Shown here: positions 1 to 64,000 of the stretch, in pieces | Position numbering within the stretch: position 1 is the stretch's first letter | Layout of the letters: every line of letters begins with the position of its first letter | Notes under the pieces: model-generated | What the model was told of the DNA's origin: nothing | Databases searched by the model: none | The model's input: the letters and a program-made list of their open reading frames with translations, nothing else | Position numbers and translations under genes: made by a program | Origin: Victivallis vadensis | GTDB lineage: Bacteria > Verrucomicrobiota > Lentisphaeria > Victivallales > Victivallaceae | DNA length: 64,000 bases | Direction: 5' to 3' | NCBI RefSeq assembly: GCF_003096415.1 | Contig: NZ_QEKH01000001.1 | Coordinates: forward strand, 124,001-188,000

Positions 1-2
1 CC

Positions 3-1118
3 GACGGTCGCGGCAACTGGCTGCTGGCCGCCGGAGTGATGAACCGCCTGCCATGGCCGGGCGGTAAGGTAACGCTGAAAATGCCGCCGGAATTCAAACT
101 CCCCGCCCGGGTCTGGTTCGGCGCTGCGGAGGAGAATATGCTGCACCCGATTCCGGCGGAACTACGCGCCGACGGCACGCTGGAGCTGACGCTTCCTGAG
201 ATCCGGTCAGCGGGGATGATCTATCTCTTCAACGACCATGCGCCGATGCTGAGTCTCGCCGTGACCAATGCGGAACGGCATGCGGCGAACGATCCGAACA
301 CCCCAATGTTTGAACCGGGAAAAAGCTGCGAAGTGGTGGTTTCCCCGGTGGATTTCTCACCGGGTTCCGAAGGGCGGCGGATTGCGCTCGACGTGGAGCC
401 GGGCTGGAAGGTTACTCCGGTTAGCCAACCGGTCGGAACCGCCCCGGCACGCTTCACGGTAACGCCTCCAGCGGAGCTGCCGGAACAGGCACTGCCCAAC
501 ATGATCTATCCGGTCGTCGCTACGATGAGTGACGACGGCGGAAGAATCGCGGTCGCGCATCTGGCGGCGATGCTCCGCTTCGATCCCGTCCGGCATACGA
601 TTCTGCTGACAGACAATGCCGACAACGGTTCGGAGGTCGCGCCGATCGCGATCCGTACGGGCGCGGAGTACCGTTTCCTCACGCCGAAGCCGCTCAGAAA
701 GGACCAGCAGATCCGCGACCCGCGCGATCCCGGGGCAACCGGTGGAAAGCCGGCACTTTTCCAAGGGGTGCTTGGAGACTGGAATCAGCCCGCCGATGTG
801 TTGTTCGTGAATCTGCCGGAAGCGACGGTCGAAGTCGATCTCAAGTCGGTATACCGGCTCGAACACATGGAACTTGGCGCAGGGTCGAAACCGAATCTCA
901 AAGGCGTGGAGATATGCTTCAGCCGGGACGGAAAAACCTTCAGCGATCCGAAGAAACTCGATGTCGCCGGACTCAAGTTGAAACTTGCCGGGTTTGAGCT
1001 GCCGGAGCAGCCGGAGGCGCGTTTCGTCCGTTTCAGATTACAGTTCAGTGCGCCGGAGGCGACCTTCGGGGAGATCAAACTCCGGGGCCGCGTGATCGAT
1101 GGCGGCGGAACAAAGTGA
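3..1118 (+). CDS. C-terminal part of a large secreted-type beta-sandwich protein (5' end outside window)
   Basis: The frame is open from the window edge to the TGA at 1116, so this is the 3' end of a longer gene. The GTG at 36 and ATG at 39 lack a convincing ribosome site and are probably internal. The visible 371 residues are rich in beta-strand and proline, with no catalytic motif that I recognise. The last ~130 residues (from VLGDWNQPADVLFVNL to FGEIKLRGRV) resemble an F5/8 type C (discoidin-like) carbohydrate-binding fold: a strand pattern ending in a VRFRLQ-type strand. It lies 45 bases before a GH130 gene on the same strand, so a role in glycan binding or hydrolysis is likely but inferred. 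The catalytic part, if any, lies upstream. Confidence 0.6.
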   Translation, partial: DGRGNWLLAAGVMNRLPWPGGKVTLKMPPEFKLPARVWFGAAEENMLHPIPAELRADGTLELTLPEIRSAGMIYLFNDHAPMLSLAVTNAERHAANDPNTPMFEPGKSCEVVVSPVDFSPGSEGRRIALDVEPGWKVTPVSQPVGTAPARFTVTPPAELPEQALPNMIYPVVATMSDDGGRIAVAHLAAMLRFDPVRHTILLTDNADNGSEVAPIAIRTGAEYRFLTPKPLRKDQQIRDPRDPGATGGKPALFQGVLGDWNQPADVLFVNLPEATVEVDLKSVYRLEHMELGAGSKPNLKGVEICFSRDGKTFSDPKKLDVAGLKLKLAGFELPEQPEARFVRFRLQFSAPEATFGEIKLRGRVIDGGGTK

Positions 1119-1163
1119 TATTCTTGAATGTTCAAAGGAATAGACACAGGGAGAGACCCCATC

Positions 1164-2132
1164 ATGAAGGAAGCCGTTAAACTGCCGCCGCGCCTGGCGT
1201 GGATCGAGCATCTGAAGAAATCCGCCTGCAATCCGGTGATCCGGCCGCAGGGGGCCGGACCGGCGGCCGATGCAATCTTCAATCCGGCAGCGATCGTTCA
1301 CGACGGACGGGTCGGCCTGCTCTGCCGGGCGATCAACTTCACCCGGCAGCCCCGCGATTCGCGCAACTGGAGCGTCTCGACTCTGGTCTGGGCGTGGAGC
1401 GATGACGGGTTCCATTTCGAGCTGGACGAGAAACCCGCTTTCGATCCGGGGCCGGATTCGCCTTATCAGGGCGGATTCGAGGATCCCCGGCTTGTGAAGA
1501 TCGGCGACGAATACGTTCTCACCTTCACCGGGGTTCACAACTTCGACCGGACGCCCGGGCTCATCGCGTTTTCACGCGATCTGAAACACTGGGAGTGGGG
1601 AGGAGAAGTGCTTCCCGGCCGCGCGATTGCAATCACCCGCGAACGGATCGGCGGCTATTATTACGGGTATTGGGGAAACAGCTGCATCTTTCTGGCCCGC
1701 AGTCGGGACCTGCGGAGTTGGGAAACGTTGAAGGAACCCGCGCTGCGTCCGCGCCCCGGGCGCTTTGACGCTCTTCTCTGCGAAAGCGCCGCACCGCCGC
1801 TGCTGACGGATGACGGGATTCTGCTTTTCTACAACGGCGATCGAGGGCGCGAACAGGCGCAGAATTATGCGCGGGGAATCATTCCATGTTATGTCCATGA
1901 TATTCTGTGGACCTGTTACTCGACCGGCTGGGCGCTTTTTGACCGGCACGATCCTTCCCGTCTGCTTGCGCGTTGTGAAGAGCCTGTGCTGACTCCGGAG
2001 CGGCTCTATGAGATTTTCGGCATCTCCTTCTACACGGTGTTTGCTCAGGGGTATGTGGAATTCAAAGGGAGGCGGTTCCTTTACTACGGCTGTGCCGACA
2101 TGCGCATCGGTGTGGCGACGGCGGAGATGTGA
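1164..2132 (+). CDS. GH130-family glycoside phosphorylase/hydrolase (mannoside-acting)
   Basis: A 322-residue protein with the five-bladed beta-propeller pattern of GH130: an early FNPAAIVHDGRVGLLCRA segment, the GGFEDPRLV motif near residue 104 that carries the catalytic Asp of the family, and a late LLFYNGDRG strand. GH130 enzymes phosphorolyse or hydrolyse beta-mannosidic linkages. Cytoplasmic, since no signal peptide is seen. I chose the ATG at 1164 because AGGGAGAG lies 8 bases upstream; the ATG at 1128 has no such site. The stop is followed after one base by the start of a GH2 gene, so the two are translationally coupled. The substrate cannot be read from sequence; beta-mannosides are the family expectation. 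Confidence 0.85.
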   Translation: MKEAVKLPPRLAWIEHLKKSACNPVIRPQGAGPAADAIFNPAAIVHDGRVGLLCRAINFTRQPRDSRNWSVSTLVWAWSDDGFHFELDEKPAFDPGPDSPYQGGFEDPRLVKIGDEYVLTFTGVHNFDRTPGLIAFSRDLKHWEWGGEVLPGRAIAITRERIGGYYYGYWGNSCIFLARSRDLRSWETLKEPALRPRPGRFDALLCESAAPPLLTDDGILLFYNGDRGREQAQNYARGIIPCYVHDILWTCYSTGWALFDRHDPSRLLARCEEPVLTPERLYEIFGISFYTVFAQGYVEFKGRRFLYYGCADMRIGVATAEM

Positions 2133-2133
2133 G

Positions 2134-4479
2134 ATGGGCAGAGAGGTTGTTGATTTTGATTCCGGATGGCGTTTTCTTTGCGGCGATGTGCCGTACCCGA
2201 ATACTTTCTGGGGATTGAGCAAAGCAGGAATTTGCACACAGGGCGGCTCTGGAGAGGAATTCGATGATTCTGACTGGGAGAAGATTGATCTTCCGCACGA
2301 TTTCGTGCACCTCGGCGAGCGGGATTATTCCGATGAACCGCCGCGCCGCTATGCAGACGGAACCGCGATGACCAATTCGGCGCTCCAACATGATCCGTTC
2401 CGGATGTGGGATACTGGAGATTGGATTCAGAATCGCGGCTGCTACCGGTACGGCATCGGCTGGTATCGGAAACGGTTCCGGCTTGAGGAGGCAGACCGGG
2501 ATAAACGGATTTTCATTGAATTTGACGGCGTCTGCCGTGACAGTCAAGTCTGGTGCAACGGATTTTCCCTCGGACGCCATGAAAGCGGCTATACCGGATT
2601 TGCGTATGAGCTTACCGACTTCGCCCGGTTCGGCGGGGAGAATCTGCTGGCGGTACGGGCGGACAGTACGCTGCCGGAGGGATGGTATTACGAAGGAGGC
2701 GGCATCTATCGCCACGTTCGGTTGTTGAAGCTTGAACGGATCTGCTTCGTCCGCCACGGTGTACGGATTCAGGCGTCGGCTTCTCCCCGGATCCGGATCG
2801 GATACCGTCTGGAAAATCGGCTGGAACCCGGTCGGAAAGTTCGGTTTCACTGTACGGTATTCTCGCCAGACGGAACTTTTGCCGGAGAAGGCTCTCTGGA
2901 GTTTTTGCCGGAGTATTGGCGGGAAGCCGGGGCGGAACTCGAACTGACACTGAATTCCTGCAAGTTCTGGTCGCCGGCACACCCACAACTCTATACCGCC
3001 GTATGCGAAATCGAATCCGGCGGTGCGGTGTTCGACCGTGTCAAAGTGAAATTCGGCCTGCGTTCTGCGGTATTCGACGCACAACGCGGATTTCTGCTGA
3101 ATGGTGAGCCTTTGAAAATCAAAGGGATGTGCTGCCATCAGGATCATGCCGGAGTTGGAACGGCCGTACCGGACGCCGTGCAAGAGTTCCGGCTTCTCCG
3201 GCTACGGGAGATGGGGTGCAATGCCTACCGGGTCGCCCATCACGCCCCTTCACCGGAACTGGCCGATCTGTGCGACCGGCTTGGAATCCTGCTGCTGCCG
3301 GAAAACCGGCTGCTTTCAAGCGCTCCGGAACAGCTCGGCCAGCTGCGTGAAATGGTGTGTGCGTTCCGCAACCATCCGTCAGTGATCTTATGGAGTCTCG
3401 GCAACGAAGAGACGCGCGTGCAGTTCTTCCCGGAAGGACCGCGAATCGTTGAAACGTTGAAACACTTCGTCCGGCAGTTCGACGACCGGCCCGTAACCGC
3501 CGCGCTGTTTTCGAACTATCTAACCTCCGGCCCTGCTGCTCTCGATCGGATGTTGCCAACCGCGCGGGCGCTTGATGTCATGGGATTCAACTACTGCGAT
3601 CAGCATTGGTTCTTCTACCGCGCCGCCAATCCGGAACAGCCGTTTCTGGTGACGGAGGAGAGTTCGCTTTCTCCTGTGCGCGGTTGCTATCGGGATGACC
3701 ACGAACATGGAAAACTCTCGTGGCTTGGTACAGAAAAGCCATTCGATTTTGCCCGGCGCTGGGCCCTTGTCCGTGATTACAGCTTTATCGCGGGGCTCTT
3801 CATCTGGACGGGATTCGACTACCGGGGCGAACCGACGCCGTTACCGCGCCCGGCTGCCGCATCAAGTTTTGGTGTGATGGACAGTTGTGGATTTGCAAAG
3901 GATTCGTTTTACTATTACGCTGCACAATGGCGGCCGGAACCGCTGCTCTACGCATTTCCGCCGTGGACACACCGTGTGGAACCGGGGATTCCGGTTCCGG
4001 TCTATGCGTTTACCAATTGCGACGAGGCCGAGCTTTTGATCAACGGTCGAACGGTCTGCCATCGCAAAGCCGTTGACGGAGTCGTCTGTTTCGGCGAATT
4101 TCCTTATGAGCCCGGTGTGCTTTGCGTGAAAGGCTCCGGCCCCGGCTCCAAAACGGTGGAGTTCGTCAGCCATACCGCCGGAGAACCCGCAGCGCTCAGG
4201 CTCGAGAGCGCGTTCCGGGGGGCAAATGTAGAGCTCGTCAACGTGTTCATCGTCGACAACCTCGGCGTAGTAATTCCAGATGCGGAACTCCCGGTCATCT
4301 TCGAACTGACGGAAGGAGTCTTGCTCGGCACCGGAAACGGTCGCCCCGATGATACCGTGCGCGATGACTCACCTTGCCGCACTACGTTCGCCGGTTGTGC
4401 TCAGGCGATCATCCGTCGTCCGCCGGGCGCGCCGATTACGGTTCGTTCTCCCGGGTTGCCCCCGGCCCGACTCGGATAG
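2134..4479 (+). CDS. GH2-family glycoside hydrolase (beta-galactosidase/beta-mannosidase/glucuronidase type)
   Basis: A 781-residue protein with the GH2 order: sugar-binding jelly roll (about 1-200, with GIGWYRKRF and GGGIYRHVRL), immunoglobulin-like domain, TIM barrel (about 310-600) and C-terminal beta-domains. The acid/base Glu is in WSLGNEE near residue 423 and the nucleophile is probably the first Glu of LVTEESS near 507. The start is the ATG at 2134 after GGAG; it follows the GH130 stop by one base. No signal peptide, so it probably acts on imported oligosaccharides with the GH130 enzyme. It ends at a TAG (4477) after which the same frame stays open for 48 codons to a TGA; see findings. 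The exact specificity is not determinable. Confidence 0.88.
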   Translation: MGREVVDFDSGWRFLCGDVPYPNTFWGLSKAGICTQGGSGEEFDDSDWEKIDLPHDFVHLGERDYSDEPPRRYADGTAMTNSALQHDPFRMWDTGDWIQNRGCYRYGIGWYRKRFRLEEADRDKRIFIEFDGVCRDSQVWCNGFSLGRHESGYTGFAYELTDFARFGGENLLAVRADSTLPEGWYYEGGGIYRHVRLLKLERICFVRHGVRIQASASPRIRIGYRLENRLEPGRKVRFHCTVFSPDGTFAGEGSLEFLPEYWREAGAELELTLNSCKFWSPAHPQLYTAVCEIESGGAVFDRVKVKFGLRSAVFDAQRGFLLNGEPLKIKGMCCHQDHAGVGTAVPDAVQEFRLLRLREMGCNAYRVAHHAPSPELADLCDRLGILLLPENRLLSSAPEQLGQLREMVCAFRNHPSVILWSLGNEETRVQFFPEGPRIVETLKHFVRQFDDRPVTAALFSNYLTSGPAALDRMLPTARALDVMGFNYCDQHWFFYRAANPEQPFLVTEESSLSPVRGCYRDDHEHGKLSWLGTEKPFDFARRWALVRDYSFIAGLFIWTGFDYRGEPTPLPRPAAASSFGVMDSCGFAKDSFYYYAAQWRPEPLLYAFPPWTHRVEPGIPVPVYAFTNCDEAELLINGRTVCHRKAVDGVVCFGEFPYEPGVLCVKGSGPGSKTVEFVSHTAGEPAALRLESAFRGANVELVNVFIVDNLGVVIPDAELPVIFELTEGVLLGTGNGRPDDTVRDDSPCRTTFAGCAQAIIRRPPGAPITVRSPGLPPARLG

Positions 4480-4687
4480 CGCCGGCCGATAGGCAAACCG
4501 GCAGACGCAGAGTCCAATACCGCTTCTGCGTGCAGCTCTGCCCAAACGTTCCCGCATCCGGTCATAAAGTCCTGGCATCCGTCGGATAACGAACCGATTT
4601 TTCCTGACTGGCAGTTCCTCGGCTGAGCGCAGAACTCCTGCCGGATGATGTTCAATCTGCTCTTCGCAACCTGACACGGACATCCGA
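4480..4687. other. Gap between convergent genes; contains in-frame extension of the GH2 gene
   Basis: No independent gene is seen here. The first 147 bases continue the GH2 frame past its TAG: 48 open codons ending in TGA at 4624-4626, encoding a segment ending in SWHPSDNEPIFPDWQFLG. No clear terminator hairpin is visible before the convergent TSCPD gene. Confidence 0.4.
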
Positions 4688-4948
4688 TCAGCCGCGCTTG
4701 CGGACGATCTCCTTCAAGGCATTCGCAAGCTGGTCGGGACAGCTGGTCGCCTTGCCGCCGCAGCGGATGCCGTCCACCTTTTGAATCACCTCTTCCGGGG
4801 TCATGCCGACCACCAGCCGGCTGATTCCGGAGAGATTGCCGGGGCAGCCTCCAGTAAAAGCCACCCGGCCGATTCTGCCGTCCTCCCTGATTTCAATTTC
4901 GATCATCCGGCTGCAAACAAGTCCGCTTGGACGGTACTGGTACGTCAT
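4688..4948 (-). CDS. TSCPD domain-containing protein (TIGR03905-like)
   Basis: An 86-residue protein that consists only of a TSCPD domain. It has the GGCPGNLSGI segment in the middle and the defining TSCPDQLANAL motif near residue 67, with three conserved-looking cysteines (GGCPG, GIRCGGK, TSCPD). The domain is also found at the C terminus of some B12-dependent ribonucleotide reductases, where it may bind metal; the stand-alone form has no settled function. The start follows AAGGAAAG. The gene begins 6 bases after the stop of the small secreted protein gene upstream, so they are probably cotranscribed. Confidence 0.85.
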   Translation of the reverse strand: MTYQYRPSGLVCSRMIEIEIREDGRIGRVAFTGGCPGNLSGISRLVVGMTPEEVIQKVDGIRCGGKATSCPDQLANALKEIVRKRG

Positions 4949-4954
4949 TTTCTC

Positions 4955-5575
4955 TTACTTTCCTTCTGCGGGAGTTCCGCTCAACACCATCGTGGATTCC
5001 ACGACATTGACCGCCGCGGGGTCGTAGTTCCATGCCAGAATCAACCGGAAATTCCCATGCCACTTTTCACTGCGCATATCCTCGAAAGCCCACGGAGTCG
5101 AGGCTCCCGAAAATTCGATGTTCAATTTTCCCGCCGCGGTCTCGATCACCATCGCTTTGGCCGAAGCGGCGATTTTCCGCCGTCCCTGTTCCGCATAGGC
5201 GAACGAGCCTCTGGGGGCGAAATAGCTCAATTCAATATAGCGTCCGCCGGGAATGCCGTTCACGAACTTCATGCTCCAGCCGATCCGAAGCCGGCCGTCG
5301 GCCAGCTTCTCCACCGAACGGCTGACCACGGCGCGGTCGCTCGCCCAGATGCAGCGCTCGACATTTCCCTCCTTTTTCCGCTGCAGCTGCGCCTTCAAAG
5401 GAGCGGAAATCGTCCCCCATTCGGCATCCATCAGCTGCAGCGTCTCCCCGTCCAACAGGGTACGGCCATCCATCTGAACCGTCAGGGCGCCCCTGTCATC
5501 CACCGAATAGTTCAACTCCGCCGCCGCGGCAACCAGCCCCAGCGCCATACAGGAAATCATCATCCAGAACTTCAT
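4955..5575 (-). CDS. Secreted protein of unknown function
   Basis: A 206-residue protein with a typical cleavable signal peptide (MKFWMMISCMALGLVAAAA, cleavage near residue 19). The mature part looks all-beta: alternating hydrophobic strands such as LNYSVDDRGALTVQMDG, RYIELSYFAPRG and FRLILAWNY. I recognise no family or catalytic motif. It may bind carbohydrate, given the strand-rich aromatic content, but that is speculation. A TATAAT-like box on the minus strand (complement of 5631-5636) lies upstream. The TSCPD gene follows after 6 bases. Confidence 0.7.
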   Translation of the reverse strand: MKFWMMISCMALGLVAAAAELNYSVDDRGALTVQMDGRTLLDGETLQLMDAEWGTISAPLKAQLQRKKEGNVERCIWASDRAVVSRSVEKLADGRLRIGWSMKFVNGIPGGRYIELSYFAPRGSFAYAEQGRRKIAASAKAMVIETAAGKLNIEFSGASTPWAFEDMRSEKWHGNFRLILAWNYDPAAVNVVESTMVLSGTPAEGK

Positions 5576-5810
5576 TTTTCACTCCTCATCTTCAAAATTC
5601 GACGGATTTCTGCCGCCGTTCCTGTTTATTATACTACTTCAAAAACCGAAAAATGCAAGACTGCATCGATACCCGCCGGGAATTTCCCGATAATTTTCTT
5701 CCGGGACTGGCGTAAACACAGAATCGGCACTATATTATATTTTGGGTTACCGTATTATCTCGCATTCGGAATGTCCGGTAACAGCATAACCAAAAACAGA
5801 CGGGGCCGCC

Positions 5811-6809
5811 ATGAAAAATAAAAAATCCCGGGAGAAGTCCCTCTTCCTGATCTATTTGGAATATATTCCCTTTTATCTGCTGTATCACCTGCTGCACCTG
5901 CTGCCGCTGAAAGCCGGTTATGCCCTGAGCGGCTTTTTATTCCGGCTGCTGCTGGTTTTCGACCGCCGGCACCATACCCGTTCCGTGCAGCACCTCCTGC
6001 ACGCCGGCATCGCCAAAGATAAGGCCCAGGCCAGACGGCTCACCGTCGCCTCCTATCTCGAATTCAGCAAGCTTCTGGTTGAAATCGTCAAGATGGACCA
6101 ACTCTACGATCCGGCCAAAATCAGAGTGGTCGGATCGCAGGCCGCAATCGATATTTCCCTTTCGCAGGAGCATGACAACAAACCGGTCATCATCGCAACC
6201 GCCCACTACGGCAACTGGGAAGTCGCCGGCACCGCTTATGCGGAAAAGGCGCGCATTCCGATGACCTCCTTCATGCGCCCCTTCAGCAATCCTCTGATCG
6301 GCAAGATGATCCTCGACCACCGCGCCGGCGACATGCACAAGCTGGTCGATAAACGCGAGGGCATCCGCCCGATCCTCCGCGCCATTTCCCAGAACCGCAT
6401 CACCACGATGCTGATCGACCAGCACGCCGGTGCAAATGAGGGAATCACCTGTGAATTTTTCGGCCATCCGGCCTGCGTTCACATGACTCCGGCGCTGCTC
6501 CACCTGAAAACCGGTATTCCGATCATCCCGGAGCTGACCCGGCGCGTTCCCGGCGACAACTTTGAATTTGAAATCCTAGTCGGCGATCCGATCATCTACA
6601 CTCCCACCGGCAACAAGGAGCACGACGTGCAGATCGTAACCCAGATGTGCATCACCGCTCTGGAAAAACTGATCAGGGAAGAACCGATTCAGTGGCTGTG
6701 GGCTCCCCGCCACTGGCTCGACATCAATCGTCGCCAGGCTGCCGAATACAAGGACTGGAAACCCTCACCTGAACTCGCGAAAATCGCCGAAACCGCCACT
6801 CGCCCCTGA
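5811..6809 (+). CDS. lpxL: Lysophospholipid acyltransferase, lipid A biosynthesis acyltransferase (LpxL/HtrB family)
   Basis: A 332-residue inner-membrane enzyme that transfers a secondary acyl chain to Kdo-lipid A. The N terminus carries a hydrophobic anchor (YLEYIPFYLLYHLLHLLPL). The family HX4E catalytic motif is present as HYGNWE near residue 133, followed by the MLIDQHAG and FFGHPACV segments typical of LpxL. The length fits the family (about 300-330). The C-terminal WLWAPRHWL matches the conserved W-x-H-x-R-W-type end. It is evidence for a Gram-negative envelope with lipid A. A hairpin with a T-run at 6881-6909 follows. LpxM or another paralogue cannot be excluded. Confidence 0.88.
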   Translation: MKNKKSREKSLFLIYLEYIPFYLLYHLLHLLPLKAGYALSGFLFRLLLVFDRRHHTRSVQHLLHAGIAKDKAQARRLTVASYLEFSKLLVEIVKMDQLYDPAKIRVVGSQAAIDISLSQEHDNKPVIIATAHYGNWEVAGTAYAEKARIPMTSFMRPFSNPLIGKMILDHRAGDMHKLVDKREGIRPILRAISQNRITTMLIDQHAGANEGITCEFFGHPACVHMTPALLHLKTGIPIIPELTRRVPGDNFEFEILVGDPIIYTPTGNKEHDVQIVTQMCITALEKLIREEPIQWLWAPRHWLDINRRQAAEYKDWKPSPELAKIAETATRP

Positions 6810-6870
6810 AAATGGGTTTCCGCTTTCGACGACCAGGGCAAAACCCCTATTCAGACCCCCGCAAACGGCG

Positions 6871-6927
6871 TAAAAAATAAAGCCCCGCTTTCGCGAGGCT
6901 GATTTTTTTATGGTACACCCGCACGGA
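6871..6927 (-). repeat. Truncated copy of the tRNA-Lys/terminator unit
   Basis: Bases 6871-6902 are identical to 7031-7062, and 6911-6927 repeat 7072-7088, the 3' end of tRNA-Lys (CCA, acceptor strand and part of the T arm, read on the minus strand). The rest of the tRNA is missing. This is the stump of a third tandem unit; about 100 bases of unrelated GC-rich sequence (6928-7030) separate it from the intact units. Confidence 0.8.
6881..6909. terminator. Bidirectional rho-independent terminator
   Basis: Stem AGCCCCGC / GCGAGGCT with a TTTC loop (6881-6900) followed by TGATTTTTTT on the plus strand, and by TTTATTTTTT on the minus strand. It can end lpxL transcription on the plus strand and the tRNA transcript on the minus strand. 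Confidence 0.75.
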
Positions 6928-7040
6928 CTGCCCTCGCTGCGCTCGTGCTCGGCTGCGCCGTCGAACCTGTTCAAGCGTCACTTCGTGCCGCAGCTCAGGT
7001 TTTACCTTCGCCATCCGTGCCGGAGCCCATTAAAAAATAA

Positions 7041-7069
7041 AGCCCCGCTTTCGCGAGGCTGAATTTTTT
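7041..7069 (-). terminator. Terminator of the tRNA-Lys transcript
   Basis: Same hairpin as at 6881 (stem 7041-7060). On the minus strand it lies directly after the CCA end of the tRNA and is followed by TTTATTTTTT. Confidence 0.75.
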
Positions 7070-7071
7070 AA

Positions 7072-7147
7072 TGGTACACCCGCACGGATTCGAACCGTGG
7101 ACCCAATGATTAAGAGTCATTTGCTCTACCGACTGAGCTACGGGTGC
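7072..7147 (-). tRNA. tRNA-Lys (anticodon CTT)
   Basis: 76 bases with encoded CCA. Acceptor GCACCCG/CGGGTGT, D arm GCTC..GAGC, anticodon stem AATGA/TCATT with loop CTCTTAA (anticodon CTT), T stem CACGG/CCGTG with loop TTCGAAT. It is the second of two tandem copies on this strand. Confidence 0.95.
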
Positions 7148-7153
7148 AAAAAA

Positions 7154-7229
7154 TGGTACACCCGCACAGATTCGAACTGTGGACCCAATGATTAAGAGTC
7201 ATTTGCTCTACCGACTGAGCTACGGGTGC
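7154..7229 (-). tRNA. tRNA-Lys (anticodon CTT), upstream copy
   Basis: Identical to the neighbouring copy except in the T stem, where CACAG/CTGTG replaces CACGG/CCGTG: two changes that preserve pairing. It is separated from the other copy by 6 bases, so both are processed from one transcript. A TATATT box on the minus strand (complement of 7279-7284) could be the promoter. Confidence 0.95.
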
Positions 7230-7361
7230 AACCTCGTTCCTGTTTTGAAAAAATCCTCAACGGAACGAACATTTTTTAATATACACAGCTTTCCGTTTTT
7301 TGCAACCAAAAATTGCAGAAAAAAATCATTTTCCGAGGCTGTTTTTCCGGAAACTTCCCGA

Positions 7362-10300
7362 TTACGGCAACCGTTCCAGTTCACATTGCAGCTTTACCGG
7401 TTGATGAATCCGACGGCTTTCCTCCTGCAGGGCACGGACTTCCGCCTCCCCCTGCGCCAACGCCTCCGCCGACGCGCCTTCCAGAAAGCGGCGGTAATGT
7501 CCGGCCAGTGTGCTGTTATCCGGCTGTTCCGCCAGCAGCCGGCGGACCGCCTCGAACTCATCCGGCGGCAATGAAGCTCCCTCCCGCCGGGCGCGAAGCA
7601 GCAATTGACGCCCCACCAGCGGACGGCGCAGCTTCCGGTCGGCCACCACGGCCGCTTTCCGGTTCAGCGCAGCCGCCCGCTTCGACGGCAGCAGCCACGG
7701 ATTCCCCGGCAATACCGCCAGATCGACGCCGGCGGCAAACTCCCCGGCGCTTCCTGTCATCACCTCTTTGCCGTTGATGCAAAGGCGATAACGTCCATCG
7801 GCCAGCCCGGAAACGCGGAGCGTCGCCCGGTTGCGGTCGCGCCATGTTTGTTCCAGCTCCGGGGTATTCCCGAATACCGGGTCCAGCCACATCGGCAACG
7901 ATAGAGGAGTCAGGATGAAGGCCGTGCCTTTGACGTTCCACTCCGCCAGCGGACCGCTTTCCCCCTGCGCCTCCAGAATCTTCGAAGCCAGCAGATAGTG
8001 GCCGGCGCGCGCCGGATGCAGCCGGTCGGGATGGAACAGGGTGAAAGACGCATCCCGCCCCTGCCCCCGGCGGGTCGCCTCCAGCATCGGCGTATGCTGG
8101 TCGATAAAGGGCACTCCATGCCGCGCCGCCGTTTCCGCTGCGATCGCGGTGAAATCGGCCAGCGCCCGGTCGGCGCCGACGTTGTTCTCCCGCGCCGGAT
8201 CGCCGGAGGTGTATTCGTCATAACATGGCGGACTCATCAGCACCACCCGTCCGCCGCCGCTCTTCTTCAGCCGCTCCAGCAGTTCGTTGAGCTTGCGCCC
8301 GAACCGCTCCCGGCAGACCGCGCGCCGCCTTTCATAGTCCGCACCGTTTTTGCCGTCACCGTAGAGCCGCCGGTTCATATCGTTGGTGCCGATCATCACG
8401 AAAATCCAATCCGGCTTATGCGCCAGCACATCCGACTTCAGGCGGGGGATCAGGTCGAACAGCGTATCGCCGCCCACCCCGCAGTTGACCAGCCGCACGC
8501 GGCGCTCCGGGTAACGCGATTGGTAATAATTGTTCAGAAGTTCGATATAGGTGCCGTCCTGCGTGATGCTGTCTCCGGCGAAACAGACGGTTTCTCCGTC
8601 CCGGAAAGCCGGGATCAGCTGCCGCGCCCGCGGCTTCTCCATCCGCTCCGGCAGCGGCGGCAAAGGTTGCGGATTCTCCTGCTGCTCCGTCTCCGCGAAC
8701 TCCACCGGTTCGCGCCCCGGCCGTTCCAGCCGGATGCGTCCGCCGTCGCGCCTGATCTTCCAGTCTCCGATCGTAATCCACCCGTCCCGCACCACCGGAC
8801 GCCCGAACTCCGGTGCCGCCTCCTTCGGCCCGGCCTGAAGCACGGTCACAAACCGCTGCTCCGCCCCGCCGTTACACTCGGCGCGTACGTGCCACTGCGG
8901 CTCCAGCGTCTTGAAATGGCTCTTGCGGTACTCCCAGACCACCGGCTTCGGATCGAAAAAATCGGTGACGGAAAATTCCAGTTCTTCCGGTTCCAGCCAA
9001 TCCGCCCGAAGCGCCGCACGCTCCCGCACAACCGTCAGCGAACGCCCTCCGGCGTCGATCTCCGGCTTGCCGCCCAGATGGAGCAGCCAGGAATAACGGT
9101 GCCGTTTCCCGTCCGCCGCTTTCAGGTCGTCGAAAATGACCGCCGCCGCACGCTCTCCCTGCTTGAGCAGCAGGATTCCCCGGTCGAAGCGGTCCAGCGC
9201 GGGATCGAGGTAGGCCGCCGCGGCGTCGCCGCGCATCCAGACGTAGTCCTCTCCCTGCCGGAAGCCGGAGATCCGTCCCCAGCCATAGCTGCAGTCGGCG
9301 GGCTGCCCCCTGCCGTCGACCAGGATCGTATTGTGGGCGGCAGTACGGATCGTGTAGCCGAAATGGTGCCTGTCATGCCAGCCGATGTAGTAACCGGAGT
9401 CCAGCACCAGCTTCTCGCCGCGCGCCATCAGGTTGAAGGAGTTCTGATCGGCGTGGGCGTGAGCGTAAGCTCCATACGGGGAACTGCGAAATTCCAAAGT
9501 GATGTTGCGCCCGGCGTCGGCGATGTCGGTATGGGCGATCGCGATGCCGACATCGCGGAACGCGCGGGCCGGCGGCAGCGCCCCGGCCGGTTGCGGCGCT
9601 TCAAACGGCCCCCACGCCAGCGGCAGCAGCCGCAACATCAGGCCGCGCGAAAGCCGCTGCAGATCCGTCCGTTCCAGATTCAGGTAGCGGACCGCATACG
9701 CCGTCGCCGCCGGATTCGGATACAGGGCGCCGTGAAGTCCGGCCAGCAACGGCGCGGCGACGCCCAGTTCTCCGGCGGGGTCCGCGCCGTTGTCTCCAAA
9801 CCACGAGCTTTTCACATCGTTGGGGCGGGTGTAGATCGCAAACCAGACGTTATTCCGCAGCCACGGATTGCCTGCGAGGTCCAGACCGCAGAAGTTCCGC
9901 CACAGCGCGCGCGGAATCAGCGAAGTGAGCGCATTGGTCTCCACGCCGTAATGGGTCCCCTCCGCCGAGCCGCCGTCACCGCCGCCGAACCACGGGTACA
10001 GCGCGACATAAAACGGCAGCATCTGCTGCAGGAACTCCCGTGCATACGGCTCCTCTTCCCAGATCGCCATCGCGCCGCAGACCGCCTGATGCAATGTGCT
10101 CTGCCATGCATGCGCATCGTACAGGAACCGGGGAAGCGAAGCCGGGTAACGGGTCGACTTCAGCCGTTCGACGATATCCGCCCGGATCGCCGCACGCTCC
10201 TGCGCATTCAATTCATCACCCAGATAATCATAGGCGAACGCCAGCGACTGCGTGATCAATCCGTTCGCGAAATCCTGGTCGAACGCCACCTTCTTTCCCC

Positions 10301-11309
10301 GGCACCGTTCCAGCAGCGTCAGCGCCCGGCGTTTGCCCTCCGCCCGGAAATCCGGCCTGTTCAGCACCCGTCCCAACACCAGATATTCATGGATCGGGCG
10401 GCCGAAGTGCAGCACCGTCATCAGGTCGTTGATCCCCTTGACCTGCTCATCGCCCTTTTTCGCGGCAGAGAACGGACGCCCGACTCCGGCCTCCAGCTCC
10501 GCGATCAGCCGGTCGGCGTATCCTTTCATCGGGCCGGAGACGTTCGTTCCGATCCGTGCCAGTTCTTCGGCGGAGTACATCAGCCGGGGCCGCGTCTTTG
10601 AAAAGGCGTTGTAAAACTCACTCCACGGCGGCAGTTCCCACTTCACCGCCTCCGCCGACACCGTGAAACGGTACGGCCCGCCGCGTTCGCGGCCGTTGCA
10701 CAACAGCTTCCACTCCCACTCTCCCGGCGTCAGCGCCTTCTGCGGGCGGAAGAACAGCGGCTGGAACTCTCCATTCTTCACGGCAGTTCCCCGCTGCGCG
10801 CTTTTCCAGTCCGCCGCCACCGGTTTGTACAGCACCGTGTACTCCGACGCCCCCGCCAGAGCCGGCCAGCGGAAGGTCGGCGGGTTGATGTCCGGCGTCC
10901 GGTCTCGATTCGGTTCCGGCCGCGCCACATAGTGCTGGCGCGGCAGATGTAGTTCCTTCACCCGGGTCAGGGTTGCACCGCCCAGTTCGATGCCGGGCCG
11001 CCGGGTGCGGATTTCGACCCGGTCGCAGAAATCCCCGATCGCGGCATAATCCTCGACCGTTCCCCATTCCCTTGAGTTGGGCGCAATCAGCACCCGGTCC
11101 CCGAAGGCGCTGCGCAGGATGATGTTGCGCCCCGGCACCCCCTCCCCTGCCCGCGCCTTGAGTTCAAGTTTGTAGATTCCCGGCTCCGCCACCGGAATCG
11201 AAATCGTGCCGTCCGCACCCGGCTGCGCGGTGATCGCCGCCCCGGAAACGCCCCATGCCAGCCATGCGGCCGCACCGCAACCCATCAACAGTCGCTTCAT
11301 GCTTTTCAT
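7362..11309 (-). CDS. Exported fusion: heparinase II/III-type polysaccharide lyase plus SGNH/GDSL esterase
   Basis: A 1315-residue protein. Residues 1-23 are a signal peptide. About 140-450 form an alpha-barrel region like the DUF4962/heparinase N-terminal domain (YDAHAWQSTLHQAV near 403, AEGTHYGVE). About 590-800 match the heparinase II/III beta-domain, with SPYGAYAHAHADQNSF near 616 and a DSGYYIGWHDRHHFGYTIRTAAHNT stretch rich in His/Tyr, typical of uronate-polysaccharide lyases. About 905-1130 are an SGNH hydrolase: block I GDSIT near 911, block II GVGGDT, block III GTND near 973, block V HPDRLHP near 1095. The tail (1130-1315) is helical and unassigned. Inferred role: cleave an acylated acidic polysaccharide in the periplasm or outside while removing ester groups. 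Last gene of a three-gene operon, 9 bases after the pseudopilin gene. Confidence 0.85.
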   Translation of the reverse strand: MKSMKRLLMGCGAAAWLAWGVSGAAITAQPGADGTISIPVAEPGIYKLELKARAGEGVPGRNIILRSAFGDRVLIAPNSREWGTVEDYAAIGDFCDRVEIRTRRPGIELGGATLTRVKELHLPRQHYVARPEPNRDRTPDINPPTFRWPALAGASEYTVLYKPVAADWKSAQRGTAVKNGEFQPLFFRPQKALTPGEWEWKLLCNGRERGGPYRFTVSAEAVKWELPPWSEFYNAFSKTRPRLMYSAEELARIGTNVSGPMKGYADRLIAELEAGVGRPFSAAKKGDEQVKGINDLMTVLHFGRPIHEYLVLGRVLNRPDFRAEGKRRALTLLERCRGKKVAFDQDFANGLITQSLAFAYDYLGDELNAQERAAIRADIVERLKSTRYPASLPRFLYDAHAWQSTLHQAVCGAMAIWEEEPYAREFLQQMLPFYVALYPWFGGGDGGSAEGTHYGVETNALTSLIPRALWRNFCGLDLAGNPWLRNNVWFAIYTRPNDVKSSWFGDNGADPAGELGVAAPLLAGLHGALYPNPAATAYAVRYLNLERTDLQRLSRGLMLRLLPLAWGPFEAPQPAGALPPARAFRDVGIAIAHTDIADAGRNITLEFRSSPYGAYAHAHADQNSFNLMARGEKLVLDSGYYIGWHDRHHFGYTIRTAAHNTILVDGRGQPADCSYGWGRISGFRQGEDYVWMRGDAAAAYLDPALDRFDRGILLLKQGERAAAVIFDDLKAADGKRHRYSWLLHLGGKPEIDAGGRSLTVVRERAALRADWLEPEELEFSVTDFFDPKPVVWEYRKSHFKTLEPQWHVRAECNGGAEQRFVTVLQAGPKEAAPEFGRPVVRDGWITIGDWKIRRDGGRIRLERPGREPVEFAETEQQENPQPLPPLPERMEKPRARQLIPAFRDGETVCFAGDSITQDGTYIELLNNYYQSRYPERRVRLVNCGVGGDTLFDLIPRLKSDVLAHKPDWIFVMIGTNDMNRRLYGDGKNGADYERRRAVCRERFGRKLNELLERLKKSGGGRVVLMSPPCYDEYTSGDPARENNVGADRALADFTAIAAETAARHGVPFIDQHTPMLEATRRGQGRDASFTLFHPDRLHPARAGHYLLASKILEAQGESGPLAEWNVKGTAFILTPLSLPMWLDPVFGNTPELEQTWRDRNRATLRVSGLADGRYRLCINGKEVMTGSAGEFAAGVDLAVLPGNPWLLPSKRAAALNRKAAVVADRKLRRPLVGRQLLLRARREGASLPPDEFEAVRRLLAEQPDNSTLAGHYRRFLEGASAEALAQGEAEVRALQEESRRIHQPVKLQCELERLP

Positions 11310-11318
11310 TCCTTATCC

Positions 11319-12173
11319 TTACAGCTCCGGCGCCGACGGCGTCCACTCGACCACATTCGGGATCAGCACCTTGGAAAAACGCACCCGCGCCTTCGCATAT
11401 CCGTCCTGCCCCTCCGCGAAATAGCCGGGCCGCATCAGCCAGTAATAGTATTGCGAACTGCGGAAATCATTCAGCTGCAGCGAGGAAACATTGCCGCCCC
11501 AGAACAGCATATTCGCCTTGTGACCGTGCCGCAGCATTACGTTCGGCTTGCCCGCCCCCCGGTCCATGATCGCATAATTGGTGGTTTCATTCAGAAAATC
11601 CGGATCGGTGGTATCGCCGAGCACCGTGGTTTCCCCCGGCTTCATCACCAGCCGCATCGGCACCGAAATCAGCGTTTTCGTCGATCCGTCCTCCCCATCC
11701 CATTTGAAACGGTCGTGGATCGCTTTCGGCTCCCCGATGGCCGCACCGTAGGCCGCTTTGCGGAAATCATTGGCCCGCGCCGAATTGTATGCGTTCATCG
11801 AACAGACCGCCGCCTTGGGATTTCCAAGATAATTGCCGCCGCAGTTCAGGTTTCCATAGGTCTTTTCCGGCGGCACCACGAATCCCACCCATGCCGGAGC
11901 ATTCGTGCTGGTCGACACCGTCACGTTGTCGTCATTGTCGAGCGCGTATCCGGACAGCGCCAGGTAACACTGTTTCAGGTTGCTCACGCACGCAATGCCC
12001 CGCGCCGTTTCCCGCGCCTTGTTCAGCGCCGGCAGCAGCATCGCCGCCAGTATCGCAATTATAGCTATCACAATAAGCAGCTCAATAAGAGTGAACTTCT
12101 TTAAGTGACGAACTGCGGGAAGCGCCTGTTCACTCCGGCAGAATATTCCGGTCGGTTCGATCCATCGATTCAT
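11319..12173 (-). CDS. Pseudopilin-like protein with prepilin-type N terminus (H-X9-DG family, variant)
   Basis: A 284-residue protein. Residues about 26-50 are [21 protein letters not shown] followed by PALNKAR, the type IV pilin/type II secretion pseudopilin signature with Glu at +5. The residue before the cleavage site is Lys, not the usual Gly. The globular part has the cysteine-containing [11 protein letters not shown] start seen in the large H-X9-DG pseudopilin group of Lentisphaerota and Planctomycetota. The closing motif reads [14 protein letters not shown], so the usual DGH is GGN here. It sits between a dehydrogenase and a lyase-esterase gene. The function in this setting is unknown; a type II-secretion-like or surface role is possible. 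The start could also be an internal Met-free site nearer the TM segment. Confidence 0.85.
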
Positions 12174-12196
12174 GATTCCTTCTCCTTATGTTTCCT

Positions 12197-13228
12197 TCAG
12201 ACTGTCAATGCTTTCTTGTGACTGGTCATCGCCGCCGCCCTTTCGCGGGTGATTTCGCCGCGCAGCGGTTCGCCCCGGAAGAAGTGGCCGAAATTTTCCA
12301 GCACATCCGGGATGAACCGCCGGATTCCGCCCAACCCGGCCACGTGCGGCGTCAGCACCACATTCGGCAGCCGGTACAGCGGACTGTCCACCGGCAGCGG
12401 CTCCCGGTAAAAAACGTCGAAAAATGCGGAAAAGCGCCGTCTTTCCAGCTCCACCATCAAATCCTCCTCCCGGATCAACCGCGCCCGGCCGTAATTGATC
12501 AGCGTCGCCCCGTCGCGGAGCGAGCGCAGCAGCCCGCCGTCCACCCGTTCGATATTGCGGTTGTTCAGCCCGGCCAGCAGCACGACCACATCGGCCTCCG
12601 CGAACACTCGTTCCAGCGAGGCCGGTTCGGCTCCCCATTCTGCCAGCGCGGCGTCGGAAGCGAAATCGCTGTGCACCAGAATCCGCGCCGGTGTGAACGG
12701 CTTCAGAAGCTCCAGATAGCTCCGTGCGATCGCTCCGAAGCCCCAGATTCCGATCGCCGCGTCCCGCAGCGACCGCACCCGGCCGCGATTCTCCCAGCGG
12801 AGCGGCTCCCCTCCTCCGAAGCGGAGGAATTCCAGCGCCCGCCCGAAGCCGAGGATCGATGCGGCCAGACACCACTCCGCGACCGAACCGGCCATCGTGT
12901 CATTGGCGGAGACCACTTTGATCCCGCGCGCAAACAACTCATCCGAAACCAGATCCGCGACCGAACCGGCGGCATGGCCGACGATCCGGAGCCGGGTGTT
13001 CCCCTCCAGCAGCTCCGCGTTGAACTGCGGCGCTCCCCATGAGGTGACCGCGCCGTCGTAGCCGCGCAGCAGCCGGTTCCAGCCTCCCGCTCCGGCCGGA
13101 GCCGTTCTCAGCAGGTCCAGTTGAAACCCCAGCCGTTCCGCCGCCGCCTCCGCGTCGCGGTTCCACAGCTTCGGAAAGTCCGCCGAATCCATCGGCGTGC
13201 AAAAGAGCAATCTCGCCCGTTCTTTCAT
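12197..13228 (-). CDS. D-isomer-specific 2-hydroxyacid dehydrogenase family protein
   Basis: A 343-residue cytoplasmic oxidoreductase. The Rossmann motif is GIWGFGAIAR near residue 160 with NAD-binding architecture of the family. The catalytic triad is visible in order: Arg in INYGRARLI, Glu in DVFYREPLP and His in LTPHVAGLG. The substrate is not evident; family members act on 2-hydroxy acids or sugar-acid derivatives, and the neighbours suggest a product of uronic acid breakdown. First gene of the operon, with promoter at 13258-13286 and a GGAGAAGCAAGG ribosome site. AraC-type regulator gene is divergent. Confidence 0.85.
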   Translation of the reverse strand: MKERARLLFCTPMDSADFPKLWNRDAEAAAERLGFQLDLLRTAPAGAGGWNRLLRGYDGAVTSWGAPQFNAELLEGNTRLRIVGHAAGSVADLVSDELFARGIKVVSANDTMAGSVAEWCLAASILGFGRALEFLRFGGGEPLRWENRGRVRSLRDAAIGIWGFGAIARSYLELLKPFTPARILVHSDFASDAALAEWGAEPASLERVFAEADVVVLLAGLNNRNIERVDGGLLRSLRDGATLINYGRARLIREEDLMVELERRRFSAFFDVFYREPLPVDSPLYRLPNVVLTPHVAGLGGIRRFIPDVLENFGHFFRGEPLRGEITRERAAAMTSHKKALTV

Positions 13229-13257
13229 CCTTGCTTCTCCGTTTTGTTTCTCCTATA

Positions 13258-13286
13258 ATTATGGCAGAAACCGGGCCGGATGTCAA
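13258..13286 (-). promoter_or_regulatory. Sigma70-type promoter of locus A operon
   Basis: On the minus strand TTGACA (complement of 13281-13286), 17-base spacer, CATAAT (complement of 13258-13263). Predicted start about 13251, giving a leader of roughly 23 bases to the dehydrogenase ATG. Confidence 0.75.
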
Positions 13287-13408
13287 CGGCAAAAATTCTA
13301 TATAACTTACACTTTTCAAAGATATCTGGTCAAAAAAACGGTTTATTTTCCCAGATCAGTTGCATAATTCAGAGAATGAGGCAATATTATTCCCGGAGGG
13401 CCGACTGC

Positions 13409-14287
13409 ATGGAAAAGACCGAATGCCTGATCAGATTCGATGACCGCAGCTATACATTGAGCGTGGAAACGCTCCACCACCGTTTCTTCCGCGGCAGTGA
13501 AAACCGCTTCCACGCCCACGCCTCCTATCATTACGTGCTGGTTTCGCAGGGAAGCTGCCTGGTGCACATCCGGGGGCGGCAGCCGGCGGAAGCGCCGCTC
13601 AACTCCCTCGTGTTCATCAATCCGCTGATCGCGCACAACTTCATCGGCGATCCTGCGACGGGGGTGGAACACACCTGCCTGATCTGGCGTTTTCTCGACG
13701 AACAGGGCAAGATCGCGCTCTTTCCGCTGCAGCAGCTGCTCGCACCGGAACAACGGGAATGGCCGGATTTCGGCATCATCCGCCTGAACGATTTCGATGC
13801 GCGCAACTTCCTGCAGAAACAGCGCGCCGCGGAACTGGCGTACAACAACCGCGAGGATTTTTCCGCCTCGGTGAAGATTTTCGAGCTGTTCTTTCTGGGG
13901 CTGAACCTGCTCAATGTGAAAGGCGGTGCTCCCGAAGCGGAGCCGGACAACGAAAAGCGGATCGTCAAACTGATCGAACAGGCGGTTGAACGGAGCCTGA
14001 CCCACGAGGATTTCAGCATCGGCAAGCTGTCGCGCACCATCGGGCTGCACCCGAACTATCTCAACACCGTATTCAAATCGGCCACCGGAATCACCTTGAG
14101 CGCCTACATCATCCAGCGCCGGATCGACTTCGCGCGGATGCTGCTGGAATCGACCTCCTACAATCTGAGCGAGATCGCGGAAATGTGCGGTTTCCGCCGC
14201 CTGAGCTACTTTTCGCGGGTTTTCCGCAAGCACTGCGGCACCAATCCGAGCAGCTACCGCAACCGCCGCCACGGCGGGAAATACTGA
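13409..14287 (+). CDS. AraC-family transcriptional regulator
   Basis: A 292-residue regulator. Residues about 1-150 form a cupin-like sensor (HAHASYHYVLVSQGSCLVHIRG, INPLIAHNF). The last ~100 residues hold two helix-turn-helix motifs of the AraC/XylS type (LSRTIGLHPNYLNTVFKSATG and LSEIAEMCGFRRLSYFSRVFRKHCGTNPSSYR). I chose the ATG at 13409 because GGAGG (13395-13399) lies 9 bases upstream; the frame is open further up to 13280. Divergent from the hydroxyacid dehydrogenase-pseudopilin-lyase operon, and so its likely regulator, presumably responding to a sugar. Confidence 0.9.
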   Translation: MEKTECLIRFDDRSYTLSVETLHHRFFRGSENRFHAHASYHYVLVSQGSCLVHIRGRQPAEAPLNSLVFINPLIAHNFIGDPATGVEHTCLIWRFLDEQGKIALFPLQQLLAPEQREWPDFGIIRLNDFDARNFLQKQRAAELAYNNREDFSASVKIFELFFLGLNLLNVKGGAPEAEPDNEKRIVKLIEQAVERSLTHEDFSIGKLSRTIGLHPNYLNTVFKSATGITLSAYIIQRRIDFARMLLESTSYNLSEIAEMCGFRRLSYFSRVFRKHCGTNPSSYRNRRHGGKY

Positions 14288-14296
14288 AAACCGACA

Positions 14297-14379
14297 TGGT
14301 GCGCGAGAGGGGACTTGAACCCCTACTCCGAAGAACCGGAACCTAAATCCGGCGCGTCTGCCAATTCCGCCACTCGCGC
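14297..14379 (-). tRNA. tRNA-Leu (anticodon TAG)
   Basis: 83 bases with CCA, class II. Acceptor GCGCGAG/CTCGCGC, anticodon stem CCGGA/TCCGG with loop TTTAGGT (anticodon TAG), a variable arm around TTCTTCGGAG, and T loop TTCAAGT. Confidence 0.93.
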
Positions 14380-14472
14380 ATTGTCGGCTAATATAACCGG
14401 GATTTCCCGAATTATCAAGGAGCCGGCCGAAGCCGATCCGCGCTTTTTTCGGCATTTATCGCATTCTTTCCT

Positions 14473-14500
14473 TTGGAATTCGGCAAAACCGGTGTATTAT
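14473..14500 (+). promoter_or_regulatory. Candidate promoter of hflX
   Basis: TTGGAA (14473-14478), 16-base spacer, TATTAT (14495-14500). A TATAAT at 14501 is badly spaced. It lies between the tRNA-Leu gene and the hflX start. Confidence 0.45.
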
Positions 14501-14551
14501 TATAATGAAACCGAAACAGTATTCATCGCAGGAAAGCACATCCCGGAAAAC

Positions 14552-15841
14552 ATGATCGATATCGCCTCAGATTCCAGAAAGAAAGTGGAACGCGCCTTGC
14601 TGATCGGCATACGCGCCCCCGAAGAAACCGACGCCGAAGTGTACGAGCATCTGGACGAACTCGCCGACCTCGTCCGCAACCTTGACATCGTCCCCCTCGA
14701 ACCGCTGGTCGTCAACCTGCATACGGTGATGCCGCAATATTACGTCGGCTCCGGCAAAGCCCGAGAAATCGCCCAGATCGCGCAGGAGTGCGAAGCGGAC
14801 TGCCTGATCTTCGACACCCCGCTGACGCCGTCCCAGCAGCGCAACTGGGAGCGGCTCACCAAAACCTGCGTGATCGACCGCGAGGAGGTGATCCTCGATA
14901 TTTTCGCGGAACGCGCGCAGACCCGTGAAGCCGTGCTGCAGGTGGAGCTGGCGCGGGCGCAGTATTCGCTGCCGCGCCTGACCCGCGCCTGGACCCACCT
15001 CTCCCGCCAGCACGGCGGCGGCGCCACCACCCGCGGCGAGGGAGAAGCCCAGATCGAAACCGACCGGCGGCTGCTCCGGCGGCGCATCCAGCAGCTCCGA
15101 GAAGAGCTTGAAACCGTCCGCAAGCAGCGCACCACCCAGCGCAAGGCGCGGCAGCGCAACGCCGTGCCGCACGGCGCGATCGTCGGCTACACCAACGTCG
15201 GGAAATCCTCCATCCTCCGGGCGCTCTCCGGGGCGGAAATCCTGGTCAAAGACCAGCTTTTCGCGACGCTGGACCCGACCACCCGCCGCATCACGCTCGA
15301 CGACAACCTCGAGCTCCTGCTGACCGATACGGTCGGCTTCGTGCGCAAACTGCCGCACTCCCTCGTAGAAGCCTTCAAATCCACGCTCGAAGAGGCGGTG
15401 CTGGCGGATTTCCTGCTGCTGGTGCTCGACCTTTCCAGCAACCAGCTCGACGCGGAGTGGGAGACCACCATGTCCGTACTCAAGGAGCTGGGCGCCGAAG
15501 AAAAGAATATTCAGGTCGTCTTCAACAAGCTCGACCTCGTCGACCGGGAAAACGATCTGGTACGGCTCGCCCGGATGAACGGCCTGTTCCCGACCGCGAT
15601 CTATATTTCCACCGCGACCGGCGAAGGCATGGATAAGCTCCGGGAACGGCTCGCGTCCCTCGCCTCGGAGCGCTTCGAGCTGCTCCGGGTCACCCTGCCC
15701 CCGGCCCGTTCCGACCTCGCGGCGCTCGCCCACGCCAGCGGCCGCATCTACGAGGAGAACTACAACGATCAGGGCGAGCTGGAACTGGTGTTCACCATCG
15801 GGCCGGTTCACCGGCATAAGTTCGAGGAGTTCAGACGATGA
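14552..15841 (+). CDS. hflX: GTPase HflX (ribosome-associated)
   Basis: A 429-residue GTPase that splits or rescues ribosomes under stress. The N-terminal HflX domain includes YYVGSGKAREIA and DTPLTPSQQRNWE; the coiled linker carries RGEGEAQIETDRR. The G domain has G1 GYTNVGKSS near residue 211, G3 DTVGFVRKLP and G4 NKLD. The true start is the ATG at 14552 after AGGAAAG; the frame is open upstream into the tRNA-Leu gene, but that part is not protein-like. The stop overlaps the next ATG by 4 bases, so the TPR/coiled-coil gene is coupled. Confidence 0.93.
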   Translation: MIDIASDSRKKVERALLIGIRAPEETDAEVYEHLDELADLVRNLDIVPLEPLVVNLHTVMPQYYVGSGKAREIAQIAQECEADCLIFDTPLTPSQQRNWERLTKTCVIDREEVILDIFAERAQTREAVLQVELARAQYSLPRLTRAWTHLSRQHGGGATTRGEGEAQIETDRRLLRRRIQQLREELETVRKQRTTQRKARQRNAVPHGAIVGYTNVGKSSILRALSGAEILVKDQLFATLDPTTRRITLDDNLELLLTDTVGFVRKLPHSLVEAFKSTLEEAVLADFLLLVLDLSSNQLDAEWETTMSVLKELGAEEKNIQVVFNKLDLVDRENDLVRLARMNGLFPTAIYISTATGEGMDKLRERLASLASERFELLRVTLPPARSDLAALAHASGRIYEENYNDQGELELVFTIGPVHRHKFEEFRR

Positions 15842-18660
15842 AACGATTCTGGTTGCTTTCGGCGGCGCTCGCCGGTTCGCTTACGCTCGCCGCCGCCGAC
15901 TTCTCGCCGTGGGATGCCTGGAAAAACGGGTATACCCTGTACGAGAAAGGGGAGCAGTTCCGCGACAAAGGCGATTACCTGAAAGCGCTCAACTCCTTTG
16001 AACAGGCTAAAAAGCTGTACGAACAGCTCCAGAAGAACCGTCCGGACTGGAATCAGAAGATCATCACCGGGCGGATCGCCGACTGCGACCGCGAGATCAC
16101 CGCGGTCAAGCGCCTCGTCGGCGACAGTGAACTGACTTCGCCGGCGGCCTCTGCTCCCACGGGCGCCGACTTTGCCGAGCAGCAGAGCCTGCGCCGGGAA
16201 CTGGAACAGTACAAGCAGAAACTCAGTGAAATCATCGTCGAAAACGACGATCTCCGCCGCCGGCTCGCCCGCAACCAGGCCTCTCAGAAAGAGGTCGCCA
16301 ATCTGCTGCGCGAACAGCGTGTGATGCAGGAGAAGTACGCCCTGCTCGAAAAACGCTATCAGGACTTGGAGCGCCAGTCCCTTGAACCGGACCAGCGCCT
16401 GACCGAGCTGCGCAACCAGTTGATCGAGGAAAAACTGAATGCGGAGCTGACCGCCAAGCGCCTGAAAGTCGCCGAAACCCGGCTCCAGAAACTCGATCAG
16501 GACGCCGTCGAACTCTACCGCGCCAGAAGCAAGGCGGAAGCCGCCGCGAAGGAGCGGGAAGCCGATGCGACGCGGCTGGAGCGGGAGCTGGCCGAGCTGC
16601 GCCGTTTTCAGGCCAACGCCGCCGGAGAGCGCAGCGCACTGCAGAACCGCCTCGATCAGGCGAATCTCCAGCTCAAGGAACAGCAGGCCCAAATCGGCAG
16701 TCAGGAGAACGACCTGCAAAACCTTCGCCGCCAGCTTCAGGACACCTTGAAAAACGGCGGCGACTCCGTAACGCTCAACGCCCAGCTGCTGGACGAAAAC
16801 CGCAAGTTGCGCGAAAGCCTCACCGAGCTGCAGGGAGCCGCCGCCACCAGTCAGGAGCAGAATACCCAATTGCAGAATAAACAGCGTGACCTCCAGCTCG
16901 AACTGGTGCAGGTCCGCGACCTGCTGCAGCGGCTCGAAGCCACCCGCACCCGGCTGGAGGCGGAAAAAGGAGAACTGCTTAAAACGCTCGAACGTGAAAA
17001 AGGCGGCGCGGAACTCGCCTCGGTCGAGTTGAAGAACCAGCGCGAACGCATTGCCCGGCTGGAAAGCGATATCCAGACCTGGTCCGACCGCTGCAACCGC
17101 CTCGAAAAACGGCTGGCAGAGCGCAAACAGGAGGATTACGACGCCATCGCCGCCTCCGACGCCGCCAAGCGCAAGCTCTCCACCGAGATCAGTCTGCTGA
17201 AAGGGCAGATCGCCGAACTCACCGTCAATAAGCAGGATATGGAAACCGCTTCGGCCAAGCTCAAAAAGGAGTTCGACGCCACTCATGAAACTTTGCTGAA
17301 AACCCAGGCTGCCCGGCTCCACCTCGAAGGCCGCCTGAAAAAGCTCGAAACCGAAACCGCCGGCCATCAGAAACTGCAGGCCGACTTCAAGGCGCTGCAG
17401 GTCAATTTCAACGCATTGCAGGCGGAAAACAGCGCCAATAAAAAGCTGGCCGCGCAGCTGGCCTCCGCTCAAAAGCAGTTGACTGCCCTGCAAACCCGGC
17501 TTGCCGATTTCGACAAGACACGCCAGGCTCTCGCCCGCCAGCAGCGGGAAAATCAGGCGCTGGCCGAAGCCAAACTCAAACTCGAAGCCGAGCTGGCGGC
17601 CCGTCCGGTGATCCGTCAGGCCGCCGAACCGGAGGTTGCCGTGCCCCCCCGGATCGTCACCGCCAAGGGGAATCCGGCCGAACTGGTCGCCGCCGGTCAA
17701 AAAGCCGAGCAGGAGGAGAGTACCGACCTCGCGATCTGGAACTACCGGACCGCGCTGGAACTCGACCCGTCCAACGCCGCCGCCGCCTCCCGTCTCGGGA
17801 TGATCCATCTCAAGCGCGAGGAATTCAACCGCGCCCTGCCGCTTCTGGACATCGCCCGCCGCGCCACGCCGGATGACCCGGAGCTGACGGCGGCGGCCGC
17901 GGCCGCGCTCAACGGGCAGGAGAAGTACGGCAACGCGCTCGCTTTGCTGGAGCCTCTCCGTAAAAAGTACCCCGATGACCTCCGGCTGCTGTTGCCGTTC
18001 GCAAAAGCGCAGGCCGGGAGCGGCCAGCTCAAAATCGCCGGAGAACTTTACCGGCAGGCGGAAAAACTGGCCCCGGCTTCTCCCCTCCCCAAGCTGGAAC
18101 TCGCCCGGTTGTACCTGCAGGGCGACAAGCCGGATGAAGCCGCCGCCGCCCGGCTGTATCAGGCGGCCCGCAAGCTCGGCGCCGGTCCCGATCTCGAACT
18201 CGAACCGCGCCTCGGCAAACTGATCGACGAGAACCGGCAGGTCACCGAATTCATGACTTCGGCGGCGCAGGAAGCCGCCCGGAACAATGACTGGAGTTCC
18301 GCCGCCTGGTACTTCAAGCAACTGCTGGAACGCGACCGGAATTCCGCCGAAAACGCGGTGCGTCTGGCATTCGCACAATATAAGTCGGGACAACTTCCGG
18401 CGGCGCTCGAAACCCTGAGCATGAATACCGCCTCCCCCGACGGGCTGCTGCTCGCCGCCCTGCTCCGTTTCCGCAGCGACGATTTCGAGGGGGCGGCCAC
18501 GGCGGCGGCAGAAGCCGTAAAACAGAACGGCGGCAAACCGGTCAAAGCCTCGCCGCAGGTAGCGGCGGAGGCGAAGCAGCTTCTGGCCGGTTCCGACGCC
18601 AAACGTTCCGTGCTCGCCCAGAAAGCGGCGGCGGCCATCCGCGCCGCCATTCAAAAATAA
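15838..18660 (+). CDS. Exported long coiled-coil and TPR protein of unknown function
   Basis: A 940-residue protein with signal peptide (MKRFWLLSAALAGSLTLAAA). Residues about 24-85 make one TPR-like pair (YEKGEQFRDKGDYLKALNSFEQAKKLY). About 105-595 are an almost uninterrupted Gln/Glu/Arg/Leu-rich coiled coil. About 615-900 hold several TPRs (AIWNYRTALELDPSNAAAASRLGMIHLKREEF and repeats). Likely a periplasmic scaffold or envelope protein; no enzyme motif. It overlaps hflX by ATGA and is followed after 12 bases by creD, so the three form an operon. YbgF/CpoB-like roles are a loose architectural analogy only. Confidence 0.75.
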   Translation: MKRFWLLSAALAGSLTLAAADFSPWDAWKNGYTLYEKGEQFRDKGDYLKALNSFEQAKKLYEQLQKNRPDWNQKIITGRIADCDREITAVKRLVGDSELTSPAASAPTGADFAEQQSLRRELEQYKQKLSEIIVENDDLRRRLARNQASQKEVANLLREQRVMQEKYALLEKRYQDLERQSLEPDQRLTELRNQLIEEKLNAELTAKRLKVAETRLQKLDQDAVELYRARSKAEAAAKEREADATRLERELAELRRFQANAAGERSALQNRLDQANLQLKEQQAQIGSQENDLQNLRRQLQDTLKNGGDSVTLNAQLLDENRKLRESLTELQGAAATSQEQNTQLQNKQRDLQLELVQVRDLLQRLEATRTRLEAEKGELLKTLEREKGGAELASVELKNQRERIARLESDIQTWSDRCNRLEKRLAERKQEDYDAIAASDAAKRKLSTEISLLKGQIAELTVNKQDMETASAKLKKEFDATHETLLKTQAARLHLEGRLKKLETETAGHQKLQADFKALQVNFNALQAENSANKKLAAQLASAQKQLTALQTRLADFDKTRQALARQQRENQALAEAKLKLEAELAARPVIRQAAEPEVAVPPRIVTAKGNPAELVAAGQKAEQEESTDLAIWNYRTALELDPSNAAAASRLGMIHLKREEFNRALPLLDIARRATPDDPELTAAAAAALNGQEKYGNALALLEPLRKKYPDDLRLLLPFAKAQAGSGQLKIAGELYRQAEKLAPASPLPKLELARLYLQGDKPDEAAAARLYQAARKLGAGPDLELEPRLGKLIDENRQVTEFMTSAAQEAARNNDWSSAAWYFKQLLERDRNSAENAVRLAFAQYKSGQLPAALETLSMNTASPDGLLLAALLRFRSDDFEGAATAAAEAVKQNGGKPVKASPQVAAEAKQLLAGSDAKRSVLAQKAAAAIRAAIQK

Positions 18661-18672
18661 GGAATCCTTCTC

Positions 18673-20034
18673 ATGCCGGAAAACACGTCCCCTTCATCCG
18701 CTTCCCGCTTCGCCTGTCTGACGGAACGGGTCCGCCACTCCCTGACCGTCAAGCTAGTGCTGATCGGCGCGATCATCCTGCTGCTCCAGATTCCGACGCT
18801 GATGATCTACTCGCTGATCGCGGAGCGGCAGAGCAACCGCAATCAGGCGGTCGATGAAATCTCCCGGGAATGGGGTTCCGCCCAGACGGTAACGGGGCCG
18901 TTCCTGTCGATCCCGGTCCGCGAAAAGCGGCTCCGCCCGGCGGCGCAATCGACGATGCCCGTGACTGAGGAAGTCCGTTTTCACCAGCTGACTTTCCTGC
19001 CGGAAACGCTGAACATCACCGGGAAACTCGACCCGGAAATCCGTTACCGCGGCCTCTATCAGGCCGTCCTTTACCGCAGCGAGATCACCATCGAAGGGGA
19101 GTTTAAACTTCCCGCGGAGTTCCGCCTCTCCCGCCTCGCCAATGCGCAAACAGAGCTTCAGGACGCCATTCTGGTGATCGGCATCAGCGACCTGAAAGGA
19201 ATTTCCGCCGAAACCGTCGACATCAACGGAGTCGAATGCAAGGCAATCCCCGGCATTCCCGATACCCGACTGGCTTCTTCCGGTTTTCAGGTGCCGCTCA
19301 CTGCCCTGAAAGACCTGAAACCGGGCGCCACTTTGAGATTCTCCCTGAAACTCAACCTGAACGGCAGCAGCGCCCTCTCCTTCTATCCGCTGGGACGGAC
19401 CAACACCGCCCGGCTGGCCGCCAACTGGAGCAGTCCGAGCTTTACCGGAGAGTTTCTGCCCGCCGCGCGCGAAGTTACCGACACCTCTTTCAACGCCGAG
19501 TGGAAGATCACCGACATGAACCGCAACTACCCGCAATCGTGGCTCGACGATGAATTCAAGATCGCCGGCTCCGAATTCGGAGTGGGCCTCCACATTCAGG
19601 CCAACGTCTACCAGCAGACGATGCGGGCGATCCACTATTCGGTGCTGTTCATCATCTTTTCCATGCTTGCGTTCCTGTTCGCGGAAATCCTGAGCAAGGT
19701 CTGGATGCACCCGCTGCAATACCTGATGGCAGGGCTGGCGGTCGTACTGTTCTACACGCTGCTGCTGGCTTTCAGCGAACACCTCGGCTTCCAGTGCGCC
19801 TACTGGATCACCACCGCGGCCACGGTCGGACTGCTCGGCCTTTACTGTCTTTTGATCTTCCGCCGGAAGATCGTGGCGGCAGCCGTCGCCGGAGTGATGG
19901 CGCTGACTTACATCCTGCTGTACTTCATGCTCCAGCTGGAAGACTATGCGCTGCTGACCGGCTCCATCGTGCTGTTTTTGCTGCTGGCGCTGGTGATGGT
20001 CCTGACCGGAAACATCAACCGGTCCCGTTCCTGA
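18673..20034 (+). CDS. creD: CreD-family inner membrane protein
   Basis: A 453-residue membrane protein. One N-terminal TM segment (LVLIGAIILLLQIPTLMIYSLI) is followed by a large periplasmic part with the CreD signature region (ERQSNRNQAVDEISREWGSAQTVTGPFL, very close to the family consensus), then about five TM helices from residue 315 on. In enterobacteria CreD belongs to the CreBC regulon and affects envelope integrity; the molecular function is not established. Ribosome site AAGGA. No creBC genes are next to it here. Confidence 0.9.
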   Translation: MPENTSPSSASRFACLTERVRHSLTVKLVLIGAIILLLQIPTLMIYSLIAERQSNRNQAVDEISREWGSAQTVTGPFLSIPVREKRLRPAAQSTMPVTEEVRFHQLTFLPETLNITGKLDPEIRYRGLYQAVLYRSEITIEGEFKLPAEFRLSRLANAQTELQDAILVIGISDLKGISAETVDINGVECKAIPGIPDTRLASSGFQVPLTALKDLKPGATLRFSLKLNLNGSSALSFYPLGRTNTARLAANWSSPSFTGEFLPAAREVTDTSFNAEWKITDMNRNYPQSWLDDEFKIAGSEFGVGLHIQANVYQQTMRAIHYSVLFIIFSMLAFLFAEILSKVWMHPLQYLMAGLAVVLFYTLLLAFSEHLGFQCAYWITTAATVGLLGLYCLLIFRRKIVAAAVAGVMALTYILLYFMLQLEDYALLTGSIVLFLLLALVMVLTGNINRSRS

Positions 20035-20063
20035 TCCGCAGACGCCGCCGCACCCGAAAATGC

Positions 20064-20098
20064 GAATCCCGGATTCTTCGGCAAAAACTTCGGGATTC
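20064..20098 (+). terminator. Hairpin after creD, possible terminator
   Basis: Perfect 8-base arms GAATCCCG (20064-20071) and CGGGATTC (20091-20098) with a 19-base loop. No T-run follows, so termination is uncertain; it sits just before the metX promoter. Confidence 0.4.
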
Positions 20099-20100
20099 CA

Positions 20101-20129
20101 TTGCAAAAAGCGTCTCTCAATGGTATATT
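20101..20129 (+). promoter_or_regulatory. Promoter of metX-metW
   Basis: TTGCAA (20101-20106), 17-base spacer, TATATT (20124-20129). The predicted start of transcription near 20136 leaves about 34 bases before the GTG at 20170, and too few for a ribosome site before the ATG at 20143. No room for a SAM riboswitch. Confidence 0.7.
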
Positions 20130-20169
20130 ATAAGGTTTTTGTATGATTTTACCTTGGGGAGATGCCGAA

Positions 20170-21291
20170 GTGTTGATCGTAAAGCCGCAAAACTTTCAAC
20201 TGCCTGAACCGCTGCAGCTCGACTGCGGGCGGAGCCTCAAGCAGGTGAACATCCGTTACGAAACGGTCGGGGAACTCGCCCCGGACGGTTCCAACGCGGT
20301 GCTGATCACCCATGCCCTCTCCGGCGACGCCCACGTCTGCGGCCGCCACACTCCCGCCGACCAGAAACCCGGCTGGTGGGACGATATGATCGGCCCCGGC
20401 AAGATGATCGACACCAACCGCTATTTCGTCGTCTGCAGCAACGTGCTCGGCAGCTGCGCCGGTTCGACCGGGCCGCGTTCGGTGAACCCGGATACCGGCA
20501 ATCCCTACAACCTCGACTTCCCGGTCATCACGATCCGCGACATGGTCCGCGCCCAGAAATACCTGATGGAACATTTGAAAATTAAAAAGTTCCTGTCGGT
20601 GGTCGGCGGTTCGATGGGCGGAATGCAGGCGATGGAGTGGGCGATCAATTACCCCGACCTCGTGGACAGCGTGATTCCGATCGCGACCACCAGCCAGCTC
20701 TCCAGCCAGAGCATCGCGTTCAACTGGGTCGGCCGCGAGGCGATCAAGTACGATCCGAACTGGAACAACGGCAACTACTCCGCCGACCACGTGCCGGACC
20801 GCGGCCTCGCGGCGGCCCGGATGCTGGCGCACATCACCTATCTCTCCGAGGAGTCGATGAACCGCAAGTTCGGGCGGGAGCTGCAGGACGCCGACTCCTA
20901 CTCCTTCAATTTCCGGCGCGACTTCGCGGTGGAAAGCTATCTGGAGCATCAGGGCCGCCGGTTCGTGGAACGTTTCGACGCGAACAGCTACTTTTACATT
21001 ACCCGCGCGATGGATTATTTCGACCTCGCGGCCCGCGCCGGCGGCGATCTGGCGAAGGCGTTCGAGCCGGTGAAGGCGGCGGTGCTGGTGGTTTCGTTTT
21101 CGAGCGACTGGCTCTTCCCGACCTCCGAATCGCGCAAAATCGTGAATGCGCTGCTGAAAAACCGCTGCAACGTGTCGTTCTGCGAAATCGAGTCCGGCTA
21201 TGGCCATGACGCATTCCTGCTGGAAGTGGATATCCTCGGCGGCATGATCCGCGACTTCCTGCACAACCGACTGGAGGCGAACCGTGGTTGA
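20170..21291 (+). CDS. metX: Homoserine O-acetyltransferase
   Basis: A 373-residue alpha/beta hydrolase-fold enzyme that acylates homoserine in methionine synthesis. The family markers are all visible: ITHALSGDAHVCGRH, GWWDDMIGPGK, VLGSCAGSTGPRS, the nucleophile elbow GGSMGGMQAMEWA near residue 146, and the late FSSDWLFPT and GYGHDAFLLE segments with Asp and His. I favour GTG at 20170 (GGGGAG 8 bases upstream); the ATG at 20143 would give nine more residues but an almost leaderless message. Overlaps metW by 8 bases. Confidence 0.93.
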   Translation: MLIVKPQNFQLPEPLQLDCGRSLKQVNIRYETVGELAPDGSNAVLITHALSGDAHVCGRHTPADQKPGWWDDMIGPGKMIDTNRYFVVCSNVLGSCAGSTGPRSVNPDTGNPYNLDFPVITIRDMVRAQKYLMEHLKIKKFLSVVGGSMGGMQAMEWAINYPDLVDSVIPIATTSQLSSQSIAFNWVGREAIKYDPNWNNGNYSADHVPDRGLAAARMLAHITYLSEESMNRKFGRELQDADSYSFNFRRDFAVESYLEHQGRRFVERFDANSYFYITRAMDYFDLAARAGGDLAKAFEPVKAAVLVVSFSSDWLFPTSESRKIVNALLKNRCNVSFCEIESGYGHDAFLLEVDILGGMIRDFLHNRLEANRG

Positions 21292-21904
21292 ATCCCTTTA
21301 CCTCGACCTCAAAGCCCGTCCCGACCTCGAAGTCATCTCCCGGCTGGTCGATCCCGGCCACCGGGTGCTCGACCTCGGCTGCGGCGACGGCATCTTCCTG
21401 AAAATGCTGCGCGAAAAACGCGGCGCCGAAGTGCTCGGCATGGAGATCAGTCAGGTTGAAATCGCCAAGTGCATCGCCAACGGCGTGCCGGTGATCCAGA
21501 GCGACCTCGACGACGACCTCGATTTCGCCGAGGACGGTTCTTTCGACCTGGTGATCCTGTCGCAGACGCTGCAGCAGATGCGCCGGCCGGACCGCCTGCT
21601 GCGCCGCCTCGTCCGGGTCGGCAAGCGCGGCGCGGTCAGTTTCATCAACTTCGGGCATTTTCATTGCCGCTGGCAATTGATGCTGGCCGGTTCGATGCCG
21701 CGCACCACCCAGATACCGTATCAATGGTACAATACGCCGAACATCCACCTCGGCACCATCCGCGACTTCCGGCGGCTCTGCAAACACCTCGGAATCCGGA
21801 TCGTGCAGGAGATTCCGATCGGCTTTTCCTTTCCGCTGCTGACCGCCGCCTGGCCGAATTTGTTCGCGGTCGGCTGCGTCTTCGTGATCGAACGCGCCCA
21901 ATAA
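21284..21904 (+). CDS. metW: Methionine biosynthesis protein MetW
   Basis: A 206-residue SAM-methyltransferase-like protein. The glycine-rich motif VLDLGCGDGIFLKML and the MetW-specific ILSQTLQQMRRPDRLL and QIPYQWYNTPNIHLGTIRDF segments identify it. It starts with GTG inside the end of metX, the usual metX-metW arrangement, where MetW is needed for or stimulates homoserine acylation in several bacteria. Confidence 0.93.
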   Translation: MVESLYLDLKARPDLEVISRLVDPGHRVLDLGCGDGIFLKMLREKRGAEVLGMEISQVEIAKCIANGVPVIQSDLDDDLDFAEDGSFDLVILSQTLQQMRRPDRLLRRLVRVGKRGAVSFINFGHFHCRWQLMLAGSMPRTTQIPYQWYNTPNIHLGTIRDFRRLCKHLGIRIVQEIPIGFSFPLLTAAWPNLFAVGCVFVIERAQ

Positions 21905-21967
21905 GCGGTCTGCCGGTCATTTTCCGCATTCTCCGCGAAAAACTCAAAAATATTGCCGTTTTCCCTC

Positions 21968-21995
21968 TTGTTTTTCCATCATTTCGTGTTATTCT
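21968..21995 (+). promoter_or_regulatory. Candidate promoter of the GcvH-like gene
   Basis: TTGTTT (21968-21973), 16-base spacer, TATTCT (21990-21995), 67 bases before the ATG at 22063. Confidence 0.5.
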
Positions 21996-22062
21996 GAAAA
22001 GAAGGGAAACAATGGACGGTCATAGCTGAACGCCATAACTCATTATATGATTTGGAGGTTCC

Positions 22063-22461
22063 ATGCGAGTTTTTACCCAAGACCATCTGTGGCTTGATTA
22101 CGAGGACGGCATTGTGATTCTGGGGCTGACGGCCTATGCGGCTTCCCGGTTCCGGGAGGATGCAGTTTTGAAATTCCCGGCGGAAAGCCGCCTGCTTTTT
22201 CCCGGCGTGCCGATTGCTTCATTGGAATCTTCCGGTCTCCTCCATGACATCCGCTCCCCGCTGGAGGGATTCCAGCTCGGCGTCAACCGGGAACTACAGC
22301 GGTCGCCGCACAAGCTCACCCGTTCCCCCGAGGAGGAGGGGTGGCTCTGCCAAATCTACTGCCCGCGCTGGCAGCCCGCCGAACATCTGTCGCGACGCGG
22401 CTACGAGGCTTTTCTGGAAACCCTGCCCGCTCAACGGCAGCTTGCGGCCATCCATTCCTGA
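22063..22461 (+). CDS. GcvH-like protein lacking the lipoyl lysine
   Basis: A 132-residue protein that aligns along its length with glycine cleavage H protein: FTQDHLWLDYEDGIVILGLTAYA (compare the HEWV...VGIT-YAQ start), then SLESSGLLHDIRSP, GFQLGVNRELQRSPHKLTRSP and EEGWLCQIYCPRW, as in GcvH up to the GW-hallmark. In GcvH the loop reads ESVKAASD with the lipoylated Lys; here it reads ESSGLLHD, so Gly58 takes that place and no Lys is nearby. It cannot be a classical aminomethyl carrier. No gcvP/gcvT or lipoate ligase is nearby. Start set by TTGGAGG. The 3' end overlaps the convergent nucleoside-hydrolase gene by 31 bases. Confidence 0.8.
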   Translation: MRVFTQDHLWLDYEDGIVILGLTAYAASRFREDAVLKFPAESRLLFPGVPIASLESSGLLHDIRSPLEGFQLGVNRELQRSPHKLTRSPEEEGWLCQIYCPRWQPAEHLSRRGYEAFLETLPAQRQLAAIHS

Positions 22462-23339
22462 ATGAAACGGGCGAAACGGTCATCACTCGCACGCTGTTCG
22501 AGAAAGCGGACGTTGCCGCCGGCCTCCTCCCGCCACCGGGCGAGACCGGCGACAGAGTCATAACGGAGCGTTCCGGCGCGGGAGACTCCGGCCAGCTCGC
22601 CGAGCGCCCCGGCTGCGAACAGCACCGCGATATGGTCCCAGCTCGGACGCAGGAATTTCGGGTCGCCGCCTCCCATTTTCGAGTAGGCGGTCCGCAGGAA
22701 ATCGCCGCGTTCGTTGTCCGCGCAGGGAAAAGCGCCGGTCAAGATCTTCCGCCCCATCGGGCTGACTGCGATTTCGCCGGGCCAGTGGTTCAGCACCCGG
22801 CCGGCGGCCCGCCGGTTCATTTCCCAGTTGAAACCGCCGCTGCTTTCCGGGGGCATTGCCTCCGCCATTGTGACCAGCAGCTTCACCTTGCGCCGGATCA
22901 GCTCCGAAGCGCCCGATTCCAGCAGCGCCGCCAGCGACGACAGCAGCCCGATCGCGCAGATCGTCACGCTGTGGTCGGGGGCGGTTTCCAACAGCCGCCG
23001 GTAGAGCGCCACCGCCTCCTCCGGCCGGAATCTTCCGGGCGAAGCCTCCGGGCGGCGCTGCACGAGCTTCCAATGATAGAGCTGCGGGATATGGTTCTCC
23101 CGGTGCAGCCGGTAGGCGAATGTGTCGGGGCAATCGAAATTGCAGCCGACCGGCAGTTCCGGCCGCCCGAAAGCGAGATTCAGCGCGCGTACTCCGGCGG
23201 CGGGCCAGCAGGAGTTCACGCTTGCGACAATTCCGAGCGGCTCGACCAGACCGCGATCGGCAAGGCCGTGCAGAATCGCCAACGCCCCGGCGTCGTCACA
23301 ATCGGTTTCAAAATCGGTATCGATAATCAGCTTTTCCAT
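22431..23339 (-). CDS. Nucleoside hydrolase-like protein (IU-NH fold)
   Basis: A 302-residue protein. The N terminus LIIDTDFETDCDDAGAL has the calcium-binding Asp cluster of inosine-uridine nucleoside hydrolases (DTD....DD..AL). Later segments (TICAIGLLSSLAALLES, GGFNWEMNRRAAGRVLNHWPGEI) also fit, as does the late RPSWDH with Asp and His. Substrate unknown; members without clear nucleosidase activity are common in glycan loci. The start at 23339 follows AGGAGA; a longer frame to 23414 overlaps the GH42 stop region. Downstream of and probably cotranscribed with GH42. Confidence 0.82.
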   Translation of the reverse strand: MEKLIIDTDFETDCDDAGALAILHGLADRGLVEPLGIVASVNSCWPAAGVRALNLAFGRPELPVGCNFDCPDTFAYRLHRENHIPQLYHWKLVQRRPEASPGRFRPEEAVALYRRLLETAPDHSVTICAIGLLSSLAALLESGASELIRRKVKLLVTMAEAMPPESSGGFNWEMNRRAAGRVLNHWPGEIAVSPMGRKILTGAFPCADNERGDFLRTAYSKMGGGDPKFLRPSWDHIAVLFAAGALGELAGVSRAGTLRYDSVAGLARWREEAGGNVRFLEQRASDDRFARFIQEWMAASCR

Positions 23340-23406
23340 TCCAGTCTCCTGTTTTTTCCTACTATACGGGAAGAATCCGGAAAAACAAGGCCCGGAAACC
23401 GATTTG

Positions 23407-25491
23407 TCACACAAGTGCGTCCGTGTAGACCGCCAACTGGAAACGGCCCGGCTTCAGCCGCATGGTCCGGCCATCTCCCCCCGCCGCAAGTTCCGTCTCC
23501 GATCCGGAAAACAGTTCGCGGGCGCGATTTCCCGGAAACAGCTCCGGCCCGACGGCGATCTCCGCTTCCTGCACATCCGGCGGGAAAAAGACGAAGAGCA
23601 GGCTTTTCCCCTGCGACCTGCCGCTTTTCAGATAGACGAACCGTTCCTTACCCGGCAACGGCTCACGCACCACGACGGGCGGCACCACGCCGGAGTCGGT
23701 CACGATATCGCGGAGCAGCGCCTCAAATTCCGGATTCCAGCTCCGGCCGCAGGCATTTCCCGGATAACTGCCCAGATAAACCACCCGGCCGGCACCGTAT
23801 GAAACCGTCCGGCAAAGCTGTCCTTCCGGCTCTTTTTCCGGCGGGGTCATCCACTGCTCCACGCCGAGCCGGTAACTCCGGCCATTGTACTGAAAATCCA
23901 CCGCCTCCGCTTCCAGATTGCGCCGCCCCGTTTCGACGATGCCGAACCGGGCGAGGAAACGCTCCTCGGGATAACGGTAAAATCCGGCGCTGTCGAATGC
24001 GCCGCACTCCGATTCGCACACCAACGTACCGCCCCGTTCCACAAAGCGGATCAGCGCCGTCTCCGTCACCGGATCGGTCACCAATACCCGGGGCAGGAAC
24101 AGCACCTTCAAACCGTCGAGCGCATCAAGGTGCTCCTCCTCGACGAACAGCAGCGGAATCGAGCTTCTGGTCAGCGCCCGGCCGTAACCGGCCAGGCCGT
24201 CGCGGATGCGGTCGCCGCTCCCCTCCTGCGCCCAGCCGAGATAGTAACTCTGCGGCGAAAACAGCAATCCGACTTCGGCGCGGTCCGGCACGTAATGGTC
24301 GAAAAGCTCCGCGTACCGCTCCCACAACTCCCCGGTCACGCGGGTTGCGGCCAGCCGTTCCTCCGCGCAGCCGTCGCGGCCGGAGATGCCGAAACCGGCG
24401 GATTCGCGCCCGAACACCTCGTCGCGCCAGCACCAGAAAAGGATGGTGTCCGCGCCGCAGCCCAGCCCGTTCCACAGCCAGCGCTGCTGCTGCGCCGCCC
24501 GGACCACGCCGTAGGTGTTGAAGCCGACCGCCGCCCGGCCCCCCTGCAATTCGCTGAGCCACACTTTGCGGCCGCGGGCTGCGGACTTGACCATATCGAT
24601 CCGCAGCCCGAAATCGGCGTCGTCCACATCGAACCATTGCGGAAAGCTCGAACAGCCGATTCCGTCGAGCGCGTCCGCGAGGAACCAGTCGTTGCCCCGG
24701 TCGACCGGATAGGTGCCGGGATCGCCGGAATACAGCGCGCTCGGACAGGCTCCGTGCGCGGTGATCAAATGCACAGGGTCGACAGCGCGCATCACTCCGT
24801 ACCGCCTGTGGGCGTGCTCATCGGCCCGGCAGGTCAGGAAGTGTTGAAAGCTCATCAGTTCGGTATAAGGCCGGTCGGGCAGCTTGCCGGGCATCACATC
24901 TTCCCAGCACGCATAGCGGCGCTTCCACGCCTCATTCAGCCCTTCCAGCGAACCGAATCGCTTCTCCAGCCAGCACCGGTATGCGGCGAGCGTGTGCGGA
25001 CAAAAGCAGACCAGCGCATCGGCGTTGACGTTCCAGCGCAGTTCGTTCCAGATGTCCCAGCCGCGCAAATGATCAAGCCCGGCGTAGCGCCTGCCGGTCG
25101 TTTCGATGAAGCGGGCCATCCTCTCCCACACGCCGGGATGGTCGGTACAGCCACCGGGGGTGATTCCGAAATGGTGTTCCCCGCGCGCGCTTGACACCAC
25201 CTTATGACCGAAATTGTCGACCATTTCACTGCCCGGAACCAGCCGGTGAATCCAGTTGGGCTGGATTTCGGCAATGGTGCTCAGAACCACGCCGAGCCGA
25301 TGCTTTGCGGCCAGTTCGACCAGCCGGTCGTAATCGTCATAGACGAAACGGTCCGGCGTCGCCTCGACCCATCCCCAGCTGATCCAGAGCTGGACGGTGT
25401 TGAAGCCGGACTCCCGGATCTTTTTGAAATCACTCTCCCAATGCTTCGCATCGGGAAACGGGGCACGGTAATACTGGACTCCGAAATTCAT
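23407..25491 (-). CDS. GH42-family beta-galactosidase-like glycoside hydrolase
   Basis: A 694-residue enzyme of clan GH-A. The N-terminal TIM barrel starts FGVQYYRAPFPDAKHWESDFKKIRESGFNTVQLWISWGWVE; the acid/base Glu is in WDIWNELRW near 148 and the nucleophile in WLSELQGG near 314. A class I glutamine-amidotransferase-like trimerisation domain (about 400-600, LLFVEEEHLDALDGLKVLFLPRVLV, VERGGTLVCESECGAFD) and a C-terminal beta-domain follow, as in GH42. No signal peptide, so cytoplasmic. Ribosome site GGGAGGAAGG. It probably releases galactose or another hexose from imported oligosaccharides. Confidence 0.9.
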   Translation of the reverse strand: MNFGVQYYRAPFPDAKHWESDFKKIRESGFNTVQLWISWGWVEATPDRFVYDDYDRLVELAAKHRLGVVLSTIAEIQPNWIHRLVPGSEMVDNFGHKVVSSARGEHHFGITPGGCTDHPGVWERMARFIETTGRRYAGLDHLRGWDIWNELRWNVNADALVCFCPHTLAAYRCWLEKRFGSLEGLNEAWKRRYACWEDVMPGKLPDRPYTELMSFQHFLTCRADEHAHRRYGVMRAVDPVHLITAHGACPSALYSGDPGTYPVDRGNDWFLADALDGIGCSSFPQWFDVDDADFGLRIDMVKSAARGRKVWLSELQGGRAAVGFNTYGVVRAAQQQRWLWNGLGCGADTILFWCWRDEVFGRESAGFGISGRDGCAEERLAATRVTGELWERYAELFDHYVPDRAEVGLLFSPQSYYLGWAQEGSGDRIRDGLAGYGRALTRSSIPLLFVEEEHLDALDGLKVLFLPRVLVTDPVTETALIRFVERGGTLVCESECGAFDSAGFYRYPEERFLARFGIVETGRRNLEAEAVDFQYNGRSYRLGVEQWMTPPEKEPEGQLCRTVSYGAGRVVYLGSYPGNACGRSWNPEFEALLRDIVTDSGVVPPVVVREPLPGKERFVYLKSGRSQGKSLLFVFFPPDVQEAEIAVGPELFPGNRARELFSGSETELAAGGDGRTMRLKPGRFQLAVYTDALV

Positions 25492-25582
25492 CGACCTTCC
25501 TCCCGGTTGTTGTTTTACGGCATCAATATAACCGGAGCCGCCACAAAAATCCGTTGTTTTTTTATGAGGAAGTGATAGTTTT

Positions 25583-26032
25583 TTAAGACTTCTCCGCGAC
25601 GCTTTTCCGTTCTTCCGCGTCCAGTTCCTTCAGCAGCAGCAGTTCATTCGGCTCGCCGGGCAGCAGCAGACAGCCGCAGTCGCGGTAGCCGCGACGGCGG
25701 TAGAAGTGCTGCGCCTCCTCGTTCGACAGCGTGGAAGTCAAAACAAGTTTGTAACCGGCCCGGCGGCGCGCTTCTTCCCATTCAGCCAGCGCCCGGCTGC
25801 CGAGGCCGCGCCGCCGGAAAGGCTCCGCAAGACAGATCAGGTTCAGAAACGGCGTGTTGTCCCAGAACAGCCCCCAGCGCAACACGCCGCAGCGCCGGCT
25901 GCCGTCCGCAATAAGCAGAACGAGCCCCGCCGCAATTTTGCGGCGAAGCTCAACGTCCGAAATATGACAATCCAGCGTGCGGATGAAATCAAAGTCCCCC
26001 TCCGCCGCCGGACGCAATACCGCTCCATTCAT
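25583..26032 (-). CDS. GNAT-family N-acetyltransferase
   Basis: A 149-residue protein with the GNAT acetyl-CoA loop RRRGLGSRALAEWEE and the beta-bulge/C-terminal YRRRGYRDCG motif. Substrate unknown. The frame is open upstream inside the ArsC gene, but the ATG at 26032 overlaps the arsC-like stop as ATGA and is the likely start. Last gene of a cluster with marC, an M55 peptidase and the ArsC-like gene. Confidence 0.85.
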   Translation of the reverse strand: MNGAVLRPAAEGDFDFIRTLDCHISDVELRRKIAAGLVLLIADGSRRCGVLRWGLFWDNTPFLNLICLAEPFRRRGLGSRALAEWEEARRRAGYKLVLTSTLSNEEAQHFYRRRGYRDCGCLLLPGEPNELLLLKELDAEERKSVAEKS

Positions 26033-26388
26033 TTCAGGGCGGCTTCCCACTCCGCCGGTTTGAACCCGACCAGCACTTTGCCGCCGCCGATCAGCAGCGG
26101 GCGCTTCACCAGCATCCCGTCGGAAGCCAGCAGCGCGAGCTTTTCCGCATCGGACATCGCCGGGAGCTTCTCCTTCAACGCCAGCGCCTTGTACTTCAGA
26201 CCGCTCGTATTGAAAAATTTGCGCAGCTCCAGGCCGCTTTCGGCCACCCATTTTGCCAGCTCCTCCGCTGTCGGGTTGGCTTCGACGATATGCCGGTCCT
26301 GATACTCGACTCCGGCCGCGTCCAGAAACGCCTTCGCCTTTTGACAGGTGGTGCACTTCGGATACTCGATGAACAGATACTTTTTCAT
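26029..26388 (-). CDS. ArsC/Spx-family thioredoxin-fold protein
   Basis: A 119-residue protein. The N terminus YPKCTTCQKAKAFLD carries a C12-T-T-C15 pair, and the second half has KFFNTSGLKYK and LVKRPLLIGGGKVLVGF, the hallmarks of the arsenate reductase/Spx (YffB/MgsR) family. Without an ars operon it is more likely a redox regulator or thiol reductase than a true arsenate reductase. Four-base overlap with the GNAT gene, 14 bases after the M55 peptidase gene. Confidence 0.85.
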   Translation of the reverse strand: MKKYLFIEYPKCTTCQKAKAFLDAAGVEYQDRHIVEANPTAEELAKWVAESGLELRKFFNTSGLKYKALALKEKLPAMSDAEKLALLASDGMLVKRPLLIGGGKVLVGFKPAEWEAALK

Positions 26389-26402
26389 AATTTCACCTTC
26401 AA

Positions 26403-27176
26403 TTACCAGATCAGCAGTTTTTCCACCGAATCACCGCTCTTCTCATAGGTCCGGGCGTCGATTACCGTCACATCCGGCCCGGTCGGAACGGCATGACGTT
26501 CCACCAGCTCCCAGCGCAACGTCACCGGATATTCCAGCTCCGGCATCCGGACCGACGTGCGCCGCCGCAGCGCCTCCGTCGTCCGTTCGGCGATCAGCCG
26601 GTGAGCCCGTTCCGGCGCGATCAGCCGCGCACAATGGGTGTCATACCCGGTCTTGACCTGACAGGTCGTCACTCCCGGCAGCCACTCCTCCGCCTCGCGG
26701 CAGGCTTTGTCGTCGCCGCTCACCATCACCACCGGAATGCCGTGCTCGGCCGCAATCCGAATGTCGAGGCCGATCTCTCCGACCGGGCGGCCGTTGAAGC
26801 GGAGCGTCTGGAATCCCGCCGCCGAGTAAGAGTGCTCCAACACCGCTCCGGCGGCTCCGGCCATCGCGTGATAACCGAGCAGAATCATCGCATCGGCTCC
26901 TTCCGCGCCGGGAAAACGGCAGCGCGGCGCAACGCCCTGCACCAGATCGGCCCGGGGATCGATCATCTCGCAGGTCACATTGAAGCCGCTGCCGTGCCCG
27001 TCCCGGACCACAACCTCATCGGCACCCGCCCGGAAACAGCCCTCGACGCAGGCGTTGATATCACCCGCCATGAAACGACGCGCCGCGGCGAGCAATTCCG
27101 GCCGGGAGTTGTCGATATAACAGCCGCCGGCAATGCCGCTGATCCCTTCGATGTCGCAGAAAATATAAACCTTCAT
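26403..27176 (-). CDS. M55-family D-aminopeptidase (DppA-like)
   Basis: A 257-residue zinc peptidase. The metal ligands of B. subtilis DppA are in place: Asp8 and Glu10 in FCDIEGISG, His61 in RDGHGSGFN, His near 104 in LLGYHAMAG and a Glu in the GEIGLD region near 133. The family cleaves D-amino acid dipeptides, for example from peptidoglycan. It overlaps the marC stop by 4 bases, so both are coupled; together they could recycle or export wall-derived peptides (inference). Confidence 0.88.
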   Translation of the reverse strand: MKVYIFCDIEGISGIAGGCYIDNSRPELLAAARRFMAGDINACVEGCFRAGADEVVVRDGHGSGFNVTCEMIDPRADLVQGVAPRCRFPGAEGADAMILLGYHAMAGAAGAVLEHSYSAAGFQTLRFNGRPVGEIGLDIRIAAEHGIPVVMVSGDDKACREAEEWLPGVTTCQVKTGYDTHCARLIAPERAHRLIAERTTEALRRRTSVRMPELEYPVTLRWELVERHAVPTGPDVTVIDARTYEKSGDSVEKLLIW

Positions 27177-27793
27177 TGCATTCCCCCGAACATGATGTTG
27201 CGGATTCCGGTAAAAATCAACTGGGAAGCGAGCGCCGCCAGAAACAGGCCGGTCAATTTGCTCAGGATATTCAGCCCCTTCTTCTTCAGCAGACGCTCCA
27301 GCGCCGCCGAAAAATAGAGCAGCAGCCCCATGATCAGCACCGCGATCACGATCCCCGCGATCTGGGTGACGCGGAGCCGGGCGGAGTCCGCCGACGCGCC
27401 CATGGTCAGCAGCGTGCCGATCGTGCCGGGGCCGACCGTATACGGAATCGCCAGCGGCACGACGGCGATATCGCCGTCGTCGTCACACTGGCGGGTGCCG
27501 GAGGGCGTGCCGGAGGAACGGACCACCTCGATGCCGCTCAGCAGCAGCACCAGCCCCGCCCCGATCCGGAATGCGTCCAGCGAAATGCCGAGATATCCGA
27601 AAATCCGGTCGCCGAGCAGATAGATGATCAATACGATCGTCATCACCGCCAGCGTGGTGCGAACCGCCAGCTTGCGCTGCCTCGGCAATTCCATTCCGGA
27701 AGTCAGCGACACGAAGAGCGACAGTACAAAAAACGGCGTCAGCAGAAAGAAAAACTGCACCACCATTCCGATGAACATGTTGACATCCATCAT
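27173..27793 (-). CDS. MarC-family integral membrane protein
   Basis: A 206-residue protein with six predicted TM helices. The MarC features are seen: FFFLLTPFFVLSLFVSLT at the N terminus, the LDAFRIGAGLVLLLSGIEVV helix and the PLAIPYTVGPGTIGTLLTMG motif. The family is annotated as NAAT transporter-like, but the substrate is not established. Its own promoter is not obvious; purE ends 28 bases upstream. Confidence 0.88.
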   Translation of the reverse strand: MMDVNMFIGMVVQFFFLLTPFFVLSLFVSLTSGMELPRQRKLAVRTTLAVMTIVLIIYLLGDRIFGYLGISLDAFRIGAGLVLLLSGIEVVRSSGTPSGTRQCDDDGDIAVVPLAIPYTVGPGTIGTLLTMGASADSARLRVTQIAGIVIAVLIMGLLLYFSAALERLLKKKGLNILSKLTGLFLAALASQLIFTGIRNIMFGGMQ

Positions 27794-27821
27794 TCGCCCC
27801 CCCCTTCCCGGCCGCGGAGTT

Positions 27822-28331
27822 TTACCGTTCCTTCAGTTCTTCCTGGAGTTCCGCATCGGCGGAGAGCACGATCTTCGCCTGATCTTCGCGGAATTTCTTC
27901 AGCTTCGCCGCCAATTCCGCATCGCCCAGCGCCAGCATCGAAACCGCATACAGTGCGGCGTTCCTGCCGCCCGCCTTGCCCGCGGTGACCACACCGACCG
28001 GCACGCCGGGAGGCATCTGGACCATCGCCAGCAACGCATCCAGGCCGTTGAAAGGCTCGCTCGCGACCGGCAGACCGATCACCGGCAGCGTGGTATGCGC
28101 GGCGACCACGCCGCCGAGGTGGGCGGCCATGCCGGCGGCACAGATGATCACCTTGATTCCGGCGGCTTCCGCACCGGCGGCGAACTCCATCGCCTCCACC
28201 GGAGTCCGGTGCGCCGAAAGCACCCGGGCGGTGAACTCCACTCCGAAACTATCGAACACTTTAAACGCGCCCTGCAGGATCGGCAGGTCGCTTTTGCTGC
28301 CCATCAGGACGGCGACCACGGGTTTACCCAT
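27822..28331 (-). CDS. purE: N5-carboxyaminoimidazole ribonucleotide mutase
   Basis: A 169-residue purine biosynthesis enzyme. MGSKSDLP at the N terminus, SAHRTP near residue 40, AGMAAHLGGVVAAHTTLPVIGLPV and the MPPGVPVGVVTAG segment are diagnostic. Class I or II cannot be settled by eye; no purK is adjacent. Start after GGGAGAATGAAAG. A terminator upstream (28365-28396) separates it from rpoZ. Confidence 0.93.
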   Translation of the reverse strand: MGKPVVAVLMGSKSDLPILQGAFKVFDSFGVEFTARVLSAHRTPVEAMEFAAGAEAAGIKVIICAAGMAAHLGGVVAAHTTLPVIGLPVASEPFNGLDALLAMVQMPPGVPVGVVTAGKAGGRNAALYAVSMLALGDAELAAKLKKFREDQAKIVLSADAELQEELKER

Positions 28332-28364
28332 TCTTTCATTCTCCCAATTTCAGTTCATTCACAC

Positions 28365-28396
28365 AAAAATCCCGCCAGATCGCTCTGTACGGGATT
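28365..28396 (-). terminator. Rho-independent terminator after rpoZ
   Basis: On the minus strand AATCCCG, 15-base loop, CGGGATT followed by a short T-run (arms 28368-28374 and 28390-28396). Confidence 0.65.
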
Positions 28397-28419
28397 CCTC
28401 GGATTTCATCGGCGGCGTC

Positions 28420-28692
28420 TTATTCGCCGTCCACGGGAATTTCAGCCGGTTCCGACCCGTCCGCCACCACCGGCAGCCCGGAAGCGATTTCGCCCGGTGT
28501 GCCGAATTCATAGCTCAACAGCCCCTCGGCGATTTCGAGCAACGCCACGTCGATCAGGTTCTCGGAGTCGCATTTGATCATCGGACGGGCCCCGCCGATC
28601 GCCAACTGCTTGGCGCGCTTCGCGGCCACCACCGACAGGATCTGCGGGTCCGGGATCATTTTTTTGGCTCTCGCCAGATACGCATTGTTCAT
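28420..28692 (-). CDS. rpoZ: DNA-directed RNA polymerase omega subunit
   Basis: A 90-residue protein. The core ILSVVAAKRAKQLAIGGARP followed by LIDVALLEIAEG matches the omega family (VL.AAKRARQL...G..P). Omega helps RNA polymerase assembly and is part of a ppGpp site in proteobacteria. The ATG at 28692 has GAGGT upstream; the longer frame to 28755 runs into a hairpin. It lies 95 bases after the acyl-CoA dehydrogenase gene. Confidence 0.85.
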   Translation of the reverse strand: MNNAYLARAKKMIPDPQILSVVAAKRAKQLAIGGARPMIKCDSENLIDVALLEIAEGLLSYEFGTPGEIASGLPVVADGSEPAEIPVDGE

Positions 28693-28720
28693 GATTTTAC
28701 CTCTTTTCTGAAAATCGGCG

Positions 28721-28751
28721 GGCGAAACGCATCCAGACGATGCGTTCCGCC
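28721..28751 (-). terminator. Hairpin between the acyl-CoA dehydrogenase gene and rpoZ
   Basis: AACGCATC (28726-28733) pairs with GATGCGTT (28739-28746), extended by GCG/CGC pairs. The T-run is weak (GATTTT), so it may terminate partially or protect the mRNA end. Confidence 0.4.
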
Positions 28752-28787
28752 GCAATTATTTCACATTTCCGACTGTCGATACCGGAA

Positions 28788-30506
28788 TCAATAGTCGATG
28801 ATATCGCGCTTGTTGTCGATCAGCGTCACATCGCCGGAAGTCACGCGCATGAAACGCTTTTCAAATTCCGGAACCGCATCGAGGATGAAGCGTTCGGCGA
28901 TCGCGGCACGATCTTCGCACTTCATCGCATCGCGCAGCAGCAGCAAACCGACGAAAATGTAGGTTTCCATCTCGACCAGGCTGCGGGCCATCAGGTCGTG
29001 ATAGGCCGGGTCCTTCTTCTCGGCGACGAATTTCACCGCCTCAAGCTGGCGGGCGTGCAGCTTCATCACCGTGTCGCGCAGCCGGGCCAGCTTGCCGGTG
29101 TAGTCCAGCGAAGCGAGCTCCTGAATCCGCACGTCGTTGTCGCGCTGGATCACTCCGCCGATGGCCGCCACGACCTGAAGCTGGGTGGTGCCCTCGTAGA
29201 TATTGGTGATGCGCGCGTCGCGGTAGAAGCGCTCGGCATTGAAGTCCTTCATGAAGCCGGTGCCGCCGTGAATCTGGATCGCGTCATACGCGACCTGATT
29301 CGCCATTTCGGTGGCCAGCGCCTTGCACATCGGGGTCAGCACCGCCGCAACCTTGTTGTAATACTTCTGCTTGGCGCGATCATCGGCGGAAACGTTTTCA
29401 CCGTGTTCCACCAGATGCGTATAACCGTTGCGCAGGTCGACCACGCGGGTGGTTTCATACAGCAGCGCGCGGGCGGCGGTCAGCTTGACCTTCATGCCGG
29501 CAAGCATATCATAAATCGCCGGGAACTGGTCGATCGACTTCTTGAACTGCATGCGCTCGGCGGCATACTTGCGAGCTTCGCGGTAGGCGGCTTCCGCAAT
29601 ACCGATCGCCTGTCCGCTGATCGCGACGCGGGCGCCGTTCATCAGGCTCATCACATACTTGATCAGGCCGAAACGGCGCTTGCCGCAAAGCACGGCCGGC
29701 ACGTCATTGTACTGAAGCTCGGTGGTCGCGACGCCGTGGATGCCGAGCTTGTTCTCGATGCGGCGCACCACCAGCTGCGGGCAGGCTTCGCAGATGAACA
29801 TCGACAGTCCGCGGCCATCGGAAGTGCCTTCCTCGGAACGGGCCAGCACCAGGTGCACCTTCGCACAGCCGTTGGTGATGAAGCGCTTCATGCCGTTCAG
29901 ATACCACTGGCCGGTCTTTTCATCCTGCCACGCACGGAGGCGGACCGACTGGAGGTCGGAACCGAAATCCGGCTCGGTCAGGTCCATCGAACCGTCGTAT
30001 TCGCCGGAAGCGAAGCCCGGCAGATACTTCTCCTTCTGCTCATCGCTGCCGAAGAAGTTGATGGTTTCGGCGATGTCCTGCAAGCCGAAGATATTCTGCA
30101 GCGAACCATCGGCGCGGGAGACCATTTCGGTCATCATCGTATAGACGGAAACCGGGAAATTCAGGCCGCCGAATTTGTGGTCGAGCATCACGCCCATCAC
30201 GCCGGCCTGCTTGAGGTCGTTCAGGTTCTGCACGGTCAGCGGGTGGTAGGTGACCACGCCGTCGGCGAAATGCGGACCTTCGGCGTCCACGGTGCGGCTG
30301 CGCGGCTCGATGCGGTCGCCGCAGATTTCGCCGACGACTTCGAGCACGCGGTTGTAGTTGTCCAGCGCGTCGGCGAAATCCGCCGGAGCGTTGTCGAATT
30401 CCTGAGCGAACTTGTAGCCCTCTTCCTTGAGTTTGGCGACTTCGGCCAGTTCAAGGTTGTTGAGCGTGAACATCAAATCCGCATTGTCTTTGAAAAAGTT
30501 AGCCAT
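28788..30506 (-). CDS. Acyl-CoA dehydrogenase
   Basis: A 572-residue flavoprotein of the acyl-CoA dehydrogenase superfamily. Middle-domain LTEPDFGSDLQSVRLRA, QIHGGTGFMKDFNAERFYRDARI and the YEGTTQLQ motif with the likely catalytic Glu are clear. It is about 190 residues longer than short-chain enzymes, with an N-terminal extension and a helical C-terminal domain (from VIQRDNDVRIQ on), like the ~600-residue group. It precedes rpoZ and follows etfA by 15 bases, so it donates or receives electrons through EtfAB. Substrate unknown; reduction of an enoyl- or aryl-acrylyl-CoA in fermentation is as possible as oxidation. Confidence 0.9.
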   Translation of the reverse strand: MANFFKDNADLMFTLNNLELAEVAKLKEEGYKFAQEFDNAPADFADALDNYNRVLEVVGEICGDRIEPRSRTVDAEGPHFADGVVTYHPLTVQNLNDLKQAGVMGVMLDHKFGGLNFPVSVYTMMTEMVSRADGSLQNIFGLQDIAETINFFGSDEQKEKYLPGFASGEYDGSMDLTEPDFGSDLQSVRLRAWQDEKTGQWYLNGMKRFITNGCAKVHLVLARSEEGTSDGRGLSMFICEACPQLVVRRIENKLGIHGVATTELQYNDVPAVLCGKRRFGLIKYVMSLMNGARVAISGQAIGIAEAAYREARKYAAERMQFKKSIDQFPAIYDMLAGMKVKLTAARALLYETTRVVDLRNGYTHLVEHGENVSADDRAKQKYYNKVAAVLTPMCKALATEMANQVAYDAIQIHGGTGFMKDFNAERFYRDARITNIYEGTTQLQVVAAIGGVIQRDNDVRIQELASLDYTGKLARLRDTVMKLHARQLEAVKFVAEKKDPAYHDLMARSLVEMETYIFVGLLLLRDAMKCEDRAAIAERFILDAVPEFEKRFMRVTSGDVTLIDNKRDIIDY

Positions 30507-30521
30507 AATCGAATCAGTCCC

Positions 30522-31544
30522 TTACGCTTTGGCCTTGAAGGCTTTGATCATTTGCGGAATCACCGTGTTCAGATCGCCGACGATCGCATAGTGCGCGACG
30601 CTGAAAATCGGCGCGCCCGGGTCGGTGTTGATCGCGATGATCTTCTTGGACTCCGACATGCCCGCGCAATGCTGGATCGAGCCGGAGATGCCGCAGGCGA
30701 TATAGAGACGCGGACGCACGGTCACGCCGGTCTGGCCGACCTGATGATCGTGGTCGATCCAGCCCGCGTCGACCGCGGCGCGCGATGCGCCGACTTCGCC
30801 GCCGAGCGCCTCGGCCAGATCGTAGATCAGCTTGAAGTTGGCCTTGCTGCCGACGCCGTAGCCGCCGGCGACGATGATCTGCGCGCCCTTGAGATCGACT
30901 TCCTTGTCGGCCCGGACCCGCTCCAGAACCTTGATCACCGTTTCGGCGTCAGTGAGCTTCACCTCGACCGGAGTCACAGTGCCCTTGCGGCCGAAGTCGG
31001 GTTCGTCGAGCTTCATCACGCCCTCGCGGACGGTCACCATCTGCGGATCGTCCCAGGTGTTCACGATGGTCGCGATGATGTTGCCGCCGAACGCCGGACG
31101 GATCTGCATGAGCTTGTTGGTGTAGCTCTTGTTGTTCTTCTTGTCCTCGAAGTCGTCGATCCGCAGGTCGGTGCAGTCGGCGGTCAGTCCGCCGAGTTTT
31201 TCGGAAGCGACGCGCGGCGCGAGCTCGCGCCCCTTCAGGGTCGCGCCGAAGAGAAGAATGTTCGGCTTGTGCGCCCGGATCAGATCCATGATCACCTTCG
31301 CATAGGGCAGCACGGTGAAAGGCTCCAGCCGCGAATCCTCGGCGAGGAACACATTGTCGCAGCCGTAGGCGAAGAGGGTGTCGACGCAGCCGGCCACATT
31401 GTCTCCGAGGAGAACAGCTTCCGTTTTCACACCCAGCTGCGCGGCCAGTTCGCGGCCCTTGCAGACGAGTTCGAGGCTCACGTCAGCGATCTTGCCCGCT
31501 TCCTGCTCGATGAAAACCCAGACATTTCCAATTTTTTCAGCCAT
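30522..31544 (-). CDS. etfA: Electron transfer flavoprotein subunit alpha
   Basis: A 340-residue subunit. The N-terminal part begins KIGNVWVFIEQEAGKIADVSLELVCKGRELA and has LFGATLKGRELAPRVASEKLGGLTADCT. The C-terminal FAD domain has GGYGVGSKANFKLIYDLAEALGGEVGASRAAVDAGW, the GQTGVTVRPRLYIACGISGSIQH motif and AINTDPGAPIFSVAHYAIVGD. No ferredoxin domain is fused at the N terminus. Partner of EtfB, 9 bases upstream. Confidence 0.95.
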   Translation of the reverse strand: MAEKIGNVWVFIEQEAGKIADVSLELVCKGRELAAQLGVKTEAVLLGDNVAGCVDTLFAYGCDNVFLAEDSRLEPFTVLPYAKVIMDLIRAHKPNILLFGATLKGRELAPRVASEKLGGLTADCTDLRIDDFEDKKNNKSYTNKLMQIRPAFGGNIIATIVNTWDDPQMVTVREGVMKLDEPDFGRKGTVTPVEVKLTDAETVIKVLERVRADKEVDLKGAQIIVAGGYGVGSKANFKLIYDLAEALGGEVGASRAAVDAGWIDHDHQVGQTGVTVRPRLYIACGISGSIQHCAGMSESKKIIAINTDPGAPIFSVAHYAIVGDLNTVIPQMIKAFKAKA

Positions 31545-31553
31545 GATGATTGC

Positions 31554-32450
31554 TTACCCCAGAGTGTGATCGCTAATAAGTTCGTGAATCAGAAGGCTGA
31601 CGCCTTCGGCGGTCGCGGGCACCGATTTCGCTTCGCTGGCGGTCAGCACGACGCTCATCACCTGCTTGACCTTGGTCGGAGAACCGGGGAAACCGATCCG
31701 GGCCGGATCGGCACCGATATCGGCGGCGCTGTATTCTTTGATCAGCAGTCCGGCTTCTTCCAGCTTCTTCAACTCGTCATCGACGGTCTGCCCGTCGGTG
31801 TAATTGGAGTTGGAGTGGGCCTTGGCGACCTCCGACGCGGTGCGGGCGCGCTTGAATTTCATGATCTTTTTCGCGTTCATCGGGCGCGGATCGTTGGAGT
31901 CGATCACGGTCAGCAGCGCCGGGAGCGGAGCCTCCAGCACTTCGTAGCCGCCGTCGATCGCGCGCTTCGCGACGATCCTGCCGTTGCCGAACTCAAGCAC
32001 GTCCTCGACGTAGCAGATCTGCGGCATCGCCAGCTTTTCCGCAATCTGCGGACCGACCTGCGCGGTATCCCCGTCGATGGCCTGACGGCCGCAGAGGATC
32101 AGGTCGACCTTGCCGACTTTCTTCGCGCAGCAGCTCAGCGTGTAGCTGGTCGCCAGCGTATCCGCGCCTGCCAGCGCCCGGTCGGTGACCAGGATCGCCT
32201 CATCCGCGCCGCGGTAGAGCGACTGGCGGAGGACTTCGGCGGCGGCGGGCATGCCCATCGTCGCGACGACCACGCGGACGCCGTAGCGGTCCTTGAGCTG
32301 CAGGGCCAGTTCCAGCGCATTCAAATCCTCGGGATTGAAGATCGCCGGGAGGGCGGCCCGGTTCACGGTACCTTCCGGCGTCATTGCGTCGCCGGAAATG
32401 TTCTGGGTATCCGGAACCTGTTTGACGAACACGAGTACGGTATAACTCAC
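31554..32450 (-). CDS. etfB: Electron transfer flavoprotein subunit beta
   Basis: A 298-residue subunit with nucleotide-binding fold: VLVFVKQVPDTQN, NPEDLNALELAL, VATMGMPAAAEVLRQSLYRGADEAILVTDRALAGADTLATSYTL and LILCGRQAIDGDTAQVGPQIAE. I favour the GTG at 32450, which has GGGAG 8 bases upstream; an ATG at 32465 would add five residues but has no ribosome site. First gene of etfB-etfA-acyl-CoA dehydrogenase, with a promoter at 32488-32516. It is about 40 residues longer than E. coli-type FixA/EtfB, like anaerobe EtfB. Confidence 0.93.
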   Translation of the reverse strand: MSYTVLVFVKQVPDTQNISGDAMTPEGTVNRAALPAIFNPEDLNALELALQLKDRYGVRVVVATMGMPAAAEVLRQSLYRGADEAILVTDRALAGADTLATSYTLSCCAKKVGKVDLILCGRQAIDGDTAQVGPQIAEKLAMPQICYVEDVLEFGNGRIVAKRAIDGGYEVLEAPLPALLTVIDSNDPRPMNAKKIMKFKRARTASEVAKAHSNSNYTDGQTVDDELKKLEEAGLLIKEYSAADIGADPARIGFPGSPTKVKQVMSVVLTASEAKSVPATAEGVSLLIHELISDHTLG

Positions 32451-32487
32451 AGTTTCGACTCCCATTTTGGTTGGTTATTTGGATCTT

Positions 32488-32516
32488 TATATGTTAAAAC
32501 TTTATTCCAAAATCAA
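32488..32516 (-). promoter_or_regulatory. Candidate promoter of etfB operon
   Basis: On the minus strand TTGATT (complement of 32511-32516), 17-base spacer, CATATA (complement of 32488-32493), 38 bases before the GTG start. Confidence 0.5.
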
Positions 32517-32554
32517 CAACAGAACGCGATAATATAATCCGGCTGCCTCAAATA

Positions 32555-33781
32555 TCAACAAGCCGGACCGGACTTTTTCTCACTTTTTTCCCGTTCAGCC
32601 ATTTCCGCCGCCTCGCGAAGCCACTTCGCGCAGAACCATAAACAGCGCGGCAAATGGAAAAACGCCTTCGCCGGAGTTCCCTTGGCGTCGCACAACACTT
32701 CGCCGCCCGGAGCCACCGCCCCGAACCATTCCGGGAAGTCGGGATCGCGGAAGTTCCGCCACGTCCACTCGTCCACCTCCGCGAACCGCTCCAGAAACCA
32801 CGGATCGAGCGTCAGTTTATAGGAGTAGGCCAGCCCCAGCAGCGCCTCGGTATGGGTCCACCACTGCTTCGTGCCCGCCCCCGGCATGCAGCACGGCAGA
32901 TCGAGCGCGTCCTGCATACTGAAAAGCCCGCCGTACTTCCGGTCGAACGCATAGCCGCAGACCTCCCGCGTCCACGCCGGAATCCGCTTCAGGAACTCCG
33001 CGTCGCCGACGATCTCCGCCGCATACCCCGCGAACCACATCACTTCAAAACCGTGCCCGGTCGCGATCATGCGCCCCATCGAAGTAGCGAGATCGAACTC
33101 CCCGTCTGCCCCGCGCATTCCCAGCCAGCGCCGCAGTTGCGGGTGACGGAACCTCGGAATTTCCGCGAGCGCCTCCCTGATCAGCCCGCTGCAATACCCG
33201 TCCTCGTCGCCGCAGGCCGATAACAGTTCCGCCGCGGCGTAGACGATGTGCATGTACGCTCCCAGCTCTTTCGCGCCGGCGGGCATGAACCGTTTGCCGG
33301 AACCGCCGCCGCGCATCGACTCCTCATAAACACGCAGCGCCGAAAACCCTTCGCGCCGGTACTCCTCTTTCGGATTCAGCCGGTACAGTTCCGCACACGC
33401 GATCGCCGCATATACGTCCGCCATCGCCCGGAACATCGGAAAACCGGCACCTTCCTCCCCGCCGTCCGCCGCCACGTACAGACGGTAACGCCCGTCCCCG
33501 CCGCGCGCATGACGTACGCAGAAGTCAAAGCCCTGCTCCGCCAGCCGGGCGTATTCCGGCTTGCCGAATCCGACATTGCACATTTTCGCAAACATATAAA
33601 TGTCGCGCCACATCATCCAGACGTTTTTCCCGGGATCGAACACCGCCCCGCCCCGGCACAGGTTCGTGTAAAAACCGCCGTGGACCGGATCAGCCGCGTG
33701 TTCCGCCCAGAAAGGAGCGATCGCGTCGGTCAGTTCCCGCTCGTAGCGTTCCGCCGTCTTTTTCAAATCCAACATCGCCAT
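32555..33781 (-). CDS. AGE-family epimerase/isomerase (N-acylglucosamine or cellobiose 2-epimerase type)
   Basis: A 408-residue (alpha/alpha)6-barrel protein. Family features: FWAEHAADPVHGGFYTNLCRGG near the N terminus, WMMWRDIYMFAKM, GHGFEVMWFAGYA, WWTHTEALLGLAY with a conserved His, and the C-terminal KAFFHLPRCLWFCAKW. AGE proteins interconvert C2 epimers of sugars. The exact substrate is not visible; with the GH130 gene elsewhere in the window a mannose-type reaction is possible. The start has GGAGAAG, directly behind an intrinsic terminator (33796-33828), so expression may depend on readthrough. Confidence 0.85.
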   Translation of the reverse strand: MAMLDLKKTAERYERELTDAIAPFWAEHAADPVHGGFYTNLCRGGAVFDPGKNVWMMWRDIYMFAKMCNVGFGKPEYARLAEQGFDFCVRHARGGDGRYRLYVAADGGEEGAGFPMFRAMADVYAAIACAELYRLNPKEEYRREGFSALRVYEESMRGGGSGKRFMPAGAKELGAYMHIVYAAAELLSACGDEDGYCSGLIREALAEIPRFRHPQLRRWLGMRGADGEFDLATSMGRMIATGHGFEVMWFAGYAAEIVGDAEFLKRIPAWTREVCGYAFDRKYGGLFSMQDALDLPCCMPGAGTKQWWTHTEALLGLAYSYKLTLDPWFLERFAEVDEWTWRNFRDPDFPEWFGAVAPGGEVLCDAKGTPAKAFFHLPRCLWFCAKWLREAAEMAEREKSEKKSGPAC

Positions 33782-33795
33782 ACTTCTCCGAATTC

Positions 33796-33828
33796 AAAAA
33801 GACGCCGGAGCAGCCGCCCCGGCGTCTT
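33796..33828 (-). terminator. Strong rho-independent terminator between ABC ATPase and AGE genes
   Basis: Perfect 10-base arms AAGACGCCGG / CCGGCGTCTT (33799-33808 and 33819-33828) with a 10-base loop; on the minus strand a TTTTT run follows. Only about 15 bases separate it from the AGE start codon. Confidence 0.85.
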
Positions 33829-33841
33829 CGATTTCATCCTT

Positions 33842-34633
33842 CTACTCCAACACCGCCCAGAAACGGCCCTTCTTGTTCCTGATCAGTTTGATCGGCATTC
33901 CGAACGCGCTGGAGAGATGCTCTTCGTCGAGAATCTCCTCGCGCTTCCCGGAGCTGACGATTCTGCCGTGCGCCAGAATCATGCCGCAGTCGAACACCGG
34001 CAGGATATCCTCAATCCGCTGCGTGATGAATACGATCGTGACCTCCGGCAATGTGTTCGCGATATGTTCGATCTCGCCGAGCAGGAACTCGCGCCCGGCC
34101 ATATCCAGATAGACGCTCGGCTCGTCGAGGATCACCAGCTCCGGCCTGGTCAGCAGAGCGCGGGCGATCAGGATTTTCACCTGCTCGCCGCTGGACATCG
34201 TGAAGATCTGCTGGTCCGCCAGATGGTCGCAGCGGAACCGCTTCATCAGCGCCTTCGCCTGATCGACCTCCTCCGGCAGCGGCTTGCGGAACAGCCCCAG
34301 CGTGCCGTCGATGCCCGAGAGCACCATCTCCAGCCCTGTCCAATCGGTTTCGGTGAACTGTTGCATACAGGGGCTGACCCACGCGATTTTCTTGCGCAGT
34401 TCCACCAGATTGGTCCGCCCGAACCGGTTGCCCAGCACCTCGACCGTCGCGCCGAACTTCGGCCACGCATATCCCATCAGGGTCTTGACCAGCGTGGTCT
34501 TGCCCGCGCCGTTCGCACCGAGAATGAAACAGCGGCCGCCCTTTTCGACCCGCCAGTTCATATCATGAATGATTTCACGCCCGCCGAGATAGACCGACGC
34601 GTTTTCCACCCGAATCGCCAATTCATTCGCCAT
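33842..34633 (-). CDS. ABC transporter ATP-binding protein
   Basis: A 263-residue stand-alone nucleotide-binding domain. Walker A GANGAGKTT near residue 39, Q-loop region WVSPCMQQF, a variant signature MSSGEQVKILIARALL (SSGEQ for LSGGQ), Walker B LVILDEPS, and H-loop replaced by Gln (FITQRIEDI). It resembles the ModF/PhrA-like or YhbG-like group of small ATPases. No permease gene is next to it. The start at 34633 is chosen because the frame above it overlaps the tyrA stop; tyrA ends 10 bases upstream. Confidence 0.85.
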   Translation of the reverse strand: MANELAIRVENASVYLGGREIIHDMNWRVEKGGRCFILGANGAGKTTLVKTLMGYAWPKFGATVEVLGNRFGRTNLVELRKKIAWVSPCMQQFTETDWTGLEMVLSGIDGTLGLFRKPLPEEVDQAKALMKRFRCDHLADQQIFTMSSGEQVKILIARALLTRPELVILDEPSVYLDMAGREFLLGEIEHIANTLPEVTIVFITQRIEDILPVFDCGMILAHGRIVSSGKREEILDEEHLSSAFGMPIKLIRNKKGRFWAVLE

Positions 34634-34643
34634 TTTCACTGAC

Positions 34644-35528
34644 CTATCTGTTCTTGTATTCCACCCAGCTGTCGCGCAGCAGCTTGCCCTGCGCGAATTC
34701 ACGCTCGAAGCGGTCGAAATCCCCGGATTCGATCATCCGTTTGAAACTGTCGTACTTTTCCTCGAAATCCCGCATTGCCGCCAGCACGGCGGGACGGTTG
34801 TGCTCCACGATCTCCCGCCACATCAACGGGTTGCTCGATGCGATGCGGCTGGTGTCGCGAAAGCCGGTCGCACACCCGGCGAACCGCTCGGCACGGGTCT
34901 GCGCATCCGGCGCTCCCAGCACCGAAAGCGCCAGCGCCGATGCAACGATATGCAGCACATGGCTGGTGTGCGCGACCAGATCGTCGTGCCGTTTCGCGTC
35001 GATCCGGGTGGTGCGCGTGCCGATCGACCGCCACAACGCCTCAACCTGCTCCACGGCGAAAGCCGGGGAATCCGGGAACGGGCACACGAACACATCCGCA
35101 TTGCCGTAAAGCTCCGGGAACGCCGACTCCGGCCCCGACTTCTCGGTTCCGGCCATCGGATGACTGCCGACGAAATGCACGCCGCGCGGAGCCAGATGCT
35201 CCGCCGCCGCTTCCATCACACAGGATTTCACGCTGCCGAGATCGGTCACGACCGTCCCGGGACGCCACGCATGCGCATATTGTTTCAGATAATGCAGGAT
35301 TTCGGGGATCGGCAACGCGATCAGCGTCAGGTCGGCCCGGTTCAGCACGCTTTCGATATCGTCGCAGGTTTCGTCGAGCACATCGCAGTCGAGCGCCCAG
35401 CGCCGGATATTGGGACGGCGGGTCCAGCCGGAGCGGCGGTATGCTCCGCCGCGCAGCGCCATTCCAAGCGACGCGCCGAGCAGGCCGAGGCCGATGACCG
35501 CAATCACGGGTTGTTCGGAATTGTTCAT
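34644..35528 (-). CDS. tyrA: Prephenate dehydrogenase (TyrA)
   Basis: A 294-residue NAD(P)-dependent enzyme of tyrosine synthesis. VIAVIGLGLLGASLGMAL is the Rossmann start, LGSVKS and GSHPMAGTEKSG are the prephenate dehydrogenase motifs (His in SHPMAG), and HVLHIVASALA and GFRDTSRIASSNPLMWREI follow. Single-domain form without ACT or chorismate mutase domain. Arogenate specificity cannot be excluded. First gene of a minus-strand pair with the ABC ATPase; divergent from nusA. Confidence 0.92.
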   Translation of the reverse strand: MNNSEQPVIAVIGLGLLGASLGMALRGGAYRRSGWTRRPNIRRWALDCDVLDETCDDIESVLNRADLTLIALPIPEILHYLKQYAHAWRPGTVVTDLGSVKSCVMEAAAEHLAPRGVHFVGSHPMAGTEKSGPESAFPELYGNADVFVCPFPDSPAFAVEQVEALWRSIGTRTTRIDAKRHDDLVAHTSHVLHIVASALALSVLGAPDAQTRAERFAGCATGFRDTSRIASSNPLMWREIVEHNRPAVLAAMRDFEEKYDSFKRMIESGDFDRFEREFAQGKLLRDSWVEYKNR

Positions 35529-35620
35529 ATTTTTTCTTTCCTGAAAGCATGTAATATAGCATTCTTTGCCTCCTCATTCAAGGAACAGCCGTTTTAATGT
35601 GGAAAAAATCGCCCGGGGGC

Positions 35621-35649
35621 TTGATAAAACCGGAACCCGAGTCTATATT
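35621..35649 (+). promoter_or_regulatory. Promoter of the nusA operon
   Basis: TTGATA (35621-35626), 17-base spacer, TATATT (35644-35649). Predicted start near 35656, leaving a leader of about 150 bases before nusA. Confidence 0.75.
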
Positions 35650-35685
35650 ACCAACGTAAATTAATAGGTAGGAACCGGTGGCGTG

Positions 35686-35715
35686 AAAGTGGGTGCGGTT
35701 TACCCGCTTTTTTCT
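35686..35715 (+). terminator. Intrinsic terminator/attenuator in the nusA leader
   Basis: AAAGTGGGT (35686-35694) pairs with ACCCGCTTT (35702-35710), one G-U pair, followed by TTTTTTCTTTTC. It lies about 30 bases after the predicted start of transcription and 90 bases before nusA, so it should control entry into the whole operon. Confidence 0.75.
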
Positions 35716-35806
35716 TTTCTGTCACATTTGGAAAAACCGGTTATAGTAGGATTGAAGAGGAACGACCGGGGTTTGATCCCCCGGCGGCAAGCAATGGAGG
35801 TTTCTG

Positions 35807-37051
35807 ATGGCTAACGAATTACTTACGATTCTCGAATATATCGAGCAGGAACGCGGAATCAGCCGCGACAGCCTGATCAAGGCGCTGGAAAGCGCGATCC
35901 TGACCGCGGCGCGCAAAAGCATCCACCCGGCCAGCGAACTGAAAGTGAAGATCGACCCGGTCACCGGGCAGATCCAGGCGTGGGCGACGCTGGAAGTGGT
36001 CGAGGAAAATCCGACCTGCGACCAGCTGGTGATCGCCCGGGCCCGCGAACGTTTCCCCGACGTGCAGCTCGGCGAAAAGGTCGAGTGGGAGGTCACTCCG
36101 CGCAACTTCGGCCGCATCGCCGCCCAGACCGCCCGCCAGGCGATCGTGCAGCAGCTCCGCAAGGCGGAAAAGGAGAACGTGCAGGAGGAGTTCGCCGACC
36201 GGATCGGCCAGATCATCAGCGGAACCGTCCGCCGATTCGAAGCGGGCAACATCATCATCGACTTCCAGAAAGCCGAAGGGATCATGCCCTCCAAGGAGAA
36301 AATCCACGATGAGCAGTACATGCCCGGCGACATCATCCGGGCGCTGCTGCTGCGCGTCGACATCAACACCGCAGGCCCGAGCCTGATCGTGTCGCGCAGC
36401 TGCCCCGAATTCGTAACCCGGCTTTTCGAACGCGAAATCGCGGAAATCCACGACGGCGTAGTCAAGATCATGGGCATCGCCCGCGAGGCGGGCAAGAGGA
36501 CCAAGATTTCGGTGATGAGCACCGATCCGCGTGTCGACCCGGTCGGAGCGTGTGTCGGAATGCGCGGCCAGCGGGTGCGCAACATCACCAACGAGCTCGG
36601 CAACGAGCGGATCGACATCGTGCCGTACGACGCGGACATCCGCAAGTATGCGACCAACGCGCTGCTGCCGGCCAAGGTGCAGTCGGTCGAGGTCAACGAA
36701 GCGAAGCACGAATTGATCGTGCGGGTCACAGACGAACAGTCCAAGCTCGCGTTCGGCAAGAAAGCGCAGAACGTCCGGCTCTGCTCGAAGCTGATCGGCT
36801 GGAACATCAACATCCGCAACGAAGAAGAGCGCGGCGCTGAGGCCGGTCACTCCATCGGCGAGCAGCTGAAAATCGCGGCGCAGAAGCTGGCGGAAGCGAT
36901 CGGAGTCAGTGAGGCAACCGCCGGACTGCTGGTCAACAACGGATATGTAACAGTGGACGGAGTGAAGGCGGCCGATCCCGAAGCACTGCTGGAAATCGAG
37001 GGCATCGACACGGCGGAAATGCAAAATGCCCTCGAACGCCTGAACGGCTGA
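35807..37051 (+). CDS. nusA: Transcription termination/antitermination factor NusA
   Basis: A 414-residue RNA polymerase-binding protein. The N-terminal domain (ESAILTAARK), S1 domain (about 135-200, ISGTVRRFEAGNIIIDF), KH1 and KH2 (SRSCPEFVTRLFEREIAEIHDGVVKIMGIAREAGKRTKISV, DPVGACVGMRGQRVRNITNEL, LIGWNINI) are all clear. A short helix-hairpin-helix end (about 345-414) follows. Start after GGAGG. No rimP gene precedes it; instead there is a leader with a terminator. Confidence 0.97.
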   Translation: MANELLTILEYIEQERGISRDSLIKALESAILTAARKSIHPASELKVKIDPVTGQIQAWATLEVVEENPTCDQLVIARARERFPDVQLGEKVEWEVTPRNFGRIAAQTARQAIVQQLRKAEKENVQEEFADRIGQIISGTVRRFEAGNIIIDFQKAEGIMPSKEKIHDEQYMPGDIIRALLLRVDINTAGPSLIVSRSCPEFVTRLFEREIAEIHDGVVKIMGIAREAGKRTKISVMSTDPRVDPVGACVGMRGQRVRNITNELGNERIDIVPYDADIRKYATNALLPAKVQSVEVNEAKHELIVRVTDEQSKLAFGKKAQNVRLCSKLIGWNINIRNEEERGAEAGHSIGEQLKIAAQKLAEAIGVSEATAGLLVNNGYVTVDGVKAADPEALLEIEGIDTAEMQNALERLNG

Positions 37052-37079
37052 CACATTATGAACGCGCAGGAGAATTATT

Positions 37080-39176
37080 GTGAGTAAGGAATTGAAAGTT
37101 AAAGAGATCGCCAAACAGTACGGCGTATCCGCGAAAGAGATCATCGAAGAACTGGCCGGCCAGGGGATCGAGACCCCGCAGGCCGAAAACAGCGTGATTC
37201 CGGACGATATGGTCGAACTGGTCGAGGCGTACTTCGCCGATTTGTTCGAACAGGAAGCGGAGGCTCCCGTCGATAAGAAAACAGTCAAAAAAGGCCCCAA
37301 GAAGGCTTCTTCCACGAAAAAAGAGGAACCCGGCCGCGGCAGTAAAAACCGTCCGCAGCCGCAGAAACCGTCCACAACTTCTTCCGCTCCGGCGGCGAGT
37401 TCGGCGGTGGTCGACGGCAAACTGACGCTGCCCGCGCCGATCATCGTGAAAACGCTGGCTGAAGCGGTCGGCAAAAAACCGAACGAACTGATTACCGACC
37501 TGATCAAGCTCGGAGAGCTCGCCGGCATCAATCAGCCGATCAGCGAAGCGAATGCGAAAAAACTCTGCAGAAATTATGGGATCGAACTGGTGATCGGCCA
37601 GCCGCCCAAACCGGCAGCCCCCGCCGCCGCTCCCAAACCGAAACCGGAAGACAATCCCGCCTTTCTGAAGGAACGCCCCCCGGTGGTCACTTTCATGGGA
37701 CATGTCGACCACGGCAAGACTTCATTGCAGGATGCGATCCGCCACACCCACGTCACCGACAAGGAAGCGGGCGCGATCACCCAGCATATCGGAGCCTCCA
37801 CCGTCAGCTACAAGGGCAAGGGCATCACGTTCATCGACACCCCCGGACACGCGGCTTTCACCAACATGCGGGCCCGCGGCGCCAACGCGACCGACCTCGT
37901 GGTGCTGGTCGTGGCGGCGACGGAAGGCTTCAAACCCCAGACCGTCGAAGCGATGAATCAGGCGCTGGCGGCCAAGGTGCCGATCATCGTGGCGATCAAC
38001 AAGATCGACCTGCCGGACGCCGACCCGGACAAGGTGCTGCTCCACATGCAGCAGCACGGTCTCACCAGTGAGAACTGGGGCGGCACAGTCGGCACCGTGC
38101 CGGTGTCGGCCAAGACCGGCCAGGGGCTGCCCGACCTGCTCGAACGCATCTTGATGGAAGCGGAAATGCTTGAACTCAAGGCCAACCCGAAGCGCGCGGC
38201 CCAGGGCATCGTCCTCGAAGCGCAGCTGGAAAACGGCCTCGGGCCGACCGCCAGCGTACTGATTCAGGACGGCACCCTCCATGTCGGCGACGTGGTGCTC
38301 TGCGGCGAAAGCTACGGCAAAATCCGTACCCTGATCAACGACAAGAACGAGCGCGTGAAGTCCGCCGGCCCGAGTACCCCGGTCAAGATCGTCGGTCTTT
38401 CCGGCGTCCCGGATGCGGGCGACCCGCTGGAGATTTTCGAATCGGAAAAGGCGGCGCGCGCCGAAGCGGCCAACCGGGTCGCCGAAAAGCGCGGCCACAT
38501 GCTCGCGACCAGTTCGATCGCCACCGCCGAGGACCTGTTCAGCAAACTGAACAGCGAGGACCGCAACACGCTCAATATCATCATCAAATCCGACGTGCGC
38601 GGTTCCGGTGAAGCGATCACCCAGTCGCTCGCCCAGCTCCCCTCCGAGAAAATCAAGGCGGAAGTGATCTCCTGCGCGGTCGGCCCGATCTCCGAAAACG
38701 ATATTTCGCTGGCTGCGGCGACCAATTCGCTGGTGGTCGGTTTCCATGTCCGGGTCAATCCCGGCGTCAACGACATGGCCAAGAAGCAGAACGTCGAAAT
38801 CCGCCTTTACAGCATCATCTACGAGCTGCTTGAAGACATCACCGACGCGCTCGCGGGCAAGCTGGAGCCGGAAAAGCGCGAAAAACCGATCGGCACCGCC
38901 AAGATCCTGCAGGTGATCGAACTCTCCAAGGGGCCGAAAATCTGCGGCTGCATGGTGGAATCCGGCTCCGTCCACGTCGGCGCCAAGGCGCGCGTCCGCC
39001 GCAGCAAAGAGCTGATCTACAACGGCGAAGTCGCCAGTCTGCGCCGTTTCAAGGACGACGTGAAGGAGGTCAAGGCCGGCCTCGAATGCGGCATCCGTCT
39101 CGACAACTTCAATGATTTCATCGAAGGCGACGAGATCGAGCTGTACGATATCGAACTCAAAAAGGCGACCCTCTGA
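37080..39176 (+). CDS. infB: Translation initiation factor IF-2
   Basis: A 698-residue GTPase that brings initiator tRNA to the 30S subunit. The N-terminal IF2_N module ([23 protein letters not shown]) and a short Lys/Pro/Ala-rich linker precede the G domain: [15 protein letters not shown] near residue 206, DTPGHAAF and [11 protein letters not shown]. Domains II-IV follow to the C terminus ([40 protein letters not shown]). The start is GTG after AGGAG. Shorter than the E. coli form owing to the small N-terminal region. Confidence 0.97.
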
Positions 39177-39211
39177 GGTCTCCTTTTTTTAACGGATGAA
39201 AGGGTAAGATC

Positions 39212-39577
39212 ATGGCTGAAAAGGTCGATCGGTTAACCCGTGTGAACGAGCTGCTCAAACGCGAGATCGCCAATGCGATCGAACGCGGACTGATCACGGC
39301 TCCCGGTATGCTGGTCTCCGTCACGGAGGTCAACACCAGCGTGGATCTGCGCAATGCGACGGTCTACGTCAGCATTTTCGGCGGCGACAACGCCGCCCGC
39401 CGCAAGGTGATGAACGAACTCGGCGAACAGCGCCTCGATTTCCAGCGCAAGCTGGCCAGGACGCTCGCTTTCAAACACACTCCGGTGCTGGATTTCCGGC
39501 TCGACACCCGCATTGAAAAGGGCGACCGGGTCTTTGAGCTTTTGAATGAAGTGGAGAATCACAACAAGCATGAGTAA
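39212..39577 (+). CDS. rbfA: Ribosome-binding factor A
   Basis: A 121-residue KH-fold protein needed for 16S rRNA 5' end maturation. RVNELLKREIANAIERG, VSVTEVNTSVDLRNATVYVSIFGG and LDFRLDTRIEKGDRVFELLNEV match RbfA. It overlaps the next gene by 8 bases. Confidence 0.94.
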   Translation: MAEKVDRLTRVNELLKREIANAIERGLITAPGMLVSVTEVNTSVDLRNATVYVSIFGGDNAARRKVMNELGEQRLDFQRKLARTLAFKHTPVLDFRLDTRIEKGDRVFELLNEVENHNKHE

Positions 39578-40574
39578 GAGCGTCAGCCTGGAGGAAGCCG
39601 CCGGCTTTCTGCTGCGGCATCAGCGCATTCTCGTTCTGGCGCACCAGAAGCCGGACGGGGATGCGCTCGGTTCGGTGCTGGGGATGCGCAGTTTCCTGCG
39701 AAACCTCGGCAAGCAGGCGGATGCATTGTTCCCCTCCCCGCTCCCGGAGCGGTACCGTTCCTTCGCGGGACCGGTGCTGACCGCGCTTTCCCGGCAGGAA
39801 GCCGAACGGAACTACGATCTGATCGTATTGCTCGACTGCGCCAACGCCGAACGCATCGCCTGCGGTCCGGCGCTGGACGCCGATTTCCTGCGGAGCCGGA
39901 ATCTCCTGAACATCGACCACCACGTCGGCAACAACGTCGGCGCGCCTTATAATTACATCGACAGCACCGCCTCCGCCGCCAGTGAAATCGCCGTGGAGCT
40001 GGCGCAGGCGACCGGCAAAGCCATTCCGGTAGAAGCGGCGACGCTCTGGTATCTCGGCATCCTGACCGACACCGGCAGCTTCCGTTTCACCAACACCACC
40101 GGCAAGACGCTGCGTCTCGCCGCCGACCTGCTCGACGCGGGGGCCGACAGCGAGCGGGTGGTCAACGCGGTCTACTTCAGCAAGCCGCGCCGCCAGCAGC
40201 AGTTCGAAGCGGAGCTGCTGCAGAGCTGTGTGAAAACCGCGCTGGACGGCAGATACGCCTACGCCTCGATCCCGCCGGAGCTGTTCGCAAAGTACGATTT
40301 CGACATGCGCGACGGCGAGGGGCTGATCGACCTGCTCCGCGAAATCGACGGCACGGTCGTCGCTGCGCTGATCTACCGCAAGAACGACTCCTACAAGGTG
40401 TCGATGCGCAGCAAGCTGCGCGAATTCCCGGTCGGCCCCATTGCCCGGAGCCTGGGCGGCGGCGGTCATGACATGGCTGCCGGAATCACCCTCGCGCTGC
40501 CTGACGCGGCGGCGGTGGAAGCCGTACTGCTGGACAAAGTGACCGGTCTGCTGCGTCCCGTCCCGGAACCATAG
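39570..40574 (+). CDS. nrnA: Bifunctional oligoribonuclease/PAP phosphatase (NrnA, DHH family)
   Basis: A 334-residue phosphoesterase that degrades nano-RNA and 3'-phosphoadenosine 5'-phosphate. The DHH motifs are visible: AHQKPDGDALGS (motif I), VLLDCAN (II), LNIDHHVGNN (III), TDTGSFRFTNT, and the DHHA1 domain GGGGHDMAAG at the end. The ATG at 39570 lies inside the rbfA end; the track-like longer frame above it is not protein-like. Confidence 0.92.
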   Translation: MSKSVSLEEAAGFLLRHQRILVLAHQKPDGDALGSVLGMRSFLRNLGKQADALFPSPLPERYRSFAGPVLTALSRQEAERNYDLIVLLDCANAERIACGPALDADFLRSRNLLNIDHHVGNNVGAPYNYIDSTASAASEIAVELAQATGKAIPVEAATLWYLGILTDTGSFRFTNTTGKTLRLAADLLDAGADSERVVNAVYFSKPRRQQQFEAELLQSCVKTALDGRYAYASIPPELFAKYDFDMRDGEGLIDLLREIDGTVVAALIYRKNDSYKVSMRSKLREFPVGPIARSLGGGGHDMAAGITLALPDAAAVEAVLLDKVTGLLRPVPEP

Positions 40575-40594
40575 CTTTTTTGAAGGATCATCGA

Positions 40595-41359
40595 ATGCGA
40601 TACAACTCCCGAAAACACCATCTGCCCCCCTTCCAGACCAGCGGCGTTTTGCTGGTGGACAAGCCGAAGGAGTGGACCAGTTTCGATGTGGTGAATTTCG
40701 TGCGCGCCCGTTTCAACGTGCCGAAGGTCGGACATTGCGGCACGCTCGATCCGGCCGCCACCGGCCTGCTTGTGCTGGTGCTCGGCAAATTCACTCAGCT
40801 GAGCTCTAAATTCAGCGGCGAGGACAAGATTTACGAAGCGACGCTGCAACTCGGGCTTGAAACCGATTCCTGCGACCTTGACGGCACAGTGACCGCCGAA
40901 CACGACTGGTCCGGCGTGACCGAGGAGCAGCTTCGCGCCACCCTCGCCGGCTTCGTCGGCGAACAGATGCAGACCCCGCCGATGGTTTCGGCGGTCAAGA
41001 AAGACGGCAAGAAGCTCTACGAACTCGCCCGCCAGGGAGTCGAAGTGGAGCGTGAAAGCAAACCGATCACCATTTTCAGCCTCGATGTGACCCGCTGCGA
41101 ACTGCCGTTCTGCGATTTCACGCTGCATTGCTCCAAGGGCACCTATGTGCGGACGCTCTGCTCGGACGCCGGTAAAAAGCTCGGCTGCGGCGGTACGCTG
41201 GCGGCGTTGCGGCGCACCCGCAGCGGCCAGTTCAGCCTTGCCGATGCGGTTACCGTCGATACACTCAAGACTTTCGAACAGGCGGACCTCGAAATCCACG
41301 TCCGTCAGTTCCTGTACGAACGGCTCTCCAAAATCGCGGGGGTGAATTATGGCGGATAA
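40595..41359 (+). CDS. truB: tRNA pseudouridine(55) synthase
   Basis: A 254-residue enzyme. GVLLVDKPKEWTSFDVV, the catalytic-Asp motif GHCGTLDPAATGLLVLVLG near residue 48, and KIYEATLQLGLETDSCDLDG identify TruB, with the later KGTYVRTLCSDAGKKLGCGGTLAALRRTRSGQFSL. The ATG at 40595 has GAAGGA 7 bases upstream. It overlaps the following gene by 11 bases. Confidence 0.95.
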   Translation: MRYNSRKHHLPPFQTSGVLLVDKPKEWTSFDVVNFVRARFNVPKVGHCGTLDPAATGLLVLVLGKFTQLSSKFSGEDKIYEATLQLGLETDSCDLDGTVTAEHDWSGVTEEQLRATLAGFVGEQMQTPPMVSAVKKDGKKLYELARQGVEVERESKPITIFSLDVTRCELPFCDFTLHCSKGTYVRTLCSDAGKKLGCGGTLAALRRTRSGQFSLADAVTVDTLKTFEQADLEIHVRQFLYERLSKIAGVNYGG

Positions 41360-42866
41360 AAACATTCCCATTTCCGCGATCGAAACGGCGATCGAAACCG
41401 TGCTCGCCGAAGCCCCCGACGGCAAATTCACGATGGCGGAGCTGCTGAAAGCGATCAGCGCCGGCAAATCCCAGACCCTGCAGGGGCGGGTTGAACGCAC
41501 CGTCGACGGCGACGGCCGTTTCTTCTCGGACGGCAAAGGGAACTTCCAGCTGCGCAGTGAATTTTTCCGCAACCGGGAGTTCCTGATCACGCCGGACGCT
41601 TGGGAGATTGAAAACGACATGCTGTTCCCCGGCCACCGTTTCGCCCCGTTCGTGAACCCGGAAATCTTCCCGTCGGAGGTCAAATTGATCGATGCTGACG
41701 GCCAGCCGGTTCCGAAAAAGGAGGTCACCGCGCCGCTGTCACAGGTGTTCCACTACCATCTATTGCTCGGTTCGGAGCAGGTGTTCGACTTCTTCGTCGC
41801 GGATTCCCCGGCCAACAGCCGCATCCGCAACTCGGCGCAGCCGGGCGATATGGTCACGCTGAACACCTTCGACCTCTCCGTCTTCTTCAAAAAGCACCGG
41901 TTCAGCGTCGGTGACGCGCTGCTCTGCAAGGTGGTCGACTACGAGGACGGCATCATCGAATTTCGCTACCTCTCCGGCGAGAATCGCCAGGAAAGCAAAC
42001 TCAAAGCCTACGTCGAAGCCTTTGAAGCCGCACTGGGGATCGTCTTCGACCGGTTTGAAAATTATCTGGAAATCCCGGAACAATTGAGCTGGGCGCATTA
42101 CGCGGGGCGCGCCACGCTGCCTGCCGCCGCCGACAGCGCCTCCGACGACGAGTTCCTGCGCCGCGCCTCCGGGATTGAAATCAACTTCGATCAGGAGCAC
42201 ACCGTGCTGGCCCGGAAGTCCGAGGCTCCCGAAGATGCGGCGGCGGACCTGCCGGAAGGCGTCACCTTCTCGCGCGGCGAAACCGGCGACATCGCCGCCT
42301 TGCTGCGCGAAATCGGTTCGCCCCTGACCCCGGTGGAGATCGACAGTTTCATCCTCGACAACTGCCACGCGCGCGAACTGGAATTCGAGGATTTCTTCGC
42401 CCGCGCCTTCGGCCGCGAAAAGCTGAACTTCACCGACGAGGGGCAGCAGGCGGTCTTTTACAACTACATCGAAGACCGGTTCGAGGAGCTGACCGGCGAA
42501 TACAACCGTTATGACGACGAGCCGAAAGCGCCGCTGCGTTCGACCGTCATGGAGCTGGTCGAGGACCGGCTCAACTTCTTCGACTTCCTGTCGAATGAAA
42601 ATGCGTCGCCGGAACAATTGCCGCACGACGAGATGCACCGGCTCGCCGAAATCGCGATGCAGCTCAACGAAATCCTGAAGCTGCTGAACAATCCGGGCTT
42701 CACGCCCGACAATGCGGAGCTTGACCGGCTTACCGAAACCGTCGAACTCCGCGCTGATGACCAGGATGCGCTGATCGGCAGACTGACCGACCGGTTCGCC
42801 GACGGCGGCTGCGGTCACGACCACCACGGCGACGACTGCGATTGCGGTTGTTGTCACCACAAATGA
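41349..42866 (+). CDS. Unknown protein with winged-helix-like start and Cys/His-rich metal-binding tail
   Basis: A 505-residue soluble protein that I do not recognise. Residues about 1-70 (ISAIETAIETVLAEAPDGKFTMAELLKAI, DGRFFSDGKGNFQL) look like a winged helix, similar in pattern to HARE-HTH/RpoE-delta domains. The middle (75-300) is mixed alpha/beta with repeated aromatic residues. The last third is acidic and helical. The final 20 residues contain 5 Cys, 5 His and 4 Asp, a likely metal-binding or metal-storage tail. It overlaps truB by 11 bases and is followed by iorA after 29 bases, so it sits between RNA-modification and iron-sulfur enzyme genes. Function not assigned. Confidence 0.72.
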   Translation: MADKNIPISAIETAIETVLAEAPDGKFTMAELLKAISAGKSQTLQGRVERTVDGDGRFFSDGKGNFQLRSEFFRNREFLITPDAWEIENDMLFPGHRFAPFVNPEIFPSEVKLIDADGQPVPKKEVTAPLSQVFHYHLLLGSEQVFDFFVADSPANSRIRNSAQPGDMVTLNTFDLSVFFKKHRFSVGDALLCKVVDYEDGIIEFRYLSGENRQESKLKAYVEAFEAALGIVFDRFENYLEIPEQLSWAHYAGRATLPAAADSASDDEFLRRASGIEINFDQEHTVLARKSEAPEDAAADLPEGVTFSRGETGDIAALLREIGSPLTPVEIDSFILDNCHARELEFEDFFARAFGREKLNFTDEGQQAVFYNYIEDRFEELTGEYNRYDDEPKAPLRSTVMELVEDRLNFFDFLSNENASPEQLPHDEMHRLAEIAMQLNEILKLLNNPGFTPDNAELDRLTETVELRADDQDALIGRLTDRFADGGCGHDHHGDDCDCGCCHHK

Positions 42867-42895
42867 GCAATCAATACCCGGTAAGGAGAAACTAT

Positions 42896-44476
42896 ATGAC
42901 TCAGAGAATACTTGCGAGCGGCAATGAGGCCATCGCGATGGCCGCTTTCGACTGCGGCGTAAACCTCGGCGTCGGTTATCCCGGCACGCCTTCTTCGGAG
43001 ATCCTCGACGAATTCAGCAAGGAGGGCGGCACCGCCCAGTGGGCTCCGAACGAAAAGACCGCTCTCGAAGTCGGCATCGGCGTCGCCTTTGCGAACGGCC
43101 GTTCGCTGGTCACGATGAAACATGTCGGACTCAACGTCGCCGCCGACCCGCTCTTTACGATCGCCTACTCCGGCACGCCCGGCGGGCTGGTGATCGTCAG
43201 CGCCGACGATCCCGGCATGGCCTCCAGCCAGAATGAACAGGACAACCGCCGCTATGCGATCGCGGCCGGGGTGCCGATGCTGGAGCCGGCGGATTCTCAG
43301 GAGTGCTATGACTTCCTGATCCGCGCCTTTGAGCTCTCCGAAGCGTACCGCCGCCCGGTGCTGTTCCGGGTCACCACCCGCGTCTGCCACTCCAAGTGCA
43401 TCCTCGAACGGCGCGGCCGGATCGCGGAGCCGAAAACCGGCAGCTTCACCCACGATCCCAGGAGCAACGTGATGATTCCGGCTTACGCCCGGATCGCCCA
43501 TAAGAATCTGCGCGCCACGCTGCACAAACTTGAAGAACTCAATGAAAAAGGCGAATTCGTCAAACGGATCGAAGGCTCCAGTGAGCTTGGCGTGATCACC
43601 AGCGGCATCAGTTTCCAGCACGTCCGCGACGCCGCGCCGGAGGCCTCGGTGCTGAAGCTCGGCTTCACTTATCCGCTGCCGCTGGAAACCATCCGCAAAT
43701 TCGCGGAATCGGTGAAACGCTGCGTGGTCGTCGAAGAGGGTGACCCGATCCTCGCCGACGCAATCAACGCCGCCGGGATCCGGGTCGAGGGCAAGCCGGA
43801 GATGTTCCGTTTCGGCGAACTCAACGTGCAGCGGGTCCGCCGGCTGCTGGCCGGCGACGCCACTCCGGAACCGGCCCCCGCCCCCGGCAAGCCGCCGCAG
43901 CTCTGCGCCGGCTGCCCCCACCGCAAAACCTATCAGGCGCTGCATGAACTCAACTGCATCGTCTCCGGCGATATCGGCTGCTACACCCTCGGCGTGCTGC
44001 CCCCCTTCGAAGCGGTGGACACCTGCGTGTGCATGGGCGCCTCGATCACCGTCGGGCTCGGTATGCGCCGGGTGCTGCCGGAAGCCGAAGCGCGCCGCGT
44101 GGTCAGCGTGATCGGCGACTCCACTTTCATGCACACCGGCGTCAACGGCATCGTCGAAATGGTTTACAACCGCCCCGCGACCGGCCACGTGGTGCTGGTG
44201 CTCGACAACAGCACCACCGCGATGACCGGCATGCAGGAACATCCCGGCACCGGCCGCAAGCTCGACCACACCCCTGCCCCGCAGGTTTCGATCGAACAGG
44301 TCGTCAGGGGGATCGGCGTGGACAATGTCGATGTGATCGACTCGACCGTGAACTACGAAGCATTCAAGGAGCTGGTGCAGAAGCGCCTTGCGAGCAACGA
44401 CACCAGCGTGATCATCGCCCGACGCCCCTGCATTCTCGCGATGGTCAAGCTCAAGTCTTACGAAGGGAAGAAATAA
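42896..44476 (+). CDS. iorA: Indolepyruvate ferredoxin oxidoreductase alpha subunit, without ferredoxin domain
   Basis: A 526-residue thiamine diphosphate enzyme that oxidatively decarboxylates aryl pyruvates to aryl-acetyl-CoA. N-terminal Pyr domain: GNEAIAMAAFDCGVNLGVGYPGTPSSEI and the MKHVGLNVAADPL segment. CAGCPHRKTYQAL near residue 337 and VSVIGDSTFMHTGVNGIVEMVYN..VLVLDNSTTAMTG form the TPP domain. Usual IorA (about 600-650 residues) continues after ARRPCIL into a two-cluster ferredoxin domain; this one stops 11 residues later. Start after AAGGAG. iorB follows after 1 base. Confidence 0.92.
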   Translation: MTQRILASGNEAIAMAAFDCGVNLGVGYPGTPSSEILDEFSKEGGTAQWAPNEKTALEVGIGVAFANGRSLVTMKHVGLNVAADPLFTIAYSGTPGGLVIVSADDPGMASSQNEQDNRRYAIAAGVPMLEPADSQECYDFLIRAFELSEAYRRPVLFRVTTRVCHSKCILERRGRIAEPKTGSFTHDPRSNVMIPAYARIAHKNLRATLHKLEELNEKGEFVKRIEGSSELGVITSGISFQHVRDAAPEASVLKLGFTYPLPLETIRKFAESVKRCVVVEEGDPILADAINAAGIRVEGKPEMFRFGELNVQRVRRLLAGDATPEPAPAPGKPPQLCAGCPHRKTYQALHELNCIVSGDIGCYTLGVLPPFEAVDTCVCMGASITVGLGMRRVLPEAEARRVVSVIGDSTFMHTGVNGIVEMVYNRPATGHVVLVLDNSTTAMTGMQEHPGTGRKLDHTPAPQVSIEQVVRGIGVDNVDVIDSTVNYEAFKELVQKRLASNDTSVIIARRPCILAMVKLKSYEGKK

Positions 44477-44477
44477 G

Positions 44478-44948
44478 ATGCAGAAAGTTGTCAATATCAC
44501 CGTCGCCGGTCTCGGCGGCCAAGGCGTGCTGACCGTCACCGACATCATCGCGGAAGTAATGTTCCGCGCCGGATTCGATGTGAAAAAGAGCGAAGTGCAC
44601 GGCATGAGCCAGCGCGGCGGCTCCGTTTCCAGCGAAGTGCGCTACGGCAAAGAAGTCGCCAGCCCGATGGTTCCGGAAGGCGAAAGCGACTTCCTGATCG
44701 TGATGGAGCCGACCCAGGTTGAAGTCAACCGCCACAAGCTCAAAGCGGGCGGCGTGCTGATCACCACCGACGATGTGCCGATGGATAAGCTGACCAATCC
44801 GAAAGCGCTCAATACGATGATGCTCGGCGCGCTGTCGAAGCATCTCGAACTCGCCGACGAAAGCTGGCTTGCCGTAATCAAGGAGCGGCTGCCGGAAAAG
44901 CTGCACGCCCTCAATATCGAAATGTTTGAACTCGGCCGCAACGCCTGA
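44478..44948 (+). CDS. iorB: Indolepyruvate ferredoxin oxidoreductase beta subunit
   Basis: A 156-residue gamma-domain subunit. ITVAGLGGQGVLTVTDIIAEVMFRAGFDVKKSEVHGMSQRGGSVSSEVRYG is typical of IorB and binds coenzyme A. Shorter than the usual ~190-200 residues at the C-terminal side. Encoded directly behind iorA, with which it forms the enzyme. Confidence 0.92.
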   Translation: MQKVVNITVAGLGGQGVLTVTDIIAEVMFRAGFDVKKSEVHGMSQRGGSVSSEVRYGKEVASPMVPEGESDFLIVMEPTQVEVNRHKLKAGGVLITTDDVPMDKLTNPKALNTMMLGALSKHLELADESWLAVIKERLPEKLHALNIEMFELGRNA

Positions 44949-44972
44949 CCCAACCCAGTAGGAGGCAGTATC

Positions 44973-45401
44973 ATGATGATCAAACAGTTGTCGCTTTTCG
45001 TGGAAAACCGTCCGGGCGCCCTGAGCGCGGTCTGCCAGGTGCTGAAGAACAACCGGATCAACATCCGCACCCTGTCGCTGGCCGACACCCAGCAGTTCGG
45101 CATCCTGCGGCTGCTGGTCAAGGAGTACGAGAAGGCCAAGGAAGCGCTCGAAGCCGCCGGTCTGGTGGTCAAAGTCACCGACGTGCTGGCGCTGACCGTG
45201 CCGGACCATCCGGGCGGCCTCGCCGACATCCTGACGATTTTCGACAAGCACAAACTTTCGGTCGAATATATGTATGCGTTCACCTTCGGCCGCGAGGACA
45301 AGAGTGTGATGGTGTTCCGGTTCGAGCATCCGGAGCAGGCCGTCGAACTCCTGAAGAATGAGCCGATCGAGCTGGTCAATTCCGCCGATCTGTTCCGATA
45401 A
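44973..45401 (+). CDS. Tandem ACT-domain protein
   Basis: A 142-residue protein made of two ACT domains (QLSLFVENRPGALSAVCQVLKNNRINIRTLSLA and LALTVPDHPGGLADILTIFDKHKLSVEYMYAF). Such small proteins occur beside iorAB and paaK in many anaerobes and probably sense an amino acid, here perhaps an aromatic one; this is inference. Ribosome site GGAGG. Confidence 0.88.
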   Translation: MMIKQLSLFVENRPGALSAVCQVLKNNRINIRTLSLADTQQFGILRLLVKEYEKAKEALEAAGLVVKVTDVLALTVPDHPGGLADILTIFDKHKLSVEYMYAFTFGREDKSVMVFRFEHPEQAVELLKNEPIELVNSADLFR

Positions 45402-45469
45402 CCACTCCGGCCGGCAGCTGCGGTTTCGCCGCTGCCGACCCATATATTCAAGCAAAGAAGTCAGAAGAA

Positions 45470-46795
45470 ATGTCTCAGTTCGTCATTCCCAACCGGATCT
45501 TCGACCCGGCCGCCGAGTGTATGCCTCGCGCCGACCGGACCAAGCTCCAAGCCACCCATCTGCGGCGCACCATTGAACAGGCTCAGAAGATTCCGTTCTA
45601 CCGGCGCAAGTTCGCGGAAAAGAACATCTCGCCGGATTCGGTCAAAACCGTCGCCGACCTGAAGCGTCTCCCGTTCACCACCAAGCAGGACCTCCGCGAC
45701 GCCTATCCCTTCGGCTTCTTTGCGGTGCCCCGGGGCGAACTCGCCCGCATCCACGCTTCGAGCGGCACCACCGGCAAGCCGACCTTCGTCGGCTACACCA
45801 AAAAGGATATGAAGCTCTGGGCCGATCTCTGCGCCCGCTTCCTGGTTGCAGGCGGCCTGACCAGCGACCAGCTCGTACAGGTTTCCTTCGGTTACGGCCT
45901 CTTCACCGGCGGCTTCGGGCTGCACGGCGGCATCGAACGGGTCGGCGCGGCGGTGCTGCCCGCCTCCAGCGGCAACACCCAGCGGCAAATCATGCTGCTC
46001 AAGGACGCCGGGATCAACACACTGATCTGCACCCCCTCCTACGCCTTGAACCTCGCGGAAACCATTCAGGGCCAGGGGCTGAAAAAAGGGGACCTCGCGC
46101 TCCGGTTCGCCCACTTCGGCGGCGAGCCGTGGACGGAAGAGATGCGCTGCGCCATTGAGGAAGAGCTGGGCATCCACGCCTTCAACAACTACGGTCTCTC
46201 CGAAATCATCGGCCCCGGCGTCGCCGGCGAATGCGCGGCCCGCACCGGCATGCACATCCAGGAGGACAATTTTCTGGTCGAGTGCCTGAACCCCAACACC
46301 CTTGAACCGGTCGCCGAGGGCGAGGAGGGCGAACTGGTGATCACCAGCCTGACCAAGGAGGCGTGTCCGATCATCCGCTACCGCACCCGCGACCTTGCGC
46401 GGCTTTACTACGACCAGTGCCCCTGTGGACGCACCACGATCCGGATGAGCCGGGTCAAGGGGCGTTCCGACGACATGATGATCATCCGCGGCGTGAACGT
46501 GTTCCCGACCCAGATTGAGGAAGCGCTGCTGCGGGTGGACGGCACCGCGCCGCACTTCATGATCGAGCTGACCCGTCCGGGCAATCTCGACGAGGCGGTG
46601 GTCAAGGTCGAAATCCGCGAGCAGGATTTCTCTGACAAGATGGAGGAGATGCACCGGCTCCGCGACCGGATCGGCCGAGAAATCTCATCAATCACCGGCA
46701 TTCATTTCACCATCGAACTGGTAGAGCCCAACACCCTTGAACGCTTCACCGGAAAGGCGAAGCGGGTGCTCGACCTGCGCAACCTGAAATGCTAG
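45470..46795 (+). CDS. paaK: Phenylacetate-CoA ligase
   Basis: A 441-residue adenylate-forming enzyme. The nucleotide loop HASSGTTGKPTFVGYT near residue 96, YGLSEIIGPGVAGEC, YRTRDLARL and the C-terminal RSDDMMIIRGVNVFPTQIEE match PaaK. It joins aryl acetates with CoA using ATP; in reverse with IorAB it makes ATP from aryl-acetyl-CoA. Same strand as iorAB/ACT, 68 bases after the ACT gene. Confidence 0.93.
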   Translation: MSQFVIPNRIFDPAAECMPRADRTKLQATHLRRTIEQAQKIPFYRRKFAEKNISPDSVKTVADLKRLPFTTKQDLRDAYPFGFFAVPRGELARIHASSGTTGKPTFVGYTKKDMKLWADLCARFLVAGGLTSDQLVQVSFGYGLFTGGFGLHGGIERVGAAVLPASSGNTQRQIMLLKDAGINTLICTPSYALNLAETIQGQGLKKGDLALRFAHFGGEPWTEEMRCAIEEELGIHAFNNYGLSEIIGPGVAGECAARTGMHIQEDNFLVECLNPNTLEPVAEGEEGELVITSLTKEACPIIRYRTRDLARLYYDQCPCGRTTIRMSRVKGRSDDMMIIRGVNVFPTQIEEALLRVDGTAPHFMIELTRPGNLDEAVVKVEIREQDFSDKMEEMHRLRDRIGREISSITGIHFTIELVEPNTLERFTGKAKRVLDLRNLKC

Positions 46796-46805
46796 GAGCC
46801 CGGCG

Positions 46806-47597
46806 ATGGACATCAGAGCCACTGCAATCGGTCTTGTGTGCACCGCCCTGGCTGCGGTGCTGTTGAACGGCTGCACCACGGTGCCGGTCACCGGCCGCAG
46901 CCAGCTGATGTTCTACGGCGAAAAAAGCGATATCGAGCTGGGCGAGGAGTCCTGGAAAGAGATTCAAAAACAGGAAAAACGCTCCTCCGACGCCGGATAC
47001 AATCAGGCGTTGAACCGGATCGGTCCCAACCTCGCCAAAGTCGCGGAACGGCCCGACTACAAATGGGAGTTCGTGGTATTCGACTCCAAAGAGCCGAATG
47101 CGTTCTGCCTGCCCGGCGGCAAGGTGGCGGTCTACTCCGCCTTGTTCGAGCTGGTCGACAACGATGCCGAGCTTGCCACCGTGGTCGGGCACGAGGTCAG
47201 TCACGCGCTCGCCCGCCACGGCGTCGAACGCATGAGCCAGAGCACATTGCAGTCGCTTGGCGGCGCGCTGGTCACCGCCGCGGTCGGCTCCGAATGGGAT
47301 TCCGCCTATCAGGCGACCTCCAACCTCGCTCTGATGCTGCCTTACAGCCGCACGCAGGAGTACGAGGCGGACCAGCTCGGCCTGATCCTGATGGCGAAGG
47401 CCGGTTACGATCCGGCGGCGGCCCTGACCTTCTGGGATAAGTTCCGCAAACTCAGCCAGACCGGCACAGTCGCGGAGTTTCTCTCCACCCACCCCGACGG
47501 CGACAAGCGCCTCGAACGGTTGAAACAGCAGCTCCCGGCGGCCAGGCAGTACTACGAAAAAGCCGCCGTCAAGCGCGGCCTCGGCACCGTCTACTGA
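46806..47597 (+). CDS. M48-family metallopeptidase, lipoprotein
   Basis: A 263-residue zinc peptidase with a lipoprotein signal (LLNGC lipobox, Cys near residue 22). HEVSHALARH near 129 is the HEXXH zinc motif and EYEADQLGL near 185 gives the third ligand, as in the LoiP/BepA-like M48C group. Likely an envelope quality-control protease at the inner or outer membrane. Last gene of the nusA run, 10 bases after paaK; a hairpin follows at 47637. Confidence 0.9.
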   Translation: MDIRATAIGLVCTALAAVLLNGCTTVPVTGRSQLMFYGEKSDIELGEESWKEIQKQEKRSSDAGYNQALNRIGPNLAKVAERPDYKWEFVVFDSKEPNAFCLPGGKVAVYSALFELVDNDAELATVVGHEVSHALARHGVERMSQSTLQSLGGALVTAAVGSEWDSAYQATSNLALMLPYSRTQEYEADQLGLILMAKAGYDPAAALTFWDKFRKLSQTGTVAEFLSTHPDGDKRLERLKQQLPAARQYYEKAAVKRGLGTVY

Positions 47598-47636
47598 GTT
47601 TAAACAACCTGTTTTTCCCTATGCTCCGTTACGCGT

Positions 47637-47664
47637 CTCCGTCCCATTCGGAGGCCGGACGGAG
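47637..47664 (+). terminator. Hairpin after the M48 peptidase gene
   Basis: Perfect 8-base arms CTCCGTCC (47637-47644) and GGACGGAG (47657-47664). No T-run follows, so it may only stabilise the mRNA end. Confidence 0.4.
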
Positions 47665-47886
47665 CCGACACCGCGAAATGCAGCCCGGCCCCGCCAATTC
47701 GCTGCCGAAGTCCTGCGTCAGGGACATAAGCCTCTGTTCCAGATGACATATTGTCGATCAGGGGAATCACCGCCCGGATCGTCTCCCGGTGCCTTGGACT
47801 TCTCAACAGAATTTCGGAAACGTTTCAAGTTCTCTCCTCGCGAATGCCGCCGTATCGGACATGGCAATTGAAAAAAACGGATTTTT

Positions 47887-47915
47887 TTGAAAAAACGCTT
47901 GTAAAGGTGTACAAT
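47887..47915 (+). promoter_or_regulatory. Promoter of locus B
   Basis: TTGAAA (47887-47892), 17-base spacer, TACAAT (47910-47915). The start would fall inside or just after the palindrome at 47907-47931. The first gene begins at 47985 after TGGAGGA. Confidence 0.7.
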
Positions 47916-47931
47916 TATGATTATTGTATAC
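47907..47931. promoter_or_regulatory. 25-base palindromic operator over the -10 box
   Basis: Outer half-sites GTGTACAAT and ATTGTATAC flank a 7-base centre around 47919; 22 of 25 positions are symmetric apart from the centre pairings. It covers the -10 element. The TGTAC core recalls AraR-type (GntR/LacI hybrid) operators, and a regulator of that type is the second gene of the operon, so autoregulation is likely. Confidence 0.7.
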
Positions 47932-47984
47932 CCAAAGCAGTTCCAATTTTCAAACCGTTAACTGTCGATCTGGAGGACTCCGCA

Positions 47985-48716
47985 ATGAAAAAGCCTGTCG
48001 TGTCGAATGAGTTGTCAAACAAATACGGTTTACCGGAAGCATGGTTGCCCGCCGGTCTCTCTCCGTCAAAATTCACATTGATTGAGTTGCTCGTCGTGAT
48101 TGTAATCATAGCAATTCTCGCGGCGATGCTGTTGCCCGCACTCAATTCCGCCCGGGAACGTGGGCGCATGATCTCCTGCAACGGCAACCTGAAGCAGCTT
48201 GGGCTGGCGCTCACATTCTACGAAGGCGAGAACAAAAATATGCCTCCGGTGATGTACAAGCCGGTCAGCACCTCCTACCGCTACACCCGGCTGCTGATGC
48301 CGTATATCGGCAAATCCGGCTGGGGAGCGGAAAGCGCGCTCGACGAGGTCAAGCTGGTTAAAACCTTCCGCTGCCCCTCCGACTCGTTGCCGCGCAGCAA
48401 CGGGGCCGACGTCTCCGGCCCGAACAGCTATGGGCTCAACTTTGAAGTACAGGAAGGCGATACCGCCGGAACCGCCGGAACCGTCGCTTTTTCACGGGTG
48501 CAGGAACCCACTGCGACCATCATCATGGGCGACCGCTGGCTGGTCAACAACACGGTCAGCAACGCACTCGGAACCGACGCCACCCGCAGCGGCAATTTCC
48601 ACGCCGCCGATACCCGCAACAACTTCCTGTTCGGCGACGGGCACACCGCCTCGCACGCGCTGAAGGAGACCCGGCAGGACGACGACCGGATGTGGAAGTT
48701 CGACAAGAAGAAATAA
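47985..48716 (+). CDS. Pseudopilin-like protein with prepilin-type N terminus (H-Xn-DG family)
   Basis: A 243-residue protein. After a 29-residue leader region comes [29 protein letters not shown], the prepilin-like segment with Glu at +5 and Lys, not Gly, before the cleavage site. [26 protein letters not shown] is the standard next block of the family, and FLFGDGH is the closing motif (11, not 9, residues after the His). First gene of locus B under the palindromic operator; followed by the regulator after 13 bases. Role in glycan use unknown. Confidence 0.87.
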
Positions 48717-48729
48717 GGAGTTCGCACCG

Positions 48730-49920
48730 ATGACCAGAACCACCAGCCCGTCCGCCCGGCTTGTCCAGCGGCTCAAGGCCGCCTTTTCCAACCCGCCGGT
48801 CAAGGCGGGAATGCGCCTGAATCCGGAGCGCGAACTCGCCCGGACCCTCGATGTCAGCCCCAAGTGCATCAACCGGACGCTCCGGTTGCTGACCGAGGAG
48901 GGCATCCTCTCCAAGCGGCACGGCAGCGGCAACTACATCCGCCGGATTCCGGGGGAATGCGTACCCGCCGACCTGAAAGCGGAACAGCTGTTTCCGGCTT
49001 CGGAGCTGGAAGAGGACGCCGCCCCCCATCTCGCGTCTCTGCCGGAACAGCAGCGCCTGACCATCCAGCTCTGGAGCGGATTCCACCGCAATCCGGGCCG
49101 GAATGAAAACTATTCGCTCTACCGGAAAATCCGAAGCCGGATCGAGCTTGCCGGACACACGCTGGAAACCTGCGATATCATCGACGAACATTGGGAACCG
49201 CTTCCGCTCGAACAGATCGCCGCCTCGCTCAAAGCGCATCCGGCCGACGGCTATCTGATCACCTCGCCGCTGGGCGGCCACTTCATTTCTGCCTATCGGA
49301 TGGCGTTCGGGACGGAGCCGACCGCCGCAGTCTATCTCTCCAGCTGGGGCGACGAGGAATTCAACGAACCGGAAATTCGGCTGGACGGTCAGGAGGCCGT
49401 TGTGCGCGGAATCCGTGAATTCGCCCGGCACGGCCTCAGGAAAATCGCATTCCTCGGCATCGAAACAACCTACCACTCCGGCTGCGCCGACCGGCAGGTC
49501 TACGAATTCGCGATGGCCCGCGCCCGGCTCGATTACCGGCTTTCCCGGCATATTCAGGTCCAGTCGGAAGCGGCGCGGCGCGCGGTGTGCGACATGCTCG
49601 ATTCGCCGGAGCCGCCGGAGGCGCTGTTCATCGGCGAAGACCTGTTGATTGAAGGCGTCCGGCGCGCGCTGGCGGAGCGCGGCCTGATCCCCGGCCGCGA
49701 CCTCGCGATCATCACGATCAGCCACTCCGAGGAGAGCAGCGAAATCCATCCGGAGTGGACCAGCCTCGACTTCAACCGCGACCTGACCGGCGTCACCGCC
49801 GTAAATGAGCTGCTTGCCCGGCTCCGGACTGCCGGCCATGAGATGCGTTCGGCGGCAATGCTCGGCAAATGGTGCTTCCGGAACACTCACTTCATCTGCA
49901 AAGGAGATGCCAATGAATAA
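48730..49920 (+). CDS. GntR-type winged-helix regulator with LacI-type ligand-binding domain
   Basis: A 396-residue regulator. Residues 1-75 are a GntR-like winged helix (RLNPERELARTLDVSPKCINRTLRLLTEEGILSKRHGSGNYI). From about 110 on there is a periplasmic-binding-protein fold of the LacI/AraR kind (GLRKIAFLGIETTYHSGCADRQVYEF, PPEALFIGEDLLIEGVRRALAERGLIPGRDLAII). It most likely binds a sugar and the palindrome at 47907-47931. Overlaps the next gene by 8 bases. Confidence 0.85.
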   Translation: MTRTTSPSARLVQRLKAAFSNPPVKAGMRLNPERELARTLDVSPKCINRTLRLLTEEGILSKRHGSGNYIRRIPGECVPADLKAEQLFPASELEEDAAPHLASLPEQQRLTIQLWSGFHRNPGRNENYSLYRKIRSRIELAGHTLETCDIIDEHWEPLPLEQIAASLKAHPADGYLITSPLGGHFISAYRMAFGTEPTAAVYLSSWGDEEFNEPEIRLDGQEAVVRGIREFARHGLRKIAFLGIETTYHSGCADRQVYEFAMARARLDYRLSRHIQVQSEAARRAVCDMLDSPEPPEALFIGEDLLIEGVRRALAERGLIPGRDLAIITISHSEESSEIHPEWTSLDFNRDLTGVTAVNELLARLRTAGHEMRSAAMLGKWCFRNTHFICKGDANE

Positions 49921-52378
49921 GTTTCCATTCCTCCCGCTGCTGCTGGCTGCCGGCGGCCTCCTGCCGGCGGCGCAACTGGTCAATCCCGCCTTTGAAACGG
50001 AACAGGGCTGGGAAAAGTGGCGTGACGGCAAACAAACCGAGCGCCGCCTCTCCGAACACGGCCGCAACAACAGCCGCTGCGCCTTCATCTCCGCCCCGGC
50101 CGGAGAAAAAGGCGCCTATCTGCAGAGGATTAAAAATCCCCAACCGGGCGATTATACGCTCACATGCTGGTATCGCACCTCCCTCGGGAAACAGTGCGCC
50201 AGACTGGAAGTCACCGGGAAGCGGGACGGCAAAGCCGTTTTCAGCCGCTCCGCCGCCCTCCCCGGTTCGCAGGATTGGAACACCGGTTCCCTCGCTTTTC
50301 AGCTTCCCGCCGGAATTACGGAATTGATCGTCACGCTGTTCGTCGCGAACGGCAAGGCGTGGTTCGACGATCTTGCGCTGCAGGCCGCTCCGCCCGCCGC
50401 CTCGCCGGTAGAACTGCCGCTGGAAGGGATCTGGAAATTCCATCCCGGCGACCTTGCCGGAGCCGCCGCACCGGAGTTCGACGACTCCGGCTGGGACAAT
50501 ATCAAGGTCCCGGCCCTGTGGGAAAAAGAAGGATACCCGGAATTGGAGGGTTTTGCGTGGTACCGCCGCAGGATCGAACTGCCGCCCGCCCTCCGGGGCC
50601 GGAATCTGGTGCTGATCGCCGGTGGCATCTCCAAGGCGGACGAAACCTTTTTCGACGGCGTAAAAATCGGTTCCACCGGGCAATTTTCCCCGAAGTTCAA
50701 AGGCGATACCTTTGGAATGCGCCGTTATCTCATTCCCGCCCGGCTGACCGGCGGAGCGGCGCACACCGTCGCGGTCCGGGTGCATGACGGAGCAAGCCGG
50801 CAATCCGGCGGCATCTGGATCGCACCGGTCCGGCTCCGCCCCGCCGAAGTCCGGGAGTTCCGGCGCGTCACCCTCGACACCGGCAAAACCGCCAATCTGT
50901 TCGCCCCCGGCGAACCGGTCACTTTAAAGCTGAGCGCCGACGACCTCTCCGGGGCCAGACTCGACCGGCCGGAACTGCGTGGTACGGTCAGGAGGTACGA
51001 CCGCACGGTTGCCGCGGAATTCCGCCTGAAGCTCCCGCAACCGGCCGGACACGCCGAAGCCGTTGAAACCCTGCCGCCGCTCCCCGAGGGGTTCTACACG
51101 CTTGAAACGGAACTGACCTCCTCCGACGGACTCACCGCCCGTCACGGATTCACTTTCGGCGTGCTGCCGGAACAGCCGGAACCGGCTGAACCGCGTTTCG
51201 GCCTTGCCGGACACCTGAACCGGCTGGATGACGATGAACTCGTCCGCACCCTCGCCGTCGCCCGCCGGATCGGGATCGGCACTTTCCGGACCGGCTTCCT
51301 ATGGAAGGATGCCGAGCCGGAGCCGGGACGCTGGAACTGGTCCCGGTTCGACCGCACCGTAAAGGCGCTGCGCGACTCCGGCATGGAGCTGACCGCGACA
51401 CTGGCCGGAACGCCCGATTGGGCCTCCACGGATCCGCTGGGGCGCAGAGGACTTCCGCGCAAGGCGGGGCGGATGCCGCAGCTCGACCGCTGGCAGGAAT
51501 ACGCCCGCCGAATCGCCCAGCGCTACGCCGGGAACGGCATCAGTTGGGAGCTGTGGAACGAACCCAACCTGAAATCCTACTGGAAACCCGCCCCGGAATC
51601 CCATCAGTATTTCCAGCTTCAGCAGGCCGGATACCGCGGAGTCAAGGCGGGCGATCCGAATGCGACGGTGCTGACGGCCGGCTTCTCCCCGTTCCGCTTC
51701 GTCGAGCCGGATGCAACGGCGGAGCTTTTCCTCGACGACCTGTATGAGTACGCAGGTCAGGAGAAAGTGTTCGACCGGATCGCCTACCACCCCTACCCGG
51801 TCATGCGCAAAGCGATCACCAACGCCAGTCTGGAACAGCAGTTCACCGAAATGATGCGCCGCCTCCGCGCCGTCCGCGACCGGCGCGGCGACCGTTCCGG
51901 CTTCCGGCTGACTGAACTGGGCGCGCCCAATCTACCCCGCACCGTCGACGAGCGGCGGCAGGCGGAAATCCTGACCCTGCTGCTGACCCTCTGCGCCGCC
52001 GATCCCGGGATCGAGCGGGTTCACTGGTACAATTTCCAGAACGACGGTGACAATCCCGACTATGCGGAACATAACTTCGGGCTTGTGCACCACGATCTCT
52101 CGCCGAAACCCGCGTTGTTCGCCTTCCGCCATCTGCTCCGAATGCTTTCCCGCGCCGATTATCAGGAGCGTATTGAAGAAAACGGCATTGTGTTCCACCG
52201 CTTCACCGCCGGAGGCGCGCCGCTGCTGGTCGCCTGGAGCGACACGCCGACCAACTGGACGCTTCCTCCCGGCGTCGCCGCCGTCACCGGCGTCACCGGC
52301 GAACCGCTTCACCCCGCCGACGGCAGACTGACCATCGGCACCGCTCCCGTCTACCTGCAATTTACCAAAGGCAACTGA
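49913..52378 (+). CDS. Exported clan GH-A glycoside hydrolase with two N-terminal beta-sandwich domains
   Basis: An 821-residue protein with signal peptide (MNKFPFLPLLLAAGGLLPAAQ). About 22-150 is a carbohydrate-binding jelly roll (LVNPAFETEQGWEKW), about 160-300 a GH2-like sugar-binding domain (GIWKFHPGDL, FAWYRRRIELPP). The TIM barrel runs about 415-720 with the acid/base Glu in SWELWNEPN near 550 and the nucleophile in RLTELGAP near 668, the GH39/GH5-like pattern. Specificity unknown. Ribosome site AAGGAG inside the regulator gene. Its catalytic domain is related to the next gene. Confidence 0.82.
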   Translation: MNKFPFLPLLLAAGGLLPAAQLVNPAFETEQGWEKWRDGKQTERRLSEHGRNNSRCAFISAPAGEKGAYLQRIKNPQPGDYTLTCWYRTSLGKQCARLEVTGKRDGKAVFSRSAALPGSQDWNTGSLAFQLPAGITELIVTLFVANGKAWFDDLALQAAPPAASPVELPLEGIWKFHPGDLAGAAAPEFDDSGWDNIKVPALWEKEGYPELEGFAWYRRRIELPPALRGRNLVLIAGGISKADETFFDGVKIGSTGQFSPKFKGDTFGMRRYLIPARLTGGAAHTVAVRVHDGASRQSGGIWIAPVRLRPAEVREFRRVTLDTGKTANLFAPGEPVTLKLSADDLSGARLDRPELRGTVRRYDRTVAAEFRLKLPQPAGHAEAVETLPPLPEGFYTLETELTSSDGLTARHGFTFGVLPEQPEPAEPRFGLAGHLNRLDDDELVRTLAVARRIGIGTFRTGFLWKDAEPEPGRWNWSRFDRTVKALRDSGMELTATLAGTPDWASTDPLGRRGLPRKAGRMPQLDRWQEYARRIAQRYAGNGISWELWNEPNLKSYWKPAPESHQYFQLQQAGYRGVKAGDPNATVLTAGFSPFRFVEPDATAELFLDDLYEYAGQEKVFDRIAYHPYPVMRKAITNASLEQQFTEMMRRLRAVRDRRGDRSGFRLTELGAPNLPRTVDERRQAEILTLLLTLCAADPGIERVHWYNFQNDGDNPDYAEHNFGLVHHDLSPKPALFAFRHLLRMLSRADYQERIEENGIVFHRFTAGGAPLLVAWSDTPTNWTLPPGVAAVTGVTGEPLHPADGRLTIGTAPVYLQFTKGN

Positions 52379-52382
52379 TCTT

Positions 52383-53618
52383 ATGAAACCGATTCCTCTC
52401 CTCGGCATGGCCACCCATCTCACCAAACTCGCACCAGAAGCAGCGGAACAGGAAATCCGCCTGATGTGCGACGCCGGAATCACCGCGATCCGCACCGGTT
52501 TCCTGTGGGACACGCTCGAACCGGAACCGGGCAGGTTCCGCTTCGACCGACTTGATGAACTGGTTGACCGGCTCAATGCGGCGGGCCTCGAAATTCTCGG
52601 CACCATCGCCCGCACCCCGGTCTGGGCCGGGGGCGGCCAAAGCGACGGCCGGTTCCGCTTCCATCCGCCTCGGGAACCGGAAGAGTTCGCACAGTTCGCC
52701 GCCCGGCTGGCCGGCCGCTACCGGGGCCGGGTCAGTGCATGGGAGATCTGGAACGAGCCGAATTCCAACAACTTCTGGTATCCGCAGGCTGACGCCGGCG
52801 CCTATATGGCTCTTCTTCACGCCGCGTACCGCGCGATCAAGGCGGCGGCCCCCGAAGTACCGGTGCTGCACGGCGGCATCGCCTGCTGTCGGGAACACCG
52901 GATCAACTTCGGCTTCATGGAGCAGCTCTTCGAGCGTGGGCTTTCCGACTGCTGCGACATCATCAATCTACACCCCTACTCCGGGCCTAATGTGCCGGAA
53001 ACCGAGTTCGACGCCACTTTCGACCGTTTCGCCGAAATGATGCGCCGCCACCGTTGCGCCAAACCGGTCTGGCTGACGGAGCTGGGCACCCCGGTCCACA
53101 GCCGGTTCGTCCCGACCGAAACCGAACAGGCGTTCCATCTGGCGCGCCACTGGCTCACGTCAATGAAGCGGCCTGAAATTGAACGGCTCTACTGGTACGA
53201 TTTCCGCGACGACGGCGATGATCCGGCCAATTTCGAGCATCACTTCGGCATCATCGCCGCCGACTTCCGCCTCAAACCGGCCTATCACGCCTGCCGGGAG
53301 ATGAACCGCCAACTTGCCGGCGCAGAATACCGCGGCGAATCCGCCATCCCCGGAGGCGGCCGCCTGATCCGGTTTGAACGCCCCGACGACACGCTCTTCC
53401 TGCTCTGGTCTGATGCCCGCCAGACCAGGCTGCTGCGCGGCATCGGCTTCGATCTCACCGAGACGACGATGACCGGCCTCCCCTGCCCGCTCTTCCGCAA
53501 GCAGGACACCATCGATCTGACCATCGGCCCCGAACCGGTTCAGTTGCTCCTGGCCAAAGCCGACGCCGACCGTTTCCAACAGGCGTTGCTGCATTCAACG
53601 GCGCTGATCGGCATCTGA
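52383..53618 (+). CDS. Cytoplasmic clan GH-A glycoside hydrolase, paralogue of the preceding enzyme
   Basis: A 411-residue TIM-barrel protein without signal peptide. AWEIWNEPNSNNFWYP near 122 and WLTELGTPVHS near 231 supply the two Glu residues. The segments RTGFLW..EPEPGRF, HPY, RLYWYDFRDDGDDPANFEHHFGI and the short beta-domain at the end parallel the barrel of the upstream exported enzyme, so the two are paralogues with different locations. It begins 4 bases after the upstream stop with only a weak ribosome site, so it is probably translated by coupling. Confidence 0.82.
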   Translation: MKPIPLLGMATHLTKLAPEAAEQEIRLMCDAGITAIRTGFLWDTLEPEPGRFRFDRLDELVDRLNAAGLEILGTIARTPVWAGGGQSDGRFRFHPPREPEEFAQFAARLAGRYRGRVSAWEIWNEPNSNNFWYPQADAGAYMALLHAAYRAIKAAAPEVPVLHGGIACCREHRINFGFMEQLFERGLSDCCDIINLHPYSGPNVPETEFDATFDRFAEMMRRHRCAKPVWLTELGTPVHSRFVPTETEQAFHLARHWLTSMKRPEIERLYWYDFRDDGDDPANFEHHFGIIAADFRLKPAYHACREMNRQLAGAEYRGESAIPGGGRLIRFERPDDTLFLLWSDARQTRLLRGIGFDLTETTMTGLPCPLFRKQDTIDLTIGPEPVQLLLAKADADRFQQALLHSTALIGI

Positions 53619-53692
53619 TATCCTGCCGCCGAAACCATTCCGCACCGATCTTGAATCCGCCGGAAAGCAAAACGGGCCGCTCCTACCGGAGC

Positions 53693-54616
53693 TCAGGCGG
53701 GAACGAAAAGACGCATCAGCAGCGGAATCGTCGCCAGCGACAGAATCGTGGTCACGATGATCGCCTGCCCGGCGAATTCGTAGTCGCCGCCGTACTGGCG
53801 CGCGACCAGCACCGAGCTGGATGCCGCCGGCATCAGCGCAACCACCGCCGCAGTCTGGTACACATCCGGGGGCAGCGGCAGCAGTTTCAGCAACAGCAGA
53901 AGCACCACCGGAATCACCGCCAGCCGCACCAGCGACAAATAGACCATGTCGGTTTTATGCTTCAGCATCGACTTGAAACAGTTCACCAGCGCCACACCGA
54001 TGATCACCAGCATGAAGGGGACAGTGATGTCCCCGAGGTATTTGCAGGTGTAAGCGATCGGCTCCGGAATCGGAATACGCAGAAAACAGACCAGCAGCGC
54101 CGCCGCCACCGCCGCCACGTTGATCGAAAAAATACTGCGGAGCGTCTGTCCGACCGTCCCGCCTCCGGTGAAGGTCATCACGCCGATCGTCCAAAAGCCG
54201 ACCGTGGAGCCGACATTCATCAACAGCAGCAGCGCCACGTGCCGGTCTCCCCAGATGCTCTGCAGGATGATGATCGGCAGAAACACGTAGTTGTTGATCG
54301 CGCAGATGTGGTGAAACGTGCCGATCCGTTCCGGCGTCTTGTGCTTCATGAACCGCTTCAGGAAGTGGCCGATCACCGCGCCGACCAGCATCAGCGCGAA
54401 ACCGAGCACCGGCATCAGCCACAATTCGTTGAGCTGGTCCGGCTTGAAATTCCGGGTGATGGTCGCAAAAGTCAGCAATGGGAAAAACAGATCCAGCGTA
54501 AGCCTCGAAAGCCGTCCGAGGTCGCCGGTCTCAATCATTTTGAGCCGCCACGCCAGCGCACCGACACCGAAAACCAGAAACGTTTCCAGAATCGACAGAA
54601 ATACTTTGTACATCAT
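53693..54616 (-). CDS. AEC-family (auxin efflux carrier-like) transporter
   Basis: A 307-residue permease with about ten TM helices. The MYKVFLSILETFLVFGVGALAWRLKMI start, LPIIILQSIWGD, and VPFMLVIIGVALVN are typical of the AEC/bile acid-permease fold group. Substrate unknown; bacterial members carry malate or other organic acids. Convergent with the locus B hydrolases and downstream of rpsT but after a hairpin. Confidence 0.85.
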   Translation of the reverse strand: MMYKVFLSILETFLVFGVGALAWRLKMIETGDLGRLSRLTLDLFFPLLTFATITRNFKPDQLNELWLMPVLGFALMLVGAVIGHFLKRFMKHKTPERIGTFHHICAINNYVFLPIIILQSIWGDRHVALLLLMNVGSTVGFWTIGVMTFTGGGTVGQTLRSIFSINVAAVAAALLVCFLRIPIPEPIAYTCKYLGDITVPFMLVIIGVALVNCFKSMLKHKTDMVYLSLVRLAVIPVVLLLLLKLLPLPPDVYQTAAVVALMPAASSSVLVARQYGGDYEFAGQAIIVTTILSLATIPLLMRLFVPA

Positions 54617-54639
54617 AGTCGTGAAAATCCGAAAAGAAG

Positions 54640-54682
54640 AACGGCGCCCGTTTCACCCACCGACGGGAAAACGAACGCCGTT
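54640..54682 (-). terminator. Terminator after rpsT
   Basis: AACGGCG (54640-54646) pairs with CGCCGTT (54676-54682), with inner CCGT/ACGG pairs; on the minus strand TCTTCTTTTC follows. Confidence 0.6.
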
Positions 54683-54704
54683 TCGACGAAAACGCCGATA
54701 ACGC

Positions 54705-54971
54705 TTAGTTGGCCAGCGAATTCAGCAGCTTGTCGACCTGCGACTTCTTGTTCGCGGCGCGGTTCGCATGGACGGTACCGACCTTGGCGGCCTTGTCGAT
54801 GCGGCTGCAGTAGGTCTTGCCCAGCTCGGCGGCCACGGCGGCATCCTTCGCATCGACGGCGGCGCGCAGCTTCTTCTCAAGGGTCTTGAGTTCACTCAGA
54901 CGCATACGGTTGCGGAGGTTGGCCTGTTTGCTGGTGCGCAGACGCTTGATTGCGGATTTAGTGTGAGCCAT
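54705..54971 (-). CDS. rpsT: 30S ribosomal protein S20
   Basis: An 88-residue, Lys/Arg-rich helical protein: AHTKSAIKRLRTSKQANLRNRMRLSELKT at the N terminus and KVGTVHANRAANKKSQVDKLL at the end match S20. Start after AAAGAAG. Single-gene unit with an AT-rich upstream region. Confidence 0.95.
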   Translation of the reverse strand: MAHTKSAIKRLRTSKQANLRNRMRLSELKTLEKKLRAAVDAKDAAVAAELGKTYCSRIDKAAKVGTVHANRAANKKSQVDKLLNSLAN

Positions 54972-55339
54972 TTTCTTCTTTCCCTAAATAAATTACGAAC
55001 TATAAAAAATTTTGTTAAATCTTTGTCGATACGAGTATATGAAAATACCACAAATTCGGCGTTTTTCAAGCGCAATACCGCGAAATGCTCCGTTTTTTCC
55101 GCAAAAAAAGCGGAATCGGCTAATTTTCCATCCCGCCGGCCAGCCGGACCGCAGTGAGATTTTACACTTCTTCCCGCTCTTCCCATCGGCAAAGAAAGAG
55201 GAAAGCGCATGGTCGCCATTCCGGGCGTCTGCCGCCGGAAACTCTTAAAAACCCGGAAAAAACGATTGAAAAAATACCGTTTCCGATGTATGTTTATGAT
55301 TCAGGAGTAACAACCCAAACTTCAACAAGGAATCATGAA
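54972..55339. other. Divergent regulatory region between rpsT and galE
   Basis: 368 bases without a supported gene. The left part is very AT-rich; a TATAGT box on the minus strand (complement of about 54999-55004) may serve rpsT. The right part carries the galE promoter. A short CCGC-A7-GCGG inverted repeat lies near 55097. A frame open from 55154 joins galE but is not protein-like. Confidence 0.55.
55266..55294 (+). promoter_or_regulatory. Promoter of galE operon
   Basis: TTGAAA (55266-55271), 17-base spacer, TATGTT (55289-55294), about 45 bases before the galE ATG. Confidence 0.6.
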
Positions 55340-56314
55340 ATGAAGAAGGTTCTGGTCACCGGAGGCGCCGGCTACATCGGCAGCGCCTGCTCGGAATATC
55401 TGCTCAACCTCGGTTACGACGTGACCATTTTCGACGGTCTCCTGACCGGCCACCGCGAGGCGGTCGATCCGCGCGCCAAGTTCATCCTCGGCAACCTCTC
55501 CGACCGCGAGAAGATCAAGAGCGTCTGCCGCGAGGGCAAATTCGACGCGATCATGCACTTCGCGGCGTTTTCGCTGGTCGGCGAATCGATGAAAGACCCT
55601 TCGAAATATTTCCGCAACAACATCGCCAACGGCATCAACCTCGCCGACGCGGCGGTCGAGAGCGGCGTGAAGATGTTCGTATTCTCCAGCACCGCGGCGA
55701 CCTTCGGCCAGCCCGAATCGATTCCGATCAAGGAATTCGACCGGCAGATCCCGATCAACCCCTACGGAGAATCCAAGCTCTGTTTCGAGAAGATCCTGAA
55801 GTGGTATCATGAGATTTACGGCATCAACTACGCGGCGCTGCGCTACTTCAACGCGGCGGGCGCGACTGAAAACTTCGGCGAGGACCACCGGCCCGAAACC
55901 CACCTGATCCCGCTGATCCTGCAGACCGTCCGCGGCAAGCGCGACAAGCTGATGCTCTACGGCGACGACTACGACACCGCGGACGGCACCTGCGTGCGCG
56001 ACTATATCCACATCCTCGACCTCGCCCAGGCGCACGAACTCGCGCTGTCGGCTCCCGAAAGCGGCCACTACAACCTCGGCACCGGCAACGGCCTCTCCGT
56101 CAGGGAGATCATCGACGCCGCCGAAGACGTGACCGGACTCAAGGTCAACTATGAAGTTGCGCCGCGCCGTCCCGGCGACCCGGCCAAGCTGATCGCCTGC
56201 AGCGAACGCGCCCGCCGGATGCTCAAGTGGGAGCCGAAATATGAATCGGCCCACAAGATCATCGAATCCGCGTGGAAGTGGCAGCTCAAGCATCCGGACG
56301 GGTATAAAAATTGA
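55340..56314 (+). CDS. galE: UDP-glucose 4-epimerase
   Basis: A 324-residue extended short-chain dehydrogenase. GGAGYIGSACSEYLL is the NAD motif; the catalytic STAA and YGESK (Ser, Tyr-x-x-x-Lys) are visible, and RYFNAAGA, DGTCVRDYIHILDLAQAH are GalE-specific. It interconverts UDP-glucose and UDP-galactose, fitting the galactosidase-type hydrolases in the window. Start at 55340 after AAGG. The next gene starts inside its stop. Confidence 0.93.
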   Translation: MKKVLVTGGAGYIGSACSEYLLNLGYDVTIFDGLLTGHREAVDPRAKFILGNLSDREKIKSVCREGKFDAIMHFAAFSLVGESMKDPSKYFRNNIANGINLADAAVESGVKMFVFSSTAATFGQPESIPIKEFDRQIPINPYGESKLCFEKILKWYHEIYGINYAALRYFNAAGATENFGEDHRPETHLIPLILQTVRGKRDKLMLYGDDYDTADGTCVRDYIHILDLAQAHELALSAPESGHYNLGTGNGLSVREIIDAAEDVTGLKVNYEVAPRRPGDPAKLIACSERARRMLKWEPKYESAHKIIESAWKWQLKHPDGYKN

Positions 56315-56868
56315 TCTGGTGCGAACTCGGTCCCTTCACGATCTTCGACGTGGAAACCACCGGTATGAGTCCGGTGCGGGACCGGATCGTCGAACTCGCG
56401 GCGGTCCGGGTCGATCGCGACGGCAGCCTGAGCCGTTTCCAGTCGCTGGTGAATCCCGGCGTCAGGATTCCGGCGCAGGCGGTCGCGGTGCATCACATCA
56501 CCGACGACATGGTGGCCGGGGCGCCCAGCTTTGCCCGGATGGGCCTTGATTTTCTGGAGTTCGCCTCCGAAAGCACGCTCGTGGCGCACAACGCCCGGTT
56601 CGATCTCGGCTTCCTGCAGGAGAGCCTCGCCCGGACCGGGCTGCCGCTGTGGAAGGGCAAGACGCTCGATTCGCTGCGGCTGCTGAAAACCACCTTCCCG
56701 AACCTGCCGAGCTACAACCTGCAAAGCCTGCGCGCCTATTTCCAGCTCGAAACCGAAAAGGGCATGAACGCCCACCGCGCCGGAGCCGACGTGGAGTGGA
56801 CGCGCCAGGTCCTCGAAATCGCGCTCAGCAAGGCGATCCGCATGAGCGCGCCGCAACACGAAGGATAG
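56311..56868 (+). CDS. DnaQ-like 3'-5' exonuclease (DEDDh family)
   Basis: A 185-residue exonuclease domain. FDVETTG near residue 12 (Asp13, Glu15), VAHNARFDLGFLQ and HRAGADVEWT supply the DEDDh residues. It starts with TTG overlapping the galE stop, with no longer alternative. It may be the proofreading epsilon subunit or a stand-alone nuclease; the length (185) is shorter than E. coli epsilon and lacks the alpha-binding tail. Confidence 0.87.
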   Translation: MIWCELGPFTIFDVETTGMSPVRDRIVELAAVRVDRDGSLSRFQSLVNPGVRIPAQAVAVHHITDDMVAGAPSFARMGLDFLEFASESTLVAHNARFDLGFLQESLARTGLPLWKGKTLDSLRLLKTTFPNLPSYNLQSLRAYFQLETEKGMNAHRAGADVEWTRQVLEIALSKAIRMSAPQHEG

Positions 56869-56873
56869 CTTCC

Positions 56874-58775
56874 ATGTCAGAACCGGTTCTGTGGGCGGCC
56901 GAAGAGCTCAGTCTCGCCATCGGCCGCCAGACGCTCTACGACAACGCCGAATTTTTCATCAACGCCGGCGAGCGCGTCGGTTTGATCGGACGCAACGGCA
57001 GCGGCAAATCAACGCTGCTGCGGCTGATCACCGGGGAAGAGCTCCCCGGCTCCGGCAACCTCACCCGCGCCCGCAATCTGCGCGTCGCGGTGCTGCCGCA
57101 GGATTTCGAAATCGACAACGGCCGCTCCATCGCCGACAATGTGCGCGACGGGCTGGCGTGGTTCCTCGAACTCCAGAAGAAGTTTGAAACCGTGTCGGTG
57201 AACTCTCCTGAACACGCCGAAATCGACCATCTGCTGATGCTGCACGACGGCTGGAACCTCGATACCAAGGTCGAACAGGTTCTGGCGAAGCTCGGGTTGA
57301 GCGATCCGCAGCGCCCCTGCGACAAACTTTCCGGCGGCGAAAAACGCCGGGTCGCGCTGGCGCGGGCGATCATTTCCGAACCCGATCTGCTGCTGTTGGA
57401 CGAACCGACCAACCATCTCGACGTCGCGGCGGTGGAGTGGATTGAAAAGTTCCTCGCCGAATACCGCGGCAGCTGTCTTTTCGTGACCCACGACCGTTAT
57501 TTCCTCGACCGGATCGCCACCCGGATCGTCGAACTCAGCCACGGGAAACTGTACAGCTATCAGGGCAGTTATTCCGATTTTCTGGCCGCCAAGGCCGAAC
57601 GCGAACTCAACGAAGACATCCTCGACGCCAAGCGCCGCAGCTTCCTGCGCCGTGAAGTTGAATGGGTGCGCCGTTCGCCGAAGGCGCGGCTGAAACGCAA
57701 CCTCGGCCGCATGAAACGATACGATGAGATCGCCGCACAGTCCGGCCCGGTCCGCGACAGCGACATGGAGCTGCTGATTCCGACCGCCTACCGGCTCGGC
57801 AACAAGACGGTGGACCTCAAGGGGGTCGAACAGAAATTCGGCGACCGGGTCATCATCGACCATCTCGACTTTGAATTCGAGCCGCGCAGCCGGATCGGCA
57901 TCGTCGGTCCCAACGGCGCGGGCAAATCGACGCTGCTCAAGATCATCACGCAGCAGATGCAGCCGACGAAAGGCGAGGTTTCCATCGCCTCGACGGTGGA
58001 ATTCAACTACATCGACCAGTCCCGCGTCGCGCTCGATCCGGAAAAAAGCGTCGCCGACGAGATCAGCGAAGGCGTCGAAACCATCCAGCTCGGCGCCGAA
58101 AAGATTTCGGTGTGGGGTTATCTGAAGCGCTTCCTGTTTGAGGACGAGCGGATCAACACCAAGGTCAAATATCTTTCCGGCGGCGAAAAGGCCCGCCTGA
58201 CGCTGGCCAAAATCCTGAAGCAGGGCGGCAACTTCCTGATCCTCGACGAGCCGACCAACGACCTTGACCTCTCCAGCCTCCGGCTGCTTGAGGAGGCGCT
58301 GGCGACCTATCTCGGCTGCGTGATCGTGGTCAGCCACGACCGCTATTTCCTGAACCGGGTCTGCACCGGCATCCTCGCGTTTGAAGCCGGCGGCAAGGTG
58401 GTTTACAATCCGAGCGATTACGACTATTACCTCGAAAAGCGGCGCGAACGCGAAGCCGCGGCACTCGCCGCAGCCGAACCGGCCAGGCCGGCGAAACCGC
58501 AATCGTCCGCCCCGCCCCCCGCTCCGAAAGAGCGCCGGAAGCTCTCTTACAAGGAGCAGCGCGAGCTGGACGGGATGGAGGAGGCGATCGCCGCCGCCGA
58601 GGAGAAAGTTTCCGAAATCGAAACCTGTTTCAGCGATCCGGATTTCTTCGCCAAATACGGCAGCCGCGCCGCCGAACTTCAGCGGCAACTGGACGATGCG
58701 AAAGCCGAATGCGCCCGTCTTTACGAACGGTGGGATGAGTTGGAGAGCAAACGCGCCGCGCTGGAGGGCAACTGA
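56874..58775 (+). CDS. ABC-F family ATPase (Uup-like)
   Basis: A 633-residue ribosome- or DNA-associated ATPase with two nucleotide-binding domains: Walker A GRNGSGKST near 40 and GPNGAGKST near 345, signatures LSGGEKRRVALARAI and LSGGEKARLTLAKIL, Walker B LLLLDEPTNHLD and LILDEPTNDLD. The C-terminal part is a Pro/Ala linker and a coiled coil (about 560-633), as in Uup. No TM segments. The ATG at 56874 has AAGGA upstream; the open frame above it lies inside the exonuclease gene. Confidence 0.92.
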   Translation: MSEPVLWAAEELSLAIGRQTLYDNAEFFINAGERVGLIGRNGSGKSTLLRLITGEELPGSGNLTRARNLRVAVLPQDFEIDNGRSIADNVRDGLAWFLELQKKFETVSVNSPEHAEIDHLLMLHDGWNLDTKVEQVLAKLGLSDPQRPCDKLSGGEKRRVALARAIISEPDLLLLDEPTNHLDVAAVEWIEKFLAEYRGSCLFVTHDRYFLDRIATRIVELSHGKLYSYQGSYSDFLAAKAERELNEDILDAKRRSFLRREVEWVRRSPKARLKRNLGRMKRYDEIAAQSGPVRDSDMELLIPTAYRLGNKTVDLKGVEQKFGDRVIIDHLDFEFEPRSRIGIVGPNGAGKSTLLKIITQQMQPTKGEVSIASTVEFNYIDQSRVALDPEKSVADEISEGVETIQLGAEKISVWGYLKRFLFEDERINTKVKYLSGGEKARLTLAKILKQGGNFLILDEPTNDLDLSSLRLLEEALATYLGCVIVVSHDRYFLNRVCTGILAFEAGGKVVYNPSDYDYYLEKRREREAAALAAAEPARPAKPQSSAPPPAPKERRKLSYKEQRELDGMEEAIAAAEEKVSEIETCFSDPDFFAKYGSRAAELQRQLDDAKAECARLYERWDELESKRAALEGN

Positions 58776-59371
58776 TGGAAATCCCGCGCAAACTGATCTG
58801 GCCCGGCAGCACCCAATTGGCTCCGGTACCGGCTGTGCTGGTCGGCTGCGGCGACGGCAGAACGCACCGCTACAACCTGATCACGGTCGCGTGGACCGGT
58901 ATCGTATGCAGCGCACCGCCGATGATTTCGGTTTCGATCCGGCCCGAACGCCACTCTTACGCCCTGATCGGGGAAGCCGGTGAATTTACCGTGAACATCC
59001 CTCCCGCCCGGCTTGCCCGCGCGGTAGACTGGTGCGGCGTGGTTTCCGGGCGCGATCACGACAAATTCAAAGAGCGCAGCCTGACTTCCCTGCCCGGCTC
59101 GCAGGTCGCCGCACCGCTGGTTGCGGAGTGTCCGCTCGGCCTCGAATGCCGCGTAACCCAGGCCCTCGAGCTCGGCAGCCACACCCTGTTTCTCGCCGAA
59201 ATCCTCGCGGTGCAGGTTTCGGAGGAGTTGCTCGACCGCTCCGGCCGGATGCAGCTCGAAAAGGCGGGGCTGCTCGCCTACGCCCACGGCCATTACTACG
59301 AACTCGGCCGTTGTCTCGGCCACTTCGGCTACTCCGTCCGCAGGAAACCCGGGCCGACCGTCCGCCGGTAA
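58775..59371 (+). CDS. Flavin reductase family protein (FMN-binding split barrel)
   Basis: A 198-residue protein. PVPAVLVGCGD..RYNLITVAWTGIVCSAPPMISVSIRPERHSYALIGEAGEFTVNIP is typical of the flavin reductase-like/DIM6 domain of anaerobes. It may act as flavin reductase or flavoprotein in reductive metabolism. It overlaps the ABC-F stop by one base (TGATG). Confidence 0.9.
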   Translation: MEIPRKLIWPGSTQLAPVPAVLVGCGDGRTHRYNLITVAWTGIVCSAPPMISVSIRPERHSYALIGEAGEFTVNIPPARLARAVDWCGVVSGRDHDKFKERSLTSLPGSQVAAPLVAECPLGLECRVTQALELGSHTLFLAEILAVQVSEELLDRSGRMQLEKAGLLAYAHGHYYELGRCLGHFGYSVRRKPGPTVRR

Positions 59372-59404
59372 AACCTCCGCCGTACGCATGGCCCGTGCCC
59401 ATGA

Positions 59405-59989
59405 TTATTTTTTGACTGTTACAACTTCATCGACCCAGCGGGCCAGCGCCGTTCCGGCTTCTTTGATGCTCCTGCCGGAAAAAGCGCCCCCCTTGCCGAA
59501 AACCGCCTTGGGGCACGCCTTGCGCATGTCGCTTTCACAGCGCGCCATGCCGCCTCCGCCGTGGGTCACGAACGGAATTATGGTCTTGCCGCTGAAATCA
59601 TAGCTGGAAAGGAAGGTCAGGACAGGCGGCGCCATCGTGCTCCACCAGTTCGGCGTACCGACGAAGATTACGTCGTATTTGTCGAACTCCTTCACTTTTT
59701 CGGCCAGCTCCGGCTTGACTCCGGCGTTGATTTCCCGTTTCGCCAGCTCGACGCAGGCGTTGTAATCGGCCGGATACGGCTTGACCGGCTTGATTTCAAA
59801 CAGCGTGCCGCCGGTGTCCTTCTGAATCTGCTCCGCCGCGAAGCGGGTATTGCCGCTGTAGGAATAATAGGCGACCAGAATCTTTCCCGGCTCCGCCGCG
59901 GCTTTCACGGTCTCCTGTTCCGCCGCCGAACAACCGCAGGCTCCGAAAATCGAGGCGGCCATCGCCAGCGCCATTGTTCTGTTTTTCAT
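59405..59989 (-). CDS. Exported flavodoxin-like (lipo)protein
   Basis: A 194-residue protein with an N-terminal export signal ending IFGACGCS, a possible lipobox. The flavodoxin FMN loop YYSYSGNTRFAAEQI follows, then DVIFVGTPNWWSTMAPPVLTFLSSYDFSGKTIIPFVTHGGGG, the Flavodoxin_4/FldA-like fold. Export of a flavodoxin is uncommon; it may move electrons in the periplasm. Its promoter carries a perfect 19-base palindrome between -35 and -10. The LysR gene lies upstream on the same strand. Confidence 0.85.
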   Translation of the reverse strand: MKNRTMALAMAASIFGACGCSAAEQETVKAAAEPGKILVAYYSYSGNTRFAAEQIQKDTGGTLFEIKPVKPYPADYNACVELAKREINAGVKPELAEKVKEFDKYDVIFVGTPNWWSTMAPPVLTFLSSYDFSGKTIIPFVTHGGGGMARCESDMRKACPKAVFGKGGAFSGRSIKEAGTALARWVDEVVTVKK

Positions 59990-60047
59990 CTTCAGTCCTC
60001 CTGTAGTAAAGGTTATGGATCGGCCCGATTGCCGTTCCCTGCCATTC

Positions 60048-60077
60048 AGTATAAAACTTACAGTAACTGTAAGTCAA
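60048..60077 (-). promoter_or_regulatory. Flavodoxin promoter with palindromic operator in the spacer
   Basis: On the minus strand TTGACT (complement of 60072-60077), 18-base spacer, TATACT (complement of 60048-60053). The spacer is filled by a perfect 19-base palindrome with arms ACTTACAGT/ACTGTAAGT (60056-60074), a layout typical of MerR-type activators. Confidence 0.7.
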
Positions 60078-60111
60078 GGAGCTGTTTTCAAAAATATCCG
60101 TTTTTTTCGGA

Positions 60112-61017
60112 TCATTCCCCGGTTTCCGCGAATTTTTCCCGAAGTTTCTCCAGAAAGAGTTCGGCGGCGGCGGAAAACACCTGATACTTTTTCCAGACGA
60201 TATTCAGGCCGGACTCCAGCCGGGGCTCGAACGGGCGAAAGCAGAGGTTGTGGCGACCGGTCACGTTCACGAGCTTGTCCAGCGAGATTGCATAGCCGAC
60301 TCCTTCCTCCACCAGCAGCGCAGCATTGTAGATCAGATTGTAGGTTGCCACGATATTGTCTTGATCGAATCCGTCGCCAAGCCAGTTCAGAACTTCGTTG
60401 TATCCGGAAGTCTGCTGCAGCGGCTGGCGGGAGCAGATCAGCGGCAGTCCCGCCAGATCCTCGCGGGTTATCGACTTTTTTTCCGCCAGAGGCGAATCCC
60501 GGCGCATCACCACGCCCCAGACATCCTTCGCGGGCAAATTCAGATAATCGTATTTCGCAATATTCACCGGCTGGATCAGGATGCCGAAGTCCAGCATTCC
60601 CTTGTCGAGACGTTCGGTCACGTCTTCGGCGTTGCCGCTGTAGATGTGAAACCGGATCTCCGGATAATCGTCATGCAGTTCCCCGATGATCCGGGCAATC
60701 TGACGCATTGCGTCGGTTTCGCCGCCGCCGATGTAGACGTCTCCGCAGACGGCATCCCCCATCGAATTGAACTCCGCCTCGGTCTTGTAGACCATTTCCA
60801 TGATCTCCCCGGCGCGCTTGCGCAGCAGCATCCCCTCCGGAGTCAGCGAAACACTGTGGCTGCCGCGGATGAAAAGCTGTTGCCCCAGTTCGTCTTCCAG
60901 ATCCTTCAGCTGCCGCGAAAGCGTCGGTTGGGTAACGTGGAGCGCCTGGGCCGCGCCGGTGATGCTGCCCTCGCGGGCCACGCCGAGAAAATATCGCAAT
61001 ACTCTGAGTTCCATCAC
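60112..61017 (-). CDS. LysR-family transcriptional regulator
   Basis: A 301-residue regulator. The N-terminal winged helix MELRVLRYFLGVAREGSITGAAQALHVTQPTLSRQLKDLEDELGQQLFIR is canonical LysR, followed by the effector-binding domain. Start after AAAGGAG. Its own promoter contains nested inverted repeats (61042-61080). It is upstream of the flavodoxin gene on the same strand with 122 bases between; whether it controls it is unclear. Confidence 0.92.
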   Translation of the reverse strand: MMELRVLRYFLGVAREGSITGAAQALHVTQPTLSRQLKDLEDELGQQLFIRGSHSVSLTPEGMLLRKRAGEIMEMVYKTEAEFNSMGDAVCGDVYIGGGETDAMRQIARIIGELHDDYPEIRFHIYSGNAEDVTERLDKGMLDFGILIQPVNIAKYDYLNLPAKDVWGVVMRRDSPLAEKKSITREDLAGLPLICSRQPLQQTSGYNEVLNWLGDGFDQDNIVATYNLIYNAALLVEEGVGYAISLDKLVNVTGRHNLCFRPFEPRLESGLNIVWKKYQVFSAAAELFLEKLREKFAETGE

Positions 61018-61041
61018 GGTCTCCTTTCAGTTGCCGATGCT

Positions 61042-61080
61042 ATTATATCACCACATGATATACATTACAAGCATATCATG
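61042..61080 (-). promoter_or_regulatory. LysR promoter with nested inverted repeats
   Basis: On the minus strand TTGTAA (complement of 61065-61070), 17-base spacer, TATAAT (complement of 61042-61047). CATGATAT (61054-61061) and ATATCATG (61073-61080) form an inverted repeat with an 11-base spacer around the -35; ATATCA (61045-61050) and TGATAT (61056-61061) form a second overlapping one. Suits autoregulation by a LysR protein. Confidence 0.7.
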
Positions 61081-61153
61081 ACACAAGGAAGAAGTATTTG
61101 CTATTTCATCGGAGTGAATTAAATTGAAGAGTGAAAACCAAACCGGAGGAGGA

Positions 61154-61204
61154 ATGAAAGCAAAAGAGCAATCCAACCGGACAAGAATCGTTGGCGCACC
61201 CTGA
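61154..61204 (+). CDS. Short ORF, possible leader peptide (16 residues)
   Basis: ATG at 61154 preceded by GGAGGAGG (spacing 4), encoding a basic 16-residue peptide (MKAKEQSNRTRIVGAP) ending TGA. The stop lies in the first arm of the hairpin at 61201-61225. No run of a regulatory amino acid is seen. It may be a leader peptide or simply chance. Confidence 0.3.
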   Translation: MKAKEQSNRTRIVGAP

Positions 61205-61225
61205 TGCGGCCATCGGCTGCATCAG
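61201..61225 (+). promoter_or_regulatory. Stable hairpin overlapping the end of the short ORF
   Basis: CTGATGC (61201-61207) pairs with GCATCAG (61219-61225), continued by GCC/GGC. No T-run follows, so it is not a classic terminator. Confidence 0.5.
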
Positions 61226-61364
61226 GCATTCATCGGCAACTCTCCGACCGTCTGTGCAAATTCAGAAATCGGCTGAAATCTGTTTCGCGGGGTGGAAAAC
61301 ACCGGAAAATTGTGCCATCTTAAAAAATATCGGGAATTGAAAGCAATCATTTCAGGAGAATCCG

Positions 61365-62495
61365 GTGAAAGCGACGTTGAAAAGCGGTTACGCCGCGGAT
61401 GAACTCAAACGGGACCTGGTCGAGAAAATCAGGTCGGGCACTTTGCTGCCCGGCGAAAAAATCCTGAGCGAACGCAAGCTCGCAGATGCCTACCGCATCA
61501 GCTACATGACGGTCCGCCGGGCGATCGAAGAGCTGGCCGATCAGGGATATATTACACGGAAAGCCCATCGCGGCGTTTTCGTGAACGAGAAATTCCGCAA
61601 TCTATCCTCCGCCCGGAACCGCACCATCGCCTTCGTCGCGCAGGACCTCTATGACGGCGTCGTGATCAAACTGCTCGCCGCCATCGAATGGCGCGCCCGC
61701 CGGAGCGGCTACTTCGTGCTGGTCTGCAATTCCATGCTCGACGTCACCATCGAAAAGGGAGTGCTTGAAAATCTCCTGCACAGCAACATCTCCGGCGTGA
61801 TCCTCCTTCCCATCGCCGGCAACAAGAACGTCGCCGCCGCGCGCAGCCTGATCGCGGCGGGAATCCCGGTCGTGACCATCGACAACATCTACGCCGACGA
61901 CCGGATCGATTCGATCGACTGCGACAACTTCGACATGGGCTACAAAGCCACCGAGCACCTGATCAGAAACGGCCACACCAACATCGCCCATATCACGGTC
62001 TCCCAAGAGAATTTCCGCCACAACTACGTCGCCCAGAAACGCATGGAGGGATTCCAGCAGGCTCTGAAGGATCACAAGCTGCCCTGTCCCCGGGAAAACA
62101 TCATGTACCTGCCGTGGGAGTACACCAGTCTGCCGCTGGCCGAAATCGATCTGGACAACCTCGGCTATGACCAGGCCCGGAAGCTGCTGCTCCGCGACAA
62201 CCGGCCGACCGCGTTCTTCGTGATGTTCGATGAGATCGCCTCCGGCGTCTATCTGGCGGCGCGCAACCTGGGGCTCTGCGTCCCGCGCGACGTCTCCGTG
62301 ATCGGCATCAACAACATCGACCTCTGCCGCCGCCTGTCACCCGGCCTGACCACCATTGCGCAGCCTTTCAAGGCCCTCGGGCTGCGCGCTGTCGAAATCC
62401 TGTTGATGCGCGGCACGCCGCAGGGCGACCGGTGCATCAAGGAAGAACTGCTCGGCACACTGATCCAGCGCGGCAGCGTAGCGAACTTACTATAG
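61365..62495 (+). CDS. GntR-type winged-helix regulator with LacI-type ligand-binding domain
   Basis: A 376-residue regulator like AraR. Residues about 10-75 are the GntR winged helix (LLPGEKILSERKLADAYRISYMTVRRAIEELADQGYITRKAHRGVFV). From about 85 the LacI/PBP1 fold follows (TIAFVAQDLYDGVVIKLLAAIEWRARRSGYFVLVCNS, GVILLPIAGNK, ITVSQ, VSVIGINNIDLCRRLSPGLTTIAQP). Start GTG after AGGAGA. It precedes the GH38 alpha-mannosidase gene by 125 bases and probably controls it in response to a mannoside. Confidence 0.9.
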   Translation: MKATLKSGYAADELKRDLVEKIRSGTLLPGEKILSERKLADAYRISYMTVRRAIEELADQGYITRKAHRGVFVNEKFRNLSSARNRTIAFVAQDLYDGVVIKLLAAIEWRARRSGYFVLVCNSMLDVTIEKGVLENLLHSNISGVILLPIAGNKNVAAARSLIAAGIPVVTIDNIYADDRIDSIDCDNFDMGYKATEHLIRNGHTNIAHITVSQENFRHNYVAQKRMEGFQQALKDHKLPCPRENIMYLPWEYTSLPLAEIDLDNLGYDQARKLLLRDNRPTAFFVMFDEIASGVYLAARNLGLCVPRDVSVIGINNIDLCRRLSPGLTTIAQPFKALGLRAVEILLMRGTPQGDRCIKEELLGTLIQRGSVANLL

Positions 62496-62567
62496 CAGTT
62501 ATATAGCAAAATCACCATTTTTCAAACTTTTTGTCACATTTATTTAAGACTCCGTACCGTCCGCCTC

Positions 62568-62596
62568 TTGTCTTGACTGCTGATTTCGGCCATAAT
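62568..62596 (+). promoter_or_regulatory. Candidate promoter of the GH38 gene
   Basis: TTGTCT (62568-62573), 17-base spacer, CATAAT (62591-62596), 25 bases before the ATG at 62621. Confidence 0.4.
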
Positions 62597-62620
62597 TAAA
62601 ACGGAAACCGAAACAGCAGG

Positions 62621-64000
62621 ATGAAATTTGACGGTATGTTTGAAACCATTGAGAATTTATGTGAGACAGTCGCCCCGCTTCAGGTCGAAGTGTGGACTTC
62701 GCCGGAACCGCTCCCCTTTGAACGGCGGTTCGAGGGAACATTCCAAAAGCTGGAAATCGGCCGGAGCTGGGGTTCCCTCTTCGACTGCGGCTGGTTCCGC
62801 TTTTCCGGCACGGTGCCGCCGGGAGAGAGGCCGGAAGAACTGGCGCTGCGGCTGGATGTGAACGGCGAACTGCTGACGGTCGACGCCGCGGGACGGCCGC
62901 TTCGGGCGCTGACCAATTTATCGAGTATTTTCGACCGGAGGATCGGCACTCCGGAAAAACTCTATATGCCTCTGAGTGAGCTGAACATCTCCGGCGGCAA
63001 ATTTGAAGTCTGGGCCGACGCCGGATGCAACGACCTGTTCGGCGCGCTTCAACTGAACGGCACGGTGCGGTTTGCGGAGCTTGTCCGCCGTCCCGCCCGG
63101 CTGGCCGCCGACTACTTTGACCGCCGCTTCGAGCGGGAGGCCGCCGAAGCAGGCTGCAGCAGCGACGGATTGCCGGTCTACGCGACGGGACACTCCCATC
63201 TGGACCTGGCCTGGCTGTGGCCCCTGCGCGAATCCCGCCGCAAGGGCGTGCGCACCTTCGCCACGGCGCTCGCCAACCAGAAAACATATCCGTGGTACTG
63301 CTTCGGCGCGAGCCAGCCGCAGCTCTATTGCTGGGTGGCGGAACAGGCCCCGGAGCTGTTCGAGGCGCTCCGGCGGCGGGAAGCCGAGGGACGCTGGGAG
63401 CTTCAGGGCGCCATGTGGGTGGAGGCGGACACCCACATCCCCGACGGCGAATCGCTGATGCGGCAGTTCATCTACGGGCAGGCTTACTGGCGTGAAACCT
63501 TCGGCCACGAAGTCAGGACCGTGTGGCTGCCGGACATCTTCGGTTATTCAGGCAGTCTGCCGGGCATCGCGAAGCTGAACGGCGCCGAATACGTGCTGAC
63601 CATGAAAAACGCCTGGAACCTTTTCAACCCCTTCCCGTACAATGCGTTCAACTGGACCGGCATCGACGGGAGCCGGGTTCTCGCCTACCGGCTCCCGGAG
63701 GAGACCTACAACGGCTCCGCCAACCCGGCGGCGGTGATGAAGTGCCAACGGCAGGACGCCCAGCGGGCCGTTTCCGGCGCTTCTCTGATGCTGTACGGCA
63801 TCGGCGACGGCGGCGCGGGTCCCGGCGAAACCCATCTGGAGCTGCTGGCGCGGATGGCGGACCGTCCCGGTTTCCCGCCGGTGATCCACGCCGGAGCGGA
63901 GGAGTTCTTCGACCGGATCGCGGCAAAACGGGACTCCCTGCCCGGCTACACCGGCGAACTCTATCTGGAAAACCATCAGGGCACTTTCACCAGTTGCGAA
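62621..64000 (+). CDS. GH38-family alpha-mannosidase, N-terminal part (3' end outside window)
   Basis: 460 codons are visible and the frame is open at the window end. After an N-terminal beta-domain (about 1-175) the catalytic domain begins with TGHSHLDLAWLWPLRESRRK near 190, the zinc-binding His-x-Asp motif of GH38. WLPDIFGYSGSLPGIAK near 303 has the nucleophile Asp. GDGGAGPGETHLELL near 405 is also typical. Full-length relatives have about 800-1000 residues. No signal peptide, so cytoplasmic. The start may be ATG 62621 or the in-frame ATG 62636; ribosome sites are weak for both. Follows a GntR/LacI-type regulator. Confidence 0.9.
   Translation, partial: MKFDGMFETIENLCETVAPLQVEVWTSPEPLPFERRFEGTFQKLEIGRSWGSLFDCGWFRFSGTVPPGERPEELALRLDVNGELLTVDAAGRPLRALTNLSSIFDRRIGTPEKLYMPLSELNISGGKFEVWADAGCNDLFGALQLNGTVRFAELVRRPARLAADYFDRRFEREAAEAGCSSDGLPVYATGHSHLDLAWLWPLRESRRKGVRTFATALANQKTYPWYCFGASQPQLYCWVAEQAPELFEALRRREAEGRWELQGAMWVEADTHIPDGESLMRQFIYGQAYWRETFGHEVRTVWLPDIFGYSGSLPGIAKLNGAEYVLTMKNAWNLFNPFPYNAFNWTGIDGSRVLAYRLPEETYNGSANPAAVMKCQRQDAQRAVSGASLMLYGIGDGGAGPGETHLELLARMADRPGFPPVIHAGAEEFFDRIAAKRDSLPGYTGELYLENHQGTFTSCE

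Follow-up and report, generated by a model that had tools for sequence, protein, structure and literature searches.

A divergent GcvH paralogue with glycine at the lipoyl-lysine position in Victivallis vadensis and a probable lipoate-independent role for H-proteins in its order

GcvH is the textbook swinging-arm lipoyl carrier. Our analysis of H-proteins in the order of Victivallis vadensis indicates that they very probably have a second, lipoate-independent function there, because they are kept by purifying selection after the loss of both GcvP and the lipoyl lysine. The gene at the center of this report lies in a window of 64,000 nucleotides—the whole stretch of V. vadensis DNA that was analyzed—and is, on sequence grounds, a genuine, very divergent GcvH paralogue, predicted to be incapable of carrying lipoate at the normal site. 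On balance, we favor the explanation that the H-protein fold has a second role, probably in docking or as a scaffold, for which no lipoate is needed and in which this Lys-less paralogue may share. An arm that has been lost many times from a protein under strong selection amounts to a natural experiment separating the function of a fold from that of its cofactor, and the reason for GcvH retention without glycine cleavage becomes directly testable in this clade. A gcvH annotation in these bacteria is also no guide to their capacity for glycine cleavage or lipoylation.

The window gene and its product

The window gene starts with ATG, has an uninterrupted frame of 132 codons, and sits behind metX-metW, convergent with a nucleoside hydrolase-like ORF (Table 1). 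These three neighbors include no glycine cleavage gene, which agrees with the original prediction, and GcvP is missing genome-wide. A promoter scan gave nothing above chance.

Table 1. Features of the window gene and its upstream neighbors
Feature	Position in window	Strand	Basis or remark
Lys-less GcvH-like gene (window gene)	22063..22461	+	132 aa, stop included; sequence, profile, alignment, and model evidence
GGAGG, ribosome-binding-like site	22054..22058	+	read from sequence; just 5' of ATG
Gly58 codon GGT, lipoyl-lysine position	22234..22236	+	gap-free alignment with H-proteins of known structure
Lipoyl hairpin region, ASLESSGLLHD, residues 52-62	22216..22248	+	alignment; AF2 β hairpin 50-56/59-64
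metX (homoserine O-acyltransferase), upstream neighbor	20143..21291	+	NCBIfam PRK00175, 540 bits
metW, upstream neighbor	21284..21904	+	TIGR02081, 220 bits

The product matches the Pfam family GCV_H (PF01597) with 46.1 bits, where 22.2 would suffice (E value 5.6e-12), and its similarity to GcvH is therefore not due to chance; it scores far below the TIGR00527 equivalog cut-off (38.5 vs. 115.85 bits). Residues 1-100 align gap-free to H-proteins of the PDB (phmmer), with ASIESVKAAADVYAPL of the Thermotoga maritima H-protein standing opposite ASLESSGLLHDIRSPL of the window protein. ESVKAAAD in the former faces ESSGLLHD in the latter, and the hairpin lysine of the ES-x-K motif that characterizes TIGR00527 GcvH is replaced by Gly58. 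Because the alignment is gapless through the lipoyl hairpin, the lysine position corresponds to Gly58 with no frameshift involved, which rules out a frameshift as the origin of the altered loop. An AlphaFold (AF2) model built from six sequences (mean pLDDT 84, pTM 0.78) has the H-protein fold when compared with solved H-proteins in Foldseek (TM 0.80 to 1onl), and core or fold positions are retained at T5, H8, W10, G21, A26, P66, G69, N75, P82, P89, G93, W94, and Y114. The original prediction, a GcvH-like protein with Gly58 in place of the lipoyl lysine in which the fold is kept while the known chemistry is lost, is thus upheld by the Pfam match, the gapless alignment, and the predicted structure.

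How far the window protein has moved from its relatives is apparent from its very long branch on the GcvH tree (3.89). Many columns conserved among other Lys-less GcvHs are lost, and so is much of the acidity of these proteins, most of which are very acidic (pI 5.9 vs. a median of 4.05). We found no orthologue among 137 genomes of the order, 388 genomes of the phylum, or close relatives; pattern scans of GTDB contigs returned only Lys-bearing, ordinary GcvH relatives, viral contigs yielded none, and plasmids and phages gave distant matches only. A truncated sister is present in the same genome on contig 21 (L033:10122-10403). This third GcvH copy of the genome, which reads MRLYTKEHLWLDFEDGIVVLGLTSYAISQLGEITFL and then continues into unrelated sequence, shares 53% identity with the window protein along 43 residues before it breaks off. 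Over the first 30 codons, dN/dS between the window gene and this sister is ~0.16, from which it follows that their lineage has been constrained for some time. Elsewhere in the order, three genomes (G043, G050, and G055; loci L142, L155, and L163 in family f8) have a second GcvH with Gly at the Lys position, of the SPYxDGW/SCYEDGW type, together with GcvP and a normal GcvH. Kinship of the window protein with these proteins was considered and rejected, as the tree places the two apart and the f8 proteins are of a different sequence type, and glycine probably arose independently in the two.

The divergence bears on a doubtful but serious alternative, namely that the window gene is a duplicate in decay, freed once glycine cleavage and lipoylation were lost and still open by chance. 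Its extreme divergence and eroded conserved columns, the lack of an orthologue in the order and phylum genomes, and a sister copy that is already truncated are all what decay would produce. However, the 132-codon frame is intact and has a ribosome-binding site, the core and fold positions from T5 to Y114 are kept, and the dN/dS with the sister is low, even if the constraint that it records may predate the present. The window protein may therefore be a specialized copy or a decaying one, and we infer that it shares or modifies the role of the main GcvH rather than decaying.

Absence of GcvP and the lipoyl lysine in the host and elsewhere in its order

The host assembly (5.2 Mb, 99.5% complete) lacks GcvP in a whole-genome search whose control was positive in 10 of 14 genomes. 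Of the two glycine cleavage proteins GcvP and GcvT, the host has only the second, in which the Asp motif is retained (GGVRDDLL). The lipoylation enzymes tested—LipA, LipB, and LplA—are all absent from the genome. The sole match to PF03099 is C2:8161, with a reading frame of ~265 aa, which looks BirA-like and is taken as BirA because of its length and because the LplA/LipB model PF21948 does not call it. The main GcvH of the host, on contig 29, reads ESVNSSSEIYSP, with the lipoyl Lys replaced by Asn, unlike most congeners, which keep the lysine (ESVKASSD).

This combination of losses recurs in the order. We read the Lys position in nearly all GcvHs found across the 137 genomes, leaving out G073, and set the Lys state of each genome against the presence of GcvP, GcvT, LipA, and LplA/LipB. 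At least one Lys-GcvH is present in all 61 genomes that have GcvP and GcvH. The GcvP-less genomes with a GcvH number 64; the lysine is kept in 20 of them and missing in 44, where 12 different residues take its place (D, R, N, E, T, S, G, Q, A, V, H, and C). The association between GcvP and Lys-GcvH is strong in a Fisher test that ignores kinship (1.6e-18). On the GcvH tree the Lys state has changed at least 17 times (17-18 by parsimony), and in a tree-aware pairs test every pair points in the same direction, with too few supported pairs for significance. Lys loss cannot be explained by loss of lipoylation alone, since 32 of the 44 GcvP-less, Lys-less genomes retain a lipoylation gene of some kind, and GcvP loss is the better predictor of Lys loss. 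Six genomes (G039, G071, G080, G093, G094, and G095) keep a Lys-GcvH with neither GcvP nor LipA/LipB/LplA found, which possibly reflects recent loss or an unknown ligase.

Selection on Lys-less H-proteins and their possible role

GcvH outlasts GcvP far more often than does GcvT. Among the 74 GcvP-less genomes, 65 have a GcvH and 26 a GcvT homologue; GcvP absence was judged from assemblies of which some are incomplete, and the picture is the same in the subset chosen at about 90% completeness or more (30 vs. 13 of 32). Pairwise NG86 dN/dS values inside Lys-less clades are mostly 0.01-0.1, a few reaching about 0.24, single figures being rough because dS is frequently saturated. The main Lys-less GcvHs are thus under purifying selection. 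The ratio of GcvT to GcvH dN is 1.1-1.8 in sets with GcvP, as against 5.1 in a GcvP-less clade with Arg for Lys. The lipoyl hairpin of family f1 (columns 54-62) has an entropy of 0.24 bits in GcvP-bearing genomes with Lys and of 2.12 bits in GcvP-less, Lys-less ones, whereas the remaining columns go only from 0.81 to 1.01 bits; because the rise is concentrated in the hairpin, the constraint that was lost is mostly that on the lipoyl arm. A particular situation is found in genus g48 (G081-G092; loci L083 and L119-L158), which has two GcvHs per genome, a divergent Lys-GcvH adjoining gcvP and one of ancestral type in which Ser replaces Lys (Lys is kept in G084). In the same genomes, the Lys-less protein evolves more slowly than the Lys-GcvH (median dN 0.007 vs. 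0.023).

What role might be selected? The known roles of GcvH—methylamine shuttle, lipoyl relay, and LbpA—all need the lysine, and binding would therefore be the job that remains. The host has lost GcvP, the tested lipoylation enzymes, and the lysine of its main GcvH, and across the order H-proteins persist under purifying selection once GcvP and lysine are gone. In the simplest mechanism, the Lys-less H-protein would be small, acidic, and active in docking or as a scaffold, with a conserved surface binding a partner, while the lipoyl hairpin, freed of its task, would drift. For the main Lys-less GcvH, docking or scaffolding is the most likely role, with protein binding as the inferred mechanism. 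The broader proposal, that GcvH of the order has a selected job needing neither lipoate nor glycine cleavage, which would explain its survival, with the window protein as a specialized extra copy, is credible but put forward tentatively. The original prediction suggested that a GcvH had given rise to a protein for binding or regulation, which fits these data and gains strength from what is seen across the order; nothing indicates a partner or a regulatory role, and decay could also account for the window gene. In particular, across ~17 GcvH loci with flanks of up to 8 kb, no conserved neighbor of gcvH is common across genera except an occasional gcvT, so that gene context points to no partner.

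That exception raises the alternative that Lys-less GcvH and the retained GcvT homologue form a repurposed pair, both without glycine-cleavage catalysis, which we consider unlikely. The Asp motif of GcvT is GGVIDDL in E. coli. Its D97 is the residue mutated in PDB 3a8k according to the title of the structure, and the DD motif is also found in T. maritima GcvT (chain 1woo) and in PDB chain 1yx2. The motif is gone from nearly all of the GcvTs in the 26 GcvP-less genomes that have one (GGVLGAPL in G002 and G003, for example), and yet their frames persist, with dN/dS of about 0.08-0.42. As these frames are still unbroken at dN values that reach about 0.5, the function of the Asp-less GcvTs may have changed too. 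The Asp-less homologues (L214-L233 and L173:2131-3120) have open frames of about 230-470 aa. Moreover, gcvT adjoins the Lys-less gcvH in G025, and gcvT and gcvH share a stretch in G012, G100, and G101. On the other hand, 48 of the 74 GcvP-less genomes, most of which keep GcvH, have no GcvT, which rules it out as the partner of GcvH in general, and the host's own GcvT retains the Asp motif. It is very improbable that the window protein remains a carrier, as its fold might allow, with lipoate or some other modification on a different residue: the host has no LipA, LipB, or LplA, the residues that replace lysine cover all chemical types, and the hairpin is free of constraint. A sequencing or assembly artifact can be practically dismissed, given that an entire codon is replaced within a long open frame, that the genome is 99.5% complete, and that the same kind of Lys loss recurs in dozens of other genomes. 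A lipoate-independent docking or scaffold role remains our preferred reading.

Comparison with known systems

In the literature that we searched, which was not exhaustive, no report of a Lys-less GcvH was found, nor any paper joining GcvH and "Lentisphaer-". Among the closest known systems, the lipoyl carrier GcvH (PF01597, TIGR00527) resembles the window protein in fold, length, the HxWL, GxT..A, and SPEEEGW motifs, and the frame of the hairpin. The window protein differs from TIGR00527 GcvH in having no lipoyl lysine, and its host in having neither GcvP nor LipA/LipB/LplA. Against TIGR03077 (not_gcvH), the model for a chlamydial GcvH homologue whose genome has no glycine cleavage system, the window protein scores only 30.7 bits, with an equivalog cut-off of 144.05.

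Three other systems illustrate functions of GcvH-like proteins beyond glycine cleavage. GcvH-L acts through lipoylation. It belongs to SirTM/macrodomain operons (PMC4518038; PDB 5a35) and, as a GcvH-like protein outside glycine cleavage, is a structural match to the window protein, but there is no SirTM, macrodomain, or ligase among the annotated neighbors of the window gene and no LplA in the genome. H-proteins also donate lipoyl to 2-oxoacid dehydrogenases, in bacteria as well as in human and mouse GCSH (PMC7868403, PMC9990993). The parallel with the window protein is that a function beyond glycine cleavage explains why GcvH is retained, although donation of lipoyl needs the lysine, which the window protein does not have. 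In the lipoate-binding LbpA proteins of sHdr sulfur oxidation, the lysine is strictly conserved and the chemistry is lipoate dependent (PMC6067878), whereas the window protein has Gly58 at that position and, in place of an sHdr cluster, metX, metW, and a nucleoside hydrolase-like ORF as neighbors; what LbpA and the window protein would have in common is a GcvH fold recruited outside glycine cleavage.
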